DNA of 52,917 nt from Clostridia bacterium. GTDB lineage: Bacteria > Bacillota > Clostridia > Lachnospirales > JAOARL01. Below the pieces are notes generated by a model. The model worked only from the letters and a program-made list of their open reading frames with translations, was not told where the DNA came from and made no database searches. Positions 1-52,917 of the stretch are shown piece after piece (within the stretch, counting starts at the first letter, position 1; each line of letters begins with the position of its first letter). Made by a program: the position numbers and the translations under genes. The stretch is taken from the NCBI GenBank assembly GCA_025210555.1, contig JAOARL010000024.1, positions 1-52,917 of the forward strand, given 5' to 3'.

Positions 1-6
1 ATATTT

Positions 7-80
<74 letters not shown>

Positions 81-94
81 CTTTTTTAGAAATT

Positions 95-167
95 GGGCGC
101 ATAGCTCAGCTGGGAGAGCACCTGCCTTACAAGCAGGGGGTCACAGGTTCGAGCCCTGTTGTGCCCA
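95..167 (+). tRNA. tRNA-Val (anticodon TAC)
   Basis: The acceptor stem pairs 95-101 with 160-166. The anticodon stem CCTGC/GCAGG encloses TAC at 128-130. The discriminator is A167 and CCA is not encoded. It is the middle gene of the Asp-Val-Met cluster. Confidence 0.96.
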
Positions 168-185
168 CTTTTACCAATTTCATAT

Positions 186-259
186 GGCGGAGTAGCTCAG
201 ATGGCTAGAGCATACGGTTCATACCCGTAGTGTCGGCGGTTCAATTCCGTCCTCCGCTA
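186..259 (+). tRNA. tRNA-Met (anticodon CAT), elongator or Ile2
   Basis: The acceptor stem pairs 186-192 with 252-258, the anticodon CAT is at 220-222, and the discriminator is A259. The anticodon stem TACGG/CCGTA lacks the three consecutive G:C pairs typical of initiator tRNA, so this is an elongator Met or a lysidine-modified Ile2 tRNA. Sequence alone does not separate these two. Confidence 0.92.
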
Positions 260-268
260 CTTAGATTT

Positions 269-295
269 AAACTAACAGATTTGTTAGTTTTTTTT
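269..295 (+). terminator. terminator of the tRNA Asp-Val-Met cluster
   Basis: A 7-bp perfect stem (ACTAACA/TGTTAGT, 271-277 and 282-288) is followed by a T-tract. It separates the tRNAs from the pilus locus; 131 nt without a gene follow, in which I see no convincing promoter. Confidence 0.85.
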
Positions 296-425
296 GTATT
301 TAAAAGTTTAAATATCATAATAAAAGGTATGTGAAAAGAATTTAGATGTAGTATTAATGCATATAGAGTATAAATTATATGAACTCAGGTAAAGTTATAT
401 TAGTATTTATATCGGAGGTGATATA

Positions 426-1286
426 GTGAAAGTTGGTATATATGATAAAGATCAAGAATATGCTAAAAAACTTGTAGATAGGCTTTCATATATTAGAGAA
501 GATATCGAATTTTATTATTCAAAGGATAAAAAAGAAAAAGGTAATACAAATATATTTATTGGAGGTAAGGACAGAAAATTTGCAGAAACGTTTAGAGGAA
601 ATGGAATTTATAAATATCAACCTGCAAAACATATTTTAAAAGAGATATTATCAAAAGTTAGGTATGGAACATTTAATATAAATGCAGATTTGTATATAAT
701 AGCGGCTTTTAATAATAGAGATATTAAAAGTAAAATATCTAAAATAATACTTGAATCAAATATTAGAAAAAAAGAAGAAGAAGTTTTATACATAAATTTT
801 TCAAAAATATATGATGTACCAGATTTTTTAAATGAGATACACAAAAATACATTTTCAAAAGTAATATACAATTATAAAAATAATAAGGAAATTTATTCAA
901 TAGTAAACAAGGATTATGAGACTGGTATAAATTATTTGTTACCATGTCTGAACTTTCTAGAGTATGAAAGTTTATCATTAAATGATTTTGTTAAAATTTT
1001 GGAAAATTATTCAAAAAAATATGGTGTGATTTTAATAGAATATGATGATAATTTCAATTCATTATATGATTTTTTAGTTGATATAGCAAAATCAAAATAT
1101 ATATTATATGATAATACTTCTAATGAGAAAGTGGAATATCTAGAAGATTATTTTGCAATAAAGGATATTAAAAAAATTTATGTACATAAAAACAAAAAAG
1201 CTGCAAACATTAGGGCAGATTATGTTATAAAACCAAACTTTAAAATATTGCCAAGTGGTATGATTGATGAAGTTCTTGGAGAGTGA
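426..1286 (+). CDS. degenerate CpaE/TadZ-like pilus assembly protein
   Basis: This is the first gene of the Tad locus, 286 aa. The GTG start is set by GGAGGTG at 414-420. Residues 1-80 look like a receiver-type fold of the kind seen at the start of CpaE/TadZ. The rest resembles a MinD/ParA-like ATPase: a strand ending in YIIAAF where a P-loop should follow, a helix, then EEVLYINF like the usual VLYLDL strand, and later YGVILIEYDD where Walker-B-like YDYVIIDLP is normal. The GKGGVGKT-type P-loop is absent, replaced by FNNRDIKSK, so ATP binding is unlikely. TadZ-family proteins position the Tad machine at the pole; a structural anchoring role is inferred. The gene overlaps tadA by about 20 nt. 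Assignment rests on context plus weak fold resemblance. Confidence 0.6.
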   Translation: MKVGIYDKDQEYAKKLVDRLSYIREDIEFYYSKDKKEKGNTNIFIGGKDRKFAETFRGNGIYKYQPAKHILKEILSKVRYGTFNINADLYIIAAFNNRDIKSKISKIILESNIRKKEEEVLYINFSKIYDVPDFLNEIHKNTFSKVIYNYKNNKEIYSIVNKDYETGINYLLPCLNFLEYESLSLNDFVKILENYSKKYGVILIEYDDNFNSLYDFLVDIAKSKYILYDNTSNEKVEYLEDYFAIKDIKKIYVHKNKKAANIRADYVIKPNFKILPSGMIDEVLGE

Positions 1287-2364
1287 ATTAAAGGAATTAA
1301 AAGTTAGAGCTATTGAAAAAATTGGTTCTGAGAAAGATGAAATTAGAGTTAAAGAAGCTATTGTAGATATTATATTAGAAAAATTCAAATTTAAAGGATT
1401 AACTATTGAAGAAATCGATAAATTAAAAAACAATATGTATAATTCAATAAAAGAATATGGAAAGATTCAAAAGTATTTGGATGATGATAGTATTACAGAG
1501 ATAATGATAAATGGGACAAGAAATATATATATAGAAAGAGATTGCAAGTTAATAAAATTAGAGGATAGATTTGATAGTGAAGAAGAATTGTATCAAATGA
1601 TACAAAAAATTGTAGGTAGAATAAATAGAAAATTAAATTTAGTAAACCCAATAGTTGATGCAAGGTTGTTAGACGGATCAAGGGTTAATGTTATTAATAA
1701 AAATATTGCTATAGGTGGACCAATAATCACAATCAGAAAATTTAAAAAAGAGTTTATAGAAATAGATAAACTTGTTGAGAATAAGATGTTTGATAGTGAA
1801 ATAAAAAAATATCTTAAAAAAGCTATAGTAACTAAAAAAAATATAGTTATATGTGGTGGAACAGGGACTGGTAAAACTACATTATTAAATGCGTTAGCAC
1901 GATTTATCGATTCGAATGAGAGAATTATTTCAATAGAGGATTCAGCTGAAATAGATTTGTCAAACATAGAAAATTTAGTTTCATTAGAAGTCAAAGATAA
2001 AGATATAGAAACAGGCATAGGAGTATCTATGAGTGATTTAATTAAAGCATCGTTAAGAATGCGGCCAGACAGAATCATAATAGGTGAAGTAAGAGGTAAA
2101 GAGGCTTTTGATTTACTTAAAGCAATGAATACAGGGCACAAAGGAACGTTATCTACTGGACATAGTAATTCAGCTATAGATATGATTAGGCGTTTACACA
2201 ATATGGTTCTTGAAGGATATAAAATGTCGGAAAAGTCTATTGAGAATCAGATATATTCAGCAATAGATATAATTATTTTTATAGAAAAAGATAAAAGCTT
2301 GAGAAAAATAAAAGAGGTTGTGGAACTAATTAATGGGAATAATGAAATCAAAAAAATTTTATGA
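1267..2364 (+). CDS. tadA: Tad/Flp pilus assembly ATPase TadA (CpaF)
   Basis: This is the secretion ATPase (VirB11/PulE superfamily) that powers Flp pilus extension at the cytoplasmic face of the membrane. Numbered from ATG 1267, Walker A GGTGTGKTT is at residues 197-205, the Asp-box/Walker B region RPDRIIIGEVRG at 266-277, and the His-box KGTLSTGHSN follows. The N-terminal half has the family motif ITEIMINGTRNIYIER. Its length of about 365 aa is usual for CpaF. A TTG one codon earlier (1264) is an alternative start; ATG is preferred because AAGTGG lies 8 nt upstream. It overlaps the preceding gene, and its 3' end overlaps the next gene by 32 nt, which suggests translational coupling. Confidence 0.93.
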   Translation: MKFLESELKELKVRAIEKIGSEKDEIRVKEAIVDIILEKFKFKGLTIEEIDKLKNNMYNSIKEYGKIQKYLDDDSITEIMINGTRNIYIERDCKLIKLEDRFDSEEELYQMIQKIVGRINRKLNLVNPIVDARLLDGSRVNVINKNIAIGGPIITIRKFKKEFIEIDKLVENKMFDSEIKKYLKKAIVTKKNIVICGGTGTGKTTLLNALARFIDSNERIISIEDSAEIDLSNIENLVSLEVKDKDIETGIGVSMSDLIKASLRMRPDRIIIGEVRGKEAFDLLKAMNTGHKGTLSTGHSNSAIDMIRRLHNMVLEGYKMSEKSIENQIYSAIDIIIFIEKDKSLRKIKEVVELINGNNEIKKIL

Positions 2365-3043
2365 AGGTTTATTGATATATATAATAGAAACATTAAAAGC
2401 ATTAATATATTTTAGATCCGTTTTATGGGCTACAATAATAGGAATGATTGCAATATTACGATGCAGAGAACATTTTAAGTATAGAGAACTTATAAAAAAA
2501 GAAAAACTAAAGAATGAGTTTAATGAGTTTCTAAAATCAATTAATATCTATTTGAAATCAGGTGAAAATTTAGAAAGAGCATTTAAGAATGTATTGAAAG
2601 ATTTTGATGATAAATCAGTAATATATAATGAAATCAGTAAGATTAGTCTAAACTTAGAAAATGGAATGAACCTGAAATATTCATTAACTAGTTTTTTAAA
2701 GGGGCAGAAAATTGAAGAGGTAGATCAATTTAGAAAAATTATAATAGTAAATTATGAAAAGGGTGGTAACTTTTCATATAGCATATCTAGTGCGATTGAT
2801 CTTATAAATGAAAAGAATGAGCTTAATAGAGAGAGACATCTAGCTATAGCAAGAAAAAGATTTGAAGCTAATATTTTAATTTTGCTGCCATATATAATAA
2901 TTATTCTAATGTATATATCTGCTAATAATTATATGAGTATTCTGAGTAATAGCAAAACAGGTAGAATTTTAACTATAATTGCATATTGTCTAAACCTTTT
3001 GGGAGAATTTTTAATTAGAGGGATGGTTAATGAAAAAATATAA
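2333..3043 (+). CDS. tadB: TadB-like inner-membrane platform protein (T2SF fold)
   Basis: A 236-aa protein directly after the TadA ATPase. A hydrophobic segment lies at about residues 25-43. A cytoplasmic helical region (about 50-165) contains a T2SF-like pattern with SINIYLKSGENLERAFKN and later ENGMNLKYSLTSFL and GGNFSYSISSAI. Two hydrophobic segments occupy the C-terminus. TadB and TadC form the membrane platform on which TadA works. The protein is shorter than typical TadB (about 300 aa), and the N-terminal membrane part is reduced. The ATG at 2333 lies inside tadA and the end overlaps the next start by 14 nt. Confidence 0.78.
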   Translation: MGIMKSKKFYEGLLIYIIETLKALIYFRSVLWATIIGMIAILRCREHFKYRELIKKEKLKNEFNEFLKSINIYLKSGENLERAFKNVLKDFDDKSVIYNEISKISLNLENGMNLKYSLTSFLKGQKIEEVDQFRKIIIVNYEKGGNFSYSISSAIDLINEKNELNRERHLAIARKRFEANILILLPYIIIILMYISANNYMSILSNSKTGRILTIIAYCLNLLGEFLIRGMVNEKI

Positions 3044-4061
3044 AAAAGTTACTATAATATTTTTGTTAATAGTAATGACTGAAATAATTAGTTCATATAC
3101 CAGTGAAATTATAATAAATAAAATAAGACGTAACAAGTATTCAGAAGGAGCTTATGAAAAATCAATAATTTTAGAAATTGATGGTAAAAAATATGAGAAA
3201 AATTTTTATATAAATACACTTAGAGAAGATAGTGAAGATAAAGTTTTAAAAGTATATAACCTGTTAAAATTAGATGAAAGAGTAGTAAATGGTGAAATAT
3301 ATGGATATAGTGATGTTGAAATTAGTTGGGATGAGGATGAAAAAAACATATATGCCACAATTAAGTGTGAGTTAGCTAGTATTAAGAAAAAATTTCATAA
3401 AAAAATGCCGGAAGTTTCAGAAAATCTAATAAAAGATATCCGAAATAAATTAAATGAAAAGAGTGATAGGAATAGTGAAGAGCTACCTAAAATCATTAAC
3501 GGAAAATCATTAAAGTGGATAGTAAAAAAGGAAAATATACATTTAAAAGTTTTTGAATTATTTTTAATAGGTTTGATTGGTTTAAATGCTTATAAAAATG
3601 TTAAAAAGAATAAATTTAAATTAGAAGAAAAAGAGCATATGAAAAATGTGCTAGAAAATAAGATTATGGAAATAGGGATATTATATAGTATAGGAGAAAG
3701 TAAAAATAACATATTCAACAAGTTAGTATTTGAAAGTAAAGAAGTAAATGAAAAATTTGATAAGTATAGAAAAAATATTGAGGCGAATCAAAATATAAAT
3801 AAAGAACTATTATGTTTTGCAGAAGAAATTGGAAGTAAAAATTTCAAAGAATTTTTAAGTTTAATTATAAAATATGATTTTACAGGAAGTAATGGATTTG
3901 AACTAGAGTTTAAAAGATTAGTGGAGGATATATGGAAAAAAGAAAGGTATAGACTAAGAGAAGAAATAGAAAAAAGAACAGTGCAGATAATATTTCCTAT
4001 GTTTATGATATTTATATCAATATTAATAATAGTAATGTCACCTGCAATACTAAGTTTTTAA
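3030..4061 (+). CDS. tadC: TadC-like platform protein with an extracytoplasmic N-terminal domain
   Basis: 343 aa. Residues 7-26 form a signal-anchor or first membrane helix. Residues 27-170 are hydrophilic with a beta-rich look (YEKSIILEIDG, DVEISWDEDEKNIYATIKCEL) and would lie outside the membrane. Residues about 173-190 form a second helix, 195-315 are a helical T2SF-like cytoplasmic region, and 317-340 form the last helix, preceded by EKRTVQIIFP, which resembles the T2SF exit motif. The gene position after tadA and tadB supports TadC. The outside domain is not part of the classical TadC architecture and is the odd feature here. Start ATG 3030 overlaps the previous gene. Confidence 0.72.
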   Translation: MKKYKKVTIIFLLIVMTEIISSYTSEIIINKIRRNKYSEGAYEKSIILEIDGKKYEKNFYINTLREDSEDKVLKVYNLLKLDERVVNGEIYGYSDVEISWDEDEKNIYATIKCELASIKKKFHKKMPEVSENLIKDIRNKLNEKSDRNSEELPKIINGKSLKWIVKKENIHLKVFELFLIGLIGLNAYKNVKKNKFKLEEKEHMKNVLENKIMEIGILYSIGESKNNIFNKLVFESKEVNEKFDKYRKNIEANQNINKELLCFAEEIGSKNFKEFLSLIIKYDFTGSNGFELEFKRLVEDIWKKERYRLREEIEKRTVQIIFPMFMIFISILIIVMSPAILSF

Positions 4062-4072
4062 AGGAGATTAAA

Positions 4073-4273
4073 ATGAGTGAAATTTTGAAAAGTGAAAGGG
4101 GAATAAATACTGTTGAAATTGTTATTATAATGGCAGTATTAGTAACAGTAGCTTTGATTTTTAGAGCTAGTGTTTTTGGATTTGTAAAGAAATCAATTAA
4201 TGGAATATTTAAAGATGAACAGATCATCCATATGGAAAGAAACATATTACCAGGTTTAGATGAAAATATATAG
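4073..4273 (+). CDS. Flp1-like type IVb pilin
   Basis: A 66-aa protein with the class III prepilin layout: a short charged leader ending in SERG, then INTVE with Glu at position +5, then an unbroken hydrophobic helix of about 20 residues (IVIIMAVLVTVALIFRASVF) and a short polar tail. Cleavage after Gly by a TadV-type peptidase is expected; no such peptidase is encoded in this locus. It probably forms the main pilus subunit. A good ribosome-binding site (AAGGAG) precedes ATG 4073, the clearest inside the cluster, consistent with higher expression. Its 3' end overlaps the next gene by 14 nt. Confidence 0.8.
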   Translation: MSEILKSERGINTVEIVIIMAVLVTVALIFRASVFGFVKKSINGIFKDEQIIHMERNILPGLDENI

Positions 4274-4652
4274 TCAAAAAGGTAGTTTTACTCTTGAGAG
4301 TACAATTATATTCCCGATTATATTTTTTTGTTTAATAATTTTCATGAAGTTAAGTGTAACATTATATAAGGTTGAATTATTTAGAATATTGATTAATAGG
4401 AATTTTAATCATGAAAAAATGATTTTGAAAACAAATGAATTTGGACTATTTAGGAATATAAAGGTAGAAATTGAAGATATGAATATTTATTTTGTTAAGG
4501 TTAGAAAAATAAAAGGAACCAACAATCGAATTATTAAAAAAAATATTATATATAGTTTTTATGATTTAAAACGATTTATTGATAATGAAAAAGTTAAAGT
4601 TAATTATATAGATTTAGAAAAGAGGTTTAGAGGAATATTTGAATTGGATTAA
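4260..4652 (+). CDS. TadE-like pseudopilin
   Basis: A 130-aa protein with a pilin-like N-terminus: KGSFTLESTIIFPIIFFCLIIF, in which G-SFTLE gives a cleavage-like Gly and Glu+5, followed by one membrane helix (about residues 14-34) and an extracytoplasmic tail. TadE/TadF pseudopilins are minor components needed for Flp pilus assembly. It overlaps the pilin gene before it and the TTG start of the gene after it. Confidence 0.72.
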   Translation: MKIYSQKGSFTLESTIIFPIIFFCLIIFMKLSVTLYKVELFRILINRNFNHEKMILKTNEFGLFRNIKVEIEDMNIYFVKVRKIKGTNNRIIKKNIIYSFYDLKRFIDNEKVKVNYIDLEKRFRGIFELD

Positions 4653-6087
4653 ACATAATGAAAAGGGAGTAATTACAGTTTTTATATTAATTTCATCTTT
4701 TGCATTAATTAGTTTAAGTGTTTTTTTGCTTTTAAGCATGAAAAAAACAAGTGATATAAATAATATTTTAAGGTGTTTAGAAATAGCAGAACATAATGAG
4801 CTTATTAAGTATAATGACTATTTATATGAAAACTATTATATATATGCCTCAAATAATATAAACAAAGAAACATTTAATAAATCGCTTATTGATATGATGG
4901 TGTACGTAGAAAGTATTAATAATTTCAATGATCAGTATAATTTGAGCGAAAATAGAGTTTTGAAAAAGGAACTAATTAGGTCAGCAAAAGATAATGTTGT
5001 TACAGGAATAATAGAAAAACTTTATATAGTTATTAATAGAATAAATAGAGAAAAAAGTGAGCATGGGGAATATGAAAATATGTTAATAAAAGATGCATAT
5101 TTACATAAAATAGGAGTAATTGAGGCCGAAATAAGATTGTTTATAAAAAAAATAAATAGAGGTGAGATAGATTATATTATTCATTTAAACAGTGTACTGA
5201 ATAAAATTTTTGAAATAAAAAGGTTAGAGAGAGAATGTAATGGTAAAGTAGCTGAAAAGATAGAAATAAGTGAAATATTAGAATTAGAAAAAGAAATTTT
5301 AAAAGGAATAGAAGCATATCGAGAAAATGGAACTATAAGGAAATATAGTATAGGAAAAGCTGTTGAAGAATATGAAAAAGAATACTTAAAGTATGATAAT
5401 AGGAAAAAATCATATAAAAAATTAAATGATTCTTTAATGCTAGATGATAACGATAAAGAAGTTATTGTTAGATATTTAGATGTTAGAAACCAAAAAATTA
5501 AAATTGATAGTATTGATAAAATAATTATTTGTGCTTACATGGCTGATAAATCAAATAGTTATATAAAAAATGCATATGGCAGTAGATATTTGAAGTACGA
5601 AAGTGAATATATAATATCAGGGAAAAAAAGTGATAGAGAAAATCTGAAAAGCACTTTAATAAAAATAAAATCATTATTGTTTTTATTAAGATCACCTCAA
5701 ATATTTATGAATGAGAAATTAAATCTTAAAGCATATAAAATATCTCTAGCCATATGTGGAACAACTGGGATTGGACCATCATTTATAGAGCCAATCAAAA
5801 ATTTAGTTTTGCTATCTTATGTAGAGAATAAAATAGCAGATGATATTATGAGGTTAAGATCAAATAAAAAAGTAAAGTTATTTAATAATATAGAAATAAA
5901 CTATCAGGAATTTATAATAGCCCTTATGTTTTTTGTTGAAGATAATAAATTAATTAACAGATGTAAAGAATTAATAAATATGAACATGGAACATAATGGT
6001 CAGGGATGTTTAATAAATTATTATCAAGGTGCTAAATATGAGATAAAGGTAAAAGGAAATACTTATATAAATGAATTTAGTTATTAG
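4639..6087 (+). CDS. large pseudopilin-like protein of the Tad locus (DUF5702-like)
   Basis: A 482-aa protein with NEKGVITVFILISSFALISLSVFLLLSM at the N-terminus, a Tad-type leader plus a membrane helix, and a long, largely helical, charged extracytoplasmic region (a coiled-coil-rich stretch at about 130-270). A protein of this size with this leader is commonly found between the TadE-like genes in clostridial Tad loci and matches what I know as DUF5702; its function is not known to me. The start is TTG 4639, supported by GAGG 6 nt upstream and by the leader motif. The 3' end overlaps the next gene by 17 nt. Confidence 0.62.
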   Translation: MNWIKHNEKGVITVFILISSFALISLSVFLLLSMKKTSDINNILRCLEIAEHNELIKYNDYLYENYYIYASNNINKETFNKSLIDMMVYVESINNFNDQYNLSENRVLKKELIRSAKDNVVTGIIEKLYIVINRINREKSEHGEYENMLIKDAYLHKIGVIEAEIRLFIKKINRGEIDYIIHLNSVLNKIFEIKRLERECNGKVAEKIEISEILELEKEILKGIEAYRENGTIRKYSIGKAVEEYEKEYLKYDNRKKSYKKLNDSLMLDDNDKEVIVRYLDVRNQKIKIDSIDKIIICAYMADKSNSYIKNAYGSRYLKYESEYIISGKKSDRENLKSTLIKIKSLLFLLRSPQIFMNEKLNLKAYKISLAICGTTGIGPSFIEPIKNLVLLSYVENKIADDIMRLRSNKKVKLFNNIEINYQEFIIALMFFVEDNKLINRCKELINMNMEHNGQGCLINYYQGAKYEIKVKGNTYINEFSY

Positions 6088-6832
6088 AGAAGAAAAAGGG
6101 AGCCTAGTTGTAGAGGCGATAATAGGTTTCATGTTTTTTGTAATATTAATTTTGAACTTAATATATTTGTTTAAAATAGTTGCAGAGAATGATACAGTTT
6201 CAGATTTAACAAAGAGATATTTTATGAATGCATATCTTATGAATGATTGTTTTGATACTGATATAAGTAACATTAATTATTACAAATCATATTTAAAACT
6301 AAATTGTGTAGATACAAATGTTAAATATTATGAATTCAAAGAGTTGGAAAATAGTTATCTAATAGAAATAAGGAGCGAAACAAAAATATACAATATATTT
6401 AAAGTTGGAAATATCAATAAGTTTGTATTAAATAAACATCAAATGAATTTTAGAAACGTAGAAACACTAAAATCAAGTATAAATGTTTGGGAACTAAGTA
6501 ATTTAGCTAGGGGTATTAGAATTGCTGAGATATTAGGTAAAAATAACAATTCAAAGTGGGATATAGATGTAATACAGGATAATAAGGCTATATCAGTAAT
6601 AAGTATAGATTTATTCAAAAAAACATATAATAATATTAGTGCAATCAAGAACAAAATAAATGTAGAAGTAAAAAAAATAGAAGCATATAGGAAAAAACAT
6701 TCTAATTTTATTAACTTTTTATATATTATTACTCCAATAAATTTGAGTGAAGAATGGAAAAAAGAGATTTACAAATGTTTAAAATTTAAAAATATAGCAG
6801 TTAAGTTTTATATATTAAAGGGAGGTAATTAA
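6071..6832 (+). CDS. TadE-like pseudopilin with a long C-terminal domain
   Basis: A 253-aa protein. EEKGSLVVEAIIGFMFFVILILNLIYLF supplies the leader Gly, the Glu at +5 and one membrane helix; about 215 residues outside follow. The pattern SLVVEAIIG is typical of TadE-like proteins. The region from about residue 140 on (LARGIRIAEILG, KWDIDVIQDNKAISVISIDLF) forms an alpha/beta-looking domain I do not recognise. It overlaps the upstream gene by 17 nt. GGAGGT at 6821-6826, inside its own 3' end, serves the next gene. Confidence 0.65.
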   Translation: MNLVIREEKGSLVVEAIIGFMFFVILILNLIYLFKIVAENDTVSDLTKRYFMNAYLMNDCFDTDISNINYYKSYLKLNCVDTNVKYYEFKELENSYLIEIRSETKIYNIFKVGNINKFVLNKHQMNFRNVETLKSSINVWELSNLARGIRIAEILGKNNNSKWDIDVIQDNKAISVISIDLFKKTYNNISAIKNKINVEVKKIEAYRKKHSNFINFLYIITPINLSEEWKKEIYKCLKFKNIAVKFYILKGGN

Positions 6833-6851
6833 GATAAGTTATATTGAGAAA

Positions 6852-7631
6852 ATGATTAAGTATAATGATTTAGCATATTATATTTCTGATTCTAAGATTG
6901 AAAAGGAAGTTTATTTAGTAGATTACTTGAAGGATAAAAAAATAACGATAAAAGAATTTTTTAAAATAACAAAAGGAATATTTAAAACTTTGGAAATTGG
7001 AAAAGAATATTTAATTACTGAAGCTAGTATAAGTTTTGATAGTGATAAAATAATTATTAGAGATAACTATAAATTAATATTACCTATAAATATAGATGGT
7101 AATGTTAGAAGTAAGTTAGTTGATTTATTAAATGAATTATATTATAGCATAGAGAGTAGTGAATTCATTAAATATAAAGGATTAGAAGTTATAAAAGAAA
7201 TAATAAACAGCAATTCAAACTGTTTAGTTAAGTTAATAAAATATGAAAGAAATATTAAAAAAATCTATTTCAGTATAAATATAATGAAATTTTTTAATAC
7301 AAATAAAACAGAAGTATTAGAGCAACAAAAAATAATAAAAATAATTGATGAAGATGGATTGGAGATAAATTTAGATAAGGAAGTAAATAGTTTTGGAAGT
7401 GACAAAAGAAGAGTTGACAATTGTATAAAAAACAAACTTGTAAGTAGTTATCATTTTGAAATAATAAAAATTGAAAATAATATTTATGTCTTAGATTGCT
7501 CTTCAACAAATGGAACGTTTTTAAATAACAAAAAAGTGCTTTCGTATAAGAAAAAAAAGATTGTAAATGGTGATATCATTAGAGTTGCAAATATTGAATA
7601 TGAAGTGGTAGTAGATGAAAAGTGGCAATAG
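6852..7631 (+). CDS. FHA-domain protein of the Tad locus (DUF6382-like N-terminus)
   Basis: A 259-aa protein (from ATG 6852). Residues 1-150 resemble the N-terminal domain that clostridial Tad-locus FHA proteins carry (DUF6382). Residues about 165-258 form an FHA domain: FGSDKRRVDNCIKNKLVSS, then SYHFEI and DCSSTNGTFLNNKKV, with the SSTNGTFLN core intact. The first conserved Gly/Arg pair is changed (FGSDKRR against the usual IGR), although Ser and His of the SxxH motif are present as SSYH. FHA domains bind phosphothreonine, and the next gene is a Ser/Thr kinase, so a kinase/reader pair acting on the pilus machine is inferred. The start is uncertain; see the finding on ATA 6834. Confidence 0.8.
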   Translation: MIKYNDLAYYISDSKIEKEVYLVDYLKDKKITIKEFFKITKGIFKTLEIGKEYLITEASISFDSDKIIIRDNYKLILPINIDGNVRSKLVDLLNELYYSIESSEFIKYKGLEVIKEIINSNSNCLVKLIKYERNIKKIYFSINIMKFFNTNKTEVLEQQKIIKIIDEDGLEINLDKEVNSFGSDKRRVDNCIKNKLVSSYHFEIIKIENNIYVLDCSSTNGTFLNNKKVLSYKKKKIVNGDIIRVANIEYEVVVDEKWQ

Positions 7632-8787
7632 CATAACTCAAGAAGTAATTCTAATAAAAAATGGTATGAAACTAAATAATAAATACGTAATTTTAAAAAA
7701 AATTAGCAACGGTTATATTTCAGAAGTGTATTTAGCTAAACATATAAAGTTCGGTTATAAGGTTATTTTAAAGATGGCATATGATAATTGTGTAATAGAA
7801 AATGAAGTTAGAGTTATGAATAAGATAAATAGTAATTTCATACCCAAAGTATTAGATTTATTCTACTATTCAGGAATATTATTTGCAGTTATACAATATA
7901 TAGAAGGGAAATCGCTAGATTCAATAAGTAAAAAAACAAGAGAATTAAATAAAATATTAATATCTATACTGAAAGTATTAGAAGAAATTCATAATTCGAA
8001 AGTAATACACTTAGATTTAAAACCTAGTAATATAATTGTTTCTAGAGAAAATATTGCATATATTATAGATTTTGGAAGTAGTAAGCTGTTTGGAGATAAA
8101 ACAACTAAAAGATATTTTAGTAAAGGATATACAGATACTAATAAGAAAAAATTAACTAAAAAAAATGATATATATGCAATTAAGAAAGTCATTAAAGAAT
8201 TTGGTATTTATGGAATAGAGTTAAAAAAAGCGGAAACTATTAAAGAATTAATAAGGATACTTAATGTTGAAAAAACAAAATATTTAGGAAGTAGCAATAA
8301 ATTAATTTTAAGTACTACAGAAACAGCAGGAAAATACGAAGTAGCAAATAATATGGAATCGTTTATTAACGAGAAATTAGGAAATAATAATGAAAATGGA
8401 ATTAAAATATTTATGAATGAAATGATGATAGAAAAATGTCAGGAAATATTTTTAGTTACAACACAAGAACGTAAAGACTTAAATAAAATAGAAAAAATTA
8501 TTCAAGAGATAAAAGCTAAAAAAGTTAAAATAATAATTAATAAATATGAGCCTAGTTGTATGTTAGAAGATAATTTTATAAAAAAAATTAAGAAACGTTA
8601 TTGTGTAGAAATTTATTATTTGCCAAATATAAAGAGATCTGTATATCTGAATGTTGATGGTAAAAAATTATATAGACAAAGTAGGGAGTATAATAAAGCA
8701 TTCCATAAAATTTTTGAAATAACATATAAGGAGAAGGGAATAAGCAGATGGGATATAGTAGAAACATTAGAAAAATTATTAAATTAA
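7615..8787 (+). CDS. Ser/Thr protein kinase with a CpaE/MinD-like C-terminal tail
   Basis: 390 aa. Hanks-type kinase motifs: Lys53 in VILKMAY, Glu64 in ENEV, catalytic loop HLDLKPSN (132-139, Asp134, Lys136, Asn139) and Asp152-Phe-Gly. The glycine-rich loop is degraded to ISNGYISEV with a single Gly. The activation segment and C-lobe are short. From about residue 225 the sequence stops looking like a kinase: EIFLVTTQERKDLNKIEKII, then KKVKIIINKYEP and VEIYYLPNIKRSVYLNVDGKKLY resemble the last third of CpaE-type ATPases (the NRY...LPND...A...G pattern). No PASTA repeats or membrane helix are present, so it is cytoplasmic. It overlaps the FHA gene by 17 nt and the next gene by 40 nt. Confidence 0.82.
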   Translation: MKSGNSITQEVILIKNGMKLNNKYVILKKISNGYISEVYLAKHIKFGYKVILKMAYDNCVIENEVRVMNKINSNFIPKVLDLFYYSGILFAVIQYIEGKSLDSISKKTRELNKILISILKVLEEIHNSKVIHLDLKPSNIIVSRENIAYIIDFGSSKLFGDKTTKRYFSKGYTDTNKKKLTKKNDIYAIKKVIKEFGIYGIELKKAETIKELIRILNVEKTKYLGSSNKLILSTTETAGKYEVANNMESFINEKLGNNNENGIKIFMNEMMIEKCQEIFLVTTQERKDLNKIEKIIQEIKAKKVKIIINKYEPSCMLEDNFIKKIKKRYCVEIYYLPNIKRSVYLNVDGKKLYRQSREYNKAFHKIFEITYKEKGISRWDIVETLEKLLN

Positions 8788-9326
8788 TAATATCTTTAGG
8801 TGTGATTTATATACTAGTATTTCTGTTTATAAATAATACTGAAAAAGATCATAAAAATGACATTGAAGAAGTTAGTGTTTTTATTGCAAATAAGTTAATA
8901 AAAGCGGGTGATAGATTGGAAATTAACAATATAGATAGCATAGTGGTAAGGGAAGATTTAGTGCCCAAAAACAGAATGGAGGTATTTGGAAAAAATAAGG
9001 ACATTATTGCAAAAATTGATATTTACCCAAATACATTAATGACAAAAGATATGTTGCTTGAAAAAAATGTATCAGAAGATCTTAGATATCAAGATTTTAA
9101 AGGAATTGAAGTGCTATCAGATTTAGAAGCAGGAGAATACATTGATGTTAGATATAAAAATAACGAAACAGACTTAGCAATTCTATGCAAAAAAGAAGTT
9201 ATAGAAATTGATAATAAATATATAAAATTAATGACAAATGAAAAGGAGAGACAAAAATATGCTAAGTTTTCAGGAAATAAAGGACAATTTTATATTGTTA
9301 AATATATAGAACCATTTTATCAGTGA
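8748..9326 (+). CDS. cpaB: CpaB/RcpC-like SAF-domain protein
   Basis: A 192-aa protein with one N-terminal membrane helix (about residues 9-27) and the rest outside. Residues 40-105 follow the SAF pattern: VSVFIANKLIKAGDRLEINNIDSIVVREDLVP, ending in YPNTLMTKDML. The second half (ISO-type VDVRYKNNETDLAIL) fits the CpaB/RcpC C-terminus. In Gram-negative Tad systems CpaB sits at the secretin; there is no secretin here, so the role would be at the cell wall. It is the last gene of the locus. The start lies within the kinase gene, with a purine-rich AAGGAGAAGGG upstream. Confidence 0.72.
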   Translation: MGYSRNIRKIIKLIISLGVIYILVFLFINNTEKDHKNDIEEVSVFIANKLIKAGDRLEINNIDSIVVREDLVPKNRMEVFGKNKDIIAKIDIYPNTLMTKDMLLEKNVSEDLRYQDFKGIEVLSDLEAGEYIDVRYKNNETDLAILCKKEVIEIDNKYIKLMTNEKERQKYAKFSGNKGQFYIVKYIEPFYQ

Positions 9327-9328
9327 GC

Positions 9329-9357
9329 TTGTAAAACATATGGACCTTAGGTATAAT
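9329..9357 (+). promoter_or_regulatory. promoter for plsC
   Basis: TTGTAA (9329-9334) and TATAAT (9352-9357) with a 17-nt spacer, ending 21 nt before the plsC start. This gives the acyltransferase its own start independent of the Tad operon. Confidence 0.6.
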
Positions 9358-9378
9358 GTAAAAAAATAAGGAGGCAAT

Positions 9379-10092
9379 ATGTTAAGAGCGATAATTGTAT
9401 TAGTTGTGTTTTTGATATTTGAAATAGTTATGCTGCCAATACTTTTGATTTTAAAAATTGTTAAAATTAAAAACAAAAAGTTTACAAAGAATGTTCTATA
9501 TAGATTGGTTAAGGTATTTACGAACATAATGCTGAAAATATCAGGAGTAAAATTAAATATAGATAAAAGGAATTTAGAAAGTAATGAAACTTATTTATTT
9601 GTATCAAATCATCAGAGTATATTTGATATTTTATTTATAATAAAAGCAATAGATATACCTATAGCTTTTATTGCAAAGAAAGAGTTAGTATACCTACCAG
9701 TTCTCCGTTTGTGGATGAAGGAATTAGGATGTATATTTATAGATAGAAAAAACATAAAAAATTCTATAAATGAAATAAATAATGCAGTAGATAAATTAAA
9801 AAACAATAATTCGTTAGTTATATTTCCAGAAGGAACTAGAAGTGTAGATGGAAATATAGGAAAGTTTAAACCAGGTAGTTTTAAATTAGCGATAAATTCA
9901 GAGGCGGCAGTTGTACCTATTACAATTAATAATGCATATAAGATTTTAAAAAAAGGAAGCTTTAAAATTAACAGAGGAGAGGCGAGTATAAAAATAGGCT
10001 CACCGGTATGCTTCATTGATTATGGGGAGGATAATTCAGTAGAAATAAGTGAAAAGATACGAGAAGAAATACAAAAAAACATAATTTTCTGA
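9379..10092 (+). CDS. plsC: 1-acyl-sn-glycerol-3-phosphate acyltransferase
   Basis: It transfers a fatty acyl group to lysophosphatidic acid to make phosphatidic acid at the membrane. The 237-aa protein starts with a membrane segment (about 3-28). The acyltransferase motif NHQSIFD (77-83; His78 and Asp83 form the HX4D catalytic pair) and FPEGTRS (149-155) are both intact, and a VPITINNAY motif follows. Length is typical of bacterial PlsC. A strong RBS (AAGGAGG) precedes ATG 9379. The gene is single, with its own promoter and terminator. Confidence 0.93.
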   Translation: MLRAIIVLVVFLIFEIVMLPILLILKIVKIKNKKFTKNVLYRLVKVFTNIMLKISGVKLNIDKRNLESNETYLFVSNHQSIFDILFIIKAIDIPIAFIAKKELVYLPVLRLWMKELGCIFIDRKNIKNSINEINNAVDKLKNNNSLVIFPEGTRSVDGNIGKFKPGSFKLAINSEAAVVPITINNAYKILKKGSFKINRGEASIKIGSPVCFIDYGEDNSVEISEKIREEIQKNIIF

Positions 10093-10111
10093 CAATTCGT
10101 TGTAAAAATAC

Positions 10112-10141
10112 GACATTTCATTATGAAGTGTCCTTTTTTTG
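10112..10141 (+). terminator. terminator after plsC
   Basis: The 9-bp stem GACATTTCA/TGAAGTGTC (one G-T pair) with a TTA loop is followed by eight T. A TATAAT at 10154-10159, for the next gene, follows at once. Confidence 0.88.
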
Positions 10142-10198
10142 TTTTAAAGATAGTATAATAAAGGTGTATAGAGGTTATAAATAAAAAGGGGGAATTAT

Positions 10199-10450
10199 AT
10201 GAAAATAAAAATTTATGATGATTCAAATGTAATATGCCCTAAGACTGGTCAAAGAGTTACAATGTCATCTCATTTATTTGGAGATAATGATCTAATGTAT
10301 GTTGAATGTACAGGATTACCAGAATGCGATGAAAAAGAATGTATAAAAATACAATTATTTGCAGAACTAACATTTGCAGAAGCAAAAGAAGAAGGAGCTA
10401 AAGATATTAAAATAAATTATGATTTAAATAAGGAACCTACAATTGCGTAG
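10199..10450 (+). CDS. small acidic Cys-containing protein, unknown
   Basis: I do not recognise this 83-aa protein. It is predicted soluble, acidic, and has five Cys: CPKTG near residue 13, then CTGLPECDEKEC around 42-53. The spacing does not form a standard zinc ribbon, though a metal site is possible. GGGGG 7 nt before ATG 10199 and a TATAAT at 10154-10159 support expression as a single gene. The terminator stem begins inside the last codons, so the gene is tightly bounded. Confidence 0.7.
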   Translation: MKIKIYDDSNVICPKTGQRVTMSSHLFGDNDLMYVECTGLPECDEKECIKIQLFAELTFAEAKEEGAKDIKINYDLNKEPTIA

Positions 10451-10461
10451 GTTCTTTTATT
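10433..10461 (+). terminator. terminator overlapping the stop codon
   Basis: The stem GAACCTAC/GTAGGTTC (8 bp, 10433-10440 and 10447-10454) is followed by TTTTATTTT. The TAG stop of the small Cys protein lies inside the 3' arm. Confidence 0.88.
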
Positions 10462-10503
10462 TTGTATGCAAGTATAGTATAATTATAATGCTTGGAGGTA
10501 ATT

Positions 10504-11832
10504 ATGAAGAAAATAATATTATATGCAGTAATGTTGTTTGGGATTTTAAATATTTATTCAAGTGCGGAATCTCAGACATATAAACTAGAAATACTTGAAG
10601 TAAAAGAAACACAAGAAGTTGAAGATGGAATAATAAGGAATTTAGAAGTAATAGTAGAAGATATTGAAAATCCTATATTAGTAGATGCTTATTATAAAAC
10701 ACCTAAAAATGCTTTTGAAGAGTATTTAGTAACTGAAGGTGAAGAAATAATTGTAACAGCTGAAATTAAAGATGAAAAATTGGAAATACAAGAATTATTT
10801 AGAGAAGTATATTTAAAAGGGAAAGTAATTAATACTAAAGAGTTACCTGTATCAGAATATGAAGAGGGGCTATATAAAAATGAAGAACTAGAAATATTAG
10901 TGTTAAGTGGACCAATAAAAGGCGAAAAAATATATGTAGGTAATAATATAGATTTAAATCTACCATATGATTTTTTCTTTGATAAAGGCGAAAAGGCAGT
11001 TATATATGCTGAATATGATTTAATAAAAGGTCAATACCAGGCGTTTTATATTCAGGATAGGTTAAGAGAAGATGGAGCACTGATGATGACAGCAGTGTTT
11101 TTAATACTACTTATAGTAATAGGTGGCATTAAAGGATTTAAGTCAATAATAACATTAGCCTTAACTATTTTAATAGTAATGAAAGGTATACTACCGGCAA
11201 TACTTGCAGGGTATAACCCGATATGGGTATCAATAATATCTAGTATAATAATTATAATAATGACATTAGCTATATTAGACTGGTTTAATGTTAAAACAAT
11301 ATCAGCAATGATAGGTACGAGTTTAGGAGTTGCTTTAGCAGGACTGATTTCAGTGATAGTAGGTAATTATATGCATTTAACTGGATTAGGTCTTAATGAG
11401 GCAACAATGCTTGTAGGACATACATTTGATTTTAAGGCATTATTATTTGCTTCAATAATAATTAGTGCTCTTGGAGCAGTAATGGACGTAAGTATGTCAA
11501 TTGCATCGTCAATGGATGAAGTGAAAAGAGCTAATCCTAGTATTTCAATAAAAGATTTAATTAAATCAGGTATGAATGTGGGTAGAGATATAATGGGAAC
11601 AATGTCTAATACACTTATACTTGTATACACAGGTAGCTCTATAACAGTTATGCTTATATTTTTAATAAATGAAATGGATTATACTAAAATAATAAATTTA
11701 GATTTAATTGGATCAGATATAGTTAGTGCGCTATCTGGGAGTATAGGCTTAATACTAACAATACCTATAACTGCAGTTACAGCAGGTTTACTTGAAGATC
11801 ATTATAGAAATAAGAAAAAGGAAGTGAAATAA
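10504..11832 (+). CDS. YibE/F-like membrane protein
   Basis: A 442-aa protein of the YibE/F family, of unknown biochemical function and proposed to be a transporter or permease-like protein. It has a signal peptide (residues 1-21), a beta-rich extracytoplasmic domain to about residue 190, then about seven to eight membrane helices with the family's conserved stretch SALGAVMDVSMSIASSM and MGTMSNTLILVYTGSS. The start is ATG 10504, set by GGAGG at 10494-10498; an upstream in-frame TTG covers the RBS itself. It heads a four-gene operon ending in murG, with 0-5 nt between genes. Confidence 0.85.
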   Translation: MKKIILYAVMLFGILNIYSSAESQTYKLEILEVKETQEVEDGIIRNLEVIVEDIENPILVDAYYKTPKNAFEEYLVTEGEEIIVTAEIKDEKLEIQELFREVYLKGKVINTKELPVSEYEEGLYKNEELEILVLSGPIKGEKIYVGNNIDLNLPYDFFFDKGEKAVIYAEYDLIKGQYQAFYIQDRLREDGALMMTAVFLILLIVIGGIKGFKSIITLALTILIVMKGILPAILAGYNPIWVSIISSIIIIIMTLAILDWFNVKTISAMIGTSLGVALAGLISVIVGNYMHLTGLGLNEATMLVGHTFDFKALLFASIIISALGAVMDVSMSIASSMDEVKRANPSISIKDLIKSGMNVGRDIMGTMSNTLILVYTGSSITVMLIFLINEMDYTKIINLDLIGSDIVSALSGSIGLILTIPITAVTAGLLEDHYRNKKKEVK

Positions 11833-12243
11833 ATGCTTAATAATGAATGTTTATTTTGTAAGATAATAAAAGGAGAAATACCAGCTTTTAAAGTATATGA
11901 AGATGAGTATACATTAGCTTTTTTAGATAAGTTTCCATCAGGGGAAGCACATGCTTTAGTAATACCTAAAGTTCATGCAGAAAAGATATTTGACATGACA
12001 GAGGATATGTCAGGTAAAGTCTTTAAAACTGTTAATAGAGTAGCAAAAATGATGAAAGATAATTTAGGGATAGAGGACTTAAATGTGCTACAAAATAATG
12101 GGAGTGTATCAGGGCAAATTGTAAATCATGTACATGTTCATTTAATTCCAAGAAAGTTAAATGATAATATAGAAATAGATTGGGAATCAAATGAAATGGA
12201 AGATGAAAAATTAGAGAAAATATTAGAAAGGTTTAAAGGGTGA
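11833..12243 (+). CDS. HIT family hydrolase
   Basis: A 136-aa histidine-triad protein. The N-terminal CLFCKIIKGEIPAFKVYED, the LVIPKVHAEKIFD strand and the active-site HVHVHLIPR (near residues 95-103) are complete. Such proteins hydrolyse nucleoside phosphoramidates or dinucleotides; the substrate here is not shown by sequence. The first two Cys (CLFC) with His form the zinc-site start common in this family. ATG 11833 begins one base after the preceding stop, so translation is probably coupled. Confidence 0.93.
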   Translation: MLNNECLFCKIIKGEIPAFKVYEDEYTLAFLDKFPSGEAHALVIPKVHAEKIFDMTEDMSGKVFKTVNRVAKMMKDNLGIEDLNVLQNNGSVSGQIVNHVHVHLIPRKLNDNIEIDWESNEMEDEKLEKILERFKG

Positions 12244-12248
12244 TATAA

Positions 12249-12899
12249 ATGGAAGTAACAATTAGTAGTGTAATGAATAAAGTTTATATGTGGATGTTTG
12301 CAGCATTATTTTCAACAGGAGCAGTAGCAGCATATGTTTCTAATGCAGGAACAGTAACTAATGCAGGATTAATAGTGTCAGTAATAGTTCAATTTATAAT
12401 AATATTTTCAATGAGAGGCTCAAGAATGGAGTCGATGAATACAACAGTAACAATATCATTATTCTTTATATATGCAGCGCTTAATGGGTATATATTATCA
12501 ATACTTTTAGCAATGTATGAAATAGGAATGATAACTTATGCATTCGGAGTAACAGCACTTGTATTTGGAGTTATGGCTTTGGTAGGAACTACAACTAAGA
12601 AAGATTTAAGTAGTGTTGGACATTTGGCATTTATTGGATTACTAACAGTAGTGTTAATAAGTTTTGTTGGAATATTTATAAGTTTACCAATTAATGATTT
12701 ATTTTTATCATATGCAATAGTTATAATATTCTTAGGATTAATTGCTTATGAAACACAAAAAATAAAACAATTAATGATAACTTATGCAGGAACAGAAAAA
12801 GAAACAAATATAGCTATATATGGTGCATTTGGACTATATATCGATTTTGTTAATTTGTTTATTCATATACTTAAAATATTTGCAAGTAGGAGAGATTAA
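12249..12899 (+). CDS. Bax inhibitor-1/YccA-family membrane protein
   Basis: A 216-aa protein of seven hydrophobic helices ending in IAIYGAFGLYIDFVNLFIHILKIF, which matches the BI-1/YccA/YetJ C-terminal signature. Family members such as YetJ are pH-dependent calcium leak channels; the Asp in YIDFVN is retained. RBS AAAGGGTGATATAA lies across the end of the HIT gene. It is the third gene of the yibE-HIT-BI1-murG operon. Its link to murG looks like operon convenience; I see no functional reason in the sequence. Confidence 0.9.
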   Translation: MEVTISSVMNKVYMWMFAALFSTGAVAAYVSNAGTVTNAGLIVSVIVQFIIIFSMRGSRMESMNTTVTISLFFIYAALNGYILSILLAMYEIGMITYAFGVTALVFGVMALVGTTTKKDLSSVGHLAFIGLLTVVLISFVGIFISLPINDLFLSYAIVIIFLGLIAYETQKIKQLMITYAGTEKETNIAIYGAFGLYIDFVNLFIHILKIFASRRD

Positions 12900-12901
12900 T
12901 T

Positions 12902-13966
12902 ATGAAAATACTTTTTACTGGTGGTGGTACTGCAGGTCATGTAACACCAAACTTAGCAATAATTGATAGTATAGATAAAAACGAGCATGAAATTATATAT
13001 GTAGGAAGAACAGAAGGTATAGAAAAAGATTTGGTTAGCCAAAAGGGAATAGAATATTTTGGTTTGGCCTCAGGGAAAATGAGAAGATATTTATCATTTG
13101 AAAATGTAAAAGATTTCTTTAGAGTTATAAAAGGGATCTTTCAGGCTAACAAAATAATGAAAGAGCAAAAACCAGATGTTATATTTTCAAAAGGAGGATT
13201 TGTTGCAGTTCCGGTAGTAATAGCTGGGGCAATAAATAAAGTTCCAGTTGTTTGTCATGAATCTGATATAACACCAGGACTTACGACTAAAATTTCAGCA
13301 TGGTTTGCAAGAAAAATATGTGTATCATTTCCAGATACAATAAGACACTTTATTCCAGATAAGTGTGTAGTAACAGGAACACCGATAAGAGATGAAGTTT
13401 TAAATGGTAGCAGAGAAAGAGGATTAGAGCTCTGCGGATTTAATAATGAAAAGCCAGTAGTTTTAGTAATTGGTGGAAGTACAGGATCTAAGGTTATAAA
13501 TATGGTTGTTAGAGAAGCGTTAGAAGAACTTATTAAAGATTATCAAATAATTCATATTTGTGGTAAAGATAATATTGATGAGAGGTTTAATGAGGTTGAA
13601 GAATACAAACAATTTGGTTATGTAAAAGAAGAGTTGGCTGATTTATATTCAGCAGCAGATATAATTGTATCTAGAGCAGGGGCAAATGTAATATTTGAAA
13701 TTTTAAATCTTAAAAAGCTTAACATATTAGTTCCACTTTCAAAAAAAGTGAGCAGAGGAGATCAAATTCAAAATGCAGTATTCTTTGAAGTAAAAGGATA
13801 TAGTAGAATGCTTAGAGAAGAAAGATTTAATGACTATACATTAATTAATGATATTTCAGAAGTTCTAGAAAGAAAAGAAATGTATCTAGAAAACATAGAA
13901 AAGTCAGAACTTAAAAATAGTAAAGAGCTTATTATAAAAGAAATTTTAGCTACTGCAAAAGTTTAA
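12902..13966 (+). CDS. murG: UDP-GlcNAc--MurNAc-pentapeptide-PP-undecaprenol GlcNAc transferase
   Basis: It adds GlcNAc to lipid I to make lipid II, the last cytoplasmic step of peptidoglycan precursor synthesis. 354 aa, as usual for MurG. The N-terminal glycine-rich loop GGGTAGHVTPNLAI (residues 6-19), the second-domain GGSTGS motif and the SRAGANVIFEIL stretch with the UDP-binding Glu are present. It is last in its operon, and its TAA lies in the loop of a strong terminator. dcw-cluster neighbours such as murD or ftsW are not here, an isolated murG as in several Clostridia. Confidence 0.96.
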   Translation: MKILFTGGGTAGHVTPNLAIIDSIDKNEHEIIYVGRTEGIEKDLVSQKGIEYFGLASGKMRRYLSFENVKDFFRVIKGIFQANKIMKEQKPDVIFSKGGFVAVPVVIAGAINKVPVVCHESDITPGLTTKISAWFARKICVSFPDTIRHFIPDKCVVTGTPIRDEVLNGSRERGLELCGFNNEKPVVLVIGGSTGSKVINMVVREALEELIKDYQIIHICGKDNIDERFNEVEEYKQFGYVKEELADLYSAADIIVSRAGANVIFEILNLKKLNILVPLSKKVSRGDQIQNAVFFEVKGYSRMLREERFNDYTLINDISEVLERKEMYLENIEKSELKNSKELIIKEILATAKV

Positions 13967-13988
13967 TTTTGCAGTAAGCTTTTTTTTT
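13952..13988 (+). terminator. terminator of the yibE-murG operon
   Basis: The 9-bp perfect stem ACTGCAAAA/TTTTGCAGT (13952-13960, 13967-13975) and an outer AGCT/AGCT pairing lead into a run of T. The murG stop codon is in the loop. The right arm also contains TTGCAG, used below as a -35 element. Confidence 0.93.
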
Positions 13989-13996
13989 GATATAAT
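13969..13996 (+). promoter_or_regulatory. promoter for the thioredoxin gene
   Basis: TTGCAG (13969-13974), a 16-nt spacer and an extended -10 TG-A-TATAAT (13988-13996). The -35 sits in the right arm of the preceding terminator and the TG uses the last T of the T-tract. Confidence 0.7.
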
Positions 13997-14041
13997 AAGA
14001 ATATAGATTATATCTATAAATAACGGTAAGAGGTGATAGCA

Positions 14042-14359
14042 ATGGTATTATCAATAACAACCGAGAATTTTGAAAAAGAAGTATTACAATCAGACATACC
14101 AGTTTTAGTTGACTTTTATGCTACTTGGTGTAATCCGTGTAGATTAGTAGAACCTACAATCGAAGAGATTGCAAAGGAGTTTGAGGGAAAAATTAAAGTT
14201 GGTAAGGTAGATGTAGAAACACAGAAAGAATTAGTATTTAAATACAAAATAATGAGTGTTCCAACATTCTTTATATTTAGGGATGGAGTTAAGGTTGCAG
14301 AGTTGCAAGGTAATAACTCAAAAGAGCACTTTGTTAAGAAATTAGTTGAAGTAATTTAG
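14042..14359 (+). CDS. trxA: thioredoxin
   Basis: A 105-aa thioredoxin, the general cytoplasmic dithiol reductant. The fold motifs DFYATWC and KYKIMSVPTFFIF (with the cis-Pro) are intact. The active site is W29-C30-N31-P32-C33; the usual sequence is WCGPC, and the Gly-to-Asn change next to Cys30 should alter redox potential or partner choice. No thioredoxin reductase is adjacent. The start is ATG 14042, preceded by AGAGGTGA; a GTG three codons earlier overlaps that RBS. It is a single-gene unit with its own promoter and terminator. Confidence 0.95.
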   Translation: MVLSITTENFEKEVLQSDIPVLVDFYATWCNPCRLVEPTIEEIAKEFEGKIKVGKVDVETQKELVFKYKIMSVPTFFIFRDGVKVAELQGNNSKEHFVKKLVEVI

Positions 14360-14387
14360 GGGTTTTTATAACCCCTAAATTTTTTTG
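14355..14387 (+). terminator. terminator after thioredoxin
   Basis: A 10-bp perfect stem TTTAGGGGTT/AACCCCTAAA with a short loop is followed by eight T. The trx stop TAG lies in the 5' arm. Confidence 0.93.
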
Positions 14388-14396
14388 AAAAAACTC

Positions 14397-14425
14397 TTGC
14401 TAAAATTAGAATAAATAAGTATAAT
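14397..14425 (+). promoter_or_regulatory. promoter for acyl carrier protein
   Basis: TTGCTA (14397-14402) and TATAAT (14420-14425) at exactly 17 nt, 42 nt before the ACP start. I do not see an FapR-like palindrome around it. Confidence 0.72.
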
Positions 14426-14467
14426 AACACCACAAGAACGATTATGTAAAGTAAGGGGGTAATTAAA

Positions 14468-14692
14468 GTGATTTTCGAAAGAATTAGAGAAATCATAGGA
14501 GAGCAACTTCAAATATTACCAGAAGAAATTGAAATAGATATGAGATTAGACGAGCTTGGGATAGATTCTTTAGATTTGTTTCAAATTGTAATGGTATTAG
14601 AAGAACTTTATGGAATTGAAATTGATTCAGATGTTGCAGATGGTTTTGTAACAATCGAAGACGTTGTTAATTACATTGAAAATAACAAGTAA
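14468..14692 (+). CDS. acpP: acyl carrier protein
   Basis: A 74-aa acidic ACP that carries growing acyl chains as a thioester on phosphopantetheine. The attachment Ser34 lies in ELGIDSLDLFQIV, the family's DSL motif. Length and acidic helices are typical. The GTG start is supported by AAGGGGG 7 nt upstream. It stands alone, bracketed by its own promoter and terminator; fab genes are not in the window. It could equally serve a special pathway, but the motif and size fit the housekeeping ACP. Confidence 0.93.
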   Translation: MIFERIREIIGEQLQILPEEIEIDMRLDELGIDSLDLFQIVMVLEELYGIEIDSDVADGFVTIEDVVNYIENNK

Positions 14693-14717
14693 TCAGATGG
14701 AAACATCTGATTTTTTT
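14692..14717 (+). terminator. terminator after acpP
   Basis: The 8-bp stem ATCAGATG/CATCTGAT with a GAAA tetraloop is followed by seven T. Confidence 0.93.
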
Positions 14718-14718
14718 G

Positions 14719-14727
14719 TGTTATAAT
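14719..14727 (+). promoter_or_regulatory. extended -10 promoter for mtn-pgi
   Basis: TG-T-TATAAT lies directly behind the acpP terminator T-tract. No good -35 is visible, as expected for extended -10 promoters. Confidence 0.55.
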
Positions 14728-14756
14728 ATATGAAAATAAAATATAAGGTGGAAAAT

Positions 14757-15434
14757 ATGAAAATAGGTTTAATATGTGCAATGGAAGAAGAAATAGAAAA
14801 AATAAAAAAGAAATTTAAAAACATTCAAAAAGTAGGAAAAAATAAATTTGAAGTATACGTTGGAAATTGGAATAACAATGAAATATATATGGTTACTTGT
14901 GGAATTGGGAAAGTGAACGCAGCAATAATGACACAATATATGATAGACAAATTTGACCTTGATTATATAATTAATACAGGGGTTGCAGGTGCTATTAATG
15001 AAAAGCTAGATGTAATGGACATAGTAGCAGCAAATGATTTAATGTATAGTGATTTTGATGTAACAGCATTTGGTTATAAATTAGGAGAGATTCCAAGACT
15101 TGAGAATAGTAAATTTAAAACAAGTGAGACATTATTAGAAATAGTTAGAGATGAAGTAGATTATGTAGGAAGAATAACTAGTTCAGATAAGTTTGTATCA
15201 AACATGGAAGAAAAGAAATATATATATGAAAAATTTGAATCGTATTGTACAGAAATGGAAGGTGCAGCTATAGCACATACTTGTGAAATAAATAATGTTC
15301 CATTTATAGTAATAAGGGCTATATCAGATAAAGCTGATGGAAGTGCAAATGTTAATTATGATGAATTTATAGAAGGTGCAATAGAGAAAACTGAAAAAAT
15401 AGTTGAGCATATATTTAATAATTTGGAGGGGTAA
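14757..15434 (+). CDS. mtn: 5'-methylthioadenosine/S-adenosylhomocysteine nucleosidase
   Basis: It cleaves MTA and SAH to adenine and the thioribose/homocysteine sugar, feeding methionine salvage and removing SAM by-products. The 225-aa protein has the start MKIGLICAMEEEI, the GIGKVNAAI stretch, NTGVAGAI, and the substrate-binding CTEMEGAAIAHTC with EMEG followed by the catalytic Asp in RAISDKADG. ATG 14757 is chosen because AAGGTGG sits at 14745-14751; an in-frame upstream ATG lacks an RBS. It is followed by pgi after 3 nt. Confidence 0.95.
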   Translation: MKIGLICAMEEEIEKIKKKFKNIQKVGKNKFEVYVGNWNNNEIYMVTCGIGKVNAAIMTQYMIDKFDLDYIINTGVAGAINEKLDVMDIVAANDLMYSDFDVTAFGYKLGEIPRLENSKFKTSETLLEIVRDEVDYVGRITSSDKFVSNMEEKKYIYEKFESYCTEMEGAAIAHTCEINNVPFIVIRAISDKADGSANVNYDEFIEGAIEKTEKIVEHIFNNLEG

Positions 15435-15437
15435 GAT

Positions 15438-16706
15438 ATGAAATTAGTGCATAATATGGATGTAAATAGAGTTGATTTTAAAGAGATAAATGAGTATGGT
15501 TTTGTGAAAATAGCAAGTAATAGCAAAAATGTTATAGATGAAATCAATGAGTATTCGAAGTATGTTAATTCAAATTTTGAAAATTTTGTTGTAGTTGGAA
15601 TTGGAGGGTCATCTCTTGGTCCTAAGGCAGTTCATACAGCATTAAATAATCAATATTATAATGAGATAAGTGGTAATACCAAAATATACTTTTTGGAAAA
15701 TATAGATCCAGACACATTCGAGGAATTATTTGAAGTAATTAATATAGAAAAAACACTTTTTAATGTAATAACTAAATCTGGTGGTACATCTGAAACCATG
15801 GCTAAGTTTATGATACTTAAAGCGCGTCTTGGAAATTTAGCAAAGACTAATATAGTATGTACTACGGATAGAGAAAATGGAAATTTGATTAAAATTGCAA
15901 AAGAAGAAGGTTATAAAACATTTTTTATTCCAGCTGATGTTGGTGGAAGGTTCTCAGAATTAACACCAGTTGGACTTTTGCCGGCAGCAATAAGTGGAAT
16001 AGATATAGAAAAGCTAATTTTAGGGGCTAAAAGTTGCTTGGATGATAATTTAGAAGAAGCTAAGGAATATGCATTAATAATGAAAGAAGCTATAGAAAAA
16101 GGTAAAAACACCTTGGTATTCATGCCTTATTCAGATAAGCTAAGTCTTTTAGGGGATTGGTTTGTTCAGCTATGGGCAGAGTCATTAGGAAAAAAGGTTG
16201 ATAATGAAGGAAATGTCATTAATTATGGTCAATTACCACATAAATCAGTAGGTGCAATTGACCAACATTCACAAGTGCAATTATTTGCAGAAGGGCCTAA
16301 TGATAAAATATTTACATTTTTAGAGGTTAAAAACTTTAAAAATCAAGTTAAGATACCTAAAATATATGATGAAGTAAGAGGTATATCTTTTCTGGGTGGG
16401 CATACACTAAATGAACTAATATCAGCTGAAAAATTTGCAACAGATTATGCACTGAAAAAAGAAAATAGAGATACTTTGACTATTGAAATAAATGAAATTA
16501 ATGAAGAAGTAATTGGTAAATTAATAATGTTTTTTGAATTAGCTACTGTATTTTTAGGAGAACTTGTAAATATAGATCCATTTAATCAACCTGGAGTTGA
16601 AGAGGGAAAAAATGCAACATATGCATTATTTGGAAAAGAAGGTTATGAATATAAACTTGAAGAATTGAAAGATCAGTGCGGTGATAAGTTATGGAATGGA
16701 AAATAG
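15438..16706 (+). CDS. pgi: glucose-6-phosphate isomerase
   Basis: It interconverts glucose-6-phosphate and fructose-6-phosphate in glycolysis. The 422-aa protein has VVVGIGGSSLGPKAVHTAL, ITKSGGTSETMAKF and the signature QLPHKSVGAIDQHSQVQLF, which carries the active-site His/Gln. It is slightly shorter than the roughly 450 aa usual in Firmicutes, mostly at the N-terminus. A GGAGGGG RBS precedes ATG 15438. It overlaps the following DUF951 gene by 16 nt and forms an operon with mtn. Confidence 0.95.
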   Translation: MKLVHNMDVNRVDFKEINEYGFVKIASNSKNVIDEINEYSKYVNSNFENFVVVGIGGSSLGPKAVHTALNNQYYNEISGNTKIYFLENIDPDTFEELFEVINIEKTLFNVITKSGGTSETMAKFMILKARLGNLAKTNIVCTTDRENGNLIKIAKEEGYKTFFIPADVGGRFSELTPVGLLPAAISGIDIEKLILGAKSCLDDNLEEAKEYALIMKEAIEKGKNTLVFMPYSDKLSLLGDWFVQLWAESLGKKVDNEGNVINYGQLPHKSVGAIDQHSQVQLFAEGPNDKIFTFLEVKNFKNQVKIPKIYDEVRGISFLGGHTLNELISAEKFATDYALKKENRDTLTIEINEINEEVIGKLIMFFELATVFLGELVNIDPFNQPGVEEGKNATYALFGKEGYEYKLEELKDQCGDKLWNGK

Positions 16707-16873
16707 GAGATAGAGTAAAAACTAGAAAAGTTCATCCATGTGGGAATGACATATGGGAAGTTATAAGAGTTGGGATGGATTTTAAAATAAAATGTGAAAA
16801 ATGTGGACATATTGTTATGCTCCCAAGGAAAAAATTTGAAAAGAGTGTTAAGAAAAGACTAGAGGATAAATAG
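16691..16873 (+). CDS. DUF951 family small zinc-ribbon-like protein
   Basis: A 60-aa basic protein. WKIGDRVKTRKVHPCGNDIWEVIRVGMD, CEKCGHIVMLPRKKFEKSVKK is the DUF951 pattern. Three Cys plus His could hold a metal, and the family is usually considered nucleic-acid related, with no settled role. ATG 16691 lies inside pgi, so it is probably translated by coupling. It ends the mtn-pgi operon. Confidence 0.88.
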   Translation: MEWKIGDRVKTRKVHPCGNDIWEVIRVGMDFKIKCEKCGHIVMLPRKKFEKSVKKRLEDK

Positions 16874-16906
16874 CATAGATAAGTCTATGCTGTTTATTTG
16901 TTTTAC
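16872..16906 (+). terminator. likely terminator after the DUF951 gene
   Basis: The 7-bp stem AGCATAG/CTATGCT (16872-16878, 16885-16891) overlaps the stop codon and is followed by an interrupted T-rich stretch (GTTTATTTGTTTT). Weaker than others in the window. Confidence 0.6.
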
Positions 16907-16912
16907 AAATTA

Positions 16913-16921
16913 TGTTATAGT
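16913..16921 (+). promoter_or_regulatory. extended -10 promoter for the alr-like gene
   Basis: TG-T-TATAGT lies 31 nt upstream of the ATG. No clear -35. Confidence 0.4.
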
Positions 16922-16951
16922 AATATGTGATAAATTTGCAGGGAGAAATAT

Positions 16952-18031
16952 ATGAATAAAAAAGTAATAATAAGTAAAAAAATATTAAATAATAACATAG
17001 AAATTCTAAAGAATGAATTCAAAGATACTAAAATTATGGGTGTTTTAAAGTCTAATGCATACGGCCATGGTATTATAGAGATGGCAGAATTTCTAGATGA
17101 CAAAGTAGATATGTTAGGTGTTTCTGACTGCGAAGAAGCTAAACAAATAAATGGGAAAATTAGTAAAGATATAATGATATTAACACCGTATTTTAGTGAA
17201 GAGATAGTTGATAATAAAATTATATTTACGGTTGACAGTATAGAAAAGGCAGAAAAACTAAATAAAATTGCAAAGGTGAAGGGAATAATTGCAAGGATGC
17301 ATTTAAAAGTTAATACAGGGCTTAATAGATTTGGTATTGATAAAGATCAAATATCAATATTCTTAGATAAAGTAAATAAAATGCAAAATGTTAAGCTTGA
17401 AGGAATATTTTCACACATGGCTTACAATGGAGTTAATAATAAAAAAATGGCATTAAAACAAATTGATAGGTTCAAGGAAGTTAAGAGTTATATTGAACAA
17501 ATATCAACAGATGATTATATGTATCATTTAGCTGCAAGTGAAAATGCAATAGACTTTGAAGAAGCAAGGTTTGATATGGTGAGGATAGGTAATGCATTAT
17601 ATGGACCCTGCCAAATGAAAAATGTGTTACCACTTAAAAAAATTGCTAGATGTGAAATAGAAGTAATTGATATTGTAGATAGATGTAAAGATAACAGGAT
17701 TGGATATAAAGGGACGTGTAAGCTGAAAGAACATTCAAAAGTAGCAATATTGCCTTTTGGATTTCATGATGGATATAGAGTTCAAAAATTAAATAAAGCT
17801 GCAAACATCATTGAACTTGCAAAGTCAGGGGCAAGATTGATAAGGGATTCGATTATGAATTCATCGCAGTTTTATAAAGATGGAATTAAATTAAAACAGT
17901 TAGGTGTTGAAAATGCACAGTATACTCTAATTGATGTGACAAATATTAATATAAAAATTGGAGATAAAATTACATATAAAGGTCCCATGTTTTATATTAA
18001 TAGCAACATAGATAGAGTAATAGAGGAGTAA
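16952..18031 (+). CDS. alanine-racemase-like PLP enzyme with altered C-terminal catalytic domain
   Basis: 359 aa, fold-type III. The PLP barrel is intact: PLP Lys in VLKSNAYGHG (the usual KADAYGHG), Arg in NTGLNRFGI, His in GIFSHMAYN, and the pyridine-binding Arg in VRIGNALYGP. The beta domain is altered: the catalytic Tyr of canonical VGYADGYPR is Phe (LPFGFHDGYR), the GRVSMDQ motif is missing, and the protein ends soon after DVTNINIKIGDKITYKG, without the terminal YRVPR Tyr. Two-base alanine racemization needs that Tyr, so plain Alr activity is doubtful. It sits 2 nt before a FemX-type gene. It could be a special amino-acid racemase, a one-base enzyme or a regulator. Confidence 0.75.
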   Translation: MNKKVIISKKILNNNIEILKNEFKDTKIMGVLKSNAYGHGIIEMAEFLDDKVDMLGVSDCEEAKQINGKISKDIMILTPYFSEEIVDNKIIFTVDSIEKAEKLNKIAKVKGIIARMHLKVNTGLNRFGIDKDQISIFLDKVNKMQNVKLEGIFSHMAYNGVNNKKMALKQIDRFKEVKSYIEQISTDDYMYHLAASENAIDFEEARFDMVRIGNALYGPCQMKNVLPLKKIARCEIEVIDIVDRCKDNRIGYKGTCKLKEHSKVAILPFGFHDGYRVQKLNKAANIIELAKSGARLIRDSIMNSSQFYKDGIKLKQLGVENAQYTLIDVTNINIKIGDKITYKGPMFYINSNIDRVIEE

Positions 18032-18033
18032 AA

Positions 18034-19251
18034 ATGGAATTTGTAAAAAGTATTAGTGAAAATGAATATAATGAGTTTATAGAAAATCATGAGTTGGGAC
18101 ATTTTCTTCAAAGTGCTGAATGGGGAAGGTTTAAATCAAAGTATGGATGGAAACATGAACTTGTAGGTATAAAAGAAGCCGGTACAATAATAGGTGCAAC
18201 TATGATAATGTATAGAAAATTACCTCTTGTTAGTAAAAGGATAGCATATTCTCCGAGGGGAATTATTTTGGATTACAATAATAAAGAATTATTAAAATTT
18301 ATGCTTGAGAATATAAAAAAACATACGAAATCTAAAGGAGCAATATTTTATAAAATAGATCCTTTCATAAGATATAAAGAAAGATTTTTAGATGGAGAGT
18401 ACTTATCAGATGGATTTGATAATACTCATATTATAAATGAACTTAAAAACCTGGGTGGAAAACATAAAGGGTTATTTTTAGACTTTAATGGTATGCAGCC
18501 TAGATTTTCTATGTGGCTTGATATAAATAAGGATATTTCGGATGTATTTAAAAGTTTTACGTCAAAATTTAGGTATAATATAAGACTTGCTGAGAAAAAA
18601 GGTGTTGAAGTATCTGAAGGAACAAGGGGAGATTTAAAAGAGTTTCAAAGAATAATGAAAATAACAGGAGAAAGAGATGGATTTATATCAAGACCACTTG
18701 AGTATTTTGAAAATATGTATGAGGAGCTTTCAAAAACTGGCATGATAAAGTTGTTTTTGGCAAAGTTTAATATAGAGAAAAGAATTAAAACAATAGATGA
18801 AGAAATTATTGCTAGCCCAGATAGGAAAGAAAAGTTACTAGCTGAAAAGAAACTGCTAGAAGCAGAACTAAAAAGTAATCCTAATGGAATAACTGTTTCT
18901 GGAACAATAGCAATAAAAAAAGCTGGCAAGGTTTGTTACCTTTATGGAGCAAGTGATAATAAATATAGAAATATTATGCCTAATCACTTGATACAATGGG
19001 AAATGATAAAGTGGGCTAAAGAAGAAAATTCTTATTTATATGACTTCAGAGGCATTTCTGGAGATTTAAATCCAGCTAATAAATTATATGGACTATATAA
19101 ATTTAAAAAGGGTTTTAATCCTGAATTAGTAGAGTATATAGGTGAATTTGATTTTATTAATAATAAGATATATTATATTATTTGGGAAAAATTACTGCCG
19201 AGATTTATAAAACTTAGAAGGCGAATATATAAAGTGATAAAAAGAAAGTAG
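18034..19251 (+). CDS. FemXAB-type peptidoglycan aminoacyltransferase
   Basis: A 405-aa protein of the FemABX family, which adds amino acids from aminoacyl-tRNA to the lipid II stem peptide. Seen are HFLQSAEWGRFKSKYGWK near the N-terminus, FTSKFRYNIRLAEKKGVEV (the typical RNIRKAEK-like motif), an antiparallel coiled-coil-like insert at about residues 245-285 (two charged helices, as in FemA/B/X), and YLYGASDNKYRNIMPNHLIQWEMIKWA in the second GNAT domain. The C-terminus is basic. It follows the alr-like gene by 2 nt, which suggests the two act on the same cell-wall amino acid. Confidence 0.88.
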   Translation: MEFVKSISENEYNEFIENHELGHFLQSAEWGRFKSKYGWKHELVGIKEAGTIIGATMIMYRKLPLVSKRIAYSPRGIILDYNNKELLKFMLENIKKHTKSKGAIFYKIDPFIRYKERFLDGEYLSDGFDNTHIINELKNLGGKHKGLFLDFNGMQPRFSMWLDINKDISDVFKSFTSKFRYNIRLAEKKGVEVSEGTRGDLKEFQRIMKITGERDGFISRPLEYFENMYEELSKTGMIKLFLAKFNIEKRIKTIDEEIIASPDRKEKLLAEKKLLEAELKSNPNGITVSGTIAIKKAGKVCYLYGASDNKYRNIMPNHLIQWEMIKWAKEENSYLYDFRGISGDLNPANKLYGLYKFKKGFNPELVEYIGEFDFINNKIYYIIWEKLLPRFIKLRRRIYKVIKRK

Positions 19252-19259
19252 GAGAAATT

Positions 19260-20891
19260 ATGAATAGAGATATATTTGTATTTGGACACCAAAGTCCAGA
19301 TACTGATTCAATATGTTCAGCAATTGCATATGCTAATTTAAAAAGAGAAATTGGATATAAATTTGCAAAAGCTGCTAGATTAGGAGAAATAAATAAGGAA
19401 ACAGAGTTTGTTTTAAACAGATTTAGTGTTGAAAAACCTATATTATTAAAAGATGCAAAGCCACAAATAAGTGATCTTATGTATTATAATAATCCAGTTA
19501 TAACAAAAGGTATGCCAATAAAGAAGGCTTGGGAAAGTATAAAAAGTACATCAAGACCAATGATGCCAGTAATAGATGAAAATGAAAAATTTGAAGGTGT
19601 AATAGCAATATCGGATATTACAAAAGCTTATATAGAACTTTCTGATGATGATACTTTAGCAAGGTTTAATACAAGTTTTGAAAATTTATTAAGCGTGCTA
19701 GAAGGAAAAATAATATCAGGTGGATATAAATATGAAACAATAACAGGAAAAATATATACAGATTCTACCTTAAAAGAAGGTATGAAATTAACAGATGCAG
19801 ATATAGTAGTAACAGGGCATGAACCTAACTTACAAAATCTTGCAATTAAATTAGGAGCAGGGTGTATAATAGTAACTGCAAATGATTATGAAGAAACGGT
19901 ATGTCATTTAGAAAATGAAGTAGTTAGTGCAGCGATTATTAAAGTTCCTTATAAGTTCTTTAAGACAATAAAACTTATAAATCAAAGTATACCAGTAGAA
20001 GCTGTAATGAAAACAGAGAACCTTATTACGTTTACGGATGATGATTATATAGAAGAAGCAAAAGAAATAGTTCAGAATGTTAAATTTAGACATTTCCCAG
20101 TTGTAGATGAAAATGGAAATATAAAAGGAACTATATCAAGAAGACATTTTATTGATTTTAATAAGAAAAGAGTTATACTTGTAGATCATAATGAAAAAGG
20201 CCAATCAATTTCAGGGTTAGACGAAGCTACAATAATGGAGGTAATTGATCATCATAGAATAGCAGACATAAACACTACCAATCCATTATTCTTTAGAGCT
20301 GAGCCGGTTGGATGTACATCAACAATAGTATATAAGATGTACAAAGAATCAGGAGTGATTCCAAGCAAAGAAATGGCTGGACTAATGCTTAGTGCTATTT
20401 TATCAGATACATTGATTTTCAAATCGCCAACATGCACGGATATAGATAAAAACATTGCATTAGAACTTGCAGACATAGTTGGAGTTAATCATGAAGAATA
20501 TGGAAAAGAACTATTAATTGCAGGAACGTCTTTAGAGGGTAGATCAATAGAAGATTTATATACTGGAGATATGAAAGAATTTAAAGTTGGACATAATAAA
20601 GTTTTAATATCTCAACTTAATACAGCTGATTTGAATGGGGTATTAGAAAACAAGAAAGAAGAAATAATAGATATTATGACAAAAGTTGCAGAAACAAAAG
20701 GGTGCGATGCAGCAGTATTAATGGTAACAGATATAATTGAAGAAGGAACAGTTCTTTTATTTGCCGGAGAAAAGGCTAAATTGTTCTCTACTCCATTTGA
20801 AATGAAAATGGAAGATCAAAGTGAATTTTTAAAAGGTGTTCTTTCTAGAAAGAAACAAATAGCACCTAAAATAACAACAATAGGATTGTAA
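19260..20891 (+). CDS. ppaC: manganese-dependent inorganic pyrophosphatase with CBS and DRTGG domains
   Basis: A family II (DHH) pyrophosphatase, hydrolysing PPi to phosphate. 543 aa, which is the long, regulated form. The DHH domain starts with VFGHQSPDTDSICSA (His10, Asp14, Asp16 metal ligands). A regulatory insert follows: one CBS motif (about 70-125), a DRTGG-like domain (about 130-245, with GHEPNLQNLAIKLGAGC), and a second CBS (about 245-300). The DHH core resumes with VDHNEKGQS and VIDHHRIADI, and the DHHA2 part ends the protein. CBS-PPases are controlled by adenine nucleotides, and DRTGG forms by diadenosine polyphosphates. Confidence 0.95.
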   Translation: MNRDIFVFGHQSPDTDSICSAIAYANLKREIGYKFAKAARLGEINKETEFVLNRFSVEKPILLKDAKPQISDLMYYNNPVITKGMPIKKAWESIKSTSRPMMPVIDENEKFEGVIAISDITKAYIELSDDDTLARFNTSFENLLSVLEGKIISGGYKYETITGKIYTDSTLKEGMKLTDADIVVTGHEPNLQNLAIKLGAGCIIVTANDYEETVCHLENEVVSAAIIKVPYKFFKTIKLINQSIPVEAVMKTENLITFTDDDYIEEAKEIVQNVKFRHFPVVDENGNIKGTISRRHFIDFNKKRVILVDHNEKGQSISGLDEATIMEVIDHHRIADINTTNPLFFRAEPVGCTSTIVYKMYKESGVIPSKEMAGLMLSAILSDTLIFKSPTCTDIDKNIALELADIVGVNHEEYGKELLIAGTSLEGRSIEDLYTGDMKEFKVGHNKVLISQLNTADLNGVLENKKEEIIDIMTKVAETKGCDAAVLMVTDIIEEGTVLLFAGEKAKLFSTPFEMKMEDQSEFLKGVLSRKKQIAPKITTIGL

Positions 20892-20903
20892 GGAGGGTAT
20901 ATA

Positions 20904-21104
20904 ATGGAAAGAATAGAGAAAGATACTATAATTGCGGATATACTTGAAATAAACAAAGGCGCAGTTAAAGTTTTAATGGAGGCAGGAATGCACTGTTTAG
21001 GATGTCCATCTGCTCAAGGTGAAACTTTAGAGGAAGCTTGTTTTGTGCATGGAATAAATGTAGATGAACTTTTAGAAAAATTAAATAGTGAAGAAGAAGC
21101 GTAG
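20904..21104 (+). CDS. DUF1858-domain protein
   Basis: A 66-aa protein: IEKDTIIADILEINKGAVKVLMEAGMHCLGCPSAQGETLEEACFVHGINVDELLEKLN. This is the DUF1858 module with its CxxC pair (CLGC) and a third Cys, also found near hybrid-cluster and redox proteins in anaerobes. Its biochemical role is unknown; the Cys pair suggests redox or metal binding. RBS AAGGAGG precedes ATG. It follows the pyrophosphatase by 12 nt. Confidence 0.9.
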   Translation: MERIEKDTIIADILEINKGAVKVLMEAGMHCLGCPSAQGETLEEACFVHGINVDELLEKLNSEEEA

Positions 21105-21127
21105 GAGAAATCTTACGCTTGTTTCTT
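21097..21127 (+). terminator. possible partial terminator after DUF1858
   Basis: The 7-bp stem AAGCGTA/TACGCTT is followed by GTTTCTT. The T-tract is short, so some read-through into the exporter gene is likely. Confidence 0.5.
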
Positions 21128-21144
21128 AATTAAGGAGATAATAT

Positions 21145-21654
21145 ATGATTACTGAGTTTAAAGAAAGTGTTGTTGCTGTTTTAGCAGGGTTTACAATAGA
21201 GATTAAAATATTAATAATATCAATGATGCCTATACTTGAGCAAAAGGCATCAATACCTATTGGAATAGCATCAGGTATGAATGCATATCTAGTTTATTTC
21301 TATACTCTTATAGGGGCAATACTACCAGCGCCATTTATATATTATGGAGTTAAGTTCATATTTCCATATTTAAAGAAAATAAAATATATAGGAAGAGTAA
21401 TTGATTTAATAGAGAAAAAAGGAAGAAAGCAGACAGGAAAGATTTTAAAATATGAGCTACTAGGACTGTTTTTGTTTGTAGCTATACCTTTACCTGGAAC
21501 AGGAGTTTGGACAGGGACATTAGCAGCTTCAATGCTTAATTTAGGATTTAAAAAGTCAATGATTTCAATATCATTTGGAGCAGCAGCATGTGGTGGGCTA
21601 ATATTACTTGGTACAGATATGATTATAAATATAACTAACTTAATAATAGGATAG
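21145..21654 (+). CDS. COG2426 small multidrug-export-like membrane protein
   Basis: A 169-aa protein with about four to five membrane helices: MMPILEQKASIPIGIASGMNAYL, then PAPFIYYGVKFIFPYL, and IPLPGTGVWTGTLAASML. This last motif and the EXRASIPIGI-like stretch are the COG2426 signature. Annotated elsewhere as small multidrug export protein, but transport has hardly been tested. RBS AAGGAGATAATAT precedes ATG 21145. A strong terminator follows. Confidence 0.85.
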   Translation: MITEFKESVVAVLAGFTIEIKILIISMMPILEQKASIPIGIASGMNAYLVYFYTLIGAILPAPFIYYGVKFIFPYLKKIKYIGRVIDLIEKKGRKQTGKILKYELLGLFLFVAIPLPGTGVWTGTLAASMLNLGFKKSMISISFGAAACGGLILLGTDMIINITNLIIG

Positions 21655-21686
21655 TACCTTGGATTTTATCTAAGGTGCTTTTTTTT
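21652..21686 (+). terminator. terminator after the COG2426 gene
   Basis: A 10-bp stem with two G-T pairs (AGTACCTTGG with CTAAGGTGCT) is followed by eight T. The last T's run into the next palindrome. Confidence 0.88.
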
Positions 21687-21728
21687 AACACAATCTAACA
21701 ACATTGAACAAAGCGTTAGATTGTGTTA
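21686..21728 (+). promoter_or_regulatory. 14-bp inverted repeat, operator-like
   Basis: TAACACAATCTAAC (21686-21699) and its perfect complement GTTAGATTGTGTTA (21715-21728) flank a 15-nt centre. The -35 TTGAAC lies inside the centre and the right arm runs into the -10. It has no T-tract behind it, so it is not a terminator. It probably binds a dimeric regulator, perhaps the winged-helix protein encoded just downstream. Confidence 0.7.
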
Positions 21729-21732
21729 GAAT
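21704..21732 (+). promoter_or_regulatory. promoter for the AlbA_2-type gene
   Basis: TTGAAC (21704-21709), a 17-nt spacer and extended -10 TG-T-TAGAAT (21724-21732). The elements are enclosed or overlapped by the inverted repeat. Confidence 0.7.
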
Positions 21733-21755
21733 GTAATAAAGAAGAGGTGGTAGTC

Positions 21756-23051
21756 ATGAAGTATTTTGAAGATGAGAGAAATGAACTCAAAGCAACATTT
21801 ATAAAAGATATAAAGAAAGAAATAATTGCTTTTGCAAATACATTGGGTGGTAAATTATATATAGGTATAAGTGATAATGGAGAAGTTATAGGTGTAGAGA
21901 ATACTGATACATTAATTATAGATATAACTAATATGCTAAGAGATTCTATAAGTCCTGATATAATGGGGAACATAAAGATTAAAGCAATAGAAGAAAATAA
22001 TAAAGATATAATATTAATAGAAGTGGCAAAGGGGATAAATAAACCTTATTACTTAAATAGTAAAGGGATAAAGACGTCGGGGGTATTCGTAAGACAAGGT
22101 AGTTCATCGGTTCCAGCTAGCGAATCAGCTATAAGAAATATGATTAAAATGACAGATGGATATAGTTACGAAAAAGCTGAATCATTAGAGCAAACATTAA
22201 CCTTTAGAACTGTGAAAAATGAGTTTGAAATAAGAAATATTCCTTTTGGAGAAGGCCAGATGAAAACATTAGGTTTTATTTCAGAAGAAAATTATACAAA
22301 TTTAGCGTTACTTTTATCAGAAGAATGTCTGCATAGTATTAAAGTTGCAAAATTTAAAGGAAAAACTAAAATGGAATTTGAGGATAGGAAAGAATTTAAA
22401 GGGTCTATATTAGGGCAATTAGAAGATGCATATACATATATATCACTATTTAATAAAAAATCTTCAAAGATTGAGGGGCTTAGAAGGATAGATACCGATG
22501 ATTATCCCGATGCTGCAATAAGAGAAGCTTTAATAAACTCAATTGTTCATAGAGATTATTCATATAGTGGAAGTATATTAGTTAGTATATTTGAAGATAG
22601 AATAGAAGTTTTATCAATTGGTGGCTTAATAGAGGGACTTAAAATTGAAGATATCAAACTTGGAGCATCGCAATCAAGAAATGAAAAACTGGCATCAGTA
22701 TTTTATAGATTAGAGTTAGTTGAAGCTTATGGAACGGGCATTTCGAAGATTTTTGAATCGTATAAAGAATATAAGGTGAAGCCCAAGATTACACTTACAA
22801 ATAATGTGTTTTTAATAACACTCCCAAATATAAAACATTTTAAAAATGAAGGAAAAATAATAGATAAAAAAAGTATGGCTATAGACTATATAAAGGAAAA
22901 TGGATATGTTACAAGAAGAGACATAGAAGAAATATTAAACTCAGGACAGACGACAGCCGGAAAGATATTAAAAGAGTTAATGAAAGAAAGATTGATAATT
23001 AAAGAAGGAGCAGGACCTAATACGGTATATAGAGCTGATGATAAAAGATAA
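21756..23051 (+). CDS. AlbA_2/Schlafen-type ATP-binding regulator with C-terminal winged helix
   Basis: 431 aa from ATG 21756, which has RBS AGAGGTGG; an in-frame GTG at 21723 lies inside the promoter and is rejected. Residues 1-115 are an AlbA_2 (Schlafen AlbA) domain: the ERNELKATF start, EIIAFANTLGGKLYIGISDNG and GVFVRQGSSSVPAS. About 200-340 resemble the ATPase-like ATP-binding region of this family: YPDAAIREALINSIVHRDYSYSG, DRIEVLSIGGL and YGTGISKI. About 365-430 form a helix-turn-helix: IDYIKENGYVTRRDIEEIL, TAGKILKELMKERLI. Such proteins are usually predicted transcriptional regulators; an autoregulatory role via the upstream palindrome is my inference. Confidence 0.88.
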   Translation: MKYFEDERNELKATFIKDIKKEIIAFANTLGGKLYIGISDNGEVIGVENTDTLIIDITNMLRDSISPDIMGNIKIKAIEENNKDIILIEVAKGINKPYYLNSKGIKTSGVFVRQGSSSVPASESAIRNMIKMTDGYSYEKAESLEQTLTFRTVKNEFEIRNIPFGEGQMKTLGFISEENYTNLALLLSEECLHSIKVAKFKGKTKMEFEDRKEFKGSILGQLEDAYTYISLFNKKSSKIEGLRRIDTDDYPDAAIREALINSIVHRDYSYSGSILVSIFEDRIEVLSIGGLIEGLKIEDIKLGASQSRNEKLASVFYRLELVEAYGTGISKIFESYKEYKVKPKITLTNNVFLITLPNIKHFKNEGKIIDKKSMAIDYIKENGYVTRRDIEEILNSGQTTAGKILKELMKERLIIKEGAGPNTVYRADDKR

Positions 23052-23150
23052 ATTTGTATAAAAAAAAATAGGGGAGTATAATAAAAGTAGCAAAAAAAAT
23101 TGCTAAAATTGTTAACAAAAAGTCAACACTCTAGAGCCCTTATTTTACGG

Positions 23151-23337
23151 TTATGCACAGAGTTATGCACATTGTCCACAGAAATTTAAACACAAAACAG
23201 ATGTTTTGTGCAGAAGGTAGCGAGTTATCCACAGAAAATTAGTTCGATTTAGAAATGTTGAAAATAAAGGATTTCTGAAAAATACTGAAAAATTGAAACA
23301 TAATTCATAAAAAAACAAGTGGAAAATCTGTGGAAAA
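23151..23337 (+). other. cluster of DnaA-box-like 9-mers in an AT-rich gap
   Basis: The 366-nt gap between the AlbA_2 gene and hpf holds TTATGCACA (23151, 23163), TTGTCCACA (23172), a perfect consensus TTATCCACA (23225) and, on the other strand, TTTTCCACA (23329-23337) and TTTTCCACT (23318-23326). A perfect 8-bp-arm palindrome, CACAAAAC-AGAT-GTTTTGTG, lies at 23191-23210. The first three boxes are close to one helical turn apart (12 and 9 nt). This is a plausible DnaA-binding site. Gene orientation on both sides argues against a replication origin. Confidence 0.65.
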
Positions 23338-23344
23338 ATAAAAA

Positions 23345-23373
23345 TTGCTATTTGAAAATAAGTGTGATAAAAT
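23345..23373 (+). promoter_or_regulatory. promoter for hpf
   Basis: TTGCTA (23345-23350) and TAAAAT (23368-23373) at 17 nt, 44 nt before the hpf ATG and just behind the last DnaA-like box. Confidence 0.6.
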
Positions 23374-23417
23374 ATTACAGGACTTTAGTAGGGGTTAATT
23401 CGAAAGGAGAGATAGAA

Positions 23418-23954
23418 ATGATTTTTACAATTAATGGTAGAAACGTAGAAGTTACAGAAGCTATGAGTAGCAAAGTAGAAGAAAAATTTGCTAAGTTACA
23501 AAAGTACTTCGTAAAAGAAATAGAAGCAAACGTAACATTTAAAGTTGAAAAATTAGATCAAATATTAGAAGTTACAATACCAATGAAGGGTAAGATATTA
23601 AGAGTAGAGGTTAAGGATCAAGATATGTATAATACAATTGACTTAGCTGTAGACGTTCTTGAGAAGCAACTTCTTAAATATAAGGCTAGACTTAAAGATC
23701 ATCATAAGAAAGCTGCAGCAGCAACACCATTTGCAGATGAATTTATGAATGGTGAAGAAGATACTAAAGAAGAAATGAAAGTTGAAAGAAGAAAAAGTGT
23801 AGAAGTTAGTCCAATGACTGAAGAAGAAGCAATGCTTCAAATGGAACTTTTAGGACATGATTTCTTCGTATTCCTAAATATGGAAACTAATCAAGTAAAT
23901 GTTGTTTACAAGAGAAAAAATGACCATTACGGAATAATTGAAGCTAAAATGTAA
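23418..23954 (+). CDS. hpf: ribosome hibernation promoting factor, long form
   Basis: 178 aa. Residues 1-100 form the HPF/YfiA ribosome-binding domain (MIFTINGRNVEVTEAMSSKVEEKFAKLQKYF). A linker follows, and about 118-177 form the C-terminal dimerization domain (MTEEEAMLQMELLGHDFFVFLNMETNQVNVVYKRKNDHYGIIEA). Long HPF joins two 70S ribosomes into silent 100S dimers in stationary phase. The ATG at 23418 has RBS AAGGAGAG; the in-frame ATG at 23319 overlaps the DnaA-like boxes and promoter and is rejected. Confidence 0.95.
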   Translation: MIFTINGRNVEVTEAMSSKVEEKFAKLQKYFVKEIEANVTFKVEKLDQILEVTIPMKGKILRVEVKDQDMYNTIDLAVDVLEKQLLKYKARLKDHHKKAAAATPFADEFMNGEEDTKEEMKVERRKSVEVSPMTEEEAMLQMELLGHDFFVFLNMETNQVNVVYKRKNDHYGIIEAKM

Positions 23955-23958
23955 TTTT

Positions 23959-23981
23959 AAAAGCGCCTAAGGCGCTTTTTT
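23959..23981 (+). terminator. terminator after hpf
   Basis: Stem AAAAGCGCC/GGCGCTTTT with a TAA loop and T-run: a compact GC-rich hairpin. Confidence 0.92.
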
Positions 23982-24007
23982 ATTACTATAAACCAGGGGA
24001 GATAGAT

Positions 24008-24226
24008 ATGATAATACATAATAATGTAAACATGGAGAGGTTGGTTTCTAGGATTAAACCAGTAGTAGAAAGTAATAGAGTTAATAATAATAAAAGACCA
24101 GAAATAAATATAAATAACAAACCTGAAGATGCTATTGAAGGATTTGGAGATATATTAAAACGTAAGATAAGTGAAGGGCCTGTATTTAATGCAGGAGCAG
24201 ATTCACAAAATGATATAAGTTTATAA
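24008..24226 (+). CDS. small Asn-rich protein before secA, unknown
   Basis: I do not recognise this 72-aa protein. It is hydrophilic, Asn-rich (NNNKRPEININNKPE) and ends in ISEGPVFNAGADSQNDISL, without a signal peptide or membrane segment. RBS GGGGAGATAGAT before ATG 24008 and a very strong terminator directly behind its stop suggest a true gene. It has no clear promoter of its own; transcription may read through from hpf. Its low-complexity middle suggests a disordered protein. Confidence 0.6.
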   Translation: MIIHNNVNMERLVSRIKPVVESNRVNNNKRPEININNKPEDAIEGFGDILKRKISEGPVFNAGADSQNDISL

Positions 24227-24233
24227 TGAAAAG

Positions 24234-24267
24234 AATACTAACAAACCGTGGTTTGTTAGTATTTTTC
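24234..24267 (+). terminator. terminator after the 72-aa gene
   Basis: A 14-bp near-perfect hairpin, AATACTAACAAACC (24234-24247) with GGTTTGTTAGTATT (24250-24263), is followed by T-rich sequence. Confidence 0.9.
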
Positions 24268-24282
24268 TTTTGTATTAGTAAG

Positions 24283-24311
24283 TTGATATAAATCGCTGTA
24301 AGTGTTAAAAT
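24283..24311 (+). promoter_or_regulatory. promoter for secA
   Basis: TTGATA (24283-24288), 17 nt, TAAAAT (24306-24311) with an upstream TG (extended -10). The secA ATG lies 32 nt downstream. Confidence 0.72.
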
Positions 24312-24343
24312 AGTTAACAGGTAAAAATATAAGGAGAGTATAG

Positions 24344-26914
24344 ATGAAGGGTTTAATAGAAAAGATAATTGGTACATATAGCCAAAGAGAATTAAGAAAA
24401 ATAAATAAAAGCGTAGAACTAATAGAAAAACATGGAGAAGCTATTAAAAGTTTTTCGGATGATGAGTTAAAAGGAAAGACAGAAGAGTTTAAAAATAGAC
24501 TTAAAAATGGTGAAACTCTAGATGAGTTATTGCCTGAAGCATTTGCTGTTGTAAGAGAAGCGGCAGAGAGAGTTATAGGAGAAAGACCATATAGAACTCA
24601 GCTTGTTGGGGGGATTGTAATACATCAAGGAAGAATAGCAGAAATGAAAACAGGAGAAGGTAAAACACTTGTAACAACATTACCTACTTATTTAAATGCA
24701 TTAACAGGAGATGGAGTACATGTAGTTACTGTTAATGATTATTTATCTAAGCGTAATGCTGATTGGATGGGTGAAATTTATAGATTTTTAGGCCTTTCAG
24801 TAGGTTGTATATTAAATGGGATGCCTAAAGAAGAGAAACAAGCGGCATATAATGCAGATATAACTTATGGAACGAACAATGAATTTGGTTTTGATTATTT
24901 AAGAGACAATATGGTAATAAGTAAAGCTGATAAAGCGCAAAGAAAATTAAATTACTGTATAGTGGATGAGGTTGACTCGGTTCTTATAGATGAGGCAAGA
25001 ACACCACTTATAATTTCAGGACCAGGAAATAAATCGACAGAATTATATAAATTAGCAGATATGTTAGTTAGAAGATTAGAAAAAGGTGAACTTAAGGGTG
25101 AAATAACTAAGTTTGCTGCACTTACAAGAGAAGAAATTCCAGAAACAGGAGATTACATAATAGATGAGAAAGCTAGTTCAGCTAACTTAACAGCACAAGG
25201 GGTAGAAAAGGCAGAAAAATTCTTTAAAATAGATAACTTATCAGACCCTGAGAATTCAGATTTTCAACATCATATAAATAATGCACTTAGAGCGCATAAT
25301 TTAATGCTTAAAGATGTGAATTACATTGTTAAAGGAAACGAAGTTGTTATAGTTGATGATCATACTGGGAGACTTATGCCAGGAAGAAGATATTCAAATG
25401 GACTTCATCAAGCAATAGAAGCAAAAGAAGGATTATCAGTAAAAAGCGAAAGTAAAACTTATGCAACTATAACTTTCCAAAATTATTTTAATAGATATTC
25501 TAAGTTATCAGGTATGACAGGAACAGCTTTAACAGAAGAAGAAGAGTTTAGAGAAATATATGGAATGGATGTTATAGAGGTTCCAACAAATAGACCGATA
25601 GCTAGAGTAGATATGCCAGATGTTATTTATAAAAATAAAAAGGGTAAATATGATGCAATAGTTAAAGAGGTTATGGAAGCTAATAAAACAGGACAACCTG
25701 TTCTTGTTGGTACAATAGCTATAGAAACATCAGAATTATTAAGCAGTTTACTTAGTAAAAAGGGAATTAAGCACAAAGTTTTAAATGCAAAGTATCATGA
25801 GCAAGAAGCAGAAATAGTAGCAGCTGCAGGCCAAAAAGGAGCTATAACTATAGCAACAAATATGGCTGGTAGAGGTACAGATATTAAGCTTGGAGAAGGC
25901 GTTAAGGAAATTGGTGGACTTAAAGTAATTGGTACTGAAAGACATGAATCAAGACGTATAGATAACCAGCTAAGAGGACGTTCAGGGCGTCAAGGAGATC
26001 CAGGAGAGTCAAGATTCTTTATATCTCTTGAAGATGATCTTATGAGATTATTTGGTGGGGAAAGAATTTTAAGAATAGCTGAAACGCTTAATTTCCCAGA
26101 AGATATGCCGCTTGAACAAAAAATGCTTAGTAATGCAATTGAATCAGCTCAAAAGAAAGTAGAAGGAAATAACTTTGAAATACGTAAAAATCTATTAGAG
26201 TATGATAGAGTTATGAATGATCAAAGAGAAGTAATATATGAAGAGAGAAATAGAGTTCTTGAAGGAGAAGATATTGGAGAGTCTATTTTAAATATTATAG
26301 ATAGGGTTCTTGATAATGCTATAACTCCTTATGTTATAGAATCAGATATTCCAGAGGAATGGGATTTAATTTCATTAAGAGAAGCGGTTGAATATTTAAT
26401 ACCGTTTAGAAATATTAATATTTCTAAAGAGGAAATATTAAAAATGAATAGAGAAGATCTTAAAAATAGAATAAAAGAAATTGCACTTAAAATGTATGAA
26501 GCTAGAGAAAATGAATTTTCATCAGAAGTTATGAGAGAGATTGAAAGAAGAATACTATTAGGTGTAGTTGATAATAGATGGATTGAACATATTGATAATA
26601 TGGATAGAGTTAAGCAGGGTATAGGGTTTATGGGAGTAAGTCAAAAGAATCCAGTAATAGAATATAGATTTATTGCATCTGATATGTTTGAAGAATTAAT
26701 TATGCATATAGAAAGAGAAGTTGTAAGAGAACTGTTCCATGTTAAGATTGAGAGAGCGCCTGAAAATAGAGATTTATCAAAAGAAGTTTATGAAAATAAT
26801 TCTAAAGAAGGAATGAAGAAGCCAATAAAAAATTCAGAAGATAAAGTTGGCAGAAACGACATGTGCCCATGTGGAAGTGGTAAAAAGTACAAGCAATGTT
26901 GTGGAAAAGAATAA
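24344..26914 (+). CDS. secA: preprotein translocase ATPase SecA
   Basis: The motor that drives secretory proteins through SecYEG. 856 aa. Walker A MKTGEGKT (101-108), [11 protein letters not shown] (from 208), the [12 protein letters not shown] helicase stretch, [15 protein letters not shown] and the [10 protein letters not shown] arginine-finger region are all present, with an intact HWD-like helical scaffold. The C-terminal tail [17 protein letters not shown] (C841 onward) is the zinc-binding SEC-C motif that contacts SecB or ribosomes. In many Firmicutes prfB follows secA; here a giant secreted protein does. Confidence 0.98.
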
Positions 26915-26945
26915 CAAAAAGTATTAAAAATATAAGATAGTAGAT

Positions 26946-26982
26946 AATAACAGCACTTTGTTAATAGGTGCTGTTATTTTTA
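26946..26982 (+). terminator. terminator after secA
   Basis: The 10-bp perfect stem ATAACAGCAC/GTGCTGTTAT (26947-26956, 26968-26977) is followed by TTTT. It separates secA from the giant secreted protein. Confidence 0.88.
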
Positions 26983-27017
26983 TGTTTAATTTTTGATAAT
27001 AAGGGAAGGAGGTAGGT

Positions 27018-30000
27018 ATGAAAAGAGTAATAACTTTAGTGATATATTTAATTTTAACCATGAGTGTAAACGGATACGAAGGGATAAAACCTTTAAAAAT
27101 AAGAGAGATTAATCTAGATATTAATAAGTATTATAATAATGAAACTTATATGTATAGAAATAATATTGTATATAGAGGCAATTGGCTAAGAGTTAATGAT
27201 AAGGAATATAACCTTGTATTAAATGGCAAGGGGGTATTTGATAAAAGTGGTGAAAATCGAACTTATGGAAAAGAAAAAATTACATTTGTAAATATAGATA
27301 ATAACGAAATAACTATAAAAAATTTGAATGGTATAAAAAGATTAGAAAAAAGTGTAAACGATAGAGTGTTTAAATACATAGATGGAAATGATTATGGGGA
27401 TATAGTTATTTCGTATGACGGTGAAAAAATGAAATATAGCGATGAATATCATATAAAATATATTGAAGATGAAAAAATTGCAGATATTAGTATAGAAGTA
27501 GAACATGGAAAACGTTTATACACTAAAGGGCTTAGGGCAGAATTAATATCAAAAAACAAAATTGCTATTGTTGTTGAAAATAAGCAAGGAAACTATAAAG
27601 TGTGTGTTAAAAATATTTTCAAGAATACAAGAGATATAAAAGTTGATGAAGAAGATATGTTGCTCGTTAAAGAACAAGCTAAATTTATAGGGTTAAAAGA
27701 TGGTGAATATGCTTATATATTAAGTGGTGAACTATATATAAGTGGAGTTAAATATATGGACCTTGAATCAAAAGATATAGAAGTAAAAAATATTAGCGGA
27801 GATATATATGTTAGGGATGGTATCAAGTTATATAAAAATAAAATCAAGATTTTTGAAGAGCATGGCATAGAATTAGAAAGTTATATCATTTTTGAAAATT
27901 TGTATGTGCGATCAGATAATAAAATTCTTAAAATAAGTGGTAATGAAGTTAATAAGCTTGGAGATATAAAGGGAAAAGAATTTTATAGTTATGATAGAGA
28001 TGTGTTTTCGGTTGAACTAATAAGTGGAAAGTTAAAAATATATAAATATGAAGTAGAAAATGCTAAACCAAGATTAGTGGTTTCTAAAATAAAAGATAAT
28101 CAAATAGGGAAGTTTATAATAGTTGGAGAAGCGTTAGACGAAGAAAATAGTGAAGTGGTAGCTAGTGTTAACGGAGTTATAAAGACTAGAAAAGTTACTA
28201 AAGAAAATCCGCAATTTATATTTGAGTATGAATATAGTGAACTGAATAATAATGTAGGTGATATTAGAATTAGAGCTGATGATAACCTTAATTGGCAAAC
28301 AGAAGAAAGTGCTAATGAGTATGTAGATAACAATATATATGAATTTAAAAATTATAAAAATTTAAATATATTAAAATGGGGGAATAAACTAAGTGAATTA
28401 GAAATTATAGGTAAAGATTATAAAAAAGGTAAAAGAATTATATTGAATTCGGATTGTACTTACAAAGTATATGAATTAGCAAATCCTAACAAAATTTTAA
28501 ATGGTGAAATCAGTAAAGAATTTCTAGGTTTTGATAAGTATATGTATTTATATGATGACAATATTGGAATATTTAAGAATAATAATATGTATGTATATAG
28601 TTTAAGTGAAAAAAGAATATTATATAGTCATATGGTTTTAGATTATAAAAAATGTATGATTAGAGAGAATAATGATCTAGTATTCATATATAAGGATAAG
28701 GTAGAAGTTTTAAAAGAAAATTTTAGAATGTCATATTATGTTGGTGAGATTGTTTCGTCAGGGATATATGATTATAACAGAATATATATAATGACAAAAC
28801 ACAAAAGGGGGAAGAACACAGATTATAGATCCAATATAATTAATGAAAGGAATGTTTTGAAAACTAAAACTATAAAAGACATTGATAATTATATAGGCAG
28901 GAGAGTATTAAAGTTTTTTGAAGGGATAAACAATGATGGATTTATTCTTTTGTGTGAAGAAGATAGACATGATAAATGGATTAGAATATTAGTTTATGAC
29001 ATAAAGAAAGATGAAACAATAACGTTTAACAAGATATATGGAAGAGATATAGATTATGAGGATTTTAAGTATATAAAAGATTATGGATACCTAACCATCG
29101 GCTGGGATATAGGTAGTAAATATAGTAATGAAAATATATATTCTCTTATAAAATTTGATTTTAAAAAATTAAGATATGAGTACATATATAATAATAAGAG
29201 TAATGAAAAAATGAAAATAAGAGATGCTGGGAGTTTTGTAGCATTAGAAGTAGATAAAGAAGACAGTATTAGGCTAGAAGTTTTAGATGGAATTAATAAA
29301 AAGTTAGCTGGAATAATAGAGGAAACTAGTAGCTACATTGATTTAGAAAAAAAAGATAAGATTTTGGTAGTTAATAATAAAGGGGCTAAGGAGCTAGTCT
29401 ATGGGAATGAGTCACCTGAAATTAAAAAAATTGAATATATAAAAAACACTATTATAGGAGTAGGTGGTGAATACACTGTTAATATTGAGGTTTTAGATAA
29501 AAACAATAATCCAGTGAATATAATAGCAGAACTTGGGGGAGTTATAAAAGAAAATAAATTAGATTATGGAGAAGGAATTGCTAGATTTAAATGGAAAGCA
29601 GAAGAAGTTGGAGAAGGAATATATAAGAAGTTTAAAATAAGAATAAATGACAATATAGGTTTTGATGATGGAGATATGAATAAAGGGGTTATTGAGAAAA
29701 ATTATGAAATAGATTTACGTATAGATTTAGTAAAACCAAGTAGGCCTAAAATAATATTAAGTGAAGAAAGTTGGACTAAAAATAGTGTGAATTTGATTAT
29801 TAAAAAAGAAAAAAATGAAGTTGAAGAAGTTTTTTATCGAATTAATGAGGGGAGATGGGAAAAGTACAAAGAAAATATGATATTAAGCAAAAGTGGAATG
29901 TGGAAAATAGAAGCTAAACTGGAGGATTCAGCAGGAAATAAATCTGTTGATTTAAAATATGCATACATTGATAAAGAGAAGCCAATAATAGAGAATTTTA

Positions 30001-33000
30001 ATATAAATAACATATATGGAAATTATATATCTAAAGAATTTAATTATGAAATTAATGCAATAGATAATTTATCCGGAATAAAGAGAAAGAAATTTATGCT
30101 AAAGAACACTCTAACTGATGTTTTGGTTGAAAAAGAAGAAATGGAAAATTCATTTGAATATGAAGTTTATGTAGTTGTAGAAGATATAGTTGGAAATGTA
30201 AATAATAGATTTATAGGAAGTTACATTGTTGATGAAGAGGCTCCAAAAATGAAAAAAACAAAAGTTACAGAGGGTATAGAAAAAGAAATTTTTATAGAAG
30301 CAGAAGATGAAGGATCGGGATTAAAGAATGTTTTTTATGATATAGGTAGTGGTTGGCAAGAATATAAGGGGTCAATAGAAATAAATTCTAATGAAATATA
30401 TGGTTCCGTAGAAATGAATATAAAAGTAGTAGATAATGTTAATAATTTTGAGATAACAAAACATAATCTGTTAATAAATAGAGTGCCTCAAATAAGTCTT
30501 AAGAATGATATTGGTAGATTGATAGTTGGGGAAAATAATAGAATTTATATTGAAATAAATGATAATGAAGCTAAGTACATGGTTTATATCGATGAAAGAG
30601 AATTTGGACAAATAAAAAAAGATAATAAAGGGTATTATATAGAGTTTGATGATCAATATATAGAAAAAATGAATATTGATGAAAGGTATAAGCGTAAAGT
30701 TAAGATTAGTGATGGAAAAGAGTATTCAAATGAGATTGATTTAGATTTGATAAGAATAAATTCTAAACCTAAAATTAACATTAAAAACCCTAAAAATAAT
30801 ATTATTGTCTATGATAACTATATAAAATTAGAAGTTAGTGTAGCAGACAATGATGACAAAGAGTTTAAGAATATCAGAGTAAGTTTGTTTGTTAATGATA
30901 AGAATATAATAAGAAATATGAAGATAGAAGAGGCTATTTTTGAAGAGGATATTATAAATAGTTTTGAAATAGGAAACAATATTATAAGAGTTGAGGCTTA
31001 CGATGGATTTGATAGAGTAAAAAAGGAATTAATAATTAAAAAACATAAAAATTTTGAGACCAGCAAAGATTCATATTTTTTAGGCTTATATGATAACGAA
31101 AAAAGTAATAGTTATATAGATTATATTAAAAGTAAATTTGAAAATGATAGGGTATATATAGGTACTAAAAAGCAAAGAGAAACCTTATTAATGGATATAT
31201 TTGGAATATTTAAAACAAATGATTTCAAATGTATAGAAGTTGGTAAAAGCATATTAATTAATTCAATAAATATAGAAGATAAAGAGAATGACTTAATTAA
31301 TAGGAGGGGGATTAATAGAAAATATGAACTAAGTTATATGCCTATGCAATATGAAAATAATAGCAAAAATAAATTTTTTGAAGAAAAAGGAATTGATGAT
31401 GAAATTAAATATTTAGTAAAATATCCAGGTATGTATAAATTAAGAGTTTCTGAAAAAGATATAATAAAAAATTCCTATGGAAAAGATTATTCAAAAGAGG
31501 CTAGTAATGAATTAATATTCTATTCACATAGAAGACCTAAAGTGGAATTAACCTATAAGGAACTAGAAGATAGTAAGGTTGAGATTACTACAGATGCATA
31601 CGACTTAGACTATAAATCAAGAAGTGATAAAGGAATAAGTTGGGAAAGCTTAGAAATTAAAGTTTTAGATTATAAAAATTTAATAGTTAGTGATTGGAAA
31701 GTGTGTAACAACATTATTGAGTTAGATTCTAAATATAAATATCTAATAAGATTTAGAGCTAGGGATTATGGTGTTTTTATAGATAAAGAAGATGATTATG
31801 TGCTTGAAGGTGAGAAACTTATTGAAATAAATAAAATAAACAATGTTCCAATAGTGGATTTTGACTATATACTTAAAACAGGTGAAAATTCGAAAGGAAT
31901 TGTATATAAAGGAAATATAGCTCATGAAGAAGTCAAATTTAAAAACAAAACTATATTTAAGGATATATTTAAAGAAGGGAAAAGAAAAATTTTATGGGAA
32001 TATAGTGAAGATGAATTTAATAAGGGAATTAAGTTAGGGGAAAATACTAATACATTAAAGTGTACTAATAAATATGGAATATCTGGAGAAAAGACTAAGA
32101 TTTTAAATGTTAAGGAAGTAGTAATTAAAAATCTGAATGTTAATAAGATATATGAAATGGGTGAAAGTGTTAAATTCGATATACAAGTAGATGATAATCT
32201 GGATTATAAAATATATATTAATGAGAAAAATATAGAAAGTTTAAAAGTTGAGAATTATGTGATTGATGATATAGATTATACGATTAAAGTATTTTCAAGA
32301 AGAACAGGAGAAGTTTTGCATGAGGAACAATATAAAATTAAGGTTAAAACATATCCTAAAGTAAAAATTATCATAGATAATAAGGAAGAAAATATTAGTA
32401 TAAATAAAAATGATGATTTTGATTTGAAAGTTAGAACTAATAAATATGTGGATGAAATATTTTTGAGGTTTAACAAAGATGTTAAAATTGAAGAAATAAT
32501 ATATAAAAAAGATAAATGGTATAAATATAAGGAGGGGAAATATTTAGTAATGGATTTTGATATAGAGTCATTTAAAATAGAAGCAAGAGCTATTGCAAAA
32601 AATAAAAGAGATAAAGCATATGATTACACAATAGTGAACATAAACCAGTTTGATTTTTACAAGTTTGAAATAGAAAAAGCACTTAATTACCCTTATGGAA
32701 AGTTTTTTTCATTACCGCTTGGCAAAAAAGTGAACTTTAGATTTTATAGTAGAGGATTTTATAAAAGAAATGAAGCTGCATATGTAAACGTGAAATATGG
32801 GGGATGTAATAGATATGATAATGCCGAGCATGATCTTAAAGGACACAATTTTGAAAGGATAGAAATTAGTAAAAAATATGATGGGAAAGATTATCAAGTA
32901 TGGGAAGGTGCTTATTTTATACCTTATGATAGTCTCTTCAAAAATAAAAATGGTGAGTTAATAAATAATAAGGTTAATGTGATTTATGATATAGAAATAT

Positions 33001-33116
33001 TGAATTTTAAGGAAGAGGTTAATCAAACTTGGAAAAATATATTTGGAGATAATGTAATAATATATGATATTAATAATAATTTATTAGACAAGTACAAACC
33101 AATAATTTTAGAGTGA
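27018..33116 (+). CDS. giant secreted protein with propeller-like and Ig-like repeats, unknown
   Basis: A 2032-aa protein with a signal peptide (residues 1-19, MKRVITLVIYLILTMSVNG), so it is exported. Residues about 20-340 and 435-800 are beta-rich with short repeats resembling a beta-propeller. From about residue 345 and repeatedly after 830 there are Ig-like modules, for example RPKIILSEESWTKNSVNLII with the EDSAGNKSVDLKYAYID ending, then EKPIIENFNINNI and EEAPKMKKTKV: each starts with a Pro-containing entry and ends near an aromatic strand. Later repeats begin RPKVELTYK and VPIVDFDYIL. I see no LPXTG, C-terminal membrane helix, or cell-wall-binding repeats, and no catalytic motif. RBS GGAAGGAGGTAGGT is one of the strongest in the window. 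Confidence 0.82.
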   Translation: MKRVITLVIYLILTMSVNGYEGIKPLKIREINLDINKYYNNETYMYRNNIVYRGNWLRVNDKEYNLVLNGKGVFDKSGENRTYGKEKITFVNIDNNEITIKNLNGIKRLEKSVNDRVFKYIDGNDYGDIVISYDGEKMKYSDEYHIKYIEDEKIADISIEVEHGKRLYTKGLRAELISKNKIAIVVENKQGNYKVCVKNIFKNTRDIKVDEEDMLLVKEQAKFIGLKDGEYAYILSGELYISGVKYMDLESKDIEVKNISGDIYVRDGIKLYKNKIKIFEEHGIELESYIIFENLYVRSDNKILKISGNEVNKLGDIKGKEFYSYDRDVFSVELISGKLKIYKYEVENAKPRLVVSKIKDNQIGKFIIVGEALDEENSEVVASVNGVIKTRKVTKENPQFIFEYEYSELNNNVGDIRIRADDNLNWQTEESANEYVDNNIYEFKNYKNLNILKWGNKLSELEIIGKDYKKGKRIILNSDCTYKVYELANPNKILNGEISKEFLGFDKYMYLYDDNIGIFKNNNMYVYSLSEKRILYSHMVLDYKKCMIRENNDLVFIYKDKVEVLKENFRMSYYVGEIVSSGIYDYNRIYIMTKHKRGKNTDYRSNIINERNVLKTKTIKDIDNYIGRRVLKFFEGINNDGFILLCEEDRHDKWIRILVYDIKKDETITFNKIYGRDIDYEDFKYIKDYGYLTIGWDIGSKYSNENIYSLIKFDFKKLRYEYIYNNKSNEKMKIRDAGSFVALEVDKEDSIRLEVLDGINKKLAGIIEETSSYIDLEKKDKILVVNNKGAKELVYGNESPEIKKIEYIKNTIIGVGGEYTVNIEVLDKNNNPVNIIAELGGVIKENKLDYGEGIARFKWKAEEVGEGIYKKFKIRINDNIGFDDGDMNKGVIEKNYEIDLRIDLVKPSRPKIILSEESWTKNSVNLIIKKEKNEVEEVFYRINEGRWEKYKENMILSKSGMWKIEAKLEDSAGNKSVDLKYAYIDKEKPIIENFNINNIYGNYISKEFNYEINAIDNLSGIKRKKFMLKNTLTDVLVEKEEMENSFEYEVYVVVEDIVGNVNNRFIGSYIVDEEAPKMKKTKVTEGIEKEIFIEAEDEGSGLKNVFYDIGSGWQEYKGSIEINSNEIYGSVEMNIKVVDNVNNFEITKHNLLINRVPQISLKNDIGRLIVGENNRIYIEINDNEAKYMVYIDEREFGQIKKDNKGYYIEFDDQYIEKMNIDERYKRKVKISDGKEYSNEIDLDLIRINSKPKINIKNPKNNIIVYDNYIKLEVSVADNDDKEFKNIRVSLFVNDKNIIRNMKIEEAIFEEDIINSFEIGNNIIRVEAYDGFDRVKKELIIKKHKNFETSKDSYFLGLYDNEKSNSYIDYIKSKFENDRVYIGTKKQRETLLMDIFGIFKTNDFKCIEVGKSILINSINIEDKENDLINRRGINRKYELSYMPMQYENNSKNKFFEEKGIDDEIKYLVKYPGMYKLRVSEKDIIKNSYGKDYSKEASNELIFYSHRRPKVELTYKELEDSKVEITTDAYDLDYKSRSDKGISWESLEIKVLDYKNLIVSDWKVCNNIIELDSKYKYLIRFRARDYGVFIDKEDDYVLEGEKLIEINKINNVPIVDFDYILKTGENSKGIVYKGNIAHEEVKFKNKTIFKDIFKEGKRKILWEYSEDEFNKGIKLGENTNTLKCTNKYGISGEKTKILNVKEVVIKNLNVNKIYEMGESVKFDIQVDDNLDYKIYINEKNIESLKVENYVIDDIDYTIKVFSRRTGEVLHEEQYKIKVKTYPKVKIIIDNKEENISINKNDDFDLKVRTNKYVDEIFLRFNKDVKIEEIIYKKDKWYKYKEGKYLVMDFDIESFKIEARAIAKNKRDKAYDYTIVNINQFDFYKFEIEKALNYPYGKFFSLPLGKKVNFRFYSRGFYKRNEAAYVNVKYGGCNRYDNAEHDLKGHNFERIEISKKYDGKDYQVWEGAYFIPYDSLFKNKNGELINNKVNVIYDIEILNFKEEVNQTWKNIFGDNVIIYDINNNLLDKYKPIILE

Positions 33117-33138
33117 CATTTATTATTTTCTCAAAATG

Positions 33139-33147
33139 TGATATAAT
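33139..33147 (+). promoter_or_regulatory. extended -10 promoter for lepA
   Basis: TG-A-TATAAT at 33139-33147, 33 nt upstream of the lepA ATG. The -35 is poor (TTTATT). Confidence 0.55.
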
Positions 33148-33179
33148 AACTTGAATTTTAGGTTTTGAGGAGGAAAGAA

Positions 33180-34994
33180 ATGCAAAAAGATAAGCAAAAG
33201 AAGATAAGGAACTTTTGCATAATTGCGCATATAGATCATGGAAAGTCTACTTTAGCAGATAGAATTATTGAGAAGACAGGACTTTTAACAGATAGAGAGA
33301 TGCAGGCACAAGTGTTAGATAATATGGATCTTGAGAGAGAAAGAGGTATAACTATTAAATCTCAAGCTGTAAGACTTGTATATAGTGCAAATGATGGAGA
33401 AGAATATGTATTTAACCTTATAGATACACCCGGACATGTAGATTTTAATTATGAAGTTTCAAGAAGTCTAGCAGCGTGTGAAGGTGCAATATTAGTAGTT
33501 GATGCAGCACAAGGGATAGAGGCGCAAACTCTTGCAAATGTGTATTTAGCATTAGAAAACAATTTAGAGATAATGCCAGTTTTAAATAAAATTGATTTGC
33601 CAAGTGCAGATCCAGATAGAGTTATACATGAGATAGAGGAAATAATAGGTATACCAGCTGAGGATGCACCAAGAATTTCAGCTAAAAATGGCATTAATAT
33701 AGAATCAGTTTTAGAGCAAATAGTGGAATTAATTCCAGCTCCAAGTGGAGATACAGAAGATAAGTTAAAAGCATTAATATTTGATTCTTTTTATGATCCG
33801 TATAGAGGAGTAGTAGCTCTTATTAGAGTTAAAGAAGGAGTTATAAGAAAAGGTCAAAAAATAAGAATGATGCAGGCGGGATCAGAGTACGAAATTGTTG
33901 AAATTGGTGTCTTAGGAGCGGGTAATCAAGTTCCAACTGAAGAGCTAATAGCAGGAGAAGTAGGATATATATCAGCAAGTATTAAAAATGTTCAAGATGT
34001 GCATGTTGGAGATACAGTAACAGATGCAAAAAATCAAGCAGAAGAGCCATTACCAGGATATAAGAAAGTAAATCCGATGGTTTATTGTGGAATATTCCCA
34101 ACAGATGGTGCAAAATATAATGATTTTAGAGATGCTTTAGAAAAGCTTGTATTAAATGATGCAGCGTTATCATTTGAAGCAGAGAATTCAATAGCGTTAG
34201 GTTTTGGGTTTAGATGTGGATTTTTAGGACTTTTACATATGGAGATAATACAAGAAAGACTTGAAAGAGAATATAACTTGGATCTTATAACAACAGCTCC
34301 ATCGGTTATATATAAAGTTCATACAACAAGTGGAGAAGTGATAAATTTATCTAATCCAGCAGATTTGCCAGAACTTACTAGTATAACTAAGATGGAGGAG
34401 CCAATAGTCTATTCTGAGATAATAGTACCAACAGAATACGTAGGAACTATTATGGAATTGTGTCAAGATCGAAGAGGGACTTATCTGAGTATGGATTATA
34501 TAGATACTACAAGAGCAGTTCTTAAATACAATTTACCATTAAATGAAATTGTTTATGATTTCTTTGACGTTTTAAAATCGAGAACAAAAGGATATGCCTC
34601 GTTTGATTATGAACTCAAAGATTACCAAGAGTCAGAATTGGTTAAATTAGATATCTTAGTTAATAAAGAAGTTGTAGATGCGCTTTCATTTATAGTTCAT
34701 AAAGACAAAGCGGTTGAAAGAGGAAGAAAAATAGTTGAGAAACTTAAAGATGAAATACCAAGACATATGTTTGAAATTCCAATTCAAGCAGCGGTAGGAC
34801 AAAAAGTTATAGCTAGATCTACAGTAAGAGCTATGAGAAAAGATGTACTTGCTAAGTGTTATGGTGGAGATATAAGTAGAAAGAAAAAATTGCTTGAAAA
34901 ACAAAAAGAAGGTAAAAAGAGAATGAGACAAGTTGGTAAGGTAGAACTTCCACAATCAGCATTCATGAGTGTTTTAAAGCTAGATGATAAATAA
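33180..34994 (+). CDS. lepA: elongation factor 4 (LepA)
   Basis: A ribosome-associated translational GTPase that remodels stalled or back-translocated ribosomes. 604 aa from ATG 33180 (RBS GAGGAGG); an in-frame TTG at 33165 covers the RBS. G1 [10 protein letters not shown] (16-25), ERGITIK (G2), DTPGHVDF (G3) and LNKIDLP (G4) are complete. The LepA-specific C-terminal domain ([29 protein letters not shown]) ends the protein. Its 5' leader is identical over 20 nt to that of tig. Confidence 0.97.
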
Positions 34995-34995
34995 G

Positions 34996-35024
34996 AAAAG
35001 AACCCAATTAGGGTTCTTTCTTTT
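34996..35024 (+). terminator. terminator after lepA
   Basis: The 9-bp perfect stem AAAGAACCC/GGGTTCTTT with an AATTA loop is followed by CTTTT. Some read-through into hemW is plausible. Confidence 0.85.
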
Positions 35025-35040
35025 GAATGAGAGGTGTTTT

Positions 35041-36144
35041 ATGAAAGATTTAAGTTTATATATACACATACCATTTTGCAAATCAAAGTGCTATTATTGT
35101 GATTTTAATTCTGGAGTATGTAGCGAAAGTCAGCAGAAAAGATATATTGATAGACTTGTTAATGAAATAGAAAAAAAACAGGAAAAGATAAAAGGGTATA
35201 GAGTAGTAACTATATATATAGGTGGTGGAACGCCAAGTGTATTAGGTATAGAAAATCTTGAAAAATTGTTATCAAGTATAAAAAATAATATTGAGTTAAA
35301 AGATTTAAGAGAGTATACAATTGAATTAAATCCAGGTACTATAACAAAAGAAAAAATTGAAGTTGTTAAGAAGTACGGAATAAACAGAGTTAGTTTAGGT
35401 CTTCAAACAACTAAGAATGAATTGCTTAAAAGTATAGGGAGAATACATACCTATGAAGAATTTAAAGAAAATTATAAAATGATAAAGAAAACTGGAATAG
35501 AAAATATAAGTGTTGATTTGATGTTTTCACTTCCTAACCAGACGATTAAAGATTTAGAAGAGTCAATAGATGAGTTGATTAACTTAGATGTTAAGCATAT
35601 TTCATGTTATGGACTTACAGTTGAAGAAAACACTAAATTTGGAAAAGATAATGTTTCAGTAGATGAAGAAAAAGATAGAGAAATGTACTGGATGATGGTT
35701 AATAAACTTAAAAAAAATAGTTATAAACACTATGAGATATCTAACTTTGCAAAGGAAGGGTATGAATCAAAACATAACAATGTTTATTGGAAATTAGGTG
35801 ATTACTTAGGTCTAGGTATAGGATCTCATTCTTTTATTGATAATCAAAGATATGAAAATGCTTTAGATTTTGAAACGTATTATAAAGAATTTAAAAGATA
35901 TAATCTAGAAAATATATCTAGAGATGGGGCTATATCAGAATATGTTTTTTTAGGTTTGAGAATATTAAGTGGAATTTCAGAAACTTTATTTAAAGAAAAA
36001 TTTGGAGTATCTATTTATGAATTATATAATGAAGAAATAAATCAAAATATTAAAAAAGGCTTGTTAAAAAAAGAAAAAGGGAATATCATGTTAACTGACA
36101 AGGGAATTGATTATAGTAATATGGTTTTTACGGATTTTATATAA
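35041..36144 (+). CDS. hemW: HemW-type radical SAM protein (heme chaperone)
   Basis: 367 aa from ATG 35041 (RBS AGAGGTG); an upstream in-frame ATG runs through the terminator and is rejected. The radical SAM cluster motif is HIPFCKSKCYYCDF (CX3CX2C), followed by GGGTPSVL and LNPGTITKEK. The ISCYGLTVEENTKFG segment and the C-terminal winged region (LSGISETLFKEKFG) place it in the HemW/HemN-like group. HemW binds heme and is not a coproporphyrinogen oxidase; without biochemical data HemW is the better name. It is the first of three genes with YgjV and an antiporter. Confidence 0.9.
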   Translation: MKDLSLYIHIPFCKSKCYYCDFNSGVCSESQQKRYIDRLVNEIEKKQEKIKGYRVVTIYIGGGTPSVLGIENLEKLLSSIKNNIELKDLREYTIELNPGTITKEKIEVVKKYGINRVSLGLQTTKNELLKSIGRIHTYEEFKENYKMIKKTGIENISVDLMFSLPNQTIKDLEESIDELINLDVKHISCYGLTVEENTKFGKDNVSVDEEKDREMYWMMVNKLKKNSYKHYEISNFAKEGYESKHNNVYWKLGDYLGLGIGSHSFIDNQRYENALDFETYYKEFKRYNLENISRDGAISEYVFLGLRILSGISETLFKEKFGVSIYELYNEEINQNIKKGLLKKEKGNIMLTDKGIDYSNMVFTDFI

Positions 36145-36159
36145 GAAGGAGAGAAAAAT

Positions 36160-36693
36160 ATGTGGATACATTTAGTAGGACTTATTGCAACAACATTAAC
36201 AGTATTGAGTTATCAAATAGATGACAGAAAAAAACTTTTAACAGTTCAAACTATATCTGGAAGTATAATGGCAGCTTATTATGGAGGGCTAGGACTTCTT
36301 GGGTCAAAGGTTGCATTTACAGCAATGGGGATAAATTTTATAGATGCAATAAGAAATTATTTGTTTATAGAGAAGGCAAAAAGTATTAAGTTAGTGGCAA
36401 GTTATTTAGTTATTATTGGGCTAATAACTTACTTTACATGGAGTGGACCATTAAGCTTATTGCCAGTATTAGGAACAGTTACGTATTTGTTTTTGTTATG
36501 GTTAAATGATGTAAGATATATAAGAAGAGGTGTAATAATTGTTGCGCTCTTATGGGATGTATATAACTATAATACAGGTGCTTATGCAGCAATGGTATGT
36601 GATTGGTTTATAATAATATCTAGCTTAATAGCAGTATATAGATTTGATATAAAAAAGGAACAAAAATTAGGAGATGTAGCAAATGGAAATTAA
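36160..36693 (+). CDS. YgjV family membrane protein
   Basis: A 177-aa protein with about six hydrophobic helices. The start LVGLIATTLTVLSYQIDDRKKLLTVQTISG and the AIRNYLFI segment match the YgjV family, whose function is unknown. RBS AAGGAGAG precedes ATG 36160. Its 3' end overlaps the antiporter gene by 11 nt. No substrate-binding motif is visible. Confidence 0.8.
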   Translation: MWIHLVGLIATTLTVLSYQIDDRKKLLTVQTISGSIMAAYYGGLGLLGSKVAFTAMGINFIDAIRNYLFIEKAKSIKLVASYLVIIGLITYFTWSGPLSLLPVLGTVTYLFLLWLNDVRYIRRGVIIVALLWDVYNYNTGAYAAMVCDWFIIISSLIAVYRFDIKKEQKLGDVANGN

Positions 36694-37834
36694 CTTTTTG
36701 TTAGACTTAGCAATAATATTATTTTTTGCTAAATCTTTTGGAATAATATCAGAAAAATTTCATGTTCCACAAGTAATAGGAGCACTGATAGCTGGAATAT
36801 TTTTAGGCCCAAGTATAACAAATATACTTTCGATTTCAGATCTTATAAAGATTTTAGCTGAGATTGGTATAATTGTATTAATGTTTGAAGCTGGTCTTGA
36901 AACAGATTTTAAAAAGTTTGAGGAAAATGGAAAAAAATATGTGAATATTGCTACGGTTGGAGTTTTAATACCACTATTATTTGGTGGGGCAGTAGCGCAT
37001 TTATTTATAAATACAAATTTTGCAGAAAGCTTTTTTGTAGGATTGCTTCTTACATCAACCTCTGTAAGTGTAACAGTTGAAACATTAAATGAACTAGGAA
37101 GACTTAAAAGTAAAACAGGAAATTTAATTTTAGGATCTATTGTATTGGATGATATTTTTGGAATGTTATTATTGTCTTTAACATTAAGTGTTCTATCTGG
37201 TAACAGTGGAAATCTTATGTTTGAGATTATTAAGCTAATTATGTTTTTTGTTTGTGCAGTTATATTTGGGTTTGCTTTCCATAAAGGGTTTCAAATGTTT
37301 GAAGAGCATGAAGGAAGAAAGAAAAGAATTCCTGTATTTGCATTAGTGTTTTGTTTTGTTGTTGCCTATCTAGCGGATAAGTTTGGTGTATCAGACATAG
37401 TTGGTGCTTATATGGCGGGATTGGTTATTGCTAATACTAAACAAGTTAAATATATAGAGAGCCAAGTAAAGGTGCTTTCATATTTGTTTTTCACACCAAT
37501 TTTCTTTGCCAGTATAGGTCTTAAAACTCATTTAGGAAATATAGATGAAAAATACTTTGTATTTACAATTGTATTTGTTCTAATTGCTATTATTAGTAAA
37601 TTTATAGCTGGATATATAGTTGCTAAAAAATATAGTTTTAAAGGTAAGGATGCAGCCAAAATTGGAATGGGGTTAGTTCCAAGAGGAGAGGTTGCACTTA
37701 TTGTTCTTGATAAAGGAATAAAATTAAATTATGTATCATCAATGCTATTTACACCAGTAATAATACTTTTAATAGTATCTAGTTTGGTAACACCTATAGT
37801 GCTTAAAAATTTATATAAAAAGTCCAATGTATAA
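36683..37834 (+). CDS. CPA2-type cation:proton antiporter
   Basis: A 383-aa membrane protein with about 12 helices. HVPQVIGALIAGIFLGPS, a LAEIGIIVLMFEAGLETDF helix and SIVLDDIFGMLLLSL, in which the two acidic residues of the ion site form an LDD pair, are typical of KefC/NhaA-like CPA2 antiporters. There is no C-terminal TrkA-N or USP domain, so it is the short form. It probably exchanges Na+ or K+ for H+. A terminator follows at once. Confidence 0.9.
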   Translation: MEINFLLDLAIILFFAKSFGIISEKFHVPQVIGALIAGIFLGPSITNILSISDLIKILAEIGIIVLMFEAGLETDFKKFEENGKKYVNIATVGVLIPLLFGGAVAHLFINTNFAESFFVGLLLTSTSVSVTVETLNELGRLKSKTGNLILGSIVLDDIFGMLLLSLTLSVLSGNSGNLMFEIIKLIMFFVCAVIFGFAFHKGFQMFEEHEGRKKRIPVFALVFCFVVAYLADKFGVSDIVGAYMAGLVIANTKQVKYIESQVKVLSYLFFTPIFFASIGLKTHLGNIDEKYFVFTIVFVLIAIISKFIAGYIVAKKYSFKGKDAAKIGMGLVPRGEVALIVLDKGIKLNYVSSMLFTPVIILLIVSSLVTPIVLKNLYKKSNV

Positions 37835-37846
37835 GGACTTTTTTTA
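37817..37846 (+). terminator. terminator after the antiporter
   Basis: AAAAAGTCC/GGACTTTTT stem, with the stop codon in the loop and a T-run following. Confidence 0.88.
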
Positions 37847-37854
37847 TTTTTCTA

Positions 37855-37863
37855 TGATATAAT
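37855..37863 (+). promoter_or_regulatory. extended -10 promoter for the amidase
   Basis: TG-A-TATAAT lies 30 nt upstream of ATG 37893 and directly behind the antiporter terminator. Confidence 0.55.
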
Positions 37864-37892
37864 AAATTTGATAACATTACGGGGGGAATAAA

Positions 37893-39899
37893 ATGAAAAA
37901 AGTTATATTGTGCTTAACATTTATATATATAATTGCAATGCAAATAGCATATGCGAAAACAGATGTTTTTCTTAAAGTTAATAATGAGTTTATTTCGATT
38001 GAAAATGGACCATATATTGAAAATGAGATTAAGATGTTACCGGCAGAAGAACTACTTAAAAAGCTAGGGTACACTATTGAGGTTATAGAAGAAGCAGGCG
38101 AAATTTATGTTTTAAAGGATAGTGGAGTATATATCTTAAATGAAAACAGTAAAGATGTTTTAATAGATGAAGTTATTGTGGAGCTTAGAGAAAAAGTTAA
38201 GAAGGTAAATGGAATATTTTATGTAAGTAGTGATTTTTTTAATGAAGTACTAAACGTGAAATTTGGATATGATGAGAAACTTAAAGTTATCTATTTTGGT
38301 AATTATGAAGCTGAAAAAGATGAAAGTGAAACAAAAAAAGATGAAAAGTTAGAAGAGGTAAAAGAAGTAATTAATAAGATGGATAATTTTAATTGGAAGT
38401 TATCAGATATTAAAGTGACAAATTCAAAAGGAACTAAAAGCATAGATAATGGCACATTTAGTGATGCAGACATTAAGAAGGTGTATAAAGATAGTGGCAT
38501 ATTTAAAATAGAAGCAAATAAAAAGATATCAAAAGTAAAAGCTACAAGATGGAAAAATTATGTTATTTTAGATATTGAAAATGCAATTTTTAGGGAAAAT
38601 AATAAGACTATAGTGTTTGAGGATACAAATTTTTCAGGAGCTAAGATAAGTCAATATGGAACGAGACCGAATGTTGTAAGGGTTGTTTTTAACGTCAAAA
38701 GTTATGTTGATTATAATATAAGTTTAGATGATGATATGAAAACAATAATTTTTTCAAAAGTTGAAAATAGAATTAAAGAAATATCATATAATAAGGCAAA
38801 GGATGAAATAACAGTAGAAGGTATTTTGAAGCCAGTAACTAATATAAAAAGATATACCAATCCAGAAAGAATTATTATAAATTTTGAAGGGATTAAATAT
38901 AGCAAAGAGGTAAAAGAAGCGCTTGTTGATAGTCAAAATATAGACAAGGTAATATATAAAAATGGAGCAATAGAAGTTTATCTAAAAAACCAGTCGACAT
39001 ATCTTGTAGGTGGAGAAGGTAATAAGACAAATATTAGTTTCATGAAGGATATACAAGAAAAATTAGAATATAAAGATGGAATAGTAATAGCAAAAAATGG
39101 CAAAAACATAGATTTAAATAAAGTAAAGTTCGAGGAAAACCCATATATAAATTTAACTAGAGTAATATTAAACGATAATTATTCGTCTATATTAAAAAGT
39201 GGGAGTTTAAATATTAATGATACTAAAACTAAGAAAATAGATATAAAAAATATATCAGGTAAAACAACAATTGAAATATATGGAAATGATTTGTATGTAT
39301 ATAAAATTACTGAAGATGAAAAAAATGTATACATAAAAGCATTTAAACCAAAAGACATATATAAAAACGTAATTATTATTGATGCTGGACATGGTGGTAA
39401 AGATCCAGGAGCGGTATCAGGCAAAGATACAGAAAATGAATATAATATGAAGATAATGAATAATCTTAAAGAAATGCTGACAAAAGAAAATATAAAAGTG
39501 TATTATACTAGAGAAATAGATATATTTAAGACTTTAGATGAAAGGGTTCAACTAGTTAATAAAATAAAGCCAGATATGTTTTTGAGTATACATAATAACA
39601 CAACATTTTCTAAAAAAATAAAAGGTACAGAAGTGCTTTATTATCCAGGAACCATGAATAAAAAACTGGCAGAAGTAATACAGAAAAACGTTGTTAAATA
39701 TGCAAATACATATAATAGAGGTATAAAACAAAGAGATAGGTTATATATATTAAAACACTCAAAATATCCATCTGTTATAGCGGAAATAGCCTACATGAGT
39801 AACGTAGAGGATAAGAAAAAGCTAGATACTGATAGTTTTTTAAAAAGTGCTGCAGAGGGTTTATATAGGGGAATAAAAGAGTACTTGAAAATAAATTAA
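37893..39899 (+). CDS. N-acetylmuramoyl-L-alanine amidase with Cu-amine-oxidase-N-like and AMIN domains
   Basis: 668 aa. A signal peptide (1-22) is followed by a copper-amine-oxidase N-terminal-like domain (about 40-130, MLPAEELLKKLGYTIE and ELREKVKKVNGIFYVSSDFF), a charged linker, then AMIN-type beta modules (about 165-290 and 295-380) that target the septum or wall in other proteins. The Amidase_3 domain starts at DAGHGGKDPG (497-506): His500, the zinc-ligand Glu in DTENEYN, His in FLSIHNN and catalytic Glu in VIAEIAYMSN are all present. It cuts the MurNAc-L-Ala bond in peptidoglycan. No membrane anchor is visible. Confidence 0.93.
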   Translation: MKKVILCLTFIYIIAMQIAYAKTDVFLKVNNEFISIENGPYIENEIKMLPAEELLKKLGYTIEVIEEAGEIYVLKDSGVYILNENSKDVLIDEVIVELREKVKKVNGIFYVSSDFFNEVLNVKFGYDEKLKVIYFGNYEAEKDESETKKDEKLEEVKEVINKMDNFNWKLSDIKVTNSKGTKSIDNGTFSDADIKKVYKDSGIFKIEANKKISKVKATRWKNYVILDIENAIFRENNKTIVFEDTNFSGAKISQYGTRPNVVRVVFNVKSYVDYNISLDDDMKTIIFSKVENRIKEISYNKAKDEITVEGILKPVTNIKRYTNPERIIINFEGIKYSKEVKEALVDSQNIDKVIYKNGAIEVYLKNQSTYLVGGEGNKTNISFMKDIQEKLEYKDGIVIAKNGKNIDLNKVKFEENPYINLTRVILNDNYSSILKSGSLNINDTKTKKIDIKNISGKTTIEIYGNDLYVYKITEDEKNVYIKAFKPKDIYKNVIIIDAGHGGKDPGAVSGKDTENEYNMKIMNNLKEMLTKENIKVYYTREIDIFKTLDERVQLVNKIKPDMFLSIHNNTTFSKKIKGTEVLYYPGTMNKKLAEVIQKNVVKYANTYNRGIKQRDRLYILKHSKYPSVIAEIAYMSNVEDKKKLDTDSFLKSAAEGLYRGIKEYLKIN

Positions 39900-40003
39900 T
39901 AAAATTTAGAAAAACTATTGAATATGTAAAATAAATATGATAATATCTTATCTATCCGATGAAACGTTTGGAAAAACACATTTAAAAATTAAAATAAAAA
40001 GTG

Positions 40004-40032
40004 TTGACAAAAATGGTTCTGTGGGATATAAT
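40004..40032 (+). promoter_or_regulatory. consensus promoter for the seven-tRNA cluster
   Basis: TTGACA (40004-40009), 17 nt, TATAAT (40027-40032): a perfect sigma-A match. The Pro tRNA begins 30 nt downstream. It is one of the two strongest promoters in the window. Confidence 0.93.
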
Positions 40033-40062
40033 AAATTTTGTCGGTTGACAAGATATTTGAAA

Positions 40063-40137
40063 CGGGGTGTGGCGCAGTTTGGCTAGCGCGCTTGGTTTGG
40101 GACCAAGAAGTCGCAGGTTCGAGTCCTGTCACCCCGA
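40063..40137 (+). tRNA. tRNA-Pro (anticodon TGG)
   Basis: The acceptor CGGGGTG pairs with CACCCCG, and TGG is at 40098-40100 in the loop. The discriminator is A40137. It is the first gene of the cluster. Confidence 0.96.
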
Positions 40138-40155
40138 TAAGTTCCAATTTAATAT

Positions 40156-40226
40156 GCGGGTGTAGTTCAATGGTAGAACGTCAGCCTTCCAAGCTGATCA
40201 CGTGGGTTCGATTCCCATCACCCGCT
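40156..40226 (+). tRNA. tRNA-Gly (anticodon TCC)
   Basis: The acceptor GCGGGTG pairs with CACCCGC, and TCC is at 40188-40190. The discriminator is T40226 (U73), as usual for Gly. It decodes GGA, the codon found in the specifier loop of the glycine T-box at 45893-45895, and U73 pairs with the A of the T-box UGGA bulge. Confidence 0.97.
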
Positions 40227-40229
40227 TAA

Positions 40230-40303
<74 letters not shown>

Positions 40304-40321
40304 CTTTTTTTTTAGGTCTAT

Positions 40322-40396
40322 GGTGGGTATAGCTCAGTTGGTTAGAGTACTAGATTGTGGCTCTAGGGGTCGTGGGTTCGAATCCCATTATCCACC
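40322..40396 (+). tRNA. tRNA-His (anticodon GTG)
   Basis: The acceptor is GTGGGTA against TATCCAC (one G-T pair). G at 40322 is the extra G-1 that pairs with the discriminator C40396, the His identity feature. The anticodon is at 40357-40359. Confidence 0.95.
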
Positions 40397-40414
40397 TTAA
40401 AAAAACTTATACAT

Positions 40415-40486
40415 TGGGTAGTCGCCAAGCGGTAAGGCAATGGACTTTGACTCCATCATGCGAAGGTTCGAATCCTTCCTACCCAG
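40415..40486 (+). tRNA. tRNA-Gln (anticodon TTG)
   Basis: The acceptor TGGGTAG pairs with CTACCCA, with the U1-A72 pair typical of Gln. TTG is at 40447-40449 and the discriminator is G. Confidence 0.95.
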
Positions 40487-40491
40487 TTTAT

Positions 40492-40564
40492 GGGCCATTA
40501 GCTCAGTCGGTAGAGCACCTGACTTTTAATCAGGGTGTCCCGCGTTCGAGTCGCGGATGGCTCA
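40492..40564 (+). tRNA. tRNA-Lys (anticodon TTT)
   Basis: The acceptor GGGCCAT pairs with ATGGCTC (one G-T pair), and TTT is at 40525-40527. The discriminator is A40564. It lies only 5 nt after tRNA-Gln. Confidence 0.95.
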
Positions 40565-40577
40565 TTTTTAATAATTT

Positions 40578-40659
40578 GCGGGTGTGGCGGAATTGGCAGA
40601 CGCGCTAGACTTAGGATCTAGTGTCGCAAGACGTGGGGGTTCAAGTCCCTTCGCCCGCA
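40578..40659 (+). tRNA. tRNA-Leu (anticodon TAG)
   Basis: A class II tRNA with a long variable arm (about 40622-40633). The acceptor is GCGGGTG against CGCCCGC, TAG is at 40612-40614 and the discriminator is A. It is the last gene of the cluster; no terminator lies directly behind it, so read-through into the next gene is possible. Confidence 0.95.
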
Positions 40660-40735
40660 CTTATTAATTAAGGATTTGTTTGATTTTATATCAGGCAAGT
40701 TCTTTTTTAGTCTATTGAAAGAATGGTGGAAGTAT

Positions 40736-41176
40736 ATGAATATGAGATATGTTATTCAGATAGCGGAAGAATATAATGATGAAAAAATTGGACAAGCTAA
40801 AGTAGGAAGCCAAAGTCATGCATATATTTGGAAGGATCCTGAAAAAGAAGAAATGGACGACAGAATAGAAGAGCTAGAAGAAAAAGAAGATGATGAATAT
40901 AATCCAAAAGAAGTGGCTTATCAAGTTGCGTTTAAAAATTCTAAAGGAGATATTTCTATATTTAGTGCTAATAATGAAGACGAAGTGCTAGGTAAAATTG
41001 AGTGTCTTAATGGTGGTGGAATGATTTCATATAGATATGATGAAATGTATGGAACGCTTATACCAGAAGATAAATTTGAAGATGTTGATATAGCTAATGA
41101 AGTAGTAGAGTTTACAGGTGAAGGACTTATTTTTAAAGAGGAAAAAGAAAGTGGAGAAATAGATTTAGCAAGCTGA
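40736..41176 (+). CDS. acidic protein, unknown
   Basis: A 146-aa soluble, strongly acidic protein I do not recognise (EEMDDRIEELEEKEDDE, with a short helical stretch at about 40-60). MRYVIQIAEEYNDEKIGQAKVGSQSHAYIWKDP starts it. ATG 40736 has RBS GGTGGA 6 nt upstream; an in-frame ATG 60 nt earlier has none and overlaps the tRNA tail. It lies 76 nt after tRNA-Leu, so it may be read from the tRNA promoter, and a terminator follows. Confidence 0.65.
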   Translation: MNMRYVIQIAEEYNDEKIGQAKVGSQSHAYIWKDPEKEEMDDRIEELEEKEDDEYNPKEVAYQVAFKNSKGDISIFSANNEDEVLGKIECLNGGGMISYRYDEMYGTLIPEDKFEDVDIANEVVEFTGEGLIFKEEKESGEIDLAS

Positions 41177-41197
41177 TTTTCAATCGCTTGCTTTTTT
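41167..41197 (+). terminator. terminator after the acidic protein
   Basis: The 7-bp stem AGCAAGC/GCTTGCT overlaps the stop codon and is followed by six T. Confidence 0.82.
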
Positions 41198-41229
41198 GAT
41201 GTCTAAAATTCTTGTAAGCCTTTTAGAAT

Positions 41230-41258
41230 TTGACAATAGAAGACTTTATTTATATAAT
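41230..41258 (+). promoter_or_regulatory. distal promoter of tig-clpP-clpX
   Basis: TTGACA (41230-41235), 17 nt, TATAAT (41253-41258): a perfect consensus, 80 nt upstream of tig. I see no CIRCE or CtsR repeat next to it. Confidence 0.9.
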
Positions 41259-41278
41259 ATTAGCGTTATAAAAAACTT

Positions 41279-41307
41279 TTGAATAAAGTTGGTATTTATA
41301 GTATAAT
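41279..41307 (+). promoter_or_regulatory. proximal promoter of tig-clpP-clpX
   Basis: TTGAAT (41279-41284), 17 nt, TATAAT (41302-41307), 31 nt before the tig ATG. It stands in tandem 49 nt behind the distal promoter. Confidence 0.78.
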
Positions 41308-41338
41308 AAATTGATGTAAAATTTTGAGGAGGAAAGAA

Positions 41339-42628
41339 ATGAAAACTAACGTAGAAAAGCTAGAAAATAATCTTGTAAAGATTACTATAGAAGCTAGTAA
41401 AGAAATGTTTAATGAAGGTATTGAAGCTTCATACAAAAAAAATAGAAACAAATTCGATATAAAAGGATTTAGAAAAGGTAAAGTTTCTATGAAAGTTATT
41501 GAAAGAACTTATGGAGAAAGTGTGTTTTTTGAAGACGCATTTAATTATGTATTCTCAAAAGCTTATCCGAAAGCAGTAGAAGAAAATAACTTATATGTTG
41601 TTTCAAGAGCAGAAATTGAAGAAGTAAAACAAATTGGGAAAGATAAAGACTTAATCTTTACGGTAATTGTTACTGTAAAGCCAGAAGTTGAACTTGGAAA
41701 CTACAAAGGTGTAGAATACAAGGCAAAAGCTGTAAGAGTATCAGCTAAAGAAATTGATGAAAAATTAGAATTAGATAGAGAAAAGAATGCAAGAGTTGTA
41801 GACGTTACAGATAGAGCAGCTCAAGATGCAGATATAGTATCAGTTGATTTCGAAGGATTTGTAGATGGGGTAGCATTTGAAGGTGGAAAAGGAGAAAACT
41901 ATAGTTTAACTCTTGGAAGCAAAACTTTCATTGATACATTTGAAGAGCAAATCGTAGGTAAGAAAATTGGAGAAGAATTTGAAGTATCAGTAAAGTTCCC
42001 AAAAGAATACCATGTTGAAGATTTAGCAGGAAAGCCAGCTACATTTAAAGTTAAGTTAAATGAAATTAAAATGAAAGAATTACCAGAGCTTAATGATGAT
42101 TTTGCAAAGGATATTTCAGAGTTTGATACAATTGATGAACTTAAGGCTGATGTTAAAGAAAAAATAAGAGAAGAAAAGAAACATGCAGCAGAGCATGAAA
42201 AAGAAGAAGCTATAATTGATGAAATTTTAAAAGAATCTAAAATGGATGTTCCAGCTGTTATGGTTGATAACAGAACTGACTACTTAGTAAGTAACTTTGA
42301 GAATAGATTAAAGTATCAAGGAATTAATTTAGCGCAATACTTACAAATGTTAGGTAAGTCAATGGAAGAGTTCAGAACTTCATTAAGTGAAGATGCTGAA
42401 AAGCAAGTTAAGACTGGATTAGTTTTAGATGCTATAGCAAATGCTGAAGGATTCGAAGTAACAGAAAAAGAATTAAATGAAGAAATTGCTAACTTAGCAA
42501 AATCTTACAATACAGATGTTAAAACTTTTGAAAAGACTTTCAAAGGTTCAGATGTAGAAGCATTAAAAGAAGACATGAAAGCTAAAAAAGCTTACGAGCT
42601 TGTTATGTCAAGTGCTGTAAAAAAATAA
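41339..42628 (+). CDS. tig: trigger factor
   Basis: A ribosome-bound chaperone with peptidyl-prolyl isomerase activity for nascent chains. 429 aa from ATG 41339 (RBS GAGGAGG); an in-frame TTG covers the RBS. The N-terminal ribosome-binding motif is GFRKGKVSMKVIERTYG (the canonical form is GFRxGKxP, here VSMK in place of P). The PPIase middle domain (DIVSVDFEGFVDG, LGSKTFIDTFEEQIVG) and a long helical C-terminal domain follow. It is the head of the classical tig-clpP-clpX operon, 13 nt before clpP. Confidence 0.96.
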   Translation: MKTNVEKLENNLVKITIEASKEMFNEGIEASYKKNRNKFDIKGFRKGKVSMKVIERTYGESVFFEDAFNYVFSKAYPKAVEENNLYVVSRAEIEEVKQIGKDKDLIFTVIVTVKPEVELGNYKGVEYKAKAVRVSAKEIDEKLELDREKNARVVDVTDRAAQDADIVSVDFEGFVDGVAFEGGKGENYSLTLGSKTFIDTFEEQIVGKKIGEEFEVSVKFPKEYHVEDLAGKPATFKVKLNEIKMKELPELNDDFAKDISEFDTIDELKADVKEKIREEKKHAAEHEKEEAIIDEILKESKMDVPAVMVDNRTDYLVSNFENRLKYQGINLAQYLQMLGKSMEEFRTSLSEDAEKQVKTGLVLDAIANAEGFEVTEKELNEEIANLAKSYNTDVKTFEKTFKGSDVEALKEDMKAKKAYELVMSSAVKK

Positions 42629-42641
42629 GGAGATGATTTAA

Positions 42642-43235
42642 ATGGCATTAGTACCTTATGTAATTGAACAAACTGGTCAAGGGGAAAGATCATATGATAT
42701 TTACTCAAGACTACTTAAAGACAGAATTATATTTTTTACAGGAGAAGTAAATGATGCAAGTGCTAGTGTTGCTATTGCTCAGCTTTTATTTTTAGAAGCT
42801 GATGACCCAGAAAAGGATATATATTTGTATATTAATTCTGGTGGAGGAGCTGTACATGCTGGAATGGCAATTTATGACACTATGCAATATATAAAACCGA
42901 ATGTTGTAACTATTTGTGTAGGGATGGCAGCTAGCATGGGAGCTGTGCTTTTAGCTGGTGGAGAAAAAGGAAAGAGATATGCTCTTCCTAACTCAGAAGT
43001 TATGATTCATCAACCACTTGGTGGAGCAGAAGGACAGGCGAGTGACATAGTAATAGTGGCTAATCATATACAAAAAACAAAGAAAAGAATTAATGAAGTG
43101 TTAGCTGAAGCTTCAGGTAAACCAATTGAAGATGTTGCTGTAGATACAGATAGAAATAATTGGCTTGATGCAGAAGAAGCTAAACAATATGGATTAATAG
43201 ATGAAATAATAACTAGAATTGATGAGGTGAAGTAA
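42642..43235 (+). CDS. clpP: ATP-dependent Clp protease proteolytic subunit
   Basis: The 14-mer serine peptidase that degrades proteins unfolded by ClpX or ClpC. 197 aa, usual length. Ser98 ([14 protein letters not shown]), His123 (MIHQP) and the Asp in DTDRNNW (near 170) form the triad. The N-terminus [30 protein letters not shown] is typical. Start ATG with RBS AAGGAGATGA. Its stop overlaps the clpX start by one base (TAATG). Confidence 0.97.
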
Positions 43236-44506
43236 TGAGTCATACTAAAGATGAGCATTTAACTTGTTCGTTCTGTGGGAAACCACAAGACCATGTAAGA
43301 AAACTAATAGCAGGTCCAGATGTGTTCATCTGTGACGAATGTGTACTTCTATGTGCTGATATAATAGAAGAAGAATTTGGAAGTTTAGAAAATGTAGAAC
43401 CTTTAAATTTAGAGGAGTTACCACTTCCAGGTAAGATTAAAGAAACTTTAGATAAATATGTTATAGGGCAAGAAAAAGCTAAAAAAGTTTTAGCTGTTGC
43501 TGTATATAATCATTATAAGAGAATCTTTAAAACAGAAGCGGATGATGATGTTGAAATTCAAAAGAGTAATATTCTTTTAGTAGGACCAACAGGAACTGGT
43601 AAGACTTTACTAGCTCAAACATTAGCAAGACTTTTAGATGTGCCATTTGCAATAGCAGATGCTACTAGTCTTACTCAAGCAGGATACGTTGGAGAAGATG
43701 TTGAGAATATTTTACTTAGACTTATACAAGCAGCTGACTATGATATAGAGAAAGCAGAAAAAGGTATCATTTATATTGATGAGATTGATAAGCTTGGTAA
43801 GAAGGGTGATAACGCATCTATAACAAGAGATGTTGCTGGAGAAGGTGTTCAGCAAACGCTTCTAAAAATATTAGAGGGTACAGTTGCTGCTGTTCCGCCA
43901 CAAGGTGGAAGAAAACATCCACATCAAGAATTCATACATTTAAATACAGAGAAAATTTTATTTATATGTGGTGGAGCATTCGGGGGAATAGAAGAATTGA
44001 TTAAAGGAAGAATTGGTAAAAAGACATTAGGATTTGGTGCAGACGTATCACATAATAATGGAAAAAATATGGGAGAAGTTTTAGGTAAAGTTGAAAATGA
44101 AGACTTGCTTAAATTTGGACTTATTCCAGAATTTATTGGTAGATTACCAATTGTAGCTCCTTTAGAACACTTAGATGAAGATGCTTTGGTAAGAATATTA
44201 AAAGAGCCCAAAAATGCTATTACAAAGCAATATAAGAAGTTATTTAATATAGATGGTGTAGAGCTTGAATTTACAGATGATGCTCTTGAGTACACAGCGG
44301 AGCAAGCTGTTAAAAGAAAGACTGGAGCAAGAGGTCTTAGATCTATACTAGAAGGTGTTATGGTAGATATAATGTACCAAATACCTGAAGTTAAAAATCT
44401 TGAAAAGTGTATAGTTTCAGCTGAAGTTCTAAAAGGTGAAGCGGACCCAGAATATAAACTTAAGAAAACTACCGAAATAGAAATATTATCAGAAGAAACT
44501 GCTTAA
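43235..44506 (+). CDS. clpX: Clp protease ATP-binding subunit ClpX
   Basis: An AAA+ unfoldase that feeds substrates to ClpP. 423 aa. The N-terminal C4 zinc domain has C11-C14 and C33-C36 (CSFCGKP, FICDEC). Walker A GPTGTGKT is at 117-124, Walker [14 protein letters not shown] follows, and the ClpP-docking IGF-like tripeptide region is in the middle (LGFGAD); sensor-2 is GARGLRSI. Coupled to clpP through the TAATG overlap. A terminator follows. Confidence 0.97.
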
Positions 44507-44532
44507 GAACTTGCAAATGCAAGTTCTTTTTT
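44505..44532 (+). terminator. terminator after clpX
   Basis: The near-perfect 11-bp hairpin AAGAACTTGCA/TGCAAGTTCTT is followed by eight T, so the MFS gene downstream is at most weakly read through. Confidence 0.9.
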
Positions 44533-44550
44533 TTGAAGGAGAATGAAGAA

Positions 44551-45747
44551 ATGATAAAAAAACTAAGAGATACTGATTTTTTGATATTGGCACATGCTTG
44601 TTTTAAAGTATCAGATTTAATGGCTAGAATATTTTTGACGCTATTTTTGTATAAAATACTTGAGTCAAATTTATATATGCTTGGAATATATTATGTGATT
44701 GTTTATTTTACAGTAACGCCAACGTATGCAATTATAAGAAAAATTTCAGATGGAAAAAATATGGTTAACATGTATAAATTATCACTTTTTATGCTGTTTC
44801 TATACTATTCATCAGTTTTTGGATTTATTGATTACATTTCAAATAATATATATTTATTTGCTGTATTTCATGGTGTTTCGGTTGGGCTATATTGGTACAC
44901 GTATGAAGTTATTGTTTATAAACTTTCAGAAGAAGGAAGTGTTGCAAAATTTCTTGCTAAACAAAGTTTTGTTATGCAGCTTATAAAAATATTTGTACCT
45001 GTAACCTTGGGATATGTTATATATAGTGAGTCGTATAGAATGGCTATACTTATAATAGCTATAATGCTGTTTATAGCATTTTTATTAGTTGGCATGATAA
45101 AGAGGAAGGTAATTATAAAAAACGATGAAAAGCTTATAGAAACTTTTAATAAAAGTTTATTAGATAAGAGACAATTTAAAGTATATTTGCTTAACTTTAT
45201 ATATGGATTTACTATAGGGGGTATTTTTGTTAGGTTAGTGGGTGTATTTATGTATCTTAAAGTAAATAGTGAGTTTGTATATGGGATACTTGAGTCAGTA
45301 GGAGCGATTTTGATAGCTATGGTGTTACTTTTATTTAACGCAAGAAATAATATGAATAAGTTAAATAAAATAATAGTATATTTAATGTTTTTTGTCTTAT
45401 GCATTGCTATAATAGGTGTTAATATTAGCAGTATATTTATATGGTCGCTACTATTTTTAATATTAACAGTACTTATTGCACTAATGGATCTTTTTATCTA
45501 TACTAAATCTTTTGAAGTTCCAAAGAGTAATAATATTAATGCTCTTAATTATTTTGTGTTTAATCAAGGGAGTATGGACATTGGAAGGCTTATAGGTTAT
45601 TTAGCTTTTGCAGCTATTAATTTATATATGACAGAATCAGAAATTATATATCTAGGTGTACTTTGTTTTATGTTAATGATTTATAGTGTTTATATTATAT
45701 CAGTAGGATTTGTAGAAAAAAGAAAAGATATTGCTAGTGGTTTTTAA
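44551..45747 (+). CDS. MFS-type membrane transporter, substrate unknown
   Basis: A 398-aa polytopic membrane protein with about 12 helices in two halves linked by a basic loop near residues 180-205 (MIKRKVIIKNDEKLIE). The general topology is MFS-like, but no subgroup motif names a substrate. ATG 44551 is chosen because AAGGAGA lies 9 nt upstream; an in-frame TTG earlier overlaps the RBS. It has no clear promoter of its own, and the glycine T-box lies downstream. Confidence 0.75.
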   Translation: MIKKLRDTDFLILAHACFKVSDLMARIFLTLFLYKILESNLYMLGIYYVIVYFTVTPTYAIIRKISDGKNMVNMYKLSLFMLFLYYSSVFGFIDYISNNIYLFAVFHGVSVGLYWYTYEVIVYKLSEEGSVAKFLAKQSFVMQLIKIFVPVTLGYVIYSESYRMAILIIAIMLFIAFLLVGMIKRKVIIKNDEKLIETFNKSLLDKRQFKVYLLNFIYGFTIGGIFVRLVGVFMYLKVNSEFVYGILESVGAILIAMVLLLFNARNNMNKLNKIIVYLMFFVLCIAIIGVNISSIFIWSLLFLILTVLIALMDLFIYTKSFEVPKSNNINALNYFVFNQGSMDIGRLIGYLAFAAINLYMTESEIIYLGVLCFMLMIYSVYIISVGFVEKRKDIASGF

Positions 45748-45776
45748 TGCTAAATAAAAGTATAATACAAAACCGG

Positions 45777-45804
45777 TTGACAATTAAGTTTAAAAAAGTA
45801 TAAT
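45777..45804 (+). promoter_or_regulatory. promoter for the glycine T-box leader
   Basis: TTGACA (45777-45782), 16 nt, TATAAT (45799-45804). Transcription should start near 45811. Confidence 0.85.
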
Positions 45805-45825
45805 ATATATATCAATTGAATAATT

Positions 45826-46017
45826 GTGTTGATAAAGAGGAGTAGTTATTGAAATGTTTAAGCGAGCCAAAGATAGTGAAAGTTTGGTAACAGGAAAATA
45901 ACGAAGGGAGCTTTTGAGCAATTTAACTGAGTGAACGCATATGCGTTAACTAGGGTGGAACCGCGGAAGATATAATCCTTTCGTCCCTAAATTTATTTAG
46001 GGATGGAGGGATTTTTT
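45826..46017 (+). promoter_or_regulatory. glycine-responsive T-box leader (tRNA-Gly sensing)
   Basis: A complete T-box. Stem I: GTTATT (45845-45850) pairs with AATAAC (45897-45902), the internal GAAA faces the specifier GGA (45893-45895) followed by purine A, and the distal hairpin CCAAA/TTTGG (45867-45871, 45883-45887) has the usual apical loop. The T-box AGGGTGGAACCGCGG is at 45952-45966 with UGGA at 45956-45959. A terminator hairpin ends near 46012 in T7. Uncharged tRNA-Gly(TCC) should pair with GGA and, through U73, with UGGA, allowing read-through into the small membrane protein and glyS. Confidence 0.95.
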
Positions 46018-46018
46018 T
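45975..46018 (+). terminator. T-box regulated terminator
   Basis: The inner stem TCCCTAAA/TTTAGGGA is extended by an outer AATCC/GGATT region and is followed by T7 at 46012-46018. It competes with the antiterminator built on the T-box sequence. Confidence 0.88.
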
Positions 46019-46044
46019 ATTTGAAAATTAGAGGATTGGCTAAA

Positions 46045-46230
46045 ATGTTAAAGGAAGCTAATATAAATGAAGGGTTTATATTTATAGGAGTTGGAATCTT
46101 TATGATTCTAAAACCTTTTTTAGAAAAAAATAAAAAAGAAGAAGGTCAATACATACCAAAGAATGCTCAAATATTATTTGGTATTGTGCTTTTGTTAATA
46201 GGTGTAATGACTTTTATTAATAGTAATTAA
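46045..46230 (+). CDS. small two-helix membrane protein under the glycine T-box
   Basis: A 61-aa protein. Two hydrophobic segments (about residues 10-23 and 41-58) flank a short basic stretch ([14 protein letters not shown]). I do not recognise it. ATG 46045 has AGAGGA 9 nt upstream; an earlier in-frame ATG at 46003 lies in the terminator stem. Thus it shares the glycine-controlled transcript with glyS, 13 nt downstream. It might stabilise an enzyme at the membrane or be unrelated to glycine; sequence does not tell. Confidence 0.6.
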
Positions 46231-46243
46231 GGAGGAAGATAGT

Positions 46244-47632
46244 ATGAAAGAAATAACAATGGATAAAGTAGTGGCATTAGCTAAAAATAGAGGATTTGTA
46301 TTTCCGGGATCTGATATATATGGAGGACTTGCAAATACATGGGATTATGGACCATATGGTGTAGAACTTAAAAATAACATAAAAAAGGCGTGGTGGAAGA
46401 AGTTTATACAAGAGTCACCATACAATGTTGGATTAGATGCAGCAATTCTTATGAACCCTAATGTATGGGTTGCATCAGGACATGTTGGAGGATTCTCAGA
46501 TCCTCTTATGGATTGTAAAGAGTGTAATGAGAGATTTAGAGTAGATAAAATAATTGAAAATTTCTATGAAGATAAATATGGAAAAGAAATAGTAGTAGAT
46601 GGATGGACTAATGAGAAGATGGAAGAGTTTATAGCAGAAGAAGGTATTCCATGTCCATCATGTGGAAAGCATAATTTCACAGGAGTTAGACAATTTAATC
46701 TTATGTTTAAAACTTTCCAAGGGGTAACAGAAGATTCTACAAATGTTGTTTACTTAAGACCAGAGACTGCTCAAGGTATATTTGTAAACTTCAAAAATGT
46801 TCAAAGAACAGCTAGAAAGAAAGTGCCTTTTGGAATAGGTCAAATTGGTAAATCGTTTAGAAATGAAATAACACCAGGTAACTTTACATTTAGAACTAGA
46901 GAGTTTGAACAAATGGAACTTGAATTCTTCTGTAAGCCAGGAGAAGATTTAAAGTGGCATGAGTATTGGAAAAATTACTGTCAAAAATGGCTACTTGATT
47001 TAGGGATAAAAGATGAAAGTATTAGAATGAGAGATCATGAAGATGATGAACTTTCTCATTATAGTAATGCTACAACAGATATTGAATTTAGATTCCCATT
47101 TGGATGGGGAGAACTTTGGGGAATTGCTGATAGAACAGATTTTGACCTTAAGGCACATGAAGCTGGATCTAAAAAAGATATGTTATATCTTGATCCTATG
47201 ACTAATGAAAAATATGTACCATATTGTATAGAGCCATCTTTAGGAGCAGATAGAGTTACACTTGCATTCTTATGCGATGCTTATGATGAGGAGGAAATTG
47301 CTGAAGGAGATGTAAGAAATGTTCTTAGATTCCATCCAGCATTAGCGCCAATTAAAGCAGCGGTACTTCCATTATCTAAGAAGTTATCAGAAGATGCACT
47401 AAAGGTTTATAGCATGTTAGCTTCAGAATTCAATATTGAATATGATGAATCAGGAAGTATTGGTAAGAGATATAGAAGACAAGATGAAATAGGAACACCT
47501 TTCTGTATTACATTTGATTTTGATTCTTTAGAAGATAACTGTGTAACAGTTAGAGATAGAGACACTATGGCACAAGAAAGAATTAAGATAGAAGAACTGG
47601 TAGCATTTATAAATAATAAGATGAAGTTTTAA
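46244..47632 (+). CDS. glyS: glycyl-tRNA synthetase, single-chain (alpha2) type
   Basis: A class II synthetase that charges tRNA-Gly. 462 aa. [21 protein letters not shown] near the N-terminus, [18 protein letters not shown] and [30 protein letters not shown] (motif 2) and [16 protein letters not shown] (motif 3) are all present, with a HGTP-type anticodon-binding C-terminus. It has two CxxC pairs in the insert (CKEC, CPSC) that may bind zinc. It is controlled by the T-box. RBS AAGGAGGAAGATAGT precedes ATG 46244. Confidence 0.97.
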
Positions 47633-47635
47633 TTA

Positions 47636-47664
47636 AGGCAGCGATATAATTCGCTGCTTTTTTA
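47636..47664 (+). terminator. terminator after glyS
   Basis: The 7-bp perfect stem GCAGCGA/TCGCTGC with a TATAAT loop is followed by seven T. Confidence 0.92.
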
Positions 47665-47707
47665 TGCTAAAAATAATTGCAAGCTATTATGAAATTAGTT
47701 GCTTTTA

Positions 47708-47716
47708 TGTTAAAAT
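47708..47716 (+). promoter_or_regulatory. extended -10 promoter for polC
   Basis: TG-T-TAAAAT, 27 nt before the polC ATG. No clear -35 at proper distance. Confidence 0.45.
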
Positions 47717-47742
47717 ATTACTAGCAAAAAGAAGGTGAAAAA

Positions 47743-50700
47743 ATGGAAAATATGAAAACGTTTAATGATGTTTTTAGTAAAGTTAAGATAGAAGAAGATG
47801 TTCACCGCATAGTTAAAGATGCGAGAGTAGCTAATGTAAAACTTAATAGAGAAAAGAGAAGTATAGTAATAGATCTGATCCTTGATAAAATTGTTCATGG
47901 GTCTGTTTTTGATAAATTAAAAAAGCAGATTCTTAAAGATTTGCCAGGGATTGTTGATATAGCATTTAGAACTAAATATAATTTTGATTCATCACTTGAA
48001 ATGAAAAATATAATGAATTTATATTGGGACAATATAATGCATAGTATAGGAACTACAAGTCCTATAGCAAAAACAATACTTAATAATGCTAGGTGGGAAC
48101 TTAAGGGTAACCTTCTAGAAATAGAAGTAAATAGTGACAATCATTGTTATTTGGACTATAAAAAGCTAGATAAAGAGATTGAGACTCTTTTAAGTAATGA
48201 ACTAGGTTTTAAAGTTAAGGTAACTTTTACTGGTAATGTAGAAAAGTGTTTTAATAAGGAAGATTATGAAAAAGCTAGAGATGAAGCAGAACTTAATTAT
48301 GTTAAATCTATGAACGTTGGAATTCCATCGCCAAGTGCTCCTAAGACTTCGTCGGGGGAAGAAGGAGAAAAAGTAATAACAGATAAAATATTAGGAAAAG
48401 AAATAAAAGAACCAGCTATTGATATAAATGAAATTGTTATGGAAGATACGGGAGTGGTAATAGAAGGTGTAGCAATCAGTGCTGATGCAAGGGCAATTAA
48501 AGGTGAAAGACATATAGTTAGTATAGATATGACTGATTTTACGAATTCTGTAACTGTCAAATTTTTTATTAAAGATAAAAAATGGGAAGAGATAAAAGGT
48601 GAAGTTAAAAAAGGTAATTGGTATAAAATAAAGGGTAATGTTCAATATGACCAATATGCAAAAGAGCTTGTAATGATGACAAGAGATATAACAAAAATAG
48701 AATCAAAGGCTACAGAGAAAAAAGATGAAGCAGAAGTTAAAAGGGTAGAGCTTCATGTACATACTAAGATGAGCGAAATGGATGCTGTAAATACAGCTTC
48801 TGATTTGATAAAGAGAGCAAGAAAATGGGGGCATAAAGCGATAGCAATAACGGATCATGGATGTGTTCAAAGTTTCCCTGATGCTTCTCATGAAGTAGAA
48901 CCAGATGATGAAGAGTTTAAAGTTATATATGGAGTTGAAGCATATCTTGTAGATGATTTAGCATCGATTGTTCAATCATCACATAATCAAGATTTGATAG
49001 ATGATACATATATTGTATTCGATATTGAAACTACAGGTTTCAATCCAGGTAAAGATAAAATTACAGAAATTGGTGCTGTTAAGATAAGTGGTGGGGAAAT
49101 TGTTGATAGATATTCTACATTTGTTAATCCAGAGATGCCAATTCCTAAGTTTATAACAGAACTTACAGGGATAACTGATGAAATGGTTGCAAATGAAAGA
49201 CTTATTTCAGAAGTGCTTCCAGACTTTATGGAATTTGCAGGTGATGGAGTTTTAGTTGCTCATAATGCAGATTTTGATATTAAGTTTATGAGATACTTTG
49301 CAAATGAAATAGATATGGAAATTAATAATACTGTTCTTGATACTGTAGGACTTGCAAGAACTTTATTCCCAGGAATAAAAAATCACAAATTAAATACTAT
49401 AGCGGAGTATTTAGAGGTTAGTCTTGATAATCACCATAGAGCTGTTGATGATGCAGAGGCTACAGCTGAAATATTTAAAAAGTGTATAATTATGCTTAAA
49501 GAAGAAAAAGATGTACATACTTTAGATGGTGTTAATTTACTAGGAGCTAATAAAGATGCCATAAGGAAGAAGCAAGCAAGACATGCAATAATATTAGTAA
49601 AGAATCAAGTTGGAATGAAAAATCTTTATCAGCTTGTATCTAAGTCTCATATAGAATATTTCTATAGAAGACCTAGAATTCCTAAGAGTGAACTTTTAAA
49701 GCATAGAGAAGGGCTGATACTAGGAAGCGCTTGTGAAGCGGGAGAACTCTATACAGCACTTTTAGAAAACAAACCCAAAAGATTTGTTTATGATATAGTA
49801 GATTTCTATGATTACTTGGAAATTCAGCCGTTAGGAAATAATGAATTCTTAGTCAGAGAAAATAAAGTTGAATCAGAAGAAGTATTAAAGGATATAAATA
49901 GAGAAATTGTAGCTCTGGGAGAAAAGTTTAATAAACCAGTAGTAGCTACATGTGATGTTCACTTTATGGATCCAGAGGATGAAGTGTATAGAAGAATAAT
50001 AATGGCAGGTAAAGGATTTAAAGATGCAGATAATCAGCCTCCATTATACTTTAGAACTACAAATGAGATGCTTGCGGAGTTTGATTATCTGGGTAAAGAA
50101 AAAGCGTACGAAGTTGTAGTAGGAAATACAAATTTAGTTAGTGATATGATAGAGCCAGGTATAAGGGCTATAAGTCCTGATAAGTGTCCACCTAAAATAG
50201 AAGGTGCAGAAGAAGAATTCAGAGAAATGACATATAATAAGGCAAGAAGTATATATGGAGATAATTTGCCACAGATAGTTGAAGAGAGACTTGAAAATGA
50301 AGTTGAATCTATCATTAGTAATGGTTATGCAGTTATGTATATAATTGCACAAAAACTAGTTACAAAATCAGTTGCAGAAGGATACCTTGTAGGTTCTCGT
50401 GGATCTGTTGGATCATCATTTGCGGCTACCATGGCAGACATAACGGAGGTTAACCCACTTCCACCACATTATATATGTCCAGATTGCAAGTTTAGTGACT
50501 TTGATTCTGACATACCTAAGAGTTTTGCGGGAATGTCAGGATGCGATATGCCAGATAAGGACTGTCCTAAGTGTGGTGCCAAGCTTATAAAAGAAGGACA
50601 TGATATTCCGTTTGAGACGTTCTTAGGATTCGGTGGAAATAAGGAACCAGATATTGATCTTAATTTCTCAGGAGAATATCAATCTAAAGCACATGATTAT

Positions 50701-52071
50701 ACGGGAGAACTTTTTGGTCCTGGTAAAACATTTAGAGCAGGGACGATAGGTACTCTTGCAGATAAAACAGCATATGGGTATGTTAAGAAGTATTTTGATG
50801 AGAGAGAAAAAGTAGTTAGAAATGCTGAAATAAATAGATTATTACAAGGCTGTGTTGGAATAAAAAGATCAACTGGTCAGCATCCGGGTGGTATAATTGT
50901 TGTTCCAGATGATAAAGAGATAGATGATTTCTGTCCGATTAACTGGCCAGCAAATGATAATAGTGTTGAGCTTCCAACAACTCATTTTGATTACCACTCG
51001 ATTGACTATAACTTACTTAAGTTAGATATACTTGGGCATGATGATCCTACAATGATAAGGAGGCTTGAAGATTTAACAGGTGTTGTAGCAACAGAAATAC
51101 CACTTGATGAGCCTAAAGTTATGTCACTCTTCAAGGGACCAGAAGCTCTTGGAATAACTAGTCAAGATATAGCAGGGTGTCCAACGGGATCGTTAGGGGT
51201 ACCGGAATTAGGTACAGAATTTGTTATACAAATGCTTGTGGATACAAAGCCAGAACATTTCTCTGACTTGGTGCGTATATCGGGATTATCACATGGTACA
51301 GACGTTTGGCTTAATAATGCTCAGGAACTTGTTAGGGCAGGGACATGTGGTATCGGAGAAGTTATCTCGACACGTGATGATATTATGACATATCTTATAA
51401 ACCAAGGAATGGAAAAGAAACTTTCGTTTACAACTATGGAAAGTGTCCGTAAAGGAAAAGGTTTAAAACCGGAAATGGAAGAAGCGATGAAAGAGGCAGG
51501 GGTTCCAGATTGGTATATATGGTCATGTAAACAAATTAAATATATGTTCCCGAAGGCTCATGCCGTTGCTTATGTTATGATGGCTTATAGAATAGCGTAT
51601 TTTAAAGTTTATTACCCGGCTGCATATTATGCTTGTTACTTTGGAATAAGAGCTAAGGCTTTTGATTATAGCCTTATGTGTATGGGTAAAAATGCTTTGG
51701 AAGAAAGTCAAAGATATATAATGGAGAAAGAAGATAAAGCTGCAAAAGACAAAGATGTACTTAGTGATATAAAAGTTGTTAGAGAAATGTATGCTAGAGG
51801 GCTTAACTTTGAACAAATAGATTTATATAAAGCTAAAGCTAATGACTTTTTAGTTATAGATGATAAAACTGTTATGCCTTCTTTAAGTTCGATTCAAGGT
51901 CTTGGAGAAAAAGCGGCGGAACAAGTTGTTAAAGCAAGAGAAGATGGAGAATTTATTTCTATAGAAGATTTTAGGAATAGAACAAAGGTAAGCAAGACTG
52001 TTATAGAGCTGCTTAAAGAAATAGGAATTCTTAAAGGTTTGCCTGAAACTAGTCAATTAACATTGTTTTAA
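47743..52071 (+). CDS. polC: DNA polymerase III alpha subunit PolC
   Basis: The replicative polymerase of low-GC Gram-positives, with its own proofreading exonuclease. 1442 aa, normal length. An N-terminal region and an OB-fold (about 240-330) precede the PHP domain (LHVHTKMSEMD, 337-347), which is split by the DEDDh 3'-5' exonuclease (FDIETTGFNPG from 426, with AHNADFDIKFM and NHHRAVDDAEAT). The zinc-finger-like CPDC at 912 and the catalytic block EPDIDLNFSGEYQ (968 on) belong to the palm. The C-terminus has helix-hairpin-helix IQGLGEKAAEQVVKAR. RBS AGAAGGTG precedes ATG 47743. Confidence 0.98.
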   Translation: MENMKTFNDVFSKVKIEEDVHRIVKDARVANVKLNREKRSIVIDLILDKIVHGSVFDKLKKQILKDLPGIVDIAFRTKYNFDSSLEMKNIMNLYWDNIMHSIGTTSPIAKTILNNARWELKGNLLEIEVNSDNHCYLDYKKLDKEIETLLSNELGFKVKVTFTGNVEKCFNKEDYEKARDEAELNYVKSMNVGIPSPSAPKTSSGEEGEKVITDKILGKEIKEPAIDINEIVMEDTGVVIEGVAISADARAIKGERHIVSIDMTDFTNSVTVKFFIKDKKWEEIKGEVKKGNWYKIKGNVQYDQYAKELVMMTRDITKIESKATEKKDEAEVKRVELHVHTKMSEMDAVNTASDLIKRARKWGHKAIAITDHGCVQSFPDASHEVEPDDEEFKVIYGVEAYLVDDLASIVQSSHNQDLIDDTYIVFDIETTGFNPGKDKITEIGAVKISGGEIVDRYSTFVNPEMPIPKFITELTGITDEMVANERLISEVLPDFMEFAGDGVLVAHNADFDIKFMRYFANEIDMEINNTVLDTVGLARTLFPGIKNHKLNTIAEYLEVSLDNHHRAVDDAEATAEIFKKCIIMLKEEKDVHTLDGVNLLGANKDAIRKKQARHAIILVKNQVGMKNLYQLVSKSHIEYFYRRPRIPKSELLKHREGLILGSACEAGELYTALLENKPKRFVYDIVDFYDYLEIQPLGNNEFLVRENKVESEEVLKDINREIVALGEKFNKPVVATCDVHFMDPEDEVYRRIIMAGKGFKDADNQPPLYFRTTNEMLAEFDYLGKEKAYEVVVGNTNLVSDMIEPGIRAISPDKCPPKIEGAEEEFREMTYNKARSIYGDNLPQIVEERLENEVESIISNGYAVMYIIAQKLVTKSVAEGYLVGSRGSVGSSFAATMADITEVNPLPPHYICPDCKFSDFDSDIPKSFAGMSGCDMPDKDCPKCGAKLIKEGHDIPFETFLGFGGNKEPDIDLNFSGEYQSKAHDYTGELFGPGKTFRAGTIGTLADKTAYGYVKKYFDEREKVVRNAEINRLLQGCVGIKRSTGQHPGGIIVVPDDKEIDDFCPINWPANDNSVELPTTHFDYHSIDYNLLKLDILGHDDPTMIRRLEDLTGVVATEIPLDEPKVMSLFKGPEALGITSQDIAGCPTGSLGVPELGTEFVIQMLVDTKPEHFSDLVRISGLSHGTDVWLNNAQELVRAGTCGIGEVISTRDDIMTYLINQGMEKKLSFTTMESVRKGKGLKPEMEEAMKEAGVPDWYIWSCKQIKYMFPKAHAVAYVMMAYRIAYFKVYYPAAYYACYFGIRAKAFDYSLMCMGKNALEESQRYIMEKEDKAAKDKDVLSDIKVVREMYARGLNFEQIDLYKAKANDFLVIDDKTVMPSLSSIQGLGEKAAEQVVKAREDGEFISIEDFRNRTKVSKTVIELLKEIGILKGLPETSQLTLF

Positions 52072-52099
52072 TAAAAGTGCACATTGGTGCACTTTTATT
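52070..52099 (+). terminator. terminator after polC
   Basis: A perfect 11-bp hairpin, TAAAAGTGCAC/GTGCACTTTTA, with an ATTG loop. The T-run is the stem's own tail, so it may work in both directions. Confidence 0.85.
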
Positions 52100-52124
52100 A
52101 ATTCTAATAAACAAGAAAAAAGAC

Positions 52125-52153
52125 TTGATAAATGTCAGAAAATTTGATACAAT
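52125..52153 (+). promoter_or_regulatory. promoter in the polC downstream gap
   Basis: TTGATA (52125-52130), 17 nt, TACAAT (52148-52153). A terminator-like hairpin follows only 26 nt later, so only a short RNA would be made. Confidence 0.6.
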
Positions 52154-52178
52154 ATCAATACAGTAATAAAAAAAGGGC

Positions 52179-52206
52179 GAACTTTTGTGAAAAAAGTTCT
52201 TTTTTA
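52179..52206 (+). terminator. terminator-like hairpin close to a promoter
   Basis: GAACTTTT (52179-52186) pairs with AAAAGTTC (52192-52199), followed by TTTTTT. With the promoter at 52125-52153 it would end a transcript of about 45 nt. Confidence 0.65.
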
Positions 52207-52290
52207 TTCCCGGAAAAACTAAAGTAAATAAAGGTAAAAGTCGATATATATAGTACAAAAACACAAATATCAGAAAATTCAAAATAATTG

Positions 52291-52319
52291 TTGACAACAA
52301 AGAAAAAAGATGATATGAT
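52291..52319 (+). promoter_or_regulatory. promoter for the 33-codon ORF region
   Basis: TTGACA (52291-52296), 17 nt, TATGAT (52314-52319): a near-consensus match. The transcript would start near 52326. Confidence 0.8.
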
Positions 52320-52362
52320 GTAATTGGTTCTGTCAAAAAAGTTTTAAAAAGGGGAGAGTATT

Positions 52363-52464
52363 ATGAGAATAATAATTTTACAACTTTTAAACTTAATAAG
52401 AATGATAATTCGCAGATTTAAAAATATAAATATCTGCTTAAAATATAGCGTTATGATAATGTAA
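52363..52464 (+). CDS. possible 33-aa hydrophobic basic peptide
   Basis: An ATG with AAGGGGAGAG 6-7 nt upstream opens a 33-codon frame: MRIIILQLLNLIRMIIRRF, then about 14 mostly hydrophobic residues. It is basic and amphipathic, could insert in the membrane, and stands behind a strong promoter with a hairpin and T8 just after its stop. It might be a small membrane peptide, a type I toxin-like peptide or a leader peptide; I see no antisense promoter facing it. Function unknown. Confidence 0.45.
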   Translation: MRIIILQLLNLIRMIIRRFKNINICLKYSVMIM

Positions 52465-52482
52465 CGCCGAAGGCTTTTTTTT
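52448..52482 (+). terminator. terminator after the 33-codon ORF
   Basis: The stem GCGTTA/TAACGC (52448-52453, 52462-52467) and a second small GCC-GAA-GGC hairpin lead into eight T. Confidence 0.7.
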
Positions 52483-52526
52483 ATTGAATAAAATAATAAT
52501 ATAAAAAACACTTAGGAGTGATTAAT

Positions 52527-52757
52527 ATGAATAATAAATTAGAGAATGTATTAGTTTTAGGCGCGGTGGTGTTAAGCTTTTTAGTATGTGTAATGCTTAA
52601 TGAAGTTTTAAATTTTGGAAATGGAATTGCAACATCTACAAAAGAATTAGTTTTAGTAGGTGCTTATATAACTTTAGTTGTTAAAGTAGTATTTAATACA
52701 GAGCAAATTACAAATACAATAGTAAATAAATTAGGAATGAAAAACGGTGAGTGTTAA
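52527..52757 (+). CDS. small two-helix membrane protein, unknown
   Basis: A 76-aa protein with two hydrophobic segments (about 7-28 and 40-58) separated by FGNGIATSTKE, so both ends lie on the same side. The layout is holin-like, but no family motif is recognisable and no lysis genes are nearby. ATG 52527 has TAGGAG 8 nt upstream; the in-frame GTG at 52518 overlaps the RBS. A strong terminator overlaps the stop codon. Confidence 0.65.
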   Translation: MNNKLENVLVLGAVVLSFLVCVMLNEVLNFGNGIATSTKELVLVGAYITLVVKVVFNTEQITNTIVNKLGMKNGEC

Positions 52758-52772
52758 ACTCACCGTTTTATT
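52741..52772 (+). terminator. terminator after the 76-aa membrane protein
   Basis: The 12-bp perfect stem AAAACGGTGAGT/ACTCACCGTTTT with a GTTAA loop that holds the start of the stop codon, followed by ATTTTG. Confidence 0.92.
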
Positions 52773-52832
52773 TTGTTGTTAGTGTAAAGAATTATTGGGA
52801 TTTGATTTTTTAATATAATGAAGTACTATTTT

Positions 52833-52862
52833 AAAAAGATTGGCTTAGGTCAATCTTTTTTT
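52833..52862 (+). terminator. terminator-like hairpin near the window end
   Basis: The 10-bp perfect stem AAAAAGATTG/CAATCTTTTT with a GCTTAGGT loop is followed by TT. A TATAAT at 52814-52819 lies just upstream, giving again a very short promoter-terminator unit. No gene is visible from 52758 to the end. Confidence 0.7.
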
Positions 52863-52917
52863 GTTAACTATAAGCAATCGAATATAGAGTGTTATATGTT
52901 GTATTCATTGCACTGCA

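Follow-up and report, generated by a model that had tools for sequence, protein, structure and literature searches.

A kinase gene in a Tad operon

Does a protein kinase encoded in a clostridial Tad-type pilus operon carry, as its C-terminal tail, a piece of the CpaE/TadZ part of the same machine, and if so, in what state is that piece? The question arises from the gene at 7615-8787 of the window (the whole stretch of 52,917 nucleotides analysed here), an open frame of 390 codons (ORF translation) for which an earlier note had proposed a kinase with the final third of a CpaE-type ATPase attached. The gene lies inside an operon spanning positions 426-9326 and encoding Tad pilus proteins:

426..1286, + strand: CpaE-like protein at the operon start, with no recognisable P-loop (orthologue L096:2-613)
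1264..2364, + strand: TadA-type motor ATPase (T2SSE, E 6.5e-50)
2333..3043, + strand: TadB-like platform protein (T2SSF)
3030..4061, + strand: TadC-like platform protein (weak T2SSF match)
4260..4652, + strand: short protein with an N-terminal hydrophobic stretch, TadE/pilin-like by position and by eye (no family match)
4639..6087, + strand: DUF5702 protein (Pfam)
6071..6832, + strand: second TadE/pilin-like protein, homologous to the relatives' protein in the same slot
6852..7631, + strand: FHA protein of 259 aa, candidate phosphothreonine reader, overlapping the kinase start
7615..8787, + strand: kinase-CpaE remnant fusion (390 aa), the subject of this study
7666..8274, + strand: its kinase part (residues ~18-220), with K53/E64/D134/N139/D152 retained, a degraded glycine loop, no APE and a shortened C-lobe
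8275..8784, + strand: its tail (residues 221-390), a very probable homologue of the MinD/CpaE-class ATPase domain in sister proteins
8296..8343, + strand: worn Walker A (residues 228-243, NKLILSTTETAGKYEV), in register with the relatives' KKIFLVNGANGVGKST in two of three alignments
8443..8625, + strand: best-predicted tail core (residues ~277-337), modelled as beta-alpha-beta-alpha-beta, pLDDT ~70-86
8748..9326, + strand: CpaB-like membrane protein, overlapping the end of the kinase gene, as in relatives

The kinase part matches Pfam Pkinase over residues 24-196 (E 1.6e-19), with a PknB-family profile among its best matches, and the catalytic residues that the earlier note had listed (K53, E64, D134, N139, D152) are confirmed, together with K136, the F153-G154 that follow D152, and D185. 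By fold match and catalytic K, E, D, N and D the protein is thus of the Hanks type. Its glycine loop (ISNGYISEVY) is degraded, as had also been noticed, and close relatives partly share this state (INTGASSDVY). The Pkinase profile was covered from 1 to 190 of its 263 positions only, so that the end of the C-lobe goes unrecognised; a complete C-lobe, an APE motif and a canonical glycine loop are all missing. Without APE and much of the C-lobe, and with a very long branch in the kinase tree, the window kinase may be weak or inactive. Its core with K, E, D, N and D is shared with the Hanks-type Ser/Thr kinases PknB/Stk1 and PrkC, from which it differs in its degraded glycine loop, its shortened C-lobe, the lack of any transmembrane or PASTA part, and the possession of an ATPase-derived tail.

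Two neighbours are also altered. The FHA protein (6852-7631) has 259 aa, versus 409 aa in the sister loci; the hydrophobic stretch in the middle of the sister proteins is missing from it, and it reaches DUF6382 only below the cut-off; the protein of one relative, where the length is 409 aa, matches both DUF6382 (E 7.4e-25) and FHA (E 2.7e-18). In the CpaE-like protein at 426-1286, Walker A cannot be recognised; the orthologue, L096:2-613, is still detected as AAA_31 (E 2.7e-8). Elsewhere in the same genome, another protein (1759 aa, L077:3362-8638, G000:C36) combines an N-terminal PknB-type kinase with a very long C-terminal region.

Sister fusions in related genomes

Searching 196 genomes of the order for kinases, we came upon loci in which a P-loop domain follows the kinase. 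The four closest relatives come from the metagenome-assembled genomes GWE2_32_10, GWD2_32_19, UBA12072 and Horse_feces368, and all four kinases (541-565 aa) end in a complete MinD/CpaE-like ATPase domain with an intact P-loop. In GWD2_32_19, UBA12072 and GWE2_32_10 (541-562 aa, complete domain at the end, KKIFLVDGVTGAGKST...), the operon has the same order as in the window, namely tadA-tadB-tadC-pilin-like-DUF5702-pilin-like-FHA-kinase-CpaB-like, and the kinase gene likewise overlaps or touches both of its neighbours. Horse_feces368 carries a 565-aa version, whose tail is recognised by Pfam as CobQ/CobB/MinD/ParA (CbiA, E 6.3e-7). Kinases without the tail in sister loci, which the earlier note had named as evidence against its proposal, are therefore not what these four loci show, and in three of the four the order of the operon is that of the window. 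These operons share one arrangement: within a Tad-type locus, and with FHA and CpaB-like neighbours, a kinase continues into a MinD/CpaE-class domain. The window has it too, in the form of a shortened fusion.

The closest sister operons (L095:12173-13852, L096:12049-13761) continue past the CpaB-like gene with an intact MinD-like protein of 263 aa and a second T2SSE ATPase of 560-571 aa, unlike the window operon, which ends after the CpaB-like gene.

Homology of the tail to the MinD/CpaE class

Direct queries by the protein or its tail, BLAST included, returned kinases only or nothing useful, because the tail has diverged too far, and a profile of its relatives was required. We built this profile from the CpaE-like domains of the four relatives, with the window excluded, and ran it against 3157 sequences, among which it recovered the window tail with 17.2 bits (E 4.4e-4); 2000 shuffled versions of the tail reached ~10 bits at most. 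Aligned with hhalign to the relatives' domains, the tail gave P 1.8e-6 over 101 columns, and the kinase parts of the window protein and of its sisters are related at E 9e-17 (BLASTP). The tail thus connects to the MinD-class domain of CpaE-type proteins via the sister proteins. We consider it very probable, from these profile comparisons, that the tail is homologous to the MinD/CpaE-class ATPase domain, and the resemblance first noticed by eye proved right.

Could the tail instead be a lineage-specific kinase extension, unrelated to CpaE and similar to it by chance? Such a reading would agree with the absence of any Pfam match for the tail alone, with the non-significant result of comparing the tail directly with the CpaE-type protein by BLASTP, and with a Foldseek search of the tail model in which the best match had an E of 0.07 and none was significant. 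We nevertheless regard it as very improbable, given a profile score far above that of shuffles of the same composition, the hhalign result, and the position of the tail, which occupies the same place in an orthologous operon. The Foldseek ranking also points to the MinD class, with the MinD-like FlhG as first entry and NifH and TRC40 near the top, which, none being significant, is suggestive only. AlphaFold, run on the tail with the four relatives, predicted a beta-alpha-beta-alpha-beta core such as the second half of a MinD fold would have, and not the kinase C-lobe extension or unrelated fold that the earlier note had set down as contrary outcomes. The model of the full protein, made with five sequences, had a mean pLDDT of 47.9, and no claim is built on it. 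A C-terminal amphipathic helix, as described for CpaE, did not score clearly better than shuffles in the window protein.

A whole fusion that has shrunk

Alignment of NKLILSTTETAGKYEV to KKIFLVNGANGVGKST puts G239 and K240 in register with the Walker A of the sisters, although the stretch is weak and one alignment of three differs. What is left of the motif reads TTETAGKYE, versus an intact GxxGxGKS/T in the sisters. The window protein also lacks blocks present in its sisters after the alpha-F Asp of the kinase, after Walker A and around Walker B. On these alignments, it is a whole kinase-ATPase fusion that has shrunk, with Walker A worn, the middle of the ATPase lost and the kinase C-lobe cut short. 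We thus dropped the idea of a kinase joined to the last third of CpaE, as the sister proteins carry the whole domain. The earlier statement that the tail is without any P-loop stands as far as function is concerned, but the worn Walker A can still be aligned.

Even if a deviant Walker A is allowed, as it is in CpaE/TadZ, none apparently able to bind ATP is found in the tail, and for this reason we file the protein as a remnant and not as a working CpaE; to judge by its sequence, pseudo-ATPase remnant of a kinase-CpaE fusion describes the tail best. As Walker A is unrecognisable in the protein at 426-1286 and worn in the fusion, both CpaE-type proteins of the window operon lack a nucleotide site.

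Relatives of the fused ATPase domain

Searched against the window's own genome, the four-sequence profile found a CpaE-type protein on contig C22 over nearly the whole domain (E 1.6e-8), and a profile of the sister domains aligned with it by hhalign at P 4e-11. The C-terminus of this protein is of the MinD class; its N-terminus resembles a receiver, with a Response_reg match (E 0.0095) that falls short of the curated cut-off. The gene sits in a second pilus-like locus. The latter (L102, G000:C22:14000-33000) contains a CpaB-like protein (337 aa), a MinD-like protein (287 aa), a 558-aa protein in the motor position and platform-like proteins, as well as a 692-aa receiver-like/coiled-coil/MinD protein beside a 706-aa coiled-coil P-loop protein.

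In other families, a second, diverged set of such ATPases (profile A2) is present, in 52 of the 385 genomes of the order. We collected 56 non-identical ATPase domains, 27 of them behind a kinase, 21 alone and eight behind another N-terminus, which in these eight looks receiver-like by eye and is unrecognised by Pfam. In a quick tree, kinase-linked and receiver-linked domains did not form two clean groups. Stand-alone copies often come directly after a fused one: in many genomes, a MinD-like gene of ~200-230 aa directly follows the kinase-ATPase gene (L063:7922-8551, L043:10068-10751, L053:7780-8367, and others). Such a tandem paralogue could pair with the fused copy. At the sequence level, no TadZ structure in the PDB was hit by the fused-ATPase profiles; A2 matched ParA, Soj and Wzc chains over the P-loop surroundings only.

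The fusion agrees with CpaE/TadZ in its MinD/CpaE-class C-terminal domain and its Tad-type operon, and relatives of the fused domain are found behind receiver-like N-termini. It differs in carrying a kinase at the N-terminus, where the atypical receiver (REC) domain of CpaE/TadZ sits. In the window, moreover, the protein has no working P-loop and retains only about the second half of the domain, and a CpaE-like protein is encoded separately in the operon.

Recurrence and origin of the fusions

Intact kinase-ATPase fusions recur in the order. In the set of loci retrieved around kinases, 17 of the 24 fusion kinases and none of the 15 unfused ones lie next to a tadA- or cpaB-like gene (Fisher p 7e-6, to be taken as indicative only, since kinase similarity and length guided the choice of loci, some of which are closely related to one another). 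The kinases of L064, L072, L073 and L074 (558-572 aa, no ATPase tail) lie beside FHA proteins, without tadA- or cpaB-like genes, and belong to a different FHA-kinase module in the same order.

A single clade for all fusion kinases was rejected on the kinase tree (p-AU 5e-5). Since the kinase halves do not form one clade, the pairing of kinase and ATPase probably arose more than once. A group made of the window kinase and its four sisters was not rejected (p 0.44); the tree alone does not place the window kinase there, its branch being very long, and we group them because of synteny and the tail.

Possible role at the pilus motor

A model of the Caulobacter machine surrounds the CpaF motor with six CpaE dimers in a ring; in the piliated state, CpaE touches the motor base, and the dimers probably contact one another through REC domains (PMC13170226). 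For TadZ, a role as a hub recruiting other Tad components has been described (PMC6668835). In the fusions, the kinase would take the N-terminal place of the atypical receiver, and the ATPase half would, by analogy with CpaE, dock at the ring around the motor ATPase TadA/CpaF. With a kinase in the place of REC, and with CpaE modelled as ringing CpaF, we would expect the kinase at the motor ring, and it is in this conditional sense that we retain the earlier placement of the kinase on the localisation module. Once docked, the kinase could reach substrates in its vicinity, for instance the motor, platform or CpaE proteins; by binding phosphothreonines, the FHA protein encoded alongside could link phosphorylation to the assembly or extension of pili. 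The window species would have dropped the nucleotide switch, leaving the tail as a constitutive docking module. Taken as a whole, the statement that the protein is a reduced kinase-CpaE fusion of the Tad loci of this clostridial order, whose tail docks the kinase at the motor and whose phosphorylation is read by the FHA protein, has in our estimate a probability of about 0.5. A broader one is tentative, and we rather doubt it: that in Clostridia the CpaE receiver was swapped more than once for a Ser/Thr kinase, giving a motor-ring kinase read by FHA, that local phosphorylation switches assembly, and that the ATPase half in the window is a kinase-docking pseudo-ATPase.

Two other explanations concern what the protein does. 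The genome is small (1.56 Mb), and its Tad operon might be degenerating by reductive decay, with the kinase-tail protein a relic that has no working role. The loss of the P-loop from both CpaE-like proteins, the shortened FHA protein and kinase C-lobe, and the very long kinase branch all fit such decay; on the other hand, frames are open and overlapping across the whole operon, gene order is retained, and the kinase has kept all its catalytic residues while flanking parts changed, and we find decay unlikely. MinD/ParA-class domains dimerise on ATP, and the ATPase half could instead work as a switch, turning the kinase on through ATP-dependent dimerisation; the window would then retain only a dimerisation or autoinhibitory tail. 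Besides this property of the class, the P-loop kept in the relatives' fused ATPases and the frequent stand-alone copy that might pair with the fused one would suit a switch. The window protein, however, lost the switch and kept the kinase, and the association with tadA- and cpaB-like genes and with receiver-CpaE relatives points to a pilus role too, so that a switch in place of docking seems to us quite improbable, although switching and docking are not mutually exclusive.

The nearest described case that we found, in the part of the source available, is a survey of novel type VII secretion subtypes (PMC11217815), where that part describes kinases, DUF6382-FHA proteins and TadZ-type receiver-ATPases in clostridial secretion loci; kinase and TadZ-like ATPase are separate proteins there, whereas the window operon is of the Tad type. 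The literature covered, which was partial, yielded no description of a kinase-CpaE fusion, and this absence is weak evidence.

CpaE/TadZ is the Tad part thought to position the machine and to ring its motor. A kinase attached to a CpaE-type part, beside an FHA reader, leads to a proposal for the switching of Gram-positive Tad pili, in which phosphorylation signalling may be built into the pilus machines themselves. It also suggests a receiver-for-kinase domain swap on one ATPase family. The family of fusions is of more interest than the worn copy in the window, in which the ATPase half persists in spite of its lost nucleotide site.
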